From contig CALHCP010000092.1 of NCBI GenBank assembly GCA_937936705.1, forward strand, positions 1 to 38,602: DNA of 38,602 bases. Reading direction: 5' to 3'. A model generated the notes under the pieces. It was not told the DNA's origin, ran no database searches, and saw nothing but the letters and a program-made list of their open reading frames with translations. The position numbers were made by a program, and so were the translations under genes. Source of the stretch: an uncultured cyanobacterium (GTDB lineage: Bacteria; Cyanobacteriota; Cyanobacteriia; Gloeomargaritales; Gloeomargaritaceae). This document shows, piece by piece, positions 1 through 38,602 of this stretch (positions are counted from its first letter, which is position 1; each line of letters begins with the position of its first letter).

Positions 1-103
1 CCGTACCGAAGGGGAAAAATTGGCAATTAAAAGGGCGCTATTCCCGGTTCGATCCCAAATAACCCTTACTCGGTATGGTGAGGCAAGGAGAAAAAGACTG
101 TAA

Positions 104-222
104 GGAACCTCTATAAATTACGGATAAGCGGTCGCAGGGGCACCGCCCCCGACTTTGGTTTTCCATTAACTCGGCATTCCGGCGAGATGATTTTCCGCTG
201 GTTCAAATAAATAGAGGTGCCC
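104..222 (+). repeat. MITE-like intergenic repeat, copy A
   Basis: The left end GGAACCTCTAT and right end ATAGAGGTGCC are inverted repeats with one mismatch. The centre has a GC-rich hairpin (GGGGC acc GCCCC) followed by a block resembling TTGGTTYTCC and by an ACTCGG-like segment shared with the copies at 32751 and 34399. There is no ORF. The short string CTGTA occurs just outside both ends, possibly a target duplication. Confidence 0.8.
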
Positions 223-826
223 TGTAGATAGACATGGGTAAAATTACTAATAAGCTCAACCAATAACTTTGCCAGCGATTTGAGCTGAAATCATCCTTCT
301 ACAGGTCAGATGGTAAAAAGGCTTCCAAAGAATTTTGGAGATGACGGGTATTAAAATGGCTAGTTTCCCAATCCGTTAGGTCAGCTTCTTGATTGGTGCG
401 GGTTACCAAAAACACTTTGTAAACAGAATAGGGGAGTCCATCCCGATTATTACGTATCTTTTTTTTTCACAATCGCTTTAACAACGTTGTTGACTACGCT
501 GACATCTCTGAAGAGACCCCAAAAGAAACTTTGAATAATTTGGCAATTGGCATGGCTCGGTTCTGGCTTTGTGCAATGGACAGTATAACTTTTGCCAGAC
601 TGGTTTACAACGTTAACTCAAATGAACAGAAACGAACCCCAAATCAATGAGAACCATCGGCCATCGGCTCAATAAATTGCCTGATTTTATCTGCAATACC
701 AAGCGTCCACCATCGTGGTAAACGACTTTCAGGGGTTCCCTTTTCATGGCTTTTGGGGCGCAAGGATTACACGGAGACTACAAACCCTGATGATAATCCG
801 CGGCCAAGCCGCTTTTATCTGCCGAC

Positions 827-850
827 AAAAAAAGGGGGAATAACCCCCCC
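827..850 (-). terminator. Rho-independent terminator of petC-petA
   Basis: Read on the minus strand, a GGGGG/CCCCC stem with a short ttatt-type loop is followed by a run of seven T residues. It starts about 22 bases after the petA stop codon, so it probably ends the petC-petA transcript. Confidence 0.75.
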
Positions 851-871
851 TGATTGCACTCGCTTGAATCG

Positions 872-1822
872 CTAAAATTCCATCTGCGCCTGCACCTTCT
901 CCCATTGGCGTTTTTTCAACACCAGCATCACCTGGGCAAAGGCGACCGTGGCTAAAAAGGCCAGCAACCACTTCAAGCGGGTCGGACTTTGTAGTACGAT
1001 TTCCCCCTCTGCCTGACCAAAGCCCCCCACATTGGGATTGTTGGTCAAAGGCGCATCGGCGGCAACGGTATCCCCCTCAGACACGAGCAAGGTCGGCCCC
1101 GGCGGAATCGTTTCCGTCACGGCCTCTCCCGTTTCCGGCTGAATCGTCACTTGATAGCCACCCTCCTCTTGCGGGACAACCGCCGTGACCTTACCCGTCA
1201 CCGGTGCTGTGTAAACCGTATTATTGCTCTTGTCACCGGTGGGATAGATTTGCCCCCGCCCCCGGTTGCCGCCTAGATAAATGGGATATTTGAAGAAATG
1301 CACGTCTTTATTGGTGGCCGGGTCAGGAGCCAGAATTGGAAAGACAATCTCCTGGTACTGGTCGCCGGGGAGCGGCCCGACCAGCAGGATATTCTCCTTG
1401 TCTTCGCTGTAGGGTTGGTAATAGATGCCCTCGGTCTTTTCCTTCATCTCTTCGGGAATCCGATCCTCCGGCGCCAGGGTAAACCCTTCCGGCAAAATCA
1501 CCACCGCCCCCACATTCAAAGGCCCCTTACTGCCATCGGCATAAACCTGCTGAACGCTGGTGTCGTAGGGGATGCTCACCTTGGCCTCAAACACCTGGTT
1601 GGGCAACACCGCCTGGGGCAATTCCAACCGCACCGGCTTTTGGGCTAGGTGACAGTTGGCACAGACAATCCGACCGGTGGCTTCGCGGGGGTTTTCGTAG
1701 GCTTGTTGCGCCCAAAAGGGGTAAGCCTGAGCCGGCGCCGGCGTTAGCCCCAGCCACAACATCACCCCCAGACACACACCCACCAGTTTCTTAAAAAAAT
1801 CAATGCGTTTCATGGCGTTCAC
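872..1822 (-). CDS. petA: Cytochrome f precursor
   Basis: Apocytochrome f, the c-type haem subunit of the cytochrome b6f complex. It takes electrons from the Rieske protein and passes them to plastocyanin or cytochrome c6 on the lumenal side. A signal peptide of about 33 residues ends AQA, and the mature protein starts YPFWAQ; its N-terminal tyrosine (Y34 of the precursor) is the known axial haem ligand of the family. The haem-binding CANCH motif is at 54-58. A C-terminal membrane anchor follows ([17 protein letters not shown]), ending in a short basic stromal tail. Length (316) is usual. The start could be the first ATG or the in-frame ATG three codons on. It lies 24 bases after petC on the same strand, the usual cyanobacterial order, and is followed by a terminator. 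Confidence 0.97.
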
Positions 1823-1846
1823 ATCCGGCTAAACAATGCTAAACAA

Positions 1847-2392
1847 TTAAGTCCACCAGGGGTTTTGACCGGTGCGGAAGTCGGTGTCGCTCCAGGTCGT
1901 AAACAGCACCTTATTATCCTCCGTCACTTCCGCTTTCACCAAGGCCAAAGACAAGGGAGCCGGCCCCCGCACCACCTTACCGGTTTTGTCGTACTGGGAA
2001 CCGTGACAGGGACAAATAAACTTATTCTCGCTGGCATTCCAGGGCACGACGCAGCCCAGATGCGTACAGACCGCATTCAGACCGTACTCGGCAATCTGGG
2101 CATCTTCGGTCACAATCAGATAGGTGGGGTCGCCCTTGGGCCCCTGCGCCAAGGAACGATCCCCAGGCGGATGCGTCTTCAGATACTCGTCAACCTTGAT
2201 GTCGTTGCCCAAGGCATCTTTGGCAATGACCCCGCCCCCCGATGCCCCCCCGGAACCCGCCGGGATGAAAAAACTCACAAACGGATAAAGGGCGGCCAAG
2301 GCCGTGGCACTCAACCCCCCGGTCATCAACAGATTCATAAACTGACGGCGACCCATATCGGGCACATCGGCACTGCTAGAGACGGAAGCCAT
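1847..2392 (-). CDS. petC: Cytochrome b6f Rieske iron-sulfur protein
   Basis: Rieske [2Fe-2S] subunit of the cytochrome b6f complex, which oxidises plastoquinol and reduces cytochrome f. The open frame extends 40 codons further upstream, but I chose the ATG giving [20 protein letters not shown] because it matches the normal N-terminus (a twin-arginine pair before one membrane helix, about residues 18-43) and gives the usual length (181). A glycine-rich hinge (about 46-54) follows the helix. Cluster ligands are in CTHLGC (109-114) and CPCHGS (127-132): two cysteines and two histidines, with the disulfide cysteines also present. It is the first gene of a petC-petA operon. A separate petC elsewhere in the genome, common in cyanobacteria, cannot be excluded. 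Confidence 0.96.
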
Positions 2393-2444
2393 GGCAGTAA
2401 TCCTGAAAAAGTACGTTACATTTGGAAACACGTTTCTTAGTGTA

Positions 2445-2660
2445 TCACTCCGGGGGCGGCCCTTGGCGTTGCTGCACCCAAACCAGGGCTCCCGTGACCA
2501 GCCCCAGGGCAAACCCCAGGGTCAGTACCCACCCTACGGGCAAGGGAATGGATTGCCAGACCAACCAACGCAAGGTCACCAACGTAGCATTTTGTACAGA
2601 AAATAAAGCAGTCAATAACAGTGCCAAAGCCAAGAAAATCGAGAATAAAATCGTCGTCAC
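2445..2660 (-). CDS. Small LapA-domain (DUF1049-like) membrane protein
   Basis: A 71-residue protein with two hydrophobic helices (about 3-24 and 42-62) separated by a short polar segment reading [17 protein letters not shown]. This layout and the VQN...V..L...LP motif resemble the LapA/DUF1049 family of small inner-membrane proteins linked to envelope or lipopolysaccharide assembly; its role in cyanobacteria is not defined. A short charged tail (QQRQGPPPE) ends the protein. An alternative frame in the same place also encodes a hydrophobic N-terminus but lacks the family pattern. It lies 52 bases upstream of petC on the same strand; whether they are cotranscribed is unclear. Confidence 0.65.
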
Positions 2661-2793
2661 AAGCGTCCACCGATGCGCAGGTGCAGGGTGTTGATCGGGT
2701 CGATTAAGCTAGCAATCATAGAAATCAATAGGCAATAGCCTTATTATATCCTCAGCATAACTCGCTCCCAGATGACACCGCTGACAATTTCCT

Positions 2794-4389
2794 ATGGTTT
2801 TCATGCTGCCTACGCTTGCCCAAACCGCCCCGCCGACACCGGCTCCCGTCCCGGTACGGCGCACCATTTTTAGTCCGCAACCCGTGCGGCCACTGCCGGG
2901 GGCGTTGGATGATGTCCTCATGTTTAACAGCAATAGCCCGGAAGTGATTCAGCAGGAAGGCATTTTACTCTCAACTTTTCCCACCGAGGGCAAGCGGTTC
3001 CCCCAGGCGCATCTGAATTTACCCCTTCAGGGGGAATTTACCCTGTTTGCCCATCATATCTTTCGCACCAATGACCCGGAGAATACCCCGACACTTTTTT
3101 TGGGATTGATTCTATACAATCCCAGTAATCAGTATGTACGGATCAATGTCAACCAAGCGGCCAGTTTTTTGAGTACGCCGGAAGCTCCGTTTGTGAATTT
3201 ACCTTCTTATTTGGATAATCCCAGGGGTTATATTTTTTCGGGGCCGGGCAGTCGGGCGATGAATGTGGCGCTGCGGGGGGGGCGGCAGCGGAATTGGCCG
3301 CCGCATCTGGTGCTGGCACCGGGAGAATACCGTTTGTTGGCGAATTTACCGATTCCGGCTCCCCGTTTGCCGCGCACCGTCACCCGTTTACCGATTCCCC
3401 CGGAAATAACCCTGGCGCAGGGGATGGTGCTGGCTTTGCGAAACCCGACTCTGGCGCAGGGCGAGATGGAACTGCCGCCGGAACCGAATCTTTACCCTTC
3501 GTCCAACGGTCGTTCTACGTTTGCCCGGTTGAGCAGCGATGGGCCGGTGTACGCGGCCAGTTTGGCCATGTATGCCAACCGGACGTGGGATGGTCGGGAG
3601 CAAATGCCGACGGTGCAGGATTGGGTGCGGTTGCTGGAAAATGGCAGTTTGGCGGGGCCGCGGGATATTCCCCCCACGCCGCTCCATGCCACCAATGCGG
3701 TGCGGTTTTTCTATGGCCGGGTGGCCGGGGTGGCCAAAGGTTCCCAGTGGTCGGCGCGCTTGACGGATGCAGCCGCCGGGATTAATTCCGGTCAACCGCA
3801 AATGTTGACCATTCCATCGCCGGGACAGGCGTTTTCCTATGGATTGAGTACCCTGAATCGGGGCACCTTTGGCACGGGGCAGGTGCAAAGTGCGCCGCTG
3901 TTGGTACGCTACCCGGATACGGCTTATTTGGCCCATGGCAATTACGGGGTGCACTATGACCTGCAACTGCCCCTGTACAATCCGGGCAATTTCCCGCAAA
4001 CGGTGGCGATTTCTCTGCAATCGCCGCTTAAGGATGATGCCAACCGCGGCGGTTTGCAATTCCTGGAACCGCCGGAACCGCGGGTGTTTTTCCGGGGGAC
4101 GGTGCGCCTGCGGTTTCCGGGGGAGGACGGCTCGCCCCAGGTGCGTTACGTGCATGTGGTGAAATACCGCGGCCAACAGGGGGAACCCTTGGTGACGTTG
4201 AACTTACCCCCGAAGGAGCAGCGGTTGGTGGAGGTGGATTATCTGTACCCGCCGGATGCCACCCCGCCCCAGGTCTTGACGGTGCAAACCTTGACTCCCA
4301 CCGTCACCCAAACGCCGGTACGACCCGGTTCCGCCGAAGTGCAACCCATCACCCAGGCGCCGGGAGTGACGCTGCTCAAAGCCAAATGA
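2794..4389 (+). CDS. DUF3370 domain protein, probably exported
   Basis: A 531-residue protein matching the cyanobacterial DUF3370 family by its overall pattern: a proline-rich N-terminus, then a long beta-rich domain with segments such as VVRPLPGALDD-like openings, PVYAASLAMYA and YLAHGNYGVHYDLQLPLYN. Family members are thought to be periplasmic or surface proteins of unknown function. No membrane anchor or enzyme motif is seen. Only about ten residues (MVFMLPTLAQ) precede the proline-rich region, too short for a normal signal peptide, and an in-frame stop lies just upstream at 2782. The N-terminus may therefore be damaged, or the protein may start differently. The gene stands alone between the divergent LapA-like gene and bicA. 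Confidence 0.75.
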   Translation: MVFMLPTLAQTAPPTPAPVPVRRTIFSPQPVRPLPGALDDVLMFNSNSPEVIQQEGILLSTFPTEGKRFPQAHLNLPLQGEFTLFAHHIFRTNDPENTPTLFLGLILYNPSNQYVRINVNQAASFLSTPEAPFVNLPSYLDNPRGYIFSGPGSRAMNVALRGGRQRNWPPHLVLAPGEYRLLANLPIPAPRLPRTVTRLPIPPEITLAQGMVLALRNPTLAQGEMELPPEPNLYPSSNGRSTFARLSSDGPVYAASLAMYANRTWDGREQMPTVQDWVRLLENGSLAGPRDIPPTPLHATNAVRFFYGRVAGVAKGSQWSARLTDAAAGINSGQPQMLTIPSPGQAFSYGLSTLNRGTFGTGQVQSAPLLVRYPDTAYLAHGNYGVHYDLQLPLYNPGNFPQTVAISLQSPLKDDANRGGLQFLEPPEPRVFFRGTVRLRFPGEDGSPQVRYVHVVKYRGQQGEPLVTLNLPPKEQRLVEVDYLYPPDATPPQVLTVQTLTPTVTQTPVRPGSAEVQPITQAPGVTLLKAK

Positions 4390-4629
4390 CCCCTGCGGTG
4401 GCCGGTCTGCCGGTCGGGGCGGTGGCGTTGGGGGGAGATTTTTTCAGGTTTGACGTCAAACTTCATATTGGGTCGCGCTTGAGGGGATTTGCCCGCCCGC
4501 CGGGAGGTCAATCTCAAGGCACAACTCAAGGCAAAACTGATCCTGATAGCACTCATTAGGAAATTCAATGGGATTTTAGATGAATTTCTCTTTACAGTAT
4601 TCTCAGATATCTATCGGGCAGCTGGGTGT

Positions 4630-6309
4630 ATGGCTTTGACCAACCGGATTGGTTTTGACAATTTACGCGGCGATATTTTTGGTGGGATGACCACGGCCAT
4701 TGTTTCGCTTCCCCTGGCGTTGACCTTTGGGGTGGCCGCTGTGAACAACCCGGTGGCGGGGTTGTATGGGGCAGTCTGTGTGGGGTTTTTCGCCGCTTTG
4801 TTCGGGGGGACACCCACCTTAATCTCGGAACCCACCGGGCCGATGACGGTGGTGATGACGACGATTGTGGCGAGTTTAACGGCGGCCGACCCGGAAAACG
4901 GTTTGGCCATGGCCTTTACGGTGGTGATGTTGGCGGGAATTTTTCAGATTATTTTCGGGGTCTTTAAGTTAGGAAAATATATTACGCTCATGCCCTACAG
5001 TGTGATTTCCGGGTTTATGTCGGGCATCGGGGTAATTTTAATTATTTTGCAGATTGCGCCGTTTTTAGGCCAAACGGCTCCCAAGGGAGGGGTTTTGGGA
5101 ACCCTGCAATCCCTACCGGAATTATTAAGCAATATCAATCCCAACGAGTTATTCCTCGGGGCCTTGGCGCTGGGGATTATTTTTTTCATGCCATCGCGGT
5201 GGAAGCGGTTTTGTCCGCCGCAATTACTGGCTTTGGTGGTGGGAACGGTCGTGGCGTTCCTGTTTTTTGCCGATGATCAGATTCGGGTCATCGGGCAAAT
5301 TCCGGTGGGTTTACCGGCCTTGAAACTGCCTACGTTTACCGCCGTCAAGGTCACCAAAATTCTGGCAGAAGCGTTTATGCTGGCGATTTTGGGATGTATT
5401 GATACACTATTAACTGCGGTGATCGCCGATAGTTTAACCCGCACCGAACATGATTCCAACAAAGAATTGATCGGGCAGGGGATCGGCAATCTGATGTCGG
5501 GGTTGTTGGGGGGCTTGCCCGGTGCAGGGGCAACCATGGGGACGGTGGTCAACATCCAAACCGGAGCCAAAACGGCGCTTGCCGGTATCACCCGCGCCTT
5601 AGTTTTATTGACCATTGTGTTAGGGGCGGCGCCGTTGATGCAGAATATTCCCATGTCGGTGTTGGCGGGAATTGCCATTAAGGTGGGGATTGATATTTTG
5701 GATTGGAGTTTCCTCAAACGGGCACATGTGGTTTCCCGACGCGCCACTTTGATTATGTATGGGGTGTTGTTGTTAACGGTGTTTTGGGATTTGATTGTGG
5801 CGGTGTTTGTGGGGGTATTTATTGCCAATATTCTCACGATTGAACGGTTGTCAGAACTCCAATCAAAGGATGTGAGAACGATTACCGATGCGGATGATGC
5901 GATTGAATTAACTGCGGAAGAAAGGGAGTTGCTCAATCGGGGGCAGGGGCAGGTGCTGTTGTTTTATCTAAGTGGGCCGATGATTTTTGGGGTGGCAAAG
6001 GCGATTGCTCGGGAACATGCGGCGATGAGTAATGTCGGGGCGATTATTTTGGATTTAACCGATGTGCCGATGTTGGGGGTGACGGCCTGTTTGGCGATTG
6101 AAAATGTGGTTCTAGATGCCCTGGATAAGGGGCGGGTGATCTATATTGTGGGGGCAGCAGGCAGTACCCGCAATCGTTTGCAGAAGTTTGGTGTGTTGGA
6201 TCGGTTACCCTTGGATCATTTGGTGAGTGAGCGGCGGCTGGCTCTGAGTAAGGCGCTGGTGGAGTTGAATATCTCTGCCCAGCCGGCGGCAGTAACCGCA
6301 GGTCAGTAG
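4630..6309 (+). CDS. bicA: SulP-family bicarbonate transporter, BicA-like
   Basis: A SulP/SLC26-type transporter, 559 residues, close in pattern to BicA, the low-affinity high-flux sodium-dependent bicarbonate importer of the cyanobacterial plasma membrane. The start was placed at the ATG giving MALTNRIGFDNLRGDIFGGM because that matches the BicA N-terminus (..I.F.N.RGDIFGG); the open frame runs 47 codons further upstream without family likeness. A long membrane domain (about 20-420) is followed by a cytoplasmic STAS domain (about 440-540, including VGAIILDLTDVPMLGVT). Downstream genes follow with short gaps and encode an Mrp-type sodium/proton antiporter, which fits sodium-coupled bicarbonate uptake. 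Sulfate or another anion as substrate is less likely but not excluded by sequence alone. Confidence 0.85.
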   Translation: MALTNRIGFDNLRGDIFGGMTTAIVSLPLALTFGVAAVNNPVAGLYGAVCVGFFAALFGGTPTLISEPTGPMTVVMTTIVASLTAADPENGLAMAFTVVMLAGIFQIIFGVFKLGKYITLMPYSVISGFMSGIGVILIILQIAPFLGQTAPKGGVLGTLQSLPELLSNINPNELFLGALALGIIFFMPSRWKRFCPPQLLALVVGTVVAFLFFADDQIRVIGQIPVGLPALKLPTFTAVKVTKILAEAFMLAILGCIDTLLTAVIADSLTRTEHDSNKELIGQGIGNLMSGLLGGLPGAGATMGTVVNIQTGAKTALAGITRALVLLTIVLGAAPLMQNIPMSVLAGIAIKVGIDILDWSFLKRAHVVSRRATLIMYGVLLLTVFWDLIVAVFVGVFIANILTIERLSELQSKDVRTITDADDAIELTAEERELLNRGQGQVLLFYLSGPMIFGVAKAIAREHAAMSNVGAIILDLTDVPMLGVTACLAIENVVLDALDKGRVIYIVGAAGSTRNRLQKFGVLDRLPLDHLVSERRLALSKALVELNISAQPAAVTAGQ

Positions 6310-6345
6310 CTCATTGGGGTGCAGTCAACGGATGGCGGGAGGGGG

Positions 6346-6687
6346 ATGGTGATTCTAGAAGCGGGGGTGTTTGCCACGATCTTGGTGGGGTTCCTGGGCA
6401 CGCTCTTCAAAGGCAATCTGATTATGAAAATCATGGCCATGGATGTGATGAGTACGGGGGTGATTGCCTATTATGTGGTGGTGGCGGCCAAGGGGGGGGT
6501 ATTCACGCCGATTTGGTTGCCGGGACGCGCGGTGGCCTACGCCGACCCGGTGCCCCAGGCGGTGATTTTGACGGCGATTGTGATCGGGTTATCCATTCAG
6601 GCGTTGATGTTGGTGGGGGTGATGAAATTATCCCGGTATTATCCCACGTTGGCCGTCCGGGATATTGAACTGAAAAATTCCCCATGA
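6346..6687 (+). CDS. mnhC: Mrp/Mnh antiporter subunit C (NuoK-like)
   Basis: A small three-helix membrane protein of the NuoK/MnhC family, part of a multi-subunit sodium/proton antiporter. The segment YADPVPQAVILTAIVIG is the family hallmark. The open frame allows an earlier GTG, but the ATG at 6346 (MVILEAGVF) has a strong Shine-Dalgarno sequence (GGGAGGGGG) directly in front and gives a normal 113-residue product. It lies 36 bases after bicA and overlaps the next gene by four bases (ATGA), so it belongs to the same transcription unit. Confidence 0.85.
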   Translation: MVILEAGVFATILVGFLGTLFKGNLIMKIMAMDVMSTGVIAYYVVVAAKGGVFTPIWLPGRAVAYADPVPQAVILTAIVIGLSIQALMLVGVMKLSRYYPTLAVRDIELKNSP

Positions 6688-8117
6688 ATCAACTGACGTT
6701 AATCTGGATTGCTCTGCCGTTTTTGCTGGGGTTTATCATCTATTTGCTCCCCCGCTTGACCCGACCGTTGACTTTGTTGGCCGTTTTTTTCTCGCTGGGC
6801 TATGGTTTGGCGCTGGGGACGGTCACGACACCGGTGAGTTTACGCCTGTTGGATCATTTTGGGGTGAGTTTATTTTTGGATGGCCTCACGAGTTTTTTTA
6901 TTGTCACCAATGCTCTGGTGACGATGGCGGTGGTTTTGACGGTTTGGGAAAGTGAGCAAACGCCGTTTTTTTTCGCGCAGCTTTTGATTTTGCATGGCAG
7001 TGTCAATGTGGCCTTGGCCAGTACGGATTGGATCAGTTTGTATGTGGCGTTGGAAGTGGTGGGGATTGCCGCCTTTTTGTTGATTGCCTATCCCGGTACG
7101 GAGCGGGTGATTTGGGTGGGGTTGCGTTATTTGCTCGTCAGTAATATTGCGATGTTGTTCTATTTGGTGGGGGCGGTGCTGGTGTATGAATCCCACCATG
7201 GGTTTGATTTTGTCGGGTTACGGGTGGCTCCCCCGGAGGCGGTGGCGTTGCTGCTGTTGGGATTGTTGGTTAAGGGGGGGATTTTTGTGCTGGGTTTTTG
7301 GCTGCCGATGACCCATGCTTCGGCGGCGGCACCGGTGTCGGCGCTGCTATCGGGGGTGGTGGTCAAAGCGGCGGTGTTGCCCTTGGTGCGGGTGGCGTTG
7401 CTGGTGCCGGCGGTGGAACCCATCATCCGCTTGCTGGGGGTGGGCACGGCCCTGTTGGGGGTGGGGTATGCCCTGTTTGAGCGGGATGTGAAACGGATGT
7501 TGGCTTGGAGTACGACTTCCCAGATGGGGTTTATTCTGGCGGCGCCGGAGGTGGGCGGGTTTTATGCTTTGACGCACGGGCTGGTGAAGGCGGCTTTGTT
7601 TTTGGGGGCGGGGCAGTTGCCCAGCCGCGACCTCACGGAGTTGCAACAGCGGGGCATCCCGCGCTATCTGGGCATTCCCTTGGGGTTGGCCAGTTTCTCC
7701 ATTTCTGGGTTTCCTTTGCTGGCGGGGTTTGGGGCGAAGGTGTTGACGATGCAGAATCTGCGCCCCTGGCAGGAGTGGGCCATGACGGGGGCGGCGGTGG
7801 GGACGGCGACGATTTACGCGGGGGTGTTTTTCCTGCCTTGGACTCAGGCGGAAACGCGGCTGCCGCGGGGGCTGGGGTGGGGGCTGGGGCTGCTCTTGGG
7901 GGGATTGTGGGTGGCGAATGGGGTTTATTACGAGGCGTTCACGGTGGCCAATGTGATCAAACCGTTGGTCATAATAGGGGTGGGCTGGGGATTATATTGG
8001 GGGATAGTGCGCCGGTTGAGGGAGCATTTACCCGCTTTTGGGGAACAGCTTGAGCATCTCCTGGGCATGATGAGTGTGGGTTTGGTGGTGTTGTTTGGGT
8101 TGGCTTGGGGATGGTAG
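6684..8117 (+). CDS. mnhD: Mrp/Mnh antiporter subunit D (NuoM/NuoL-like)
   Basis: A 477-residue polytopic membrane protein of the proton-translocating NADH-quinone oxidoreductase family, the ion-pumping subunit of Mrp-type antiporters. Residues typical of these subunits can be seen: a glutamate in YVALEVVG (E124), a lysine in LLVKGGIF (K197), a histidine in PMTHASAAAPVSALLSG (H211) and a second lysine in VVVKAAVLPL (K228). It begins inside the end of mnhC and its stop overlaps the ATG of mnhE. It is the only NuoL/M-like gene in this cluster; canonical Mrp systems have two (MrpA and MrpD). The lack of quinone-oxidoreductase genes nearby makes a complex I role unlikely. Confidence 0.88.
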   Translation: MNQLTLIWIALPFLLGFIIYLLPRLTRPLTLLAVFFSLGYGLALGTVTTPVSLRLLDHFGVSLFLDGLTSFFIVTNALVTMAVVLTVWESEQTPFFFAQLLILHGSVNVALASTDWISLYVALEVVGIAAFLLIAYPGTERVIWVGLRYLLVSNIAMLFYLVGAVLVYESHHGFDFVGLRVAPPEAVALLLLGLLVKGGIFVLGFWLPMTHASAAAPVSALLSGVVVKAAVLPLVRVALLVPAVEPIIRLLGVGTALLGVGYALFERDVKRMLAWSTTSQMGFILAAPEVGGFYALTHGLVKAALFLGAGQLPSRDLTELQQRGIPRYLGIPLGLASFSISGFPLLAGFGAKVLTMQNLRPWQEWAMTGAAVGTATIYAGVFFLPWTQAETRLPRGLGWGLGLLLGGLWVANGVYYEAFTVANVIKPLVIIGVGWGLYWGIVRRLREHLPAFGEQLEHLLGMMSVGLVVLFGLAWGW

Positions 8118-8506
8118 GGACGATTGTATTGCGGTTGACCGTGTGGTTGCTGCTGACGGCTAATTTCAGCGGGGTGAATCTCTTATTGGGATTGGTGGTG
8201 GCGGTGCTGTTGCCGCGGGGGAGGCGTTTACGCCAAAATTGGCCGGAACTGGCGCGGGGGGTGGGGCGGATTATGCGGGCGATTCCCCAAGCCTACGGCG
8301 AGGCGATGGAAATCATGATGCGTCCCCATACTCATGAAGAAATTAAAATCGCTCCTGTGCCGCCGAATCGCCCGCCGGGCTTGGTGTTTTTGGATATTTT
8401 TTATATTACCTTTACTCCCAAAACGATTGTCTTAAACTATCGGGAACCGCAGGGGTATGTGGTGCATTATCTCCAGCCGGAATCGGCGGCTGAGGGGTCC
8501 CGATGA
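8111..8506 (+). CDS. mnhE: Mrp/Mnh antiporter subunit E
   Basis: A 131-residue protein of the MnhE/MrpE family. It has an N-terminal hydrophobic hairpin (about 5-36), an amphipathic middle (about 50-75), and a C-terminal soluble part with FLDIFYITFTPKTIVLNY followed by GYVVHYLQP, which matches the family pattern ending in a conserved HxL. A TTG two codons earlier is possible, but the ATG at 8111, overlapping the mnhD stop, is preferred. It overlaps the next gene by four bases. Confidence 0.85.
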   Translation: MVGTIVLRLTVWLLLTANFSGVNLLLGLVVAVLLPRGRRLRQNWPELARGVGRIMRAIPQAYGEAMEIMMRPHTHEEIKIAPVPPNRPPGLVFLDIFYITFTPKTIVLNYREPQGYVVHYLQPESAAEGSR

Positions 8507-8781
8507 TGCTGCTGACGGTGGTTTTGTGGGGGATGGTGGGGGCGTTTTTGCTCCCGCTGTACCATACGGCGCGGCGGAGGGATATTTGGGAGACGATGCT
8601 GGCGCTGTCGAGTGTGGCCACGAAATCCTCGCTGATCCTGCTGTTGGTGTCGGTGATCCGCGATGACTGGATGATGGGGCTGGTGGGGGTGATTACCCTA
8701 AGTGTGGGGAACGCCGGGTTTATGCTGTTGGCGCATTTACTGCGACGGATGGGGCAAAGTGGTGACTCATCTCTGGGTTGA
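8503..8781 (+). CDS. mnhF: Mrp/Mnh antiporter subunit F-like protein
   Basis: A 92-residue protein with three predicted membrane helices (about 3-20, 33-53, 58-80), the size and layout of MrpF/PhaF subunits. Family likeness is moderate: the charged loop RRRDIWETMLALSSVATKS sits where MrpF carries its conserved RGPT.ADR..A.D segment, but several of those residues differ. The assignment leans on position between mnhE and mnhG. It starts with ATGATG overlapping the mnhE stop and overlaps the start of the next gene. Confidence 0.7.
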   Translation: MMLLTVVLWGMVGAFLLPLYHTARRRDIWETMLALSSVATKSSLILLLVSVIRDDWMMGLVGVITLSVGNAGFMLLAHLLRRMGQSGDSSLG

Positions 8782-9070
8782 CATCGGCAGCGGCATCAGT
8801 TTGGGGACGGGGTTGCTGTTCTGGTTCTGGGGTACGCCGGTTTTGTTCACCCGCCGCTCGATTCTGTTCAAATTGCACTATCTGTCGGTGGCGGATACCC
8901 TGGGTTCGATGGCGTTTATGGTGGGGCTGTTGCTCCGCCGCCCGCGGGAATGGCCGTTGCTGCTGTTGGCGGTGTTGTCCCTGGTGATGTGGAATACGGT
9001 GCTGGGTTACGTGCTGGCCTATTGTTCGACCCCTGAACCCCCGGAGTCAAGGCATGGATCCGGTTGTTAA
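8759..9070 (+). CDS. mnhG: Mrp/Mnh antiporter subunit G
   Basis: A membrane protein of about 103 residues of the MnhG/PhaG family. The segment LFKLHYLSVADTLGSMAFMVG matches the family signature (..LHA...ADTLG..). The first helix is ISLGTGLLFWFWGTPVL and a third helix follows (LLLLAVLSLVMWNTVLGYVLA). The longer open frame would overlap mnhF heavily; one of two adjacent GTG codons at 8759 or 8762 is the likely start. Its last codons overlap the next gene by 17 bases. Confidence 0.78.
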   Translation: MVTHLWVDIGSGISLGTGLLFWFWGTPVLFTRRSILFKLHYLSVADTLGSMAFMVGLLLRRPREWPLLLLAVLSLVMWNTVLGYVLAYCSTPEPPESRHGSGC

Positions 9071-9587
9071 TGTCATCATGGTGTTATTACCGCTGTCGGC
9101 GGGGTTGTTGGTGCTGGAAACCAATCCCTACCGGGCGTTGGTGGTGCGGGGGGTGTTGGGGTCGGTGGCGGCTTTGCTCTATGCGCTGTTGGGGGCTGCC
9201 GATGTGGCGCTGACGGAGGCGCTGGTGGGGACGCTGTTGGCGGTGATGCTCTACGCGGTGGCGGTGCGCTCGTCGTTGGTGGTGCGGTTGGGGGTGTTAC
9301 AGGGGGATTTGGCGCAAGGGGGCGGGGGGTTGGCGCACCTGATGACGGCGTTGCGGCAGGTGTTGGGGCAAGAGTATGTGCAGGTGGAATGGGTGCCCTA
9401 TGGGGAGTTGGAGGCTTTGCAGCAGGCGTTGGCGAATCAGGAAGTGCATGGCATTTGTCTGTGCCTGGAACCGGAGGGGGTGCAGATGATTACCCCGATT
9501 CAACGGCTGTACGAAATCCTGCAACGGGAATGGCCGCTGCCGTTGCAACTGGAATATCAGCCGCTGCCGGCGGGGGGGGGACACTGA
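9054..9587 (+). CDS. DUF4040 (MbhD-like) antiporter subunit with C-terminal soluble domain
   Basis: A 177-residue protein. The N-terminal half has three hydrophobic helices and carries LLGAADVALTEALVG (about 45-59), the hallmark of the DUF4040/MbhD module that in canonical Mrp complexes is part of the large MrpA C-terminus. The C-terminal half (about 85-177) is soluble and family-unassigned (EYVQVEWVPYGELEALQQAL, then GICLCLEPEGVQMITP). It therefore supplies part of the missing MrpA as a separate gene. A run of nine G residues (9572-9580) sits three codons before its stop. The stop overlaps the mnhB start by one base. Confidence 0.75.
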   Translation: MDPVVNVIMVLLPLSAGLLVLETNPYRALVVRGVLGSVAALLYALLGAADVALTEALVGTLLAVMLYAVAVRSSLVVRLGVLQGDLAQGGGGLAHLMTALRQVLGQEYVQVEWVPYGELEALQQALANQEVHGICLCLEPEGVQMITPIQRLYEILQREWPLPLQLEYQPLPAGGGH

Positions 9588-10249
9588 TGGGGAAATGGCT
9601 CTATACCCTGGCGGCGGTGGCGTTTGGGGTGAAGATGGTGTTTTTGCCGCATCCGGTGCCGGAGTCACCGCTGGGGATTGTGGCGGCGGTGGTCAACGAT
9701 AGCGGGATTCCCAATGCGGTGTCGGCCATTATTCTCCGCAACCGGCTTTACGATACCGTTTGGGAGGTGGTGGTCTTTACCATTGCCATTATGGGGGTGA
9801 ATGTGCTGATGGCGAATGAACAACCGTTGCGCCGGGTGGTGCAGTTGACCGATTCCCCTTCGGTGGTGCTGGCGCAGTTGGGAGCGACGATTGCTGCCTT
9901 GGTGGGGGTGGAATTAGCACTGCGCGGTCATCTGAGTCCGGGGGGGGGCTTCGCCGCCGGGGTGGCCGGGGGTACGGCGATTGGTCTGATTGCCATGACT
10001 TCGCCGCCGCAGTTGTTACAAAGGATTTATCAACGCTGGCACGTTTCCACCTGGGAAAAGTTGGCGGTCTTGGGGTTTATTATTTTGGCGCTGGCGACGC
10101 TGTGGGGCTGGCAGCTGCCCCGGGGGGAGTTGGGGGCTTTGGTCAGCGGCGGGTTGATTCCGGTGTTGAATGCGTTGGTGGCCGTCAAAGTTACGCTGGG
10201 TTCGTGGGCCATGTTGTTGGTCTTTATCCGCTATCGGGGTTTGTTGTAA
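9587..10249 (+). CDS. mnhB: Mrp/Mnh antiporter subunit B
   Basis: A 220-residue membrane protein. The second half carries LRGHLSPGGGFAAGVAGG, the MnhB/MrpB signature (GH..PGGGF.AG), within several helices. The first half (about 1-80) has two more hydrophobic segments with VVNDSGIPNAVSAIILRNRLYDT and VVFTIAIMGVNVLMA, resembling the MbhE-like module often fused to MrpB or the end of MrpA. The DUF4040 gene and this one together thus cover the MrpA C-terminal region plus MrpB. The longer upstream frame runs inside the previous gene; the ATG at 9587 is preferred. A nine-G tract (9940-9948) encodes the conserved PGGG. Confidence 0.85.
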   Translation: MGKWLYTLAAVAFGVKMVFLPHPVPESPLGIVAAVVNDSGIPNAVSAIILRNRLYDTVWEVVVFTIAIMGVNVLMANEQPLRRVVQLTDSPSVVLAQLGATIAALVGVELALRGHLSPGGGFAAGVAGGTAIGLIAMTSPPQLLQRIYQRWHVSTWEKLAVLGFIILALATLWGWQLPRGELGALVSGGLIPVLNALVAVKVTLGSWAMLLVFIRYRGLL

Positions 10250-10287
10250 TTCGGATTAGACTGGGAGAGGGGCTGGAGGTATTGGGT

Positions 10288-11049
10288 ATGGAATGGCTGT
10301 GGCAAGATTTGGGGGAATCACAGGTGTTGCTCCCGCCGCAACCGCAGGGGATTATTCATTTTTTGGGGGGGGCGTTTGTGGGAGCGGTTCCCCAGTGGAG
10401 CTATCGCTGGTTGTTGGAACGGTTGGCGGGTCATGGGTACATTATAATTACCCAAGCGGTGATTCCCGACTTGGATCATCGGGGGCTGGCGGCGAAGGCC
10501 TATGGGGAATTGAACGAGGTGATGCAGGTGTTGCAGTTGCCTTGGGATTTGCCGGTGTACGGGTTGGGGCATAGTCTGGGCTGTAAGCTGCATTTGTTGA
10601 TCGGGGGGTTGTTCCCGGTGGTGCGGGCGGCTCAGGTGTTGATCAGTTACAACAATTTCGGTTTGCAGGCGGCACTGCCCTGGTTGCAGGGTTTGCGTCA
10701 TGTGCCGGTCTTGGATCAGTTGCCGTTGGAGTTTAGCCCTTCGCCGCGGGAAACTTTGGATTTTATCCAGCGGCGGTATCGGGTCGCCCGCAATGTTTTG
10801 ATTCGTTTTAGTGATGATACCTTGGATGAAACGCCCCAATTGGCTCAGGTGTTGCAGCAGAAGTTCCCGGATGATTTACGTTTGCATTACCTGACGGGGA
10901 ATCATCTGACGCCCTTGGGTTGGGAAATCAATTGGGGGCAAAAAGGGGCGTTTAGTCCCTTGGATGCCCTGGGGCAGTGGTGTAAGGAGTGGCTTTATCA
11001 GGATTTACTCACCCTGGAGCGGGTGATTGTGGGGAGTTTGCGCCGGTGA
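10288..11049 (+). CDS. DUF1350 family alpha/beta-hydrolase-like protein
   Basis: A 253-residue protein matching the DUF1350 family of cyanobacteria and plastids: an opening GIIHFLGGAFVGAVPQWSYR and the nucleophile-elbow-like GLGHSLGCKLHLL with serine at 96. The fold suggests an esterase or lipase, but no substrate is established. A histidine near LTGNHLTPLG (close to the C-terminus) could complete a catalytic triad; this is inference. No signal peptide is seen, so it is probably cytoplasmic. It starts 38 bases after mnhB and overlaps the next gene by four bases (GTGA), so it may belong to the long bicA-mrp transcript. The start is the ATG at 10288; the frame is open further upstream inside mnhB. 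Confidence 0.75.
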   Translation: MEWLWQDLGESQVLLPPQPQGIIHFLGGAFVGAVPQWSYRWLLERLAGHGYIIITQAVIPDLDHRGLAAKAYGELNEVMQVLQLPWDLPVYGLGHSLGCKLHLLIGGLFPVVRAAQVLISYNNFGLQAALPWLQGLRHVPVLDQLPLEFSPSPRETLDFIQRRYRVARNVLIRFSDDTLDETPQLAQVLQQKFPDDLRLHYLTGNHLTPLGWEINWGQKGAFSPLDALGQWCKEWLYQDLLTLERVIVGSLRR

Positions 11050-12494
11050 TCGGTGGGGGGGTGGCGGTTATTTTTCTGGGGGCGGCGGCTCTGATGGTGG
11101 CGCGGGTGTTGCCGGCGTTGTTGGCGTTGCCGTTGATGGCGACGGGGATGGGGTTATTGCCGGTGTTGGCGGGGCAGTTGACCTGGAATGATTTATTTTT
11201 AGGGGTTTGGGCGGATGGCAGTTTACGGCTGGCGGAACCGATGGTGATTGCCCTGTTGGGGGGGATGCTGAGCAGTTGGTTGCAAAAAACGGGGATTGCC
11301 CAAAATCTGGTACGGGGGGGGGCGGAGTTGGCGGGGGACCGGCCTTGGCTGTTGGCGGTTTTGTTGTTGGCGGTGGTGGCGGTTTTATTTTCGGCGGTGG
11401 GGGGCTTGGGGGCGGTGATTATGGTGGGCACGGTGGTGTTGCCGATTTTGCATTCCCTGGGGCTGCGGGAGTATATCAGTGCGGGGGTGCTGTTGTTTGG
11501 CATCAGTTTGGGGGGGTTGCTGAATCCGGGCAATTGGGCGGTGTATAAAACGGTGTTGGGGTTGAGTGATGCGCAGGTGAGTGGCTATGCCCTGTGGGTG
11601 TTTGGGGTGATGGCGCTGGGGGCGGTGGCGTTTATCGGGGTGGAGTTGGCGCGGACGCGGGTGCTGGTCTGGTCGGGCTGGCGGTGGCAGCCGGTGGGTT
11701 GGCTGAGTTTGGCGGGTCTGCCTTGGCTGGTGAGTCCCTGGGTGAGTGGGTGGGGCTGGGGGTTGGGCTGGGGGTTGGCCGGTCTGACCCTGTGGGGGCT
11801 GGTGCAGGGGTGGCGCCGCTGGGGGCAGGTGCCCCGCATCGCTTGGTATGCCTATCTCACGCCCTTGGTGCCGTTGATTTTGATCCTGGGGTTGGGGCTG
11901 CCGTTTATTCCGGCGTTTGTGTTGGGGTTGGCCTATGGGTTTGCGGTGACGTTGCGCCGGGGGGCAATCAATCTGCTCACGGGGGCGATGTTGGAGGGCG
12001 CGGCGAGTGTGGTGGCGGCGGTGGTGCTGATGATGGGGATCGGCATGACCTTGAGTGCGGTCTTAGGCCCGACTCAGACGGGCGCCGGAGCGGTTTGGTA
12101 CAAGACCCATCCCGATACGGTGTGGCCGGTGCTGGCGGCGATTCAACCCCTGTTGGCTCCCTGGATTCCCACCTCCCCCTGGGGGTATGTGGTGGGGTTT
12201 GCCCTGCTGGCTCCCTTAGCCCTCTATCGGGGGCCGTTGAATGTATGGGGGTTGGGCTACGGCATGGGGGGGGTGATGCTCAGCGCGGGGCTGCCGGGAG
12301 GGGCGGTGATGGGGGTGCTGATGTCCCTGGGAGTGATTCAGGGGGTGTGTGACCCGACCAATACCCACAATGTATGGCTGGCCAATGAAGTCAAAACCGA
12401 TGTGAACGTCCTGTTAATCAAAACCTTGCCCTACGCCTGGGGAGTGGCGGTGGTGGGCTTGAGCGTGGCTGCCGGTCGCTATTTAGGGGCGTAA
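11046..12494 (+). CDS. Polytopic permease, possibly GntP/CitMHS-type organic acid transporter
   Basis: A large hydrophobic protein (about 482 residues from the GTG at 11046, which overlaps the previous stop) with roughly twelve membrane helices. Segments such as LLFGISLGGLLNPGNWAVYK, LEGAASVVAAVVLMMGIGM and GVCDPTNTHNVWLANEVKTD recall ion-transporter superfamily permeases for gluconate, citrate or related organic acids. I cannot name the substrate. It has repeated W/G-rich stretches (about 230-275) and a nine-G tract at 11314-11322. Being last in a run with bicA and Mrp genes, it might be sodium-coupled, which is inference only. It converges on the epimerase gene with a 14-base gap. Confidence 0.55.
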   Translation: MIGGGVAVIFLGAAALMVARVLPALLALPLMATGMGLLPVLAGQLTWNDLFLGVWADGSLRLAEPMVIALLGGMLSSWLQKTGIAQNLVRGGAELAGDRPWLLAVLLLAVVAVLFSAVGGLGAVIMVGTVVLPILHSLGLREYISAGVLLFGISLGGLLNPGNWAVYKTVLGLSDAQVSGYALWVFGVMALGAVAFIGVELARTRVLVWSGWRWQPVGWLSLAGLPWLVSPWVSGWGWGLGWGLAGLTLWGLVQGWRRWGQVPRIAWYAYLTPLVPLILILGLGLPFIPAFVLGLAYGFAVTLRRGAINLLTGAMLEGAASVVAAVVLMMGIGMTLSAVLGPTQTGAGAVWYKTHPDTVWPVLAAIQPLLAPWIPTSPWGYVVGFALLAPLALYRGPLNVWGLGYGMGGVMLSAGLPGGAVMGVLMSLGVIQGVCDPTNTHNVWLANEVKTDVNVLLIKTLPYAWGVAVVGLSVAAGRYLGA

Positions 12495-12508
12495 GTCCGG
12501 TTCGTCGC

Positions 12509-13435
12509 CTAATTCAACACCTGCCGATACCAGTCCAAGGTCGCCTGTAGCCCCTGCACCAAGGGCGTCTGCGGCTGCCAACCCAACACCTGCCGCATCC
12601 GGGTGACATCGAGAGCACTGCGGCTGGTTTCCCCCAACCGCTCCGGCAGAAAGCGGGGTTCGGTCTTGGTCGGCATCAGTTTTTGCAGCAATTCATATAA
12701 GGTCAATACGGAAGTTTCTTGCCCCGTACCGATATTCAGCGTCAAGGGTTCCGGCCACCCCAAAATTTGCAAATTCACCTGCGCCACATCCTCCACATAG
12801 ACATAATCCCGGGTCTGGGTCCCTTGGCCGTAAATGAACGGGGTTTGTCCGGTTAACAAAGCCGTAATAAAAGCCGTAATCACCCCCGCTTCCCCGGTGA
12901 TTCCCTGGCGCGGGCCGTACACATTGGCATAGCGTAAAATCACATAGCGTAACCCATGCACCTGATAATAAAAATGCAAATAATGTTCAACCGTGACCTT
13001 GGCAATACCGTAGGGAGAAATGGGTTGCAGGGGGTGGGTTTCCGGCGCCGGAATCTGTTGTAATTCCCCGTAACAAGCCCCCCCGGAGGACGCAAAAATA
13101 AATTGTTCAACACCCACCTCGGCGGCGGCAGCCAGCAAGTTTAACGAACCCAAGATATTGATCTGGGCATCGGTTACCGGTTGCGCCACAGACTGCCGCA
13201 CATCAATCTGGGCGGCGTGGTGGCTGATCACCGCCGGTCGCCAGTCCTGGAGAATCTGCCGGATGCGATCCGCCTCCCGCAAATCCGCTTGATAGACCCG
13301 ACTCTGAGGATGGACATAGGCCGGATTCCCCGCGGTGAAATTATCTAAAATTGCCACCTCGTGACCCGCTTGCAGATAAATATCCTGAACCGCAGAGCCG
13401 ATAAAACCCGCCCCGCCCGTAATCAAAACACGCAT
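12509..13435 (-). CDS. NAD-dependent epimerase/dehydratase, GalE-like
   Basis: A 308-residue extended short-chain dehydrogenase that interconverts nucleotide sugars, most similar in pattern to UDP-glucose 4-epimerases. The N-terminal Rossmann motif GGAGFIG (7-13) and D31 bind NAD. The catalytic SS pair is at 116-117 and YxxxK is at 142-146 (PYGIAK). The segment RYANVYGPRQ is the usual substrate-binding stretch. The exact sugar cannot be read from sequence. It follows the tubulin-like gene by 36 bases on the same strand and is probably cotranscribed; a functional link is unknown. Confidence 0.88.
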   Translation of the reverse strand: MRVLITGGAGFIGSAVQDIYLQAGHEVAILDNFTAGNPAYVHPQSRVYQADLREADRIRQILQDWRPAVISHHAAQIDVRQSVAQPVTDAQINILGSLNLLAAAAEVGVEQFIFASSGGACYGELQQIPAPETHPLQPISPYGIAKVTVEHYLHFYYQVHGLRYVILRYANVYGPRQGITGEAGVITAFITALLTGQTPFIYGQGTQTRDYVYVEDVAQVNLQILGWPEPLTLNIGTGQETSVLTLYELLQKLMPTKTEPRFLPERLGETSRSALDVTRMRQVLGWQPQTPLVQGLQATLDWYRQVLN

Positions 13436-13471
13436 GGAACCAGAAGATACCGCAATCAGTAGCCTATCACA

Positions 13472-16400
13472 TTAACCGAGACCCAATTCGTCACGAATGT
13501 TGGCTTCGATAGTAGCCACCTGGTCATCACTTAACCCCAATTCCTCCTGCAATTCCAACAGTTGCGCCCGTTCCTCTAAGCCGATTTCTCCGTCATTTTC
13601 TAAACAGGCGCGGAACATCAAACCATACTCATAACCCGCTAATTCCGGGTCATGTTTTTGCGGCTGAAAACGGGCAATAATTTCCTGAGCCGTTTCCCGA
13701 CTCACTCCATATTTCTCCCGCAACTTATCCAACATCTCTAATTCTTTTTCAGAAGGGGTTTTCCCCCCGCGATAACAGGTTTCCACGAGCTTGGTAAACT
13801 TCTCCACCGCACCGTCTAAAGCCTTGGGGGTTTCCGCCACCATTTTCGGCTTGACCGTAGCCGCAGGCGTGGGTGTCACGGTCACCCCGGGTTCAAACAA
13901 ACGATGATTTCGCACGCAATTGCTAATTGCATTTTCGACCGATTGGTACTCAGGATTATCCTGCCCGCCCGGTACGGTCTGTTCAAATTGGTGCAAATAG
14001 CTCATCAATTGCTCATATAAAGCCCGTTTTGCCTCCCGGGTATTTGCCTGCTTGAGGATTTTTTGAATCCCGTCGTTGAGCAATTCTCTCGCTCGCCGAT
14101 TTTGGTCGGCCAGCAGGTAATCCTCTGCCTCTTTCCAGGTACTGCCTAGATTCATACTGCGGCCAAGCCCGGTAGCACTATCTTGATAACTTAATTTGAT
14201 TTCGTTGTAACCGGTAATTTGATTTTCGGATTCGGTTAATAACTGAAAGACCCGTCCCAAAACCAAATTTTCCCGCACCTGAATTTCTTCCGCAGAAGCC
14301 GGCATGATATCGGCAAACCGACGACTGTCTTGATGGGTATGTAAGGGGTTGCGATCCATCTGAGCAACCGTGCGATAGATGGTGCGCATCCGTTCCATGC
14401 CTTCAATCAACCGCAGGGGAAATGCCCCGATTTCCCGCACGAAATAAATGTGGTGGGGGTCATTGTAGGGCCGAATATCTTTATCGGTTAAAGTCGTACT
14501 TTTCCGCAGGAGAGGTAGTAAAGCAGCTACCGCCGGATCGGTGGGTTTATTACCCCCTTGAATCCCCACCAGCGTTTGCCGTTTCTCCGGGCGGTCATCC
14601 CACCCCAAACGGGATTGTTCCTGACTGAAACGCAGGAAAGCTTCACTCTTTTCAAAGGTGGTTTTCAGCTGGGATTCCTGTTGTTCGATGGTGGGATATT
14701 GGGTGATGAATTTCTCGGCAACCGAAACTTTGAGCTGCTCACTGGTGCTAAATTCATCAATCGCTCGGTTGAGAATCCGTTGGTATAAATCCTGTTGCCG
14801 CAGATGCTCAAAAGTATGCAAATCAAACAAGCGGCAACCCATACCACTCCAGATATCCTGGGTCATACTTTGGTAAATGGTTTCCACCTTATTCTGGACG
14901 GTTTTTTGATAGATGTTTTCGATGTCTTGGGGGTCGTAAAGTAAGATACCGTTGACGGTCAGCGTGGTGGTTTCTCGGGTATAAACCTGTTCCCGTTCAA
15001 CTAATCTACGGCGGAGCGCTTCGAGATTTTTATCAAAATTATTCAGGTCGTTGATTAACCGCTGGGTTTCCTCTTTCAGGGCATCCAAAAGGGGAATCGC
15101 TAAGGCGCGGGCTTTGACTTCTACCTTGGATACATAAATGGATTCCAGCGCTTGCATGATCCCGTTAAAATCATCATCAATCACTTTTTTGCGATTGAGC
15201 AACATCATTTGTTTGGCATGGTTGTCAATCTGTTTGAGCAAGATTTGCATCGCTTGACTGGCTGAACGCTCGCGAGATAACCAATCTTTTTGCCGAGACT
15301 GGTCAAAGGTGGTGCGGAATTCTAACCAGACTTCTAACAGCACTTCCAGAAATTGGCGCGTCCATTTCGGCCCCCGGAAGCGGTCTTCCACCATTTGCGC
15401 CACGGTTGCCCGCAATTCTTGCGTTTTTTGGGGAATCATGCGGTTGAGATTGTCCCACATCTTTTGGAAATAATCACTCCAGCGCCGCGGGTCACTATCC
15501 GCATCGTTGAAATGCACCCGATACTTCTCTTCCTCAATCGAAATAAACTTGAGTAAATTCTCAAAAGGGACATTCAAATCGTTGCGGCGTTTGCGTAAAG
15601 CGGCGACCCAATCCGCCACTTCTTTGCTGTAGGGTTTCATATTATCCCCTACACTCAAATTATCCAAAAGTTGATGGTTGTTTTCCGATTCCGCCAGCCC
15701 TAAATTCGGTAAAATTTCAGTTTTAATCACATCGCGCATGGCCGTGGGAGCGGGGGTGGGATTGTTCCACCAATCCACCAGGGCAACCGCCAAACGAGAA
15801 GCACAGGCATTCAACACCCGTTGCACCGGAAACTGAATACTCGCCAAGCCGAAGGTAATGTAGTTTTGGGGATAGCCCAAGGGATCGGGACTGGCCCAAT
15901 GCTTGCGGATATTATCCCGCACCAACTTTTTATATTGACTGAACCCGGACGAGAAATCCAAAAAGATATTTTGCGCCACCATTTCCAAGACCGATTCTAA
16001 ATTGGGCAGGGTGACTTTATCGTTGCTATTCCCCACCAGATAACAGAATCCAAAGGGAGTATCCTGGGCACTTTGACTGCTGATGCGGTCGGTAATGTTA
16101 TTGCTATATTGGGTTTCAAAACGGGTGGTGGGACGGGAATAATGGTTCAATTCGGTAAGAGCGGCATAGGCATTGGCAATCACCCGGTCACCCAGGCCGG
16201 AAAATGCCCCCGGTAGAACCAGAAAGGCACAGGTCTGCGGTAGATCAGAAGGTGGCACCCAGTCCCGCACATTGTAGGCCAGGTCTAAAACCATTCCCGA
16301 ACCGGTGCCCCCGCTCAAGGAACAAACAACAAATACATTCACCCCTTTATCGAGCTGCACCCCCCAGCGATCCAGCATGAATTTTTCATGCCCGACAATG

Positions 16401-16822
16401 CGGGAGCGGGCATTGGCAAAGGCTTGTTTAATGGTTTGATAATTGACGGTAAAAGCAAATTTCCCTAACGCCCGAATCTGCCCTGCTCCCGCTAAAATCG
16501 AGTCTGTTCCGGTCAATTCCGGCGGGAACCATTCGGTTAAATACTCATAATCGGCAATTCGGTTCAAGATGGCTTTGGCATTATCTACTTTTGCCCAGAC
16601 TTGTTCGACGGGGCGCAGGGAAATATCCTGTTTTAAGACGGTTTGCGGCTCGGAAACTTTGGCATTTTGTTCCGTATCCAAATGCAGGAAAGAAACGATG
16701 GGCAGGGCATCCAAACTACCATAGGTTTCCACGATCATGCGCCGGATTTTAATAATAACTTCTTTGCCCGTGCCACCCAGACCAACGATGATGGTAGGGG
16801 TCATGCCGATGTAGTCTGACAT
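13472..16822 (-). CDS. Giant tubulin-like GTPase-domain protein
   Basis: A 1116-residue protein whose N-terminus belongs to the bacterial tubulin-like (Tubulin_2) group. It has a GLGGTG motif (14-19), LDTE (48-51) and the tubulin/FtsZ signature loop SGGTGSGM (170-177), which in the superfamily binds GTP phosphates. The middle (about 400-950) is long, mostly helical and charged, with likely coiled coils (about 590-680). A hinge rich in P, T and A (about 978-1000) leads to a C-terminal helical domain with two related units, EKELEMLDKLREKYGVS and ERAQLLELQEELGLS, reminiscent of TerB-type folds. No membrane segment is seen. Function is unknown; filament formation is inference. It is much longer than FtsZ (about 400 residues). 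Confidence 0.85.
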   Translation of the reverse strand: MSDYIGMTPTIIVGLGGTGKEVIIKIRRMIVETYGSLDALPIVSFLHLDTEQNAKVSEPQTVLKQDISLRPVEQVWAKVDNAKAILNRIADYEYLTEWFPPELTGTDSILAGAGQIRALGKFAFTVNYQTIKQAFANARSRIVGHEKFMLDRWGVQLDKGVNVFVVCSLSGGTGSGMVLDLAYNVRDWVPPSDLPQTCAFLVLPGAFSGLGDRVIANAYAALTELNHYSRPTTRFETQYSNNITDRISSQSAQDTPFGFCYLVGNSNDKVTLPNLESVLEMVAQNIFLDFSSGFSQYKKLVRDNIRKHWASPDPLGYPQNYITFGLASIQFPVQRVLNACASRLAVALVDWWNNPTPAPTAMRDVIKTEILPNLGLAESENNHQLLDNLSVGDNMKPYSKEVADWVAALRKRRNDLNVPFENLLKFISIEEEKYRVHFNDADSDPRRWSDYFQKMWDNLNRMIPQKTQELRATVAQMVEDRFRGPKWTRQFLEVLLEVWLEFRTTFDQSRQKDWLSRERSASQAMQILLKQIDNHAKQMMLLNRKKVIDDDFNGIMQALESIYVSKVEVKARALAIPLLDALKEETQRLINDLNNFDKNLEALRRRLVEREQVYTRETTTLTVNGILLYDPQDIENIYQKTVQNKVETIYQSMTQDIWSGMGCRLFDLHTFEHLRQQDLYQRILNRAIDEFSTSEQLKVSVAEKFITQYPTIEQQESQLKTTFEKSEAFLRFSQEQSRLGWDDRPEKRQTLVGIQGGNKPTDPAVAALLPLLRKSTTLTDKDIRPYNDPHHIYFVREIGAFPLRLIEGMERMRTIYRTVAQMDRNPLHTHQDSRRFADIMPASAEEIQVRENLVLGRVFQLLTESENQITGYNEIKLSYQDSATGLGRSMNLGSTWKEAEDYLLADQNRRARELLNDGIQKILKQANTREAKRALYEQLMSYLHQFEQTVPGGQDNPEYQSVENAISNCVRNHRLFEPGVTVTPTPAATVKPKMVAETPKALDGAVEKFTKLVETCYRGGKTPSEKELEMLDKLREKYGVSRETAQEIIARFQPQKHDPELAGYEYGLMFRACLENDGEIGLEERAQLLELQEELGLSDDQVATIEANIRDELGLG

Positions 16823-16864
16823 ATTATTAGTTCCTGATAGAGGGTAATTGGCTGTATTGTAGAA

Positions 16865-16926
16865 GATTCATCTCCGGTTTGTCTGTCACCAGAGACTTTA
16901 CAATGGATTGATAATAAAGATGAATC
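16865..16926. promoter_or_regulatory. Candidate operator between divergent tubulin-like and MerR-pentapeptide genes
   Basis: A perfect 9-bp inverted repeat, GATTCATCT (16865-16873) and AGATGAATC (16918-16926), flanks a second imperfect dyad, TCTCCGG (16871-16877) and CCAGAGA (16889-16895). MerR-family regulators bind dyads inside the spacer of the promoter they control, often their own, so autoregulation is plausible. No clear -35/-10 pair with the 19-20 bp MerR spacer could be set with confidence. Confidence 0.4.
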
Positions 16927-16944
16927 AGTATCGCAGGAATTGCT

Positions 16945-17949
16945 ATGGAACGGGGCTGGCTGATTGGCGAACTGAGTACCCAGGCGGGGGTGTCGCCGCA
17001 GACGATTCGTTTTTATGAACGGGAAGGGCTTTTGGCTCCCCCCCAGCGCAACAAAAGCGGCTATCGCCTCTACCCGCCGACATCGCTGACCCAGTTATTA
17101 TTCATCCAACACAGCAAGCAATTCGGTTTAACCCTAGACGATATTAAGCATTTGGTGCATCTACAGGGGCAGGGGATCAATCCCTGTGGCAGTTTTCGGC
17201 GTTTGGTGCAGGAACGGCTGCATACCCTGGCGCAGCAGGCCAAACAACTACAGGCCACCCACCAGGCGATCAGCCAACGGTTTGAGCGGTTGGCCACCGA
17301 ATTACCCAAAACCGACCATCCCCCTGGGCAGGGGCGCAGTTTGGAGGCATGGTTGCAGGAGGCGGCCAATCCTACCTATGCGCCGACGACCGGCGGGTTG
17401 GGGCGGGAGCAGTTGGTGCAGCGGTATATGGCCGGGGAACGGGATTTTCAGGGGCTGGATTTGATTCAGGCCAATCTATCCGGGGTAAATTTGAGTCGAG
17501 CGGATTTGAGTCGGGCGCAGTTAATGCTGGCCAATTTAGGCGAAGCCGTCCTGGAAGAGAGTCGCCTGCTCGGTGCCAATCTCAGCGGTGCGGATGCCAT
17601 CGGCGGCTATTTTCGGAACAGTCAAATGATCGGTGCGATTTTAATCGGCACCGATTTGAGTGAGGCGGATTTGATGGGAGCCAATTTAGGGGGAGCCAAT
17701 TTGGGGGGAGCCAATCTCAGCGGTGCCAATTTACAGCATGCTAATCTCAGCGAGGCGGTGTTAATCGGTGCCAATTTACGGGACTGCCATTTAGAGGGGG
17801 CGCTGTTGTGGGGGGCGAATTTGAGCGGGGCGGATTTGACCCAAGCGCGTCTGCATCTGGATCATCTAGCAACCGCCAATCTCTGGAGAACAACGCTGCC
17901 GGATGGTCAGGTCTATGCGCCCCAAATGGGCAGTCTTAATTATGAATAA
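16945..17949 (+). CDS. MerR-family regulator fused to a pentapeptide-repeat domain
   Basis: A 334-residue protein. Residues 1-75 are a MerR winged helix: LIGELSTQAGVSPQTIRFYE then EGLL and the wing SGYRLY. Residues 80-120 form the usual dimerising helix with one cysteine (C81, INPCGSF). Residues 165-318 hold pentapeptide repeats of the A(N/D)LSG type, for example GANLGGANLGGANLSGANL at 245-263. Such repeats fold as a right-handed quadrilateral beta-helix; some mimic DNA. MerR proteins usually carry small-molecule, metal or multidrug-binding C-termini, so this partner is unusual. The fusion is in one uninterrupted frame. What it senses is unknown. It is divergent from the tubulin-like gene. 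Confidence 0.85.
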   Translation: MERGWLIGELSTQAGVSPQTIRFYEREGLLAPPQRNKSGYRLYPPTSLTQLLFIQHSKQFGLTLDDIKHLVHLQGQGINPCGSFRRLVQERLHTLAQQAKQLQATHQAISQRFERLATELPKTDHPPGQGRSLEAWLQEAANPTYAPTTGGLGREQLVQRYMAGERDFQGLDLIQANLSGVNLSRADLSRAQLMLANLGEAVLEESRLLGANLSGADAIGGYFRNSQMIGAILIGTDLSEADLMGANLGGANLGGANLSGANLQHANLSEAVLIGANLRDCHLEGALLWGANLSGADLTQARLHLDHLATANLWRTTLPDGQVYAPQMGSLNYE

Positions 17950-17954
17950 TTTAT

Positions 17955-18037
17955 GGGAACCTCTATTAATCGGGTATGGGCGGGCGCCGGGGGGCAGCCC
18001 CTGTTTCTGGTTCTGCATAAACGCGGTATTCCAGCGA
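17955..18037 (+). repeat. MITE-like intergenic repeat, copy B1 (right end missing)
   Basis: It begins GGGAACCTCTAT and continues with a G/C hairpin (CCGGGGGGCAGCCCC) and TTCTGGTTCTGCATAAAC, GCGGTATTCCAGCGA, matching the left and central parts of the copies at 104 and 34399. The inverted right end is replaced by the start of copy B2. Confidence 0.65.
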
Positions 18038-18038
18038 A

Positions 18039-18167
18039 AGGAAACCTCTATGAATTCAGAATTAAATTCAGAATTAGCGGTCTCGGGGGTCACCCCCGTC
18101 CTTGGTTCTCCGGCATATCTGTCCACAAATCAAGTCATATTGCAAGCCACATTGTTATAGAGGTGCC
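18039..18167 (+). repeat. MITE-like intergenic repeat, copy B2
   Basis: Left end GGAAACCTCTAT and right end ATAGAGGTGCC form imperfect inverted repeats. The centre has GCGGTCTCGGGGGTCACCCCCG and CTTGGTTCTCC. A duplicated piece reading AATTCAGAATTA lies near the left end. It ends five bases before the ATG of the GT41 gene, and its AGAGGTG terminus lies at ribosome-binding distance. Confidence 0.75.
18159..18165 (+). promoter_or_regulatory. Ribosome binding site supplied by a repeat terminus
   Basis: AGAGGTG is the inner part of the repeat's right inverted end and also a good Shine-Dalgarno sequence. It lies seven bases before the ATG at 18173, which supports that start codon. Confidence 0.5.
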
Positions 18168-18172
18168 TGAAT

Positions 18173-20314
18173 ATGCATCATCTAGAAACCTGGTTAAATG
18201 CTCAAGATTATGCCGGGTTAATCACCCAAGTAGAACAAGTGTTGGCCACCGATCCGCAAGCAATCACCGCCTGGGGCTACGGGGGGCTGGCGTATCTGCT
18301 CCAGGAAGATGCGGAATCGGCGCAGGCTTGGTGGTTGCAGGCATTAACCGAGTTAGATGAAAACCGGATTCAGGCGCTGGGGGATTGGCTGTGGCAACAG
18401 GGGGAATCCTATCGGGAATCCCATCCCACCGTGTCTCTGGAATTGTATCGAGCGGCACAGGAATTGGCTCCGAGTCACGAACGGCGGCTGCAATTGACCG
18501 AATGGGCGGCGATCCAAGCGGCCTTATTACCCGAAGAACTGGCCGCCGCCACCGAAATGTTGAGTAGGAGCGACCAACTGCCCGAGAAAGCCGTCTATAA
18601 AACGCTGTTGGCCGTGGTTGGCGAGCTGAAATTTAACTCTCAAATTGAACAGTTTATCCGTAGTTGTCAGCGGCATTTGTCCCCTCCTGTCTATGCCCGC
18701 GCCTTGTCGGTCAGTGCCGGCAAAATTCAATGGAAATATCAAAATCCGGCCACCAGTGAATACCTCTTAAAAATGGCTCTGGAATATGACCCCAATAACA
18801 CCGAAGTGCTTGGGCGTTTGGCCAATCTCTACGAGGAAATGAACGACCTAGAGCAGGCTTTAGGGATGGCGCGGTACTATGTGCAGATTGCCGCATCTAA
18901 AGGGTTAGGCGAGCAAGCCCGCGCCTGGGCAATTTTGATGCGGGTTTTGATGACGATGGGGGGACAAGGTTGGGCAGAAGCCGTAGAAAAAGCGCCGATT
19001 TATCATCAGGTATTATCCGACTTGGCGCAGGCATCTGAAGCAGAACTTTCTCAGTCTAAAAATCGCGGCGACCCACCGTTTACAGTCGGCTTTTTTTTAC
19101 CTTATCTGCGGGATGACCCTGCCCGTGACCGCCCGGTTCTCAATCGAATCGTTTCCCAAGCGGCTCGACAGATCCGTAACCACACAGATGCCTACTACAC
19201 GGAGCGGGCTGGCGAACCTTCATCGCGCCTGCGGGTTGGCTTTGTTTCCCGTTCCCTCACCCGCCATTCGGTCGGGTGGCTGGCACGCTGGTTTTTTGAA
19301 TCCTACGACCGCAGCCAACTCGAATTATTTTTATATTACATTACCAGTCCTCCTGATGCTTTGGGCGAATCTTGGTTTGTGCGCCGATGTGAGCATTATT
19401 TTTATGGGGATTATGCGAACGAAGTGGCGCGAAAAATTGCCGATGATGGCATCCAAATTCTGATTGATGTAGATAGCCTCACCCTGAATACCACCTGTGC
19501 GGTTTTGGCCTTCAAACCGGCTCCGATTCAGGTGACTTGGTTGGGCTGGGATGCCAGCGGCATGGATACGGTTGATTACTTTATTGCCGACCCCTTGGTG
19601 TTACCGGCCAATGCCCAGGATTATTACCACGAAAAAATTTGGCGGCTGCCGGAAACTTATATTGCGGTCAATGGCTTTGAAATTGGGGTGCCGGACGTGC
19701 GGCGGGAAGACTTAGGAATTGCTCCTGATGAGGTGATTTTTTTCTCGGCACAAAGCGGCTACAAACGCCACCCGGACAACGTCCGCTGGCAAATCGAAAT
19801 CCTCCAACGCACCCCCAACAGTTACCTGTGCATCAAGTCCCTACGGATGAATGCCGGTCTGCAAGAACAGTTTCGCTCTCAAGCCGCAGCCTTGGGGGTT
19901 GACCCCCAACGTCTCCGTTTTTTACCGCCGGTGAATAGCGAATACGTCCACCGGGCGAATTTACAATGTCTGGCGGATGTCATTCTCGATACCTATCCCT
20001 ACAACGGTGCCACGACCACCCTAGAAGCCTTGTGGTTGGGGATTCCCCTGGTGACGCGGGTCGGACAACAATTTGCCGCCCGCAACAGTTACGCTTTTTT
20101 GACCCAATGCGGCATCAGCGAAGGGATTGCCCACAGTGCCGAAGAGTACATTGCCTGGGGAGTGCGGCTGGGGACGGATGCGGAATTGCGCCGGGAGATT
20201 CGCCAGCGGTTGCTCGCCAGCCGCCGGAGTTCGCCCTTGTGGGACGGTCGCCGTTTTGCCCGGCAGTTTGGCAATGCGTTACAGGAAATGTGGCAGGTCT
20301 ATCAATCCCGTTGA
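18173..20314 (+). CDS. GT41-type (OGT/SPINDLY-like) glycosyltransferase with helical repeats
   Basis: A 713-residue protein. Residues 1-300 are helical TPR-like repeats (for example SEYLLKMALEYDPNNTEVLG). The C-terminal half is the GT41 catalytic region: LRVGFVSRSLTRHSVGWL, APIQVTWLGWDASGMDTVDY, FFSAQSGYKRHPDN (K/R for phosphate binding), and the nucleotide-sugar segment DTYPYNGATTTLEALWLGIP. In eukaryotes this family attaches GlcNAc or fucose to serine or threonine; bacterial members glycosylate proteins with varied sugars. Substrate and donor here are unknown. No signal peptide is seen, so it is probably cytoplasmic. Its leader is a tandem of dispersed repeats. Confidence 0.88.
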   Translation: MHHLETWLNAQDYAGLITQVEQVLATDPQAITAWGYGGLAYLLQEDAESAQAWWLQALTELDENRIQALGDWLWQQGESYRESHPTVSLELYRAAQELAPSHERRLQLTEWAAIQAALLPEELAAATEMLSRSDQLPEKAVYKTLLAVVGELKFNSQIEQFIRSCQRHLSPPVYARALSVSAGKIQWKYQNPATSEYLLKMALEYDPNNTEVLGRLANLYEEMNDLEQALGMARYYVQIAASKGLGEQARAWAILMRVLMTMGGQGWAEAVEKAPIYHQVLSDLAQASEAELSQSKNRGDPPFTVGFFLPYLRDDPARDRPVLNRIVSQAARQIRNHTDAYYTERAGEPSSRLRVGFVSRSLTRHSVGWLARWFFESYDRSQLELFLYYITSPPDALGESWFVRRCEHYFYGDYANEVARKIADDGIQILIDVDSLTLNTTCAVLAFKPAPIQVTWLGWDASGMDTVDYFIADPLVLPANAQDYYHEKIWRLPETYIAVNGFEIGVPDVRREDLGIAPDEVIFFSAQSGYKRHPDNVRWQIEILQRTPNSYLCIKSLRMNAGLQEQFRSQAAALGVDPQRLRFLPPVNSEYVHRANLQCLADVILDTYPYNGATTTLEALWLGIPLVTRVGQQFAARNSYAFLTQCGISEGIAHSAEEYIAWGVRLGTDAELRREIRQRLLASRRSSPLWDGRRFARQFGNALQEMWQVYQSR

Positions 20315-20393
20315 CTGAGAGTCACCAGAACTGCCGCCACTGCCCCCACCAGGATTAAACCATTGGCCGCCGCCCCACAGCGCCCATCCCGGT

Positions 20394-21635
20394 TCAGTTC
20401 TGAGACCTTTGCCCCAGCACCTGCTTGCGGTCTCCGGTGCGGACATTCAAGGCCACCGTTTGCTCCCCGCGCCGTACCCGCATCTGCAGTTTTTGCCCCA
20501 CCTGGCTTTTCTCCACGATCCGTTGCAGTTGGTCGGCGCTGGTGACCTTCTGACCTTCCACCTCGACAATCACATCACCGCGGCGCAAACCCGCCTCTGC
20601 CGCCGGACTGCGCGGCAGCACCTGGCGAATGATCACCCCGCTGGTTTCCGGCACCTGCACCGTGCTGTTCGGGTCGCTGTTGATTTGTCTCGCCAATTCC
20701 GGGGTCAGAGTACTCATCACCACACCGATGTAGGGATGGGGCACCGTTTTCCCTTCCGCCAAAATCGGTGTAATCATCTTGGCCAAATCCACCGGAATGG
20801 CAAAGCCAATCCCTTCCGCACCGGCGCGAATCGCCGTGTTAATCCCGATCACCTCCCCGTTGGCATTTAGCAAAGGGCCGCCGGAATTGCCCGGATTGAT
20901 CGCCGCATCGGTTTGGATAAAATTCAGGCGCTTGTCGGGAATACCCACCTCCGAACTGCTGCGGCGCAAATTGCTGATAATCCCCAACGTCACCGTATTA
21001 TCCAAGCCCAGGGGATTCCCCATCGCAATCGCCCAATCCCCCACCTGAACCTTACTCGAATCCCCTAAAACGGCCACCGGCAAATTCCCCGGCGGATTTT
21101 CCAGTTTCAATACCGCCAAATCCGTCACTTCATCTGTGCCCCGCACCCGCGCCGGTAACTGCCGCCCATCCGTCAGCGTCACCGTCACCCGTTGCGCCCC
21201 TTCTACCACATGGGCATTGGTAATAATCGTGCCGTTTTTGTCCACGATAAACCCCGAACCCTGCCCCCGTTCCGTGCGTTCCCGCGGCAGACTAAAGCCG
21301 CTATCGCCGAAAAAACGCCGGAAAAACGGGTCATCTAAAAAAGGGTCAATGCCTAGGGTCACCGTTCGTTCCGTATCAATCCGCACCACCGCCGGTCCGA
21401 CTTTCTGCACGGCGGCCACCACAAAATTACCGGCGGGTTTGCTGGTGCTGTTGGTCAAAGCCACCGGCGAACTGCTGGCGACCACCTGATCCAAGGGATC
21501 CGCCTGGGAGGGCAGGGCGTGGAACCCCACCACCGTTACGACCACACCGAACAGCAGTGCTAAAGCGTGGGTCAATAGTTGAAACCAGGTTCTCGGTTGC
21601 ATTGCTCTTCCCCAAGTCCGCCGATACATACTCAT
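20394..21635 (-). CDS. Deg/HtrA-family serine protease, HhoA/HhoB-like
   Basis: A 413-residue trypsin-like protease with one PDZ domain, acting in the periplasm, lumen or membrane in protein quality control. An N-terminal hydrophobic stretch (about 18-42) is a signal peptide or anchor. The catalytic triad is H142 (TNAHVVEG), D172 (TDLAVLKL) and S251 (GNSGGPL). The PDZ domain spans about 295-400 (SPAAEAGLRRGDVIVEVEGQ). Cyanobacteria usually have three paralogues (HtrA, HhoA, HhoB), and I cannot say which this is. It lies six bases after the shikimate kinase gene and likely shares its transcript. Confidence 0.92.
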   Translation of the reverse strand: MSMYRRTWGRAMQPRTWFQLLTHALALLFGVVVTVVGFHALPSQADPLDQVVASSSPVALTNSTSKPAGNFVVAAVQKVGPAVVRIDTERTVTLGIDPFLDDPFFRRFFGDSGFSLPRERTERGQGSGFIVDKNGTIITNAHVVEGAQRVTVTLTDGRQLPARVRGTDEVTDLAVLKLENPPGNLPVAVLGDSSKVQVGDWAIAMGNPLGLDNTVTLGIISNLRRSSSEVGIPDKRLNFIQTDAAINPGNSGGPLLNANGEVIGINTAIRAGAEGIGFAIPVDLAKMITPILAEGKTVPHPYIGVVMSTLTPELARQINSDPNSTVQVPETSGVIIRQVLPRSPAAEAGLRRGDVIVEVEGQKVTSADQLQRIVEKSQVGQKLQMRVRRGEQTVALNVRTGDRKQVLGQRSQN

Positions 21636-21641
21636 GGTTCT

Positions 21642-22259
21642 CTAATTCATCTTATCGTGGCGCATCGTTATTGACTCGCTGCGGGGGCGGGTGTTCCCCA
21701 CAATCCCCTGCAAAATCGCCTCGGTCACCCGCCCGACGGTCATGCCCGGCGCCACCGTCACCCGCACATCCGCCTGGGCATACTGCTCCTGTCGTTCGTC
21801 CAGCAACCGCTGCAACTGTTGATGCAACCGTTGCGGGTCATGGCTAGCCGCCGCCAGCAAAGGCCGGTCTTGCCCCTGACCCAGCCGCTCCACCAACAGG
21901 GCTAACGGCACATCCAACCACACCACCAGCCCATGATGCAAATAACTCCAATTGAGGGCTTGCGTCACCACCCCGCCGCCGGTCGCCACCACCAAACGGG
22001 TATGACTGGCAACTTCCGCCAACACCTGGGATTCCAACCGGCGAAACCCCGCTTCCCCCTCCTCGGCAAACAATTCGGGGATCGAACGCTCGGTGACCTG
22101 GACAATCAACCGATCCGTATCACAAAAGCTGTACCCCAGACGCTGAGCCAATCCCTTCCCGGTCGTGCTTTTACCACAGCCCATCATCCCCACCAAAAAG
22201 ACCGTTACTCCCCCCAAATGTTTTTGGGCTTGCGCCACCAATTGCGGGTCAATGACCAT
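21642..22259 (-). CDS. aroK: Shikimate kinase
   Basis: Phosphorylates shikimate with ATP on the way to chorismate and aromatic amino acids, in the cytoplasm. The P-loop is GMMGCGKST (24-32), the shikimate-binding DTD is at 47-49, R73 lies in FRRLES and the TGGG loop is at 93-96. The lid arginine is in RPLL (about 131-134). Length (205) is slightly above the usual 170-190 because of N- and C-terminal extensions. It begins two bases after the channel gene, so channel, aroK and protease form a compact minus-strand unit. Confidence 0.93.
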   Translation of the reverse strand: MVIDPQLVAQAQKHLGGVTVFLVGMMGCGKSTTGKGLAQRLGYSFCDTDRLIVQVTERSIPELFAEEGEAGFRRLESQVLAEVASHTRLVVATGGGVVTQALNWSYLHHGLVVWLDVPLALLVERLGQGQDRPLLAAASHDPQRLHQQLQRLLDERQEQYAQADVRVTVAPGMTVGRVTEAILQGIVGNTRPRSESITMRHDKMN

Positions 22260-22261
22260 AA

Positions 22262-23428
22262 TTACTCCAACCGTTCTACACTTTGAAACGCCATCAGAAT
22301 CAGCGTATCATCCGGGGCTAAACGTTGAAACTGGCTCCTTTTGGGATTGAGTAAAATATCCCCATTCCCCCGGCGAATGCCCACCAAAATCAGGGGCTGT
22401 TCCGGTTGACCACAACGGGTGACGGCTTGAGCCAATTCCGCGAAAGATAGCCCCTGCCAACCCACCGGATAATTCCCCGGTTCAATAAAATAAAATTCAT
22501 TCGTATCATTCGTGTAGGTTAATAACTGTTGATAGACCACAGACATATTTTTGAATAAGGCACTCTGGGCAATAATCCCGGAGCTATATTCCCGGGCGGA
22601 AACCATCTCATCCACCCCCGCTTCTTTCAAATGCCGATAACGGTCGAGTTGCACCAGCTCGGCGACGACATGGATATTGCGTTGATTGCCGGGATTCTGT
22701 TCTAAATGTTTAATCGCCAGGGCAATCAAGGCATTTTTTTCATCCGGCCCCTGGGTCTCCTCATCCGCCAGGAGAATCACCGCTTTCGCCTGGGGGGCAC
22801 ACAATTTCTCCAAGGTAGCATGATGGGTCGGGTCAGCCTGGACAAAATGGACATACTTGTGGCCGTCAAAATCAACTTTTTGGGCAATTTCTGAAGCAGA
22901 AATCACCACAATATCGCGGGGGTGTTTTTGGTTGCCCTGCAAGAGTTGGTGAATGACCGCCGGTGCTTTTTCATTCCAATTACACACGATGATATGGTCA
23001 CGAAAAACTTGCATATTTCTCTCCTGTAATAGTGCTTGTGTAACAAAAAAAGAGGAAAATTTCCCCACAATTGCCCCAAAAACAAATGTACCCAACAGTA
23101 GTAAGATCAGTTGAAAAACCTGCCCCAAAATCGTTTTGGGCTGATCGGGATATTCCCCCACCAACGTGACCAGCACATTGGCCAAAATTTCCCAGGCGGT
23201 GGCGGCATCGCTAAAGCCCCCCTCGCTCCACAGCAGCATGATGACCGCCAGCCCCACCACGCCCAGTCCGATGAGCCACAGGGATTCCCGTTTGAGCCAC
23301 GACCGAACCATATCTGCTCCCGACTGCCCCAGGGTCATCCCAGGGTGAATGCCCCGCCCAAAAAACCGTAAACTCCCCGGCGGAATGCTATCATAAGTAA
23401 AGAAGCGAAACGATTTGAGCCATTGCAC
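22262..23428 (-). CDS. Two-helix ion channel with cytoplasmic RCK/TrkA-N domains
   Basis: A 388-residue protein laid out like MthK- or CASTOR-type channels: helix one about 49-67, a pore loop about 78-95, helix two about 101-123, then a nucleotide-binding RCK-like domain from HIIVCNW (145) and a second regulatory domain to the end. The pore reads TLVGEYPDQP (88-97) where potassium channels have TVGYGD, so ion selectivity is uncertain. The first start is a GTG only 20 bases from rpoZ; the internal ATG at 23309-23311 (residue 40) has a much better ribosome site (GGGAG at six bases) and may be the true start. It heads the unit with aroK and the protease. Confidence 0.75.
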   Translation of the reverse strand: MQWLKSFRFFTYDSIPPGSLRFFGRGIHPGMTLGQSGADMVRSWLKRESLWLIGLGVVGLAVIMLLWSEGGFSDAATAWEILANVLVTLVGEYPDQPKTILGQVFQLILLLLGTFVFGAIVGKFSSFFVTQALLQERNMQVFRDHIIVCNWNEKAPAVIHQLLQGNQKHPRDIVVISASEIAQKVDFDGHKYVHFVQADPTHHATLEKLCAPQAKAVILLADEETQGPDEKNALIALAIKHLEQNPGNQRNIHVVAELVQLDRYRHLKEAGVDEMVSAREYSSGIIAQSALFKNMSVVYQQLLTYTNDTNEFYFIEPGNYPVGWQGLSFAELAQAVTRCGQPEQPLILVGIRRGNGDILLNPKRSQFQRLAPDDTLILMAFQSVERLE

Positions 23429-23448
23429 ACGATTAGTTTTATTGTTCT

Positions 23449-23694
23449 ATGATGCAACGTCGCAGTCGTCTTGACCCCAATCACATTTTATTTCGCACGG
23501 AAGAACTGTTGCGCGATGCCCGCAACCGCTACGAAGTCACCCACCAAGTTTCCCTGTGTGCCAAACGCTGTCGCTACGAAGATATTGATGCCCTCGATGA
23601 CCCCTTCAACAAGCCGGTGATCCGCGCCATTGTGGAAATGGCGGAAAAACTTAAACCGGAATTGGTCGGCGATGGTCTGACCGAATCCTCTTAG
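23449..23694 (+). CDS. rpoZ: RNA polymerase omega subunit
   Basis: An 81-residue protein with the cyanobacterial/plastid omega pattern: the opening block LFRTEELLRDARNRYEVTHQ, then AKRCRYED, and DDPFNKPVIRAIVEMAEKL. It helps assemble and stabilise RNA polymerase. Two adjacent ATG codons open the frame. The divergent channel gene begins just 20 bases away if its first start is used, so rpoZ promoter elements probably overlap that gene's 5' end. Confidence 0.85.
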   Translation: MMQRRSRLDPNHILFRTEELLRDARNRYEVTHQVSLCAKRCRYEDIDALDDPFNKPVIRAIVEMAEKLKPELVGDGLTESS

Positions 23695-23732
23695 CGGCTT
23701 GATTCATCGGAATCATAGCAATATGACTTGAC

Positions 23733-23830
23733 GGCACCTCTATTTATTAAGAATCAGTTAGCTGAGTTTAAGGAGAACCGGCGACGGGGGTTGCGCTCCT
23801 GCGACCGCCGTTCTGAATGGAATTAGGATT
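23733..23830 (-). repeat. MITE-like intergenic repeat, copy C (partial)
   Basis: Read on the plus strand it starts GGCACCTCTAT and runs through GGAGAACCGGCGACGGGGG and GCGACCGCCG, the reverse complement of the family centre. The opposite inverted end is missing. The 14-base string GCAATATGACTTGA just outside it (23718-23731) also occurs, inverted, inside copy B2. Confidence 0.7.
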
Positions 23831-24024
23831 TTTTTCAATTCAATGGAGAGGCGGGGTGAGGGCAAAACTTCCCCCGTGGGACACCGCCCCGGAGTCGTTT
23901 CCGGCGGTCTGGCCATGCCCATCTTTTCAACCGCGAAAAAAACGGCAAAAAAATTGCCACCTGATTGAACCCTCCCCCCGCCGCGTCAGTCTCTAGTTTC
24001 AAGAGGATTGAGGACAGACGCAAA

Positions 24025-24059
24025 GCCGGGGTGGCAGAGCCAATACCGGCCTTTTTTTT
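24025..24059 (+). terminator. Rho-independent terminator
   Basis: A nested stem, GCCGG/CCGGC outside and TGGC/GCCA inside, is followed by eight T residues on the plus strand. It lies about 330 bases after rpoZ and ends nine bases before the converging Crp-family stop codon; it most likely ends the rpoZ transcript. Confidence 0.7.
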
Positions 24060-24067
24060 GGGACTCC

Positions 24068-24799
24068 CTAACCCAACAATGCCTCCAACTGCGCCAAATT
24101 CGGCACCCGGATCAGCCCGCGATAATTGCCCCCGTCGTCATCCCGTTTGGCACTCTTGCCTGTCAGTCGCTCAATCACGCCATCCTGCTCCAATTTGCGG
24201 AGAACCCGCGTCACCGTTTCCCGGGTCAAGCCGCTCAAACTCCCCAACTCCCGGTGCGGCAAATTGGGAATTTCAATCCCCTGGGCACTGGTGCGCCCCT
24301 GCCCCTCGGCGAGAAATAACAGCACATCCACCACCCGCGCCACACTGTCCGACTCCCGCACCCGCAGCCGCCGGTTCAACTGCCGCAAACGGCGCGCCAT
24401 CAGTTGCGACAACCGTAAACCCATCAACGGCTCCGTCTGCACCACATTCATAAAATCCCGCGCCGATAGACTCCCCAACGTCACCGGTGTCACACTCAGT
24501 ACATCGCAGGAACGCGCCGTAGCCGCCAACGCCGCCATCTCGCCAAAAATCTCCCCCGGCCCCAGGATATTTAAGGTGATCTCCCGGCCTTCCCGGTTGT
24601 GGGTACGGATTTTCACCCAGCCCTCGATGATGAAATACACCGCCCCGCCCCCGTCCTCCTCCATGATTAACAGTTTGTCCGGTTCATGGTGAGCCAGCAA
24701 GAGCCGGTGACCCATCCGTTCCAAAGCCGCGGACGACCAACCCTCAAATAGAGGCGAATGGCGCAGAGCAACCAGAATTTCGGGGGTGGAACTTTCCAC
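24068..24799 (-). CDS. Crp/Fnr-family transcription regulator, probably cAMP-binding
   Basis: A 243-residue regulator. The N-terminal cyclic-nucleotide domain contains GEIFGEMAAL (E87) and ARSCDV (R96, S97), the residues that contact cAMP in Crp, so ligand binding is plausible. A long dimer helix (about 125-150) leads to a winged helix with HRELGSLSGLTRETVTRVLR (182-201). It resembles cyanobacterial cAMP receptor proteins such as SYCRP1 more than NtcA, judged only by the conserved pocket. The start is a GTG. The intervening region shared with the divergent nuclease gene holds no clear Crp or NtcA palindrome. Confidence 0.82.
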   Translation of the reverse strand: MESSTPEILVALRHSPLFEGWSSAALERMGHRLLLAHHEPDKLLIMEEDGGGAVYFIIEGWVKIRTHNREGREITLNILGPGEIFGEMAALAATARSCDVLSVTPVTLGSLSARDFMNVVQTEPLMGLRLSQLMARRLRQLNRRLRVRESDSVARVVDVLLFLAEGQGRTSAQGIEIPNLPHRELGSLSGLTRETVTRVLRKLEQDGVIERLTGKSAKRDDDGGNYRGLIRVPNLAQLEALLG

Positions 24800-24973
24800 A
24801 GATGAACAACACTCCTGTCAAACAATGTAAACGAATTGGCAAGACCTTATGCTACAGTTTGTACAGAGGTAATGTGAACAAAATAAAATGTGGGTGGGGA
24901 ATGCCAAGATGGTTATCACTCTTTTACTATTGAAGCAAAAAGTGTCCCTCCTCTCCATCATAGGGGGACAGGC

Positions 24974-26401
24974 ATGAATGCCAAGCCCGTTATTATTACA
25001 GAACATTTATTTTACTATCATCGCTGTTCCCGCCGGAGTTTTCTCGATTACCGGCAGGGGGTGGTGCCGCAACCGGAACGCTCCCGCCACCGCGAACAGG
25101 TTACCGGTCGTTGGCCGGGGGTAGCGCCTGCTTATCAACCGCCCGATTGGGAAAGTGGGTTTCAGGCCACCCTAGAATTGATGCGGCAAGGGGTACCGGC
25201 CATTCACCAGGGGGTTTTGCAGGTCGTTACCCCCGCTGCCGTCTTGGTGGGTCGCCCGGATGTGCTGATTCGGGAACCGGGGTCGTCGCGCTGGGGGGAT
25301 TGGCACTACCGACCGCTGGAAATTCGCCTCGGCCAACGCCCTAAACCGGAATATCAGGCGGTTGCGGCGTTCCACAGTTGGCTGCTGGCACAAATCCAAG
25401 CAGTCTGGCCACGCTGGGGGGAATTGGCTCTGCCGGGGCCGCGGTTTTTGCGGGTGAATCTGGAACAAGCCCTGCCCCCCATGCACCAAATGCTGGCGGC
25501 CTGCCTGGATACCTTGAAACAGCCAGATGCCCCGGAAGTCTTTATCAGCCGCAGTCGCTGCCAACTCTGTCCCTGGCTGGACTATTGCAGTACGGTTGCC
25601 AAGCAAAAACATCACCTCAGCCTGGTGCCGGGCGTAACCATGAAGCGGTATGAAGAACTGCAAACCCTGGGGTTAAACCGGATTGACGACTTAGCGCAGG
25701 CGGATCCGCTGCGGATTTACAACGCCACCAGTTTGGGGATCAACACCAGTAATAAACTCGTCCGCCAAGCCCAGGCGATTGCCCAACATCAAGCCCTGTC
25801 AGTGGCTCCGATTACCCGCTTGCCCCAGGCGAACATCGGCTATTTTTTTGACATCGAAGCCGACCCCTACCTGGACTGCGTGTACTTACACGGCGTATTA
25901 CTCGTCACGCCCCAGGAACAAAAATTTTATTCCCTGGTGGCCGAGCAGGTGCATCAGGAGGGGCGCATTTGGCAGGAGTTGTTGACCCTGTTGGAACGCC
26001 ATCCCCACGCCCCCATTTACCACTTTTGCCCCTTTGAACCCCAGACCATCCAACGCCTCGGCCAACGGTATCACACAGAACCGCAGCGGATTCAGGCCAT
26101 TCGCCAACGCTGTGTGGATTTGCACGCCCGGTTGGTGCGCTCGGTGGTTCTGCCGGTGGAAAATTACACCCTCAAGGCCATCGCCCGCTGGTTGGGGTTT
26201 GGCTGGCAGCATCCGCGCGCCGACGGGGCGCAGTGTACCCAGTGGTACAACCAATGGCTACACACCGGGGATCGCAGTTACCTCCAGGCGTTGCAGCAGT
26301 ACAACCAAGACGACTGTTTCGCCACCTATCACCTGTACCGCTGGCTGGTGGATTTTATGTCCACCCAAACCCCCCCGGCCGTCCACCGTTCAACCGGCTG
26401 A
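24974..26401 (+). CDS. TM0106-family RecB-like nuclease with RNase H-like domain
   Basis: A 475-residue protein. The N-terminal half is Cas4/RecB-like: one cysteine in YYHRCSRRS (C18) and a distant CQLCPWLDYC cluster (C196, C199, C205) could hold a 4Fe-4S cluster, with active-site candidates D96 (GRPDVLI) and E116 (LEIR, where ExK is usual). The C-terminal half resembles a DEDD-type 3'-5' exonuclease: FFDIEADP, then a late D in YNQDDC. The start was put at the ATG behind a GGGGG ribosome site; the frame is open 28 codons further up. Biological role unknown; no cas genes are nearby. The last 12 bases overlap the converging comEC gene. Confidence 0.78.
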   Translation: MNAKPVIITEHLFYYHRCSRRSFLDYRQGVVPQPERSRHREQVTGRWPGVAPAYQPPDWESGFQATLELMRQGVPAIHQGVLQVVTPAAVLVGRPDVLIREPGSSRWGDWHYRPLEIRLGQRPKPEYQAVAAFHSWLLAQIQAVWPRWGELALPGPRFLRVNLEQALPPMHQMLAACLDTLKQPDAPEVFISRSRCQLCPWLDYCSTVAKQKHHLSLVPGVTMKRYEELQTLGLNRIDDLAQADPLRIYNATSLGINTSNKLVRQAQAIAQHQALSVAPITRLPQANIGYFFDIEADPYLDCVYLHGVLLVTPQEQKFYSLVAEQVHQEGRIWQELLTLLERHPHAPIYHFCPFEPQTIQRLGQRYHTEPQRIQAIRQRCVDLHARLVRSVVLPVENYTLKAIARWLGFGWQHPRADGAQCTQWYNQWLHTGDRSYLQALQQYNQDDCFATYHLYRWLVDFMSTQTPPAVHRSTG

Positions 26402-28660
26402 TTCCTGCCGGCCGCCGCTAAAGCCCCGCCCCGGCCGCCACTGCACCGCCCCCGCCTGCCCGGTCACAAAAGTAGGAATTTTTAAGCGTTCCAACCGCCC
26501 CATATCTCCCTTTTTCACCCGGAAATTCGAGGCAATCGCCCCGTAGGGTTGCAGGGTTTGCAGGAAGCGATTCCCCAAGGGGCCGCCACTCCACCACAGA
26601 ACCTGCGCCGGGGATACCCCCTGCTGCACCAGCGCATCCTGCTGCTCAAAGCTGGTCTCCGGCAGCCACACCAAAGTTTCCTTGCCCGCCGTAATCCGCA
26701 GCAGGGGCGGTTCGTTTGCCGTCACCGTTAACGTCATTGCTCCCAAAGTCACACTTTGTAACCCATGTAACGGTTGTGGCGTCACTTTTTTCATGTCCGG
26801 CACATCACCATACAACTGCTGGATCGGCATCACCGCATTCAGGTTACTCCAACCCTGGTTGGGCACCCCCGGCCAAGCCACCCCGACATCAATCCGGTTC
26901 ACCCCTTGCAGTTGCAGAAAAGGGAGCAGGGTAAATTTCACCGTGCGTTCATCCCCGGCGTTGATCACCCCTACCTGACCCCGACTTTCCAAGACCATCA
27001 CCGGGATGCGCCCCGTATCCAAAGCCGTTAACTGTAACCGGGTGGCATGGCCGTACAGCAAAGGCACTAAAACCGTAGCGATTCCGAATAGCGCCACCCA
27101 CGGCCACCGCCGCCGCCACCAATCCCAGCCGGAGCAGACCAGCCCCAGCAGCACGTAAATCAGCACCATCTGCCCCGCCGTAATCTTCCCGGCGGCCAGG
27201 GAATTAAACGGCAATTGATTCGTCCAATGCACCAGCCCCAGCAATAGAGCCAACGGGTAGGCCAGCAGTTTGGCCGCCCACACCCCCGCCTGAAACTGGA
27301 TCAGCCCGATCCCCGCCGTCACCATGCCGCCCAAGGTCAAGACCATGATCAGAGGGGCAGCCACCGCATTGAGCAAAATCGTATAGGTATTGATCAGGCC
27401 AAAGCTGTACAACTGCAGCGGCAACGTCCACAGGTAGGCCGCCGTCGGCACCGCAATCAACTCCGCCAACGCCGGCGGTAAAAACGTCAAACTTTGGGCA
27501 ATCGGCGTCGCCAGCAGCATCAGCCCCAGCGTCGCCAAAAAACTAAACTGGAACCCCAGGTTGCCGATCCAGGTGGGATTGTACAGCAGCAGTACTGCCG
27601 CTACCAGCAATAGTAAATGCAACGGCTGCCGCTTGCCGGTGACATCCCCTTCGCCAGTTTGCACCAAGCCCCACAGCCCCACCGCCCCCATCAAGGCCGC
27701 CCGCGCCACCCCCGCTTCAAAACCCGCCAGCATCACAAACAGCCCCAGCGCCGCCAAACCGGCCACCATCTGGGTGCGCAGGCCGAAGCGATTGGTCAAG
27801 GCCAACACCGTCCCCAGCAGCAACGAGACATGAAACCCGGAAGCCGCAATCGTATGCGCCAAACCCGCGCGGGTAAAGGCCGTGCGTAAATTGGCATCCA
27901 AATCCACCACCCGCGCCCCCACCACCATCGCACTCACCAACGGGCCGCGCTCGGCTCCCAGCGCCTGCCGATGCCCCTCGACAATCCGCTGCCGCAGTTG
28001 CCAGAACCCCCACGTTCCCGTCCCGGTCGGGTCGGCAAAATACACCTCCTCGCCCCGCATCCCCGCAAAAGTATGGTTTTGCGCCAGATAATTCTTAAAA
28101 TCAAATCCCCCCCGAAACGCCGCCGTCACCGGCAGATACAACGCCCCTTTCACCGACACCTGCCGCCCCGGCGTCACCCCTTCTGCCTGCTCCGGGGGCA
28201 CCGTCACGTAGAGATTACCCGTGACCCGTTCTGTGCGGGTGTAAGGCGCTTCCCCCAGCTCGAGCTGCTGCGCCTCCAGGAAAAACCGCCGTTTGCCGCT
28301 GGAATTTAACCGGGGTAAATTCAACGCCTTGCCCGTCACCACTACATCAAACTCCGGGGCTTTGCGGCTAATGTCCTGCGGCCCCGGCTGCGGCGTGCGC
28401 CATTGTAGATAAAAGCCCGCCAGCAGGGCGATCCCCGCTGCCACCAGCCAGACCCACCAGCCCAAACCCAACCGCCGCAGGGCAGGGATGCGCAGAGCCG
28501 CTATTGCCAACAGGACCCCCCCCGCCGCCACCGCCAGTACCCCCCAGGAGAGGCCGCCAATCCCCACCGGAATCTGCGCCGCCAGCAACCCCAGCACCCA
28601 AGCGGCAGCCAGCACCACCACCACTTGGGAATTGAACGCCAAACCCAACCGCTTACTCAT
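26390..28660 (-). CDS. comEC: ComEC/Rec2-family DNA-uptake channel with degenerate C-terminal domain
   Basis: A 756-residue polytopic membrane protein. Order: N-terminal helices and DUF4131-like domain (about 1-200, including an OB-like region), the central competence domain (about 220-490, with HTIAASGFHVSLLLGTVLAL, a family signature), then a soluble C-terminal part. In full-length ComEC that part is a metallo-beta-lactamase-like nuclease with an HxHxDH motif; here the matching stretch reads VGVAWPGVPNQG with no histidines. The channel step of transformation is therefore supported, nuclease activity is not. The chosen start (MSKRLGL) follows an upstream open stretch of 19 codons that lacks family likeness. 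Confidence 0.85.
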   Translation of the reverse strand: MSKRLGLAFNSQVVVVLAAAWVLGLLAAQIPVGIGGLSWGVLAVAAGGVLLAIAALRIPALRRLGLGWWVWLVAAGIALLAGFYLQWRTPQPGPQDISRKAPEFDVVVTGKALNLPRLNSSGKRRFFLEAQQLELGEAPYTRTERVTGNLYVTVPPEQAEGVTPGRQVSVKGALYLPVTAAFRGGFDFKNYLAQNHTFAGMRGEEVYFADPTGTGTWGFWQLRQRIVEGHRQALGAERGPLVSAMVVGARVVDLDANLRTAFTRAGLAHTIAASGFHVSLLLGTVLALTNRFGLRTQMVAGLAALGLFVMLAGFEAGVARAALMGAVGLWGLVQTGEGDVTGKRQPLHLLLLVAAVLLLYNPTWIGNLGFQFSFLATLGLMLLATPIAQSLTFLPPALAELIAVPTAAYLWTLPLQLYSFGLINTYTILLNAVAAPLIMVLTLGGMVTAGIGLIQFQAGVWAAKLLAYPLALLLGLVHWTNQLPFNSLAAGKITAGQMVLIYVLLGLVCSGWDWWRRRWPWVALFGIATVLVPLLYGHATRLQLTALDTGRIPVMVLESRGQVGVINAGDERTVKFTLLPFLQLQGVNRIDVGVAWPGVPNQGWSNLNAVMPIQQLYGDVPDMKKVTPQPLHGLQSVTLGAMTLTVTANEPPLLRITAGKETLVWLPETSFEQQDALVQQGVSPAQVLWWSGGPLGNRFLQTLQPYGAIASNFRVKKGDMGRLERLKIPTFVTGQAGAVQWRPGRGFSGGRQESAG

Positions 28661-29100
28661 ACCCTTGCCCCCACCTTGCCCCAATTCTAGCCACACCCCT
28701 GCGCAAAACCAAATCACTTAGTAGCCCCGATTACATCCAGGCTGGGGGGAACCCCCACCGTTGTAATTCTTAATGTAAAGAAGCGATCAGATTAAGTTTG
28801 TCAGTCTATTGTCATTTTAATTTTTTTCGTCAAACTATCTCTGCACAAGGAATAAAAGCACTCTTAGCTTGAAAATATCTCTATTTTTTGCTTTCTTAAC
28901 TATTAAATAAAATTAAATATATCAATCTGGTTTTTCCGGCTTGAGCAGGGAAGAAACCGTCGGAATCAAGCGGGCTAAGTTGTTGAAAATCTCAGAAATC
29001 TTTTCAGCCGGGCAATCTCTGCCAGAAAACAACTGACAAATTTGGGGTGTGGGGGCAATCCGGGGATAATGAGGGCAGAACCCAACACCAGGAGCTGGGC
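28661..29100. other. Divergent intergenic region upstream of chlL
   Basis: It separates divergent comEC and chlL. It contains a GGGGGG/CCCCC hairpin near 28744-28757, an AT-rich stretch (about 28790-28930) that may carry further regulatory sites, and the chlL promoter and ribosome site. I see no gene or RNA gene. Confidence 0.5.
29042..29070 (+). promoter_or_regulatory. Candidate sigma-70-type promoter of chlL
   Basis: TTGGGG (29042-29047) and GATAAT (29065-29070) are separated by exactly 17 bases. A ribosome site, AGGAG, stands a few bases before the chlL ATG at 29101. Confidence 0.5.
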
Positions 29101-29955
29101 ATGAAAATCGCAGTCTATGGCAAAGGTGGCATCGGCAAATCCACCACCAGTTGCAATATCTCCGCCGCCCTCGCCAAACGGGGTAAAAAAGTCCTCCAAA
29201 TCGGGTGCGACCCCAAACACGACAGTACCTTTACCCTGACGGGGTTTCTCATTCCCACCATCATTGACACCCTCAAAGAGCGGGATTACCACTACGAAAA
29301 TGTCTGGCCGGAGGATGTGATTTACCCAGGCTACGCCGGGGTCAGTTGTGTGGAAGCGGGTGGCCCCCCTGCCGGTGCGGGCTGTGGCGGTTATGTGGTC
29401 GGGGAAACCGTGAAACTCCTCAAGGAACTGAATGCTTTTGATGAATACGATGTGATTTTGTTTGATGTCTTGGGCGATGTCGTGTGCGGTGGTTTTGCCG
29501 CTCCCTTGAATTACGCCGATTACTGTTTAATCGTCACCGACAACGGGTTTGATGCCCTGTTTGCCGCCAATCGCATTGCCGCTTCTGTGCGGGAAAAAGC
29601 CCGTACCCATCCCCTGCGGTTAGCCGGTTTAATCGGCAATCGCACCCACAAACGGGATTTGATTGACAAATACACCTCTGCGGTGCCTATGCCCGTGTTA
29701 GAAGTGCTACCGTTAATTGATGATATTCGCATCTCGCGGGTGAAGGGGAAAACCATTTTTGCAATGGCCGAAAAAGACCCTTCTTTGCAGCCGATATGTG
29801 ATTATTATCTCAACATTGCCGACCAAATTTTAGCCCGCCCGGAAGGGGTGGTACCCCAGGAGGCACCGGATCGGGAATTGTTTCATTTGTTGTCGGATTT
29901 CTACCTGAATCCGCCCACTCCTTCCCCATCGGCGGGGGAACTGTTGATGGTTTAA
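29101..29955 (+). CDS. chlL: Light-independent protochlorophyllide reductase iron protein
   Basis: The homodimeric ATP-driven electron donor to the ChlN-ChlB catalytic complex in dark chlorophyll synthesis, related to nitrogenase NifH. The P-loop is [11 protein letters not shown] (6-16). The 4Fe-4S ligands are C95 (AGCGG) and C129 (DVVCGG); C83 is also conserved. Length (284) is usual. The frame extends 18 codons upstream, but the ATG at 29101 follows a strong ribosome site. It heads a unit with a DUF5331 gene and chlN; chlB is not in the window. Confidence 0.97.
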
Positions 29956-29974
29956 GCTCAGAAGGACAGCGGTC

Positions 29975-30307
29975 ATGGCGGCATTTGCAGAGTTTAAGGC
30001 GGCATTAAAAAATACTTGGCTGAAGTACGTGCGTAACCACCGGCCTGGGTTGGAGGTTTATCTGCAGCAGCGGGGGGGCAAAACGTCGGATCATGGCCGC
30101 CGTCCCGATGCGGGGTTAGTCCTCGGCGTGGTGACCATGGCGGCGCCCCAATTGCTGGAGATGCTGCCGACCTTTTTCAAGCTCAGCCAGGGCAATCCCG
30201 ATGCCATGATTGATGCCCTAGATTTGAATTTTCACCCCTGCAAAGAGTTGGCCAAACCGAGGGCGCAATTACCGGAAGGGACAACCCCGCCGGGGAGCAA
30301 CCGCTGA
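29975..30307 (+). CDS. DUF5331-like small protein between chlL and chlN
   Basis: A 110-residue soluble protein with helical N-terminus (AFAEFKAALKNTWLKYVRNH), a basic middle (RPDAGLVLGVV) and a proline-rich tail. A gene of this size and pattern lies between chlL and chlN in many cyanobacteria, and I take it for that family (DUF5331) from position and sequence impression. Its function is unknown. Cotranscription with both flanking genes suggests a role in dark protochlorophyllide reduction, which is inference. Confidence 0.6.
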   Translation: MAAFAEFKAALKNTWLKYVRNHRPGLEVYLQQRGGKTSDHGRRPDAGLVLGVVTMAAPQLLEMLPTFFKLSQGNPDAMIDALDLNFHPCKELAKPRAQLPEGTTPPGSNR

Positions 30308-31729
<1,422 letters not shown>

Positions 31730-31760
31730 ACCGATTTGATTTTGACGCTTCTCTCTTTTT

Positions 31761-31785
31761 TCCCCCACACCGGGGGATTTTTTTT
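31761..31785 (+). terminator. Rho-independent terminator of chlL-chlN
   Basis: A six-base-pair stem, TCCCCC and GGGGGA with a five-base loop, is followed by a run of T residues about 32 bases after the chlN stop. Confidence 0.75.
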
Positions 31786-31796
31786 ATGCTTTGAGA

Positions 31797-31883
31797 AACC
31801 GGCGGTCGCCGAGTCACTACCCCCGACTTTAATTCTCCGAAATCTTGGTTCGCCAACCCCGTCACCTGGCTAGAGAGGCACCC
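31797..31883 (+). repeat. MITE-like intergenic repeat, copy D (partial)
   Basis: It carries GGCGGTCGCC, CCCCCGACTTTAATTCTCCG and an AATCTTGGTTCGCCA block shared with the partial copy near 34540, and ends in a damaged right terminus (TAGAGAGGCACC). Confidence 0.6.
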
Positions 31884-31896
31884 TGCATTCTGATTT

Positions 31897-32301
31897 TTAG
31901 TTGGACGGAGAAATAGCTGCCAACGCCGCATCTAACGAGGGTTGCAGGGATAAGAACTGTTCCAAACGCACCAACTTGACCGCCTGGGTGACCCGGGGGT
32001 TGGTCACAATCTGGAGACTGCCCCCGGCGGCTTGCAGTTGTTTGGCCGTCTGCACCAAAACTCCCAACCCGGAACTGTCAATAAATTCAATTTTGCTCAG
32101 GTCAAGCACCACTTGTTTCGGCCCCGCCTCCACGGCCTGCTGGAGTGCCTTGCGAATGCTTTGTTCGGAAAACGCATCAAGCATCCCATTCAGACGAAAA
32201 ATCTGATGAGTTGGCGCCACCTCGCGGGTGCCCCGCAGACTGACGGTCAGTGACAAATGTTCAGAAATGGTTCCGCTCCTGGAAATGACTGTAATATTCA
32301 A
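31897..32301 (-). CDS. STAS-domain anti-sigma factor antagonist-like protein
   Basis: A 134-residue protein of the SpoIIAA/RsbV type. About 30 unassigned residues precede a STAS domain (about 31-130) with VVLDLSKIEFIDSSGLGVL; a serine of the SS pair (76-77) is the usual phosphorylation site, implying control by a kinase and phosphatase. Partners are not in the window. The start is a TTG; an in-frame stop lies close upstream. It follows the FHA gene by 16 bases and may be cotranscribed, which would pair two phospho-signalling modules. Confidence 0.85.
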   Translation of the reverse strand: MNITVISRSGTISEHLSLTVSLRGTREVAPTHQIFRLNGMLDAFSEQSIRKALQQAVEAGPKQVVLDLSKIEFIDSSGLGVLVQTAKQLQAAGGSLQIVTNPRVTQAVKLVRLEQFLSLQPSLDAALAAISPSN

Positions 32302-32317
32302 TCATAGAACTTTTCAT

Positions 32318-32632
32318 TCACGAATGGTCAATTTTGACCTGAATAATCGGGCCAGAGGCCGCGAGGCGAATGGTGGCTCCATCCATGAGTTTGGCTTGCT
32401 CCGTCACCTGTTCGCCATCAATAAAGGTGCCGTTGGCTCCTAAACTGAACAATTCCCAATGATTGTCGGTGCGCCGCAGTTCCACATGATGCCGGGAGAC
32501 GACCGAACTCAAGAGAACCACCTCGTTGTCGGGGGCACGCCCAATCCGAATCACCGTCTCATCCTGAAAACTCCAGTCTCGGATAGATGTCCCTTGGGCA
32601 GGATTCATTAAGCTCAGGGTAATCACAGTCAA
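32318..32632 (-). CDS. FHA-domain protein
   Basis: A 104-residue single FHA domain, which binds phosphothreonine peptides. Conserved positions are GR (31-32), SRHH (46-49) and NGT (67-69, NGTFIDG). Nothing else is attached. The start is uncertain: TTG at 32632, GTG at 32626 or ATG eight codons in. It lies directly upstream of the STAS gene. Confidence 0.85.
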   Translation of the reverse strand: MTVITLSLMNPAQGTSIRDWSFQDETVIRIGRAPDNEVVLLSSVVSRHHVELRRTDNHWELFSLGANGTFIDGEQVTEQAKLMDGATIRLAASGPIIQVKIDHS

Positions 32633-32750
32633 CGTCCAGTCAATACGGTATTCAGTGTACCCATTTTACGGTTTGAGCCGACGGTTTTGACAGCTTCTCG
32701 GAAAAATAGCAGATTTCTCATCGCTAACCGATAGCAATCCTACCCAAGTT

Positions 32751-32852
32751 GAGAATAGCGGTCACCGGGGTGCCGCCCCCGACTTTGGTTTTTCATAAAC
32801 TCGGTATGCCAGCGAGATGATTTTCGCCTGGTTCCAATCAATAGAGGTGCCC
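32751..32852 (+). repeat. MITE-like intergenic repeat, copy E (left end missing)
   Basis: It is nearly identical in its middle and right parts to copy A: AGCGGTCACCGGGGTGCC, CCCCCGACTTTGG, then ACTCGGTATGCC, AGCGAGATGATTTTC and the right end ATAGAGGTGCC. The left inverted end is not recognisable. Confidence 0.8.
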
Positions 32853-32887
32853 CGAACTATGGGGGTGAGTCGGAGCCAGCCAGAACC

Positions 32888-33607
32888 TCATGCCTGATAA
32901 TGGGTTCCCAAAAAATGCTGTTGCACCTGGGGATTATCGTAGAGTTCCTGAGCGGTTCCCGAGGCCAAACTGCAACCGTTATGCAGAATGTAAGCCCGGT
33001 CGGTAATCGCCAGGGTATCCCGCACATTGTGGTCGGTAATGAGGATCCCCAATTGATGCCGCCGCAGTTGGCGGATCACCGCCTGCAATTCTTGCACCGC
33101 AATCGGGTCAACGCCTGCGAAGGGTTCATCCAAAAGTAAAAACTGGGGACGGCTGGCCAAGGCGCGGGCAATCTCCGCCCGCCGCCGCTCCCCCCCGGAA
33201 ACGCGCCCGCCCAGAGTGTGCGCCACCGCCTCCAGGCGAAACTCCCGCAATAATTTCCGCACCATCGGTTTCCGTTCGACTTCCGGCACTCCGGTTTCCT
33301 GCAAAACCAAGAGGATATTTTCCTGAATCGTTAAATGCCGGAAAATACTCGCTTCCTGGGCTAAATAACTAATCCCCAAACGGGCGCGCCGGTGCATCGG
33401 CCAAGGAGTAATATCCTGATTTTCCAAACGCACTACCCCTAAATCCGGCCGTTCAATGCCCACAATGATATAGAACGTAGTGGTTTTGCCGGCTCCATTA
33501 GGTCCCAAGAGTCCCACCACTTCACCTTGGGCAATGCTCAAACTCACATCCCGCACTACAGTTCGTTGCCCATAGGCTTTGTAGATATTCTCCAGTATGA
33601 TTTTCAC
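32888..33607 (-). CDS. lptB: LptB-like ABC transporter ATPase
   Basis: A 239-residue ATPase that in the Lpt system powers lipopolysaccharide extraction from the inner membrane. Walker A is GPNGAGKTT (35-43), the signature is VSGGERRR, and Walker B is FLLLDEPFAGVDP. The segment HNVRDTLAITDRAYILHNG is typical of LptB. Partner membrane genes (lptF/G) are absent here, as usual in cyanobacteria where they lie apart. It is divergent from pgl with 43 bases between. Confidence 0.92.
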   Translation of the reverse strand: MKIILENIYKAYGQRTVVRDVSLSIAQGEVVGLLGPNGAGKTTTFYIIVGIERPDLGVVRLENQDITPWPMHRRARLGISYLAQEASIFRHLTIQENILLVLQETGVPEVERKPMVRKLLREFRLEAVAHTLGGRVSGGERRRAEIARALASRPQFLLLDEPFAGVDPIAVQELQAVIRQLRRHQLGILITDHNVRDTLAITDRAYILHNGCSLASGTAQELYDNPQVQQHFLGTHYQA

Positions 33608-33650
33608 CAGTAGTACCCCCTGCTGACCGGTACTTTATTATTTTCCCCGA

Positions 33651-34367
33651 ATGCTTATGAATCAAGTCATCTGTCCCGACCGCCCTGCTCTCACGGAACA
33701 AGCCTTGATGCTCATCCAAAAACGGGTGTTTGCCGCCATTGACCAACAGGGGCGGGCGACTTTGGCTTTAGCCGGCGGCAGTACGCCCAAGCAGTTGTAT
33801 GAACGGATCGCCAGCCAAGCCTGGCCGTGGCATCAAATTCATCTGTTTTGGGGGGATGAACGGTTTGTCCCCCACGACCACCCGGACAGCAACTACCACC
33901 TGACCCGCACCGCTTGGCTCGACCACGTCCCCATCCCCGCCGCCAATATCCACCCCATCCCCACCGTCCCCTTGACTCCCGCCGCCGCCGCCGCCGCCTA
34001 CGAACAGGAATTGCAAGCCTTTTTTGCCCTAGAGGCGGGACAATTTCCGGTTTTTGATGTGATTTTGCTGGGCATGGGCGCAGACGGCCACACCGCCTCC
34101 CTGTTTCCCCATACGGCGGCGCTGCAGGTATGCGACCGAGCCGTGACCGTCGGCCAAAAGGGAGAGGAACCGCGGATTACCTTGACCATTCCTACCCTTA
34201 ATTTTGGGCGCTGCGTGATTTTCATGGTGGCGGGAGCCGATAAAGCCGCCGCCTACACCCAGGTCACCGCAGCTCAACCCGATGGGCAACAATACCCCGC
34301 CGCCCTCATCCGTCCCCAGGCGGGGGAATTGTGGTGGTTGGTGGAATCCAGCCTGCTGGAGCGTTAA
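33651..34367 (+). CDS. pgl: 6-phosphogluconolactonase
   Basis: Hydrolyses 6-phosphogluconolactone in the oxidative pentose phosphate pathway, in the cytoplasm. Family blocks are ALAGGSTPKQLYERI, LFWGDERFVPHDHPDSNYH and VILLGMGADGHTASLFP. An alanine run (about 105-111) is written as consecutive GCC codons at 33978-33997, a small microsatellite. Two ATG codons six bases apart could start it. Length (238) is usual. Confidence 0.95.
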   Translation: MLMNQVICPDRPALTEQALMLIQKRVFAAIDQQGRATLALAGGSTPKQLYERIASQAWPWHQIHLFWGDERFVPHDHPDSNYHLTRTAWLDHVPIPAANIHPIPTVPLTPAAAAAAYEQELQAFFALEAGQFPVFDVILLGMGADGHTASLFPHTAALQVCDRAVTVGQKGEEPRITLTIPTLNFGRCVIFMVAGADKAAAYTQVTAAQPDGQQYPAALIRPQAGELWWLVESSLLER

Positions 34368-34398
34368 AGCGGGTTCCCGCTCGTTTATATAGCAATAA

Positions 34399-34538
34399 GG
34401 CACCTCTATTAATTGGATTAATTGGAGCCAGCAGAAAATCATCTCGCTGGCATACCGAGTTTATGGAGAACCACAGCGGGGGCTATGCCCCTGCGACCGC
34501 TGATCCATAATTTATAGAGGTTAATTTATAGAGGTTCC
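34399..34538 (-). repeat. MITE-like intergenic repeat, copy F (full length, with flanking direct repeat)
   Basis: On the plus strand it runs from GGCACCTCTAT to ATAGAGGTTCC, inverted ends with one mismatch. The centre has the GGGGGC tat GCCCC hairpin, and its reverse complement matches copy A along most of its length. The terminal block AATTTATAGAGGTT is tandemly duplicated (34509-34522 and 34524-34537). The string GCAATA lies one base outside both ends (34392-34397 and 34540-34545), the best candidate target duplication. Confidence 0.85.
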
Positions 34539-34549
34539 CGCAATATAAT

Positions 34550-34625
34550 TTAACTGGCGAACAAAGATTTCGGAGAACCAAGGACGGGGGCGGCGCCCCG
34601 GCGAGCGCCGTTCAGGATTTAATTA
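34550..34625 (-). repeat. MITE-like intergenic repeat, copy G (partial)
   Basis: It carries ACTGGCGAACAAAGATTTCG, GGAGAACCAAGGACGGGGG and a GCGCCCCGGCGAGCGCCG block. In reverse complement it matches the partial copy at 31797, including the TTCTCCGAAATCTT segment. No clear inverted ends. Confidence 0.6.
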
Positions 34626-34809
34626 GAATTGTGATAGTTCGCTCCCCTCATCCCCAAAACCGGCCGGTTGCGCCCAAATTTCTGGAACCTTTACCGCCCG
34701 GCGACCATCCTACTAGGTAGTTCTCAATTACAATGGCAATCAAATTCCGGTGCACGATTGCCTGATTGTGATTATTTGCCCTGTCATTTCCCCGGTGAGG
34801 AGTGTCCTT

Positions 34810-35931
34810 ATGCGCCAGCTTCATTCTCGCATTGCCCCCTATTCCCTTGCCTTGGTGTTTCTGATGGCCGGGGCGGTTCAGGCCAATCCGACTCCGGCGG
34901 GCAATAAACTGCCCGTCCCTGCCCCGCCGACCACTCCCCGGCCACCCCAAAGTCCGGCCACGGCCAGTCCAGCAGCCAAACCGGTGGCCAGCCCCGCTCC
35001 CCAGCCGGCAGCAGCGCCCGTAGCAATCGAAATGCCCGCCCCTACCCCCACAGCGGTGAACGTCCAGCGGGTTCTTTACGTTAACCCCGTCAGCGGTCAG
35101 GACAGCCACAACGGGCAGACCCCCCAAACCGCCTTCAAAACCATTACCCAGGCTCTCAAATTTGCCGAAGGGGGCACCCTGATCCAACTCGCGCCGGGGA
35201 AATATACCGCCGAAACCGGCGAACAATTCCCCCTGCCCCTCAAACCGGGGGTCATCCTGCGGGGGAATGAAGCGACTCGCGGCGAAGGCGTACTGATCGA
35301 GGGCGGGGGACGCTTCGTCAGCCGGATTTTTGCCCGCCAGAATGCCACCATCTTAGCCGGGGAAACCACCCATATCCTCGGTGTGACCGTCACCAACCGG
35401 AATGTCCGCGGCACCGCCATCTGGGTGGAATCCACCAACCCCTACATCCGCAACTGCACCTTCACCAACAATCACCGGGAAGGGGTCTTTGTGACGGGCG
35501 AAGGGGCACCCCGGATTGAAGATAATCTATTCATTCGCAACGGTGGCAACGGCGTTTCCTTGACCAAAGCCTCCAAAGGCGAAGTCCGCCGGAATGTGTT
35601 TATCCAAACCGGCTTTGGCTTGGCCATCGGCGGCGTTTCCTCACCGATTGTGGCCGACAATCGCATTGAAAACAATGTGGACGGCATGGTAATCAGCGAT
35701 GTGGCCAAACCCGTCCTGCGGGGCAACCGGATCGCCTTCAACCGGCGCACGGGTATCATCGTCATCTCCAGCGCCGAGCCGGATTTGGGCACCAATGCCA
35801 GCCCCGGAAACAATACCTTTCAAAGCAACGGCAACCACGACCTGCACAACGCCACCCGCAACATTACCCTGATCAGCGTCGGCAACCGCCTCGATAGCAG
35901 CAAGGTCAACGGTCAAGTGCAGATGCAGTAA
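34810..35931 (+). CDS. Exported DUF1565/parallel beta-helix protein
   Basis: A 373-residue protein. A signal peptide (about 1-25, LALVFLMAGAVQA) is followed by a P/A-rich linker (about 27-85) and a right-handed beta-helix domain. The DUF1565 block YVNPVSGQDSHNGQTPQTAFKT opens it, then repeated turns such as NPYIRNCTFTNN, APRIEDNLFIRN and KPVLRGNRIAFN. Such proteins are surface or periplasmic, sometimes polysaccharide-binding; no catalytic residues are evident. The ATG was chosen for its GAGGAG ribosome site and good signal peptide; 20 further codons upstream are open. Confidence 0.85.
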   Translation: MRQLHSRIAPYSLALVFLMAGAVQANPTPAGNKLPVPAPPTTPRPPQSPATASPAAKPVASPAPQPAAAPVAIEMPAPTPTAVNVQRVLYVNPVSGQDSHNGQTPQTAFKTITQALKFAEGGTLIQLAPGKYTAETGEQFPLPLKPGVILRGNEATRGEGVLIEGGGRFVSRIFARQNATILAGETTHILGVTVTNRNVRGTAIWVESTNPYIRNCTFTNNHREGVFVTGEGAPRIEDNLFIRNGGNGVSLTKASKGEVRRNVFIQTGFGLAIGGVSSPIVADNRIENNVDGMVISDVAKPVLRGNRIAFNRRTGIIVISSAEPDLGTNASPGNNTFQSNGNHDLHNATRNITLISVGNRLDSSKVNGQVQMQ

Positions 35932-35942
35932 GCCATGTCCGG

Positions 35943-36671
35943 CTAAGAACCCTGTCTGGCGCGGTAAAACAGTTCCAAACTGGTGGGGCTACCCACAAAC
36001 CGCCAGTGCCAGGGTTCGTAACTGATCCCTTGGGCATTGTTCGGCGGGAAAGATAATTCAAAGTGAAATTGAGCCGCCCGCTTTTGTAACCAGCGGAAAG
36101 CTGCCGTTTGCTCAAAACTCAACTCAATGTGGGTGCCGGGTTGTTGGCCATCGCCTATATCCAACGCATAGCCCGTGTGGTGTTCACTGTACCCCGGCGG
36201 GGCGCTCACCTGTGCCCGTTCTGCCACCTGTTGCCCCCGCTCTGCCTTGACATCGTAAAAGAGAGACTGTTGCTCTTGGTAGGAGCGAAACCCCGATAGC
36301 GGCACTAAAATCACTCCCTCGGCACGGGCGGCACTCTGCATCGCCAGAAAGGCCTGGGCAGCCTCCCGGTGCAATTTGACCCGGCCATCGGCGGTCACGG
36401 CCTGCAAGTCCTCGGCACGGGCTTCGGGATAAGGGAAATGCCCCAATAAAGCCTGCGGTTGCTCTGCCGGGGTCGGTTCCGGCATCCCCAGAGGCGGCGT
36501 TGCCCGCGGGGAGAACCACCAGACCAAAACTGCCCCTATGCCCAGCACCGGCACCCCGAACCAGACCCAACGCCGGGGCGAAGGGTTCGTAGTCGCGGGG
36601 CGCAGCGGGGACTGCCGCCGGGCTTCGGGGATGTCATCCACGGGATGCAAACCAGACCTCCTTGACACCAT
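35943..36671 (-). CDS. VanY-type D-alanyl-D-alanine carboxypeptidase
   Basis: A peptidase of family M15 that trims D-alanine from peptidoglycan stem peptides. About 35 N-terminal residues precede one membrane anchor (VWFGVPVLGIGAVLVWWF), so the enzyme faces the periplasm. Zinc and active-site segments are SEHHTGYALDIGD and SYEPWHWRFVG; FRSYQEQQ is also typical. The start is ATG 36671, with TTG two codons earlier possible. Length 242. Confidence 0.88.
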   Translation of the reverse strand: MVSRRSGLHPVDDIPEARRQSPLRPATTNPSPRRWVWFGVPVLGIGAVLVWWFSPRATPPLGMPEPTPAEQPQALLGHFPYPEARAEDLQAVTADGRVKLHREAAQAFLAMQSAARAEGVILVPLSGFRSYQEQQSLFYDVKAERGQQVAERAQVSAPPGYSEHHTGYALDIGDGQQPGTHIELSFEQTAAFRWLQKRAAQFHFELSFPPNNAQGISYEPWHWRFVGSPTSLELFYRARQGS

Positions 36672-36810
36672 GGGCAAGGGATTCCCCCCATGTCATAAGG
36701 ATGAGTTGATATTTTCTTGATAGGTTCACTCTCTATCTCTGGGGTACTCCTATGTGATCCTACAGCAACCGTTACCGATCCAGATACCGATTGGCCGGCT
36801 TGCCGACCCT

Positions 36811-38145
36811 TTACAATGTATAACTAAAATCCTGCACCAGCATCCCCGGCGCCAGCACGCCCCCCAAGCTCCGGTGTTCGTAGGTATCGGTGGCGGGAAT
36901 CAACGCCTGGGTCTGGGTCAAGCCCTGCAAACCCTCCCCCCAAAAATGATAGAGACTTTCATCAAAGCGGAGATTTTCAATCGGGGCGACCAACTGCCCG
37001 TTCTCCACCCAAAAACAGGCATAGCGGGTCATGCCGGTCATCCGCCCCGCCGCCTGGTCACTCCAATTCAAATAATGCAAATTGGACACATACAAACCGC
37101 GGTCAAGGGCGGCCAGCACCTCGTCGGCCGCCAAGGTTCCCGGGCGGATTTCCGGTGCCCGCAGGTACTCCCCCTGTACCGCCCCGTTGGGGATTAATCC
37201 GTATTCTTTGGCGGTGCGGTTGCCGATCAAGCTCTGTACCAAAGTGCCCTGCCGGATCAGATCCAACTGCACCGGTGCCAAATCCCCTTGGTCATTAAAG
37301 CGGGGCGCCGGAATGTCCTGGAAATTCTCCCGCAGGTGAAACGCACTCGCCAACTGCCGTTCCCCCCGTTGTAGGGGCAGCAGAGCACTGGTTCCCTGCC
37401 GCATGGCCGCCTCGCTCACCCCCCCCCAGGACAACATCCCCACCAGTTCCGCCACCGCCGCCGGTGCCAAATAAGTCGGGTAACGCCCGGGGGGCACCGA
37501 TTTGGCCGGTTGGGTCAGGAACTGCAATTGTTCCCGGAGCCCCTGTATCTGGGCGGCCAAGGCGGGTAAATGCCAGGTGCGGTCGGCATAAGTGCCCTTC
37601 ACCGCCCGTTGCTGCGCATTGAATAAAGAATAATCCAGATGAAACGACTCGGTTTGGAACCAATGGGACTGCCCGGCACTGTCGGCGTAGGCGCGCACCT
37701 GCCCCCCCCCCGCATACAACCCGGTGAAGTCAAGACCGTTGACCGTCGCGACAATCGCCGGGATCACCTCCGTAACCGGGGGAATCGCTCCGGCTTGCTC
37801 AACCCGACTCTGCTGTGACCCCGCCGGTAACACCAAAAACGGGTCGGGGGGCAGTTGGGGCACCTCCTGCCGCAAGTCCGCCACCGCCTTTTGCCATTGC
37901 AGTTCATCGGCGGCGGCAATCCCCATCAAGGGAAACCGCCGATAGCCACTCCGTCCCGCCGCCATCAGGGTTAATTGCACCTGAGCATCCTGCACCGTCC
38001 CACTCTGGCGAATCGCCGCGGCATTGAACCGCACAAAATCACTGCACTCCGCCACCAACTCCGCCCGCCAGGATTCCGGTAAGTCGGCCAAATAAGCAAT
38101 GCCGGTGCGCCAACTGGCCGCAATCGCCGCCATAAAATCAGCCAT
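36811..38145 (-). CDS. TldD/PmbA-family protein, TldE-like
   Basis: A 444-residue protein with the family's layout: an N-terminal variable domain (about 1-200) and a C-terminal half with YLAPAAVAELVGMLSWGGVS, IRQGTLVQSLIGNRTAKEYG and LRAPEIRPGT. The zinc motif HExxxH of TldD is absent, as expected for TldE/PmbA, the partner that forms a heterodimeric protease with TldD. No tldD is in the window. Tracts of ten G (complement of 37702-37711) and nine G (complement of 37419-37427) lie inside the gene. Confidence 0.85.
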   Translation of the reverse strand: MADFMAAIAASWRTGIAYLADLPESWRAELVAECSDFVRFNAAAIRQSGTVQDAQVQLTLMAAGRSGYRRFPLMGIAAADELQWQKAVADLRQEVPQLPPDPFLVLPAGSQQSRVEQAGAIPPVTEVIPAIVATVNGLDFTGLYAGGGQVRAYADSAGQSHWFQTESFHLDYSLFNAQQRAVKGTYADRTWHLPALAAQIQGLREQLQFLTQPAKSVPPGRYPTYLAPAAVAELVGMLSWGGVSEAAMRQGTSALLPLQRGERQLASAFHLRENFQDIPAPRFNDQGDLAPVQLDLIRQGTLVQSLIGNRTAKEYGLIPNGAVQGEYLRAPEIRPGTLAADEVLAALDRGLYVSNLHYLNWSDQAAGRMTGMTRYACFWVENGQLVAPIENLRFDESLYHFWGEGLQGLTQTQALIPATDTYEHRSLGGVLAPGMLVQDFSYTL

Positions 38146-38280
38146 GGTTCTGCCTGCCGATGATGATTCAATTTGTTCATTTTATCGGGTTGACCGAGAC
38201 GGCTTACCCCCTAGCGCCAGCCAGCCGTACGACCGGATTGGCGAACCAACATTTTGGCCATCTCTGACCATGTAGGGAAC

Positions 38281-38362
38281 CGCAGTCGTCCCCTCTCCGG
38301 TTCTCCAGCAACTCGGTATGCCGACAAGATCCTCGTCGGTTGGCTCCCATCAGAAGTGCCCT
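38281..38362 (+). repeat. MITE-like intergenic repeat, copy H (diverged)
   Basis: It shares GGTTCTCCAGCAACTCGGTA, TGCC and a GAGGTGCCC-like but mutated end (AGAAGTGCCC) with the family. The left end is lost. Confidence 0.55.
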
Positions 38363-38391
38363 TTTGTCACCCGAATTGGGAACCGATTCTT

Positions 38392-38409
38392 GTTACATAC
38401 TCGTTACAT
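38392..38409 (+). promoter_or_regulatory. Direct GTTACAT repeat, HLR1-like
   Basis: GTTACAT occurs twice, 11 bases start to start. The HLR1 element bound by the cyanobacterial regulator RpaB is a direct repeat of (G/T)TTACA(T/A)(T/A) normally 10 bases apart. Placement before a probable phycobiliprotein gene fits, but spacing is one base off. Confidence 0.35.
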
Positions 38410-38544
38410 CATTCGTAGCACATAAACGAGCAGTTGTTTGTTGCACGTTTATTTCAAATCACAACTTTTTCTTCATAATGTGTTCCATCGGTTTGGCCTT
38501 CATTTTATCTTGTTACCTGTAGTCAATTTTTTTAATCAAAACCC

Positions 38545-38602
38545 ATGAGTCTAGTCGCGCAGGTGATTGCCCAGTCGGACGCTGCTGAACGGTTCCTCAG
38601 CA
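38545..38602 (+). CDS. N-terminus of a probable phycobiliprotein alpha-type subunit (partial)
   Basis: Only the first 19 codons are present, reading MSLVAQVIAQSDAAERFLS. This resembles the start of allophycocyanin alpha-type subunits (ApcA or ApcD: MSxVxxVIxxADxExRY.S), the light-harvesting core proteins of phycobilisomes. The fragment is too short to decide the subunit. No strong ribosome site precedes the ATG. Confidence 0.45.
   Translation, partial: MSLVAQVIAQSDAAERFLS

Follow-up and report, generated by a model that had tools for sequence, protein, structure and literature searches.

The FtsZ-like 1 (FtsZl1) family was named by Makarova and Koonin in 2010 (PMC2875224), with a founder of 1051 aa in which an N-terminal GTPase-like domain carrying T1 and T4 loops is followed by an extended coiled coil and a mostly helical C-terminal part. 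Neither T6-H7 nor any similarity to a C-terminal domain was identifiable in the family (PMC2875224). Many of its members, though not all, share an operon with genes for vWA, kinase, GTPase or OmpA proteins. A signalling or transport role was suggested by the reviewer Jekely from single neighbours, one of them a substrate-binding protein, and was set aside by the authors because such genes had been seen in one or few organisms only (PMC2875224). Since 2010 no function has been established for the family and opinion on whether it forms filaments has not converged; searches of the open-licence PMC literature listed no bench study of it, and nothing about a receptor link, a TerB tail or Mot-type partners.

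An FtsZ-like 1 protein in Gloeomargarita

The window, that is, the whole stretch of DNA analysed, comprises 38,602 nucleotides, and the host of the tubulin-like protein it encodes is Gloeomargarita. Positions 12509-16822 hold two minus-strand open reading frames with 36 bp between them, one of 1116 aa (13472-16822) and one of 308 aa (12509-13435). Residues 11-349 of the longer product match Pfam Tubulin_2 (PF13809) with 318.1 bits against a curated cut-off of 27 (E = 1.1e-94), so far beyond the cut-off that the match is not due to chance; this places the protein in the FtsZ-like 1 family of the tubulin superfamily, apart from the FtsZ that acts in cell division. The first-pass annotation had read it as tubulin-like with two intact signature motifs, and this is confirmed: the T1 loop GLGGTG (residues 14-19; 16766-16783, minus strand) and the T4 signature loop SGGTGSG (residues 170-176; 16295-16315, minus strand) are both present, with G14, G16-G19 and G171-G176 invariant across 48 aligned family members. 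As in the founder, these loops lie in an N-terminal GTPase-like domain, which in the model is followed by an extended coiled coil and a mostly helical C-terminal region, and the overall length is similar. Searching the whole protein against the PDB with phmmer returned 0 matches, and an NCBIfam scan found no family for it.

At approximately 2.6 times the length of the collected cyanobacterial FtsZ proteins, the protein is indeed very large, a little below the threefold excess first estimated. That it might be the genome's own FtsZ was rejected, with conventional FtsZ encoded by a separate gene (PF00091) in the Gloeomargarita genomes G016 and G035; no PF00091 protein was found in the window's own assembly, which is 83% complete. 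The tubulin-like gene is under strong purifying selection, with dN of 0.05 and dS of 1.2 relative to one close relative. Gloeomargarita forms intracellular carbonate. A biomineralisation link for the tubulin-like protein was considered and dropped; passages of PMC12836880 deal with ordinary FtsZ.

The surroundings of the gene differ from the 2010 description of the family: among the scanned open reading frames of the window, none near it encodes a vWA protein, kinase, phosphatase, GTPase or OmpA/Mot protein, and the operon common in the family is likewise absent. Its divergent neighbour (16945-17949, plus strand) encodes a MerR-type regulator fused to pentapeptide repeats; this cluster (c29) adjoins the tubulin-like gene in 5/7 Gloeomargarita loci, and is putatively linked to the system. 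Scanning the window for Rfam families and tRNAs gave no matches. Promoter-like counts were close to the shuffle mean and terminator-like counts slightly above it.

Predicted fold and TerB-type tail

The AlphaFold2 model of the protein (mean pLDDT 85.9, pTM 0.68) was compared with the tubulin superfamily, as the first-pass annotation had advised. Against CetZ2 (4b45), 305/334 residues were aligned across model residues 8-824 (Z = 22.2, rmsd 3.9), and against tubulins approximately 340 residues were aligned, with model residues 7-841 corresponding to chain residues 1-427. A second AlphaFold model, of an Anabaena relative with 25% identity, aligned over residues 14-868 with tubulin residues 1-430 (Z = 21-23.5). 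Both predictions therefore match a whole tubulin or CetZ fold (Z = 20-23), extending beyond the GTPase half, although identity to CetZ, tubulin, FtsZ and TubZ is just 10-16% and those proteins lack both the insertion of approximately 390 residues inside the activation domain and the long C-terminal extension. The GTPase half with S7/H9 occupies residues ~7-353 (15764-16804, minus strand), on the Pfam match and the fold search. There follows, between the tubulin-matching parts, a helical and largely coiled-coil insertion predicted at residues ~356-740 (14603-15757, minus strand), with long model helices at 450-479, 484-537 and 544-618 and further helices later; the long coiled segments claimed at the outset are thus borne out between residues 450 and 618. 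The activation domain seems to lie past this insertion, at residues ~745-841 (14300-14590, minus strand), where the model has strands at 748-754, 783-785 and 791-801 and helices at 763-776 and 809-820, in agreement with the more distant relative. It is proposed that the models indicate a place for the T6-H7 and C-terminal domain left unplaced in 2010.

A proof of the activation domain from sequence was tried and rejected. Within residues 356-975 the FtsZ C-terminal profile scored best at residues 716-795, at a chance-like level, and for residues 700-860, 4/100 shuffles reached the observed score; hence the claim for this domain rests on the models. The catalytic Asp of the FtsZ T7 loop does not seem to be conserved, as FtsZ NVDFADV falls near SSGFSQY in a low-confidence hhalign alignment (probability 10-12%). 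The protein may accordingly hydrolyse GTP in another way or not at all, and the same may perhaps apply to filaments. GTP binding and polymerisation are putative for this protein.

The C-terminal tail (residues 1002-1112; 13487-13819, minus strand) has six predicted helices, and the two related units originally recognised in it do resemble each other, with a unit-against-unit profile score of 17.7 compared with a maximum of 15.4 in 100 shuffles. On profile evidence, these units are together assigned to one TerB-type domain, even though the protein misses the PF05099 gathering score (15.2 versus 24.4 bits). Profile-profile comparison with TerB gave a score of 48.9 over 92 columns (E = 6.7e-9, probability 95.8), whereas 200 shuffles reached a maximum of 19.95 and the reversed profile 10.65. 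Single sequences fall short of Pfam's cut-off: a TerB Pfam match at E up to 10 appears in 6/16 members (best E = 0.0024). Aligning a single tail sequence with an individual TerB protein likewise gave little (probability 1.9), and it is the profile comparison that carries weight. A tail profile search of PDB sequences had no TerB chain among the matches listed and is uninformative for the assignment. The tail shares with TerB a helical domain of two halves and a DG..E motif in the second half, but the acidic motif is gone from its first half.

Genomic partners of the tubulin-like genes

The wider TerB-tailed clade departs from the FtsZ-like 1 description not only in its tail, but in being coupled to zinc-ribbon membrane proteins that bind substrates. 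These receptors span the membrane once, in a predicted N-in topology, with the zinc ribbon (CPxC...CEIC) on the cytoplasmic side and a substrate-binding domain in the periplasm; the ribbon-TM module is constant, while the ectodomain varies between PBP_like_2, Peripla_BP_6 and WD40. The ribbon signature is found in 27/291 cyanobacterial genomes (backwards control, 0), all 27 of which have a TerB-clade protein, as against 3/264 signature-free genomes; the TerB-clade tree set includes 26 of them, and in the 27th the tubulin-like gene lies at a contig end. Conversely, 27/30 TerB-clade carriers and 0/261 non-carriers have the signature (Fisher p = 4.6e-35, a value inflated by species relatedness). 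In families f16, f24 and f32, the pair of receptor and tubulin-like gene occurs in 2, 1 and 1 genomes respectively, and the remaining genomes carry neither. For the TerB-tailed clade the receptor-like protein is an almost universal and near-exclusive genomic partner, which suggests, short of proof, that a skeleton-like protein is steered by outside signals through membrane proteins resembling ligand sensors.

A receptor gene (c13 or c4) lies downstream on the same strand in 18/29 TerB-clade loci, within 209 bp in 16 of the 18. Three further loci stop at a contig edge, leaving 26 with a visible downstream side, and in 8/26 a nearby receptor gene is missing: the seven Gloeomargarita loci and L093. 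The two genes are thus usually adjacent in other genera and unlinked in Gloeomargarita. The original observation that usual signalling neighbours are lacking holds locally, but not genome-wide, as 6/7 Gloeomargarita genomes encode a zinc-ribbon substrate-binding protein elsewhere; none was found in the window's own 83%-complete assembly.

The 2010 proposal of a membrane-remodelling complex, in which the protein works on the membrane with vWA and OmpA-type proteins and is here an isolated copy with partners in trans, seems unlikely. A vWA-TM protein, the FtsZ-like gene and MotA-like and MotB/OmpA-like genes do occur together in 19/77 tubulin-like loci, and a second vWA/Mot-type system is present in two Gloeomargarita genomes (G016 and G096), but these loci form a separate tree branch without the TerB-type tail, and the clade of the window has receptors instead. 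The sister-branch partners recall the ZorA/ZorB and MotA/MotB motors, with c2 matching MotA_ExbB in 11/16 members, c3 matching OmpA in 14/16, and PDB profile matches to ZorA and MotB-related chains; however, the E-values are weak, the ZorA match is partly coiled coil, and these genes do not adjoin the gene in the window.

The gene 36 bp downstream (12509-13435, minus strand) was correctly seen to encode a sugar epimerase (Pfam Epimerase, E = 1.9e-60), an extended-SDR nucleotide-sugar epimerase/dehydratase that can be assigned to the extended SDR family only, since it scores 193.6 bits against the NCBIfam GalE equivalog cut-off of 262.3. An envelope role was raised on this basis, with the protein positioning surface-sugar synthesis together with the epimerase. 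A survey of neighbourhoods across cyanobacteria, as had been recommended, found the co-directional pair in 7/7 Gloeomargarita genomes, with gaps of -4 to 36 bp and intact at L089 despite different flanks, and in none of the 70 other loci of the 77 placed; in most other genera with the TerB-tailed form it is a receptor gene that lies downstream. As the link is limited to Gloeomargarita, and a shared promoter could be gene-order chance, the envelope role is weakly supported and distinctly improbable.

A part in taxis or type IV pilus positioning, as an organiser of the pilus or chemoreceptor apparatus, is less likely still. Six Thermosynechococcus loci have a CheA/MCP-type cluster, the tubulin-like gene and a Pilin_GH pilin in succession, but this form is a different branch with a SHOCT-type tail, and the pilus/taxis clusters (c17, c18 and c5) are near no TerB-clade member among the 77 loci. 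A conflict or defence module, suggested by the resemblance of TerB, vWA and ZorAB-like parts to defence systems, the tail's weak similarity to PDC-S48 in PADLOC (E = 0.0097) and the matches of MotA-like partners in other branches to ZorA chains, is the least credible of these readings, given a gene present in 7/7 Gloeomargarita genomes under strong purifying selection and no defence genes among the scanned open reading frames of the window.

A candidate receptor-anchored system

The reading favoured here, tentatively and at a level just short of probable, is a receptor-anchored tubulin-type protein at the inner membrane, a putative GTPase whose assembly would be switched by the periplasmic solute-binding domain of its anchor. 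The GTPase and activation domains would form a tubulin-type body assembling with GTP, from which the coiled coil inserted in the activation domain would stick out, and space or cross-link neighbouring bodies. Single-pass proteins would hold this body at the inner membrane through putative docking of their cytoplasmic zinc ribbon on the tubulin-like protein, most likely on the TerB-type tail. In Gloeomargarita the anchor gene would have relocated, and the sugar epimerase gene would now occupy its slot in the transcription unit. A more ambitious version, which is rather doubtful, is a ligand-gated tubulin system in which exchangeable periplasmic domains (PBP_like_2, Peripla_BP_6 and beta-propeller types) would, through a shared cytoplasmic zinc ribbon, trigger the nucleation or disassembly of a tubulin-like polymer bound to the membrane, with a giant coiled-coil insertion in its activation domain.

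The family itself was already known; what is new is the whole-tubulin match in the models, the TerB-type tail assigned by profiles, and the co-occurrence with zinc-ribbon receptors. Two of these results, a tubulin fold that is complete in the models though interrupted by an insertion, and the near-exclusive receptor-like partner, make the function of the family and its filament formation testable. If the ligand-gated reading were true, it would represent a cytoskeleton under the direct control of extracytoplasmic ligands.

The tubulin-like protein and its predicted fold

Both reading frames described in the first-pass annotation were recovered: one of 1116 residues (13472-16822, reverse strand), matching Pfam Tubulin_2 over residues 11-349 (E = 1.1e-94), and one of 308 residues (12509-13435, reverse strand), an extended short-chain dehydrogenase of the epimerase type (Pfam Epimerase, E = 1.9e-60) that scores under the cut-off for GalE. 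As a single contig, the window comes from an assembly of 2.05 Mb that is 83% complete; its host genus was taken as Gloeomargarita because the closest named relatives by protein are a Gloeomargaritales isolate (91% identity) and Gloeomargarita sp. SKYG116 (87%). A MerR-type regulator fused to pentapeptide repeats (16945-17949) is divergent from the tubulin-like gene, which it adjoins in five of the seven Gloeomargarita loci.

Makarova and Koonin (PMC2875224) described the family to which the domain belongs as FtsZ-like 1; Tubulin_2 proteins are also named, and left aside as divergent, in sections of a 2023 paper (PMC9871819). Of 291 cyanobacterial genomes sampled, 83 contain Tubulin_2 matches, 77 of them above the cut-off. 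Eighty stretches were taken for neighbourhood analysis, giving 77 loci, the window included, with a gene matching the window's domain; L108-L111, taken from weak Tubulin_2 matches, yielded no such match and were left out, as were weaker Tubulin_2 matches. The window protein is a genuine, conserved member of this known, uncharacterised family, under purifying selection.

An AlphaFold2 model built from 48 aligned sequences (mean pLDDT 85.9, pTM 0.68) placed CetZ, TubZ, tubulin and FtsZ at the top of the Foldseek list (best E = 5.8e-5). VIA-align matched it to tubulins with Z of 20-23 over about 340 residues (model 7-841, chain 1-427) and to CetZ2 (4b45) over 305/334 residues (model 8-824, rmsd 3.9), these spans being ranges only. 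As only about 25 residues separate S7 from residue 355, most of the aligned CetZ C-terminal domain should follow the helical stretch at 356-740, beyond which the model has strands at 748-754, 783-785 and 791-801, with a helix at 763-776 in between. From FtsZ structures, this order is that expected of the activation domain. A model of an Anabaena relative of 25% identity (pLDDT 79.3, pTM 0.64), with which Foldseek was also run, gives the same picture (14-868 against tubulin 1-430, Z of 21-23.5), and the 27-residue offset between end points 841 and 868 is the alignment offset of the conserved E797/E824 and F801/F828. The prediction drawn from both models is a complete tubulin fold for the family, its activation domain interrupted by a giant insertion, for which sequence profiles by themselves gave no proof. 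R302 and N304 are invariant across the 48 aligned members, and the T7 catalytic aspartate of FtsZ is seemingly not kept, in a low-confidence alignment.

The C-terminal tail

Column profiles of 24 tails and 27 cyanobacterial TerB domains (28 of 30 loci read out, ambiguous L241 dropped) match with a score of 48.9 over 92 columns (probability 95.8). Scores did not exceed 19.95 for 200 column shuffles, 10.65 for the reversed tail or 23.1 for 48 windows over the remaining protein, the top one overlapping the tail. The TerB likeness first noted holds at profile level, but the window protein misses the Pfam TerB cut-off (15.2 vs 24.4 bits): the tail is termed TerB-type here and not a TerB member. At this position other branches have a SHOCT tail (L032, 30.4 vs 27 bits) or a zinc ribbon (L054, 29.9 vs 25 bits).

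Neighbourhoods across the cyanobacterial loci

The suggested neighbourhood survey, whose gene calls came from a simple script and may be wrong for small genes, revealed three recurrent contexts among the 77 loci, and an epimerase pairing limited to Gloeomargarita. In the first, present in full in 19 loci, the FtsZ-like gene accompanies genes for a vWA-TM protein, a MotA-like protein with a long coiled coil and a MotB/OmpA-like protein. Two Gloeomargarita genomes (L095 in G016, L098 in G096) have such an operon, predicted to encode an ion-driven motor next to the tubulin-like protein, around a second FtsZ-like 1 gene that is only distantly related; an Asp at the start of the TM segment is kept in 16/16 MotB-like proteins. 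The second, in six Thermosynechococcus loci (L032-L037), has a CheA/MCP cluster before the gene and a Pilin_GH pilin gene after it. In a very divergent Tubulin_2 branch (L104, L105, L106), the gene lies between those for a vWA protein of 607-613 aa and a protein of 922-1054 aa that has no clear Pfam family.

The third context is that of the TerB clade, which comprises 29 loci with a support of 99/99 (L063, L087 and L092 cut at a contig edge) and has a downstream gene for a zinc ribbon-TM-substrate-binding protein, or putative receptor: c13 (PBP_like_2, E = 3.4e-33) in seven loci and c4 (Peripla_BP_6, E = 1.6e-24) in 11. All 18 lie on the same strand, 16 within 209 bp. No receptor gene is nearby in eight loci of the clade, the seven from Gloeomargarita and L093; a second branch has c4-type genes near the FtsZ-like gene in six loci. 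The epimerase follows the tubulin-like gene in 7/7 Gloeomargarita loci (gaps of 36, -4, 32, 32, 36, 36 and 36 bp) and in no other genus among the 77 loci. The nearest relatives of Gloeomargarita in the tree, L078 and L072, have a receptor gene in place of the epimerase, implying that the epimerase probably replaced it.

Putative zinc-ribbon receptors and the TerB clade

Receptors are also encoded elsewhere. Six of seven Gloeomargarita genomes have a c13 orthologue, ribbon included (53-56% identity), unlinked to the FtsZ-like gene, sometimes in tandem and in G016 as two overlapping pieces; none was found in the window's own 83%-complete assembly. G249, the genome of L093, has c4 at another place. 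One of two tandem receptor genes in G049 (L212, 7883-9873) is apparently broken, with split matches, one with a stop. The same six genomes encode a second protein sharing that ribbon and TM segment; the one scanned, from G016 (L218, 7644-8801), resembles the substrate-binding receptors in its ribbon but differs in its ectodomain, a WD40 propeller. L219-L223 are further Gloeomargarita ribbon-TM proteins with the receptors' ribbon. Positive charges ahead of the TM segment predict a cytoplasmic ribbon.

A DNA pattern derived from c13 and c4 proteins, the CPxC...CEIC ribbon signature, was found in 27/291 genomes, and its reverse in 0/291. Twenty-six belong to the TerB-clade tree set; in the 27th, G263, contig C183 breaks off within a gene whose product shares 88.6% identity with the L079 protein, also across the tail. 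Counting G263, the signature occurs in 27/30 carriers of a TerB-clade gene vs 0/261 other genomes (Fisher p = 4.6e-35, ancestry ignored), and otherwise in 26/29 vs 1/262; carriers were classed only from fetched Tubulin_2 matches, except G263, examined because of its signature, and the tail is not visible in three with broken genes (L063, L092, L102). The exact signature is absent from three carriers: the window's assembly, G083 and G113, the last of which has a c13 homologue (E = 7e-160). Outside the clade, G241 and G215 have weaker c13-like proteins starting near the ribbon, without the exact signature. In families f16, f24 and f32, clade gene and signature occur together in two, one and one genomes, the remaining members having neither, which argues for linked gain or loss of TerB-clade gene and receptor.

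From anatomy and co-occurrence, we infer a putative mechanism in which the TerB-clade protein would be a receptor-anchored tubulin-type GTPase, with putative activity, polymers and docking. The zinc-ribbon receptor would be a new and testable partner for a member of a known, uncharacterised family.
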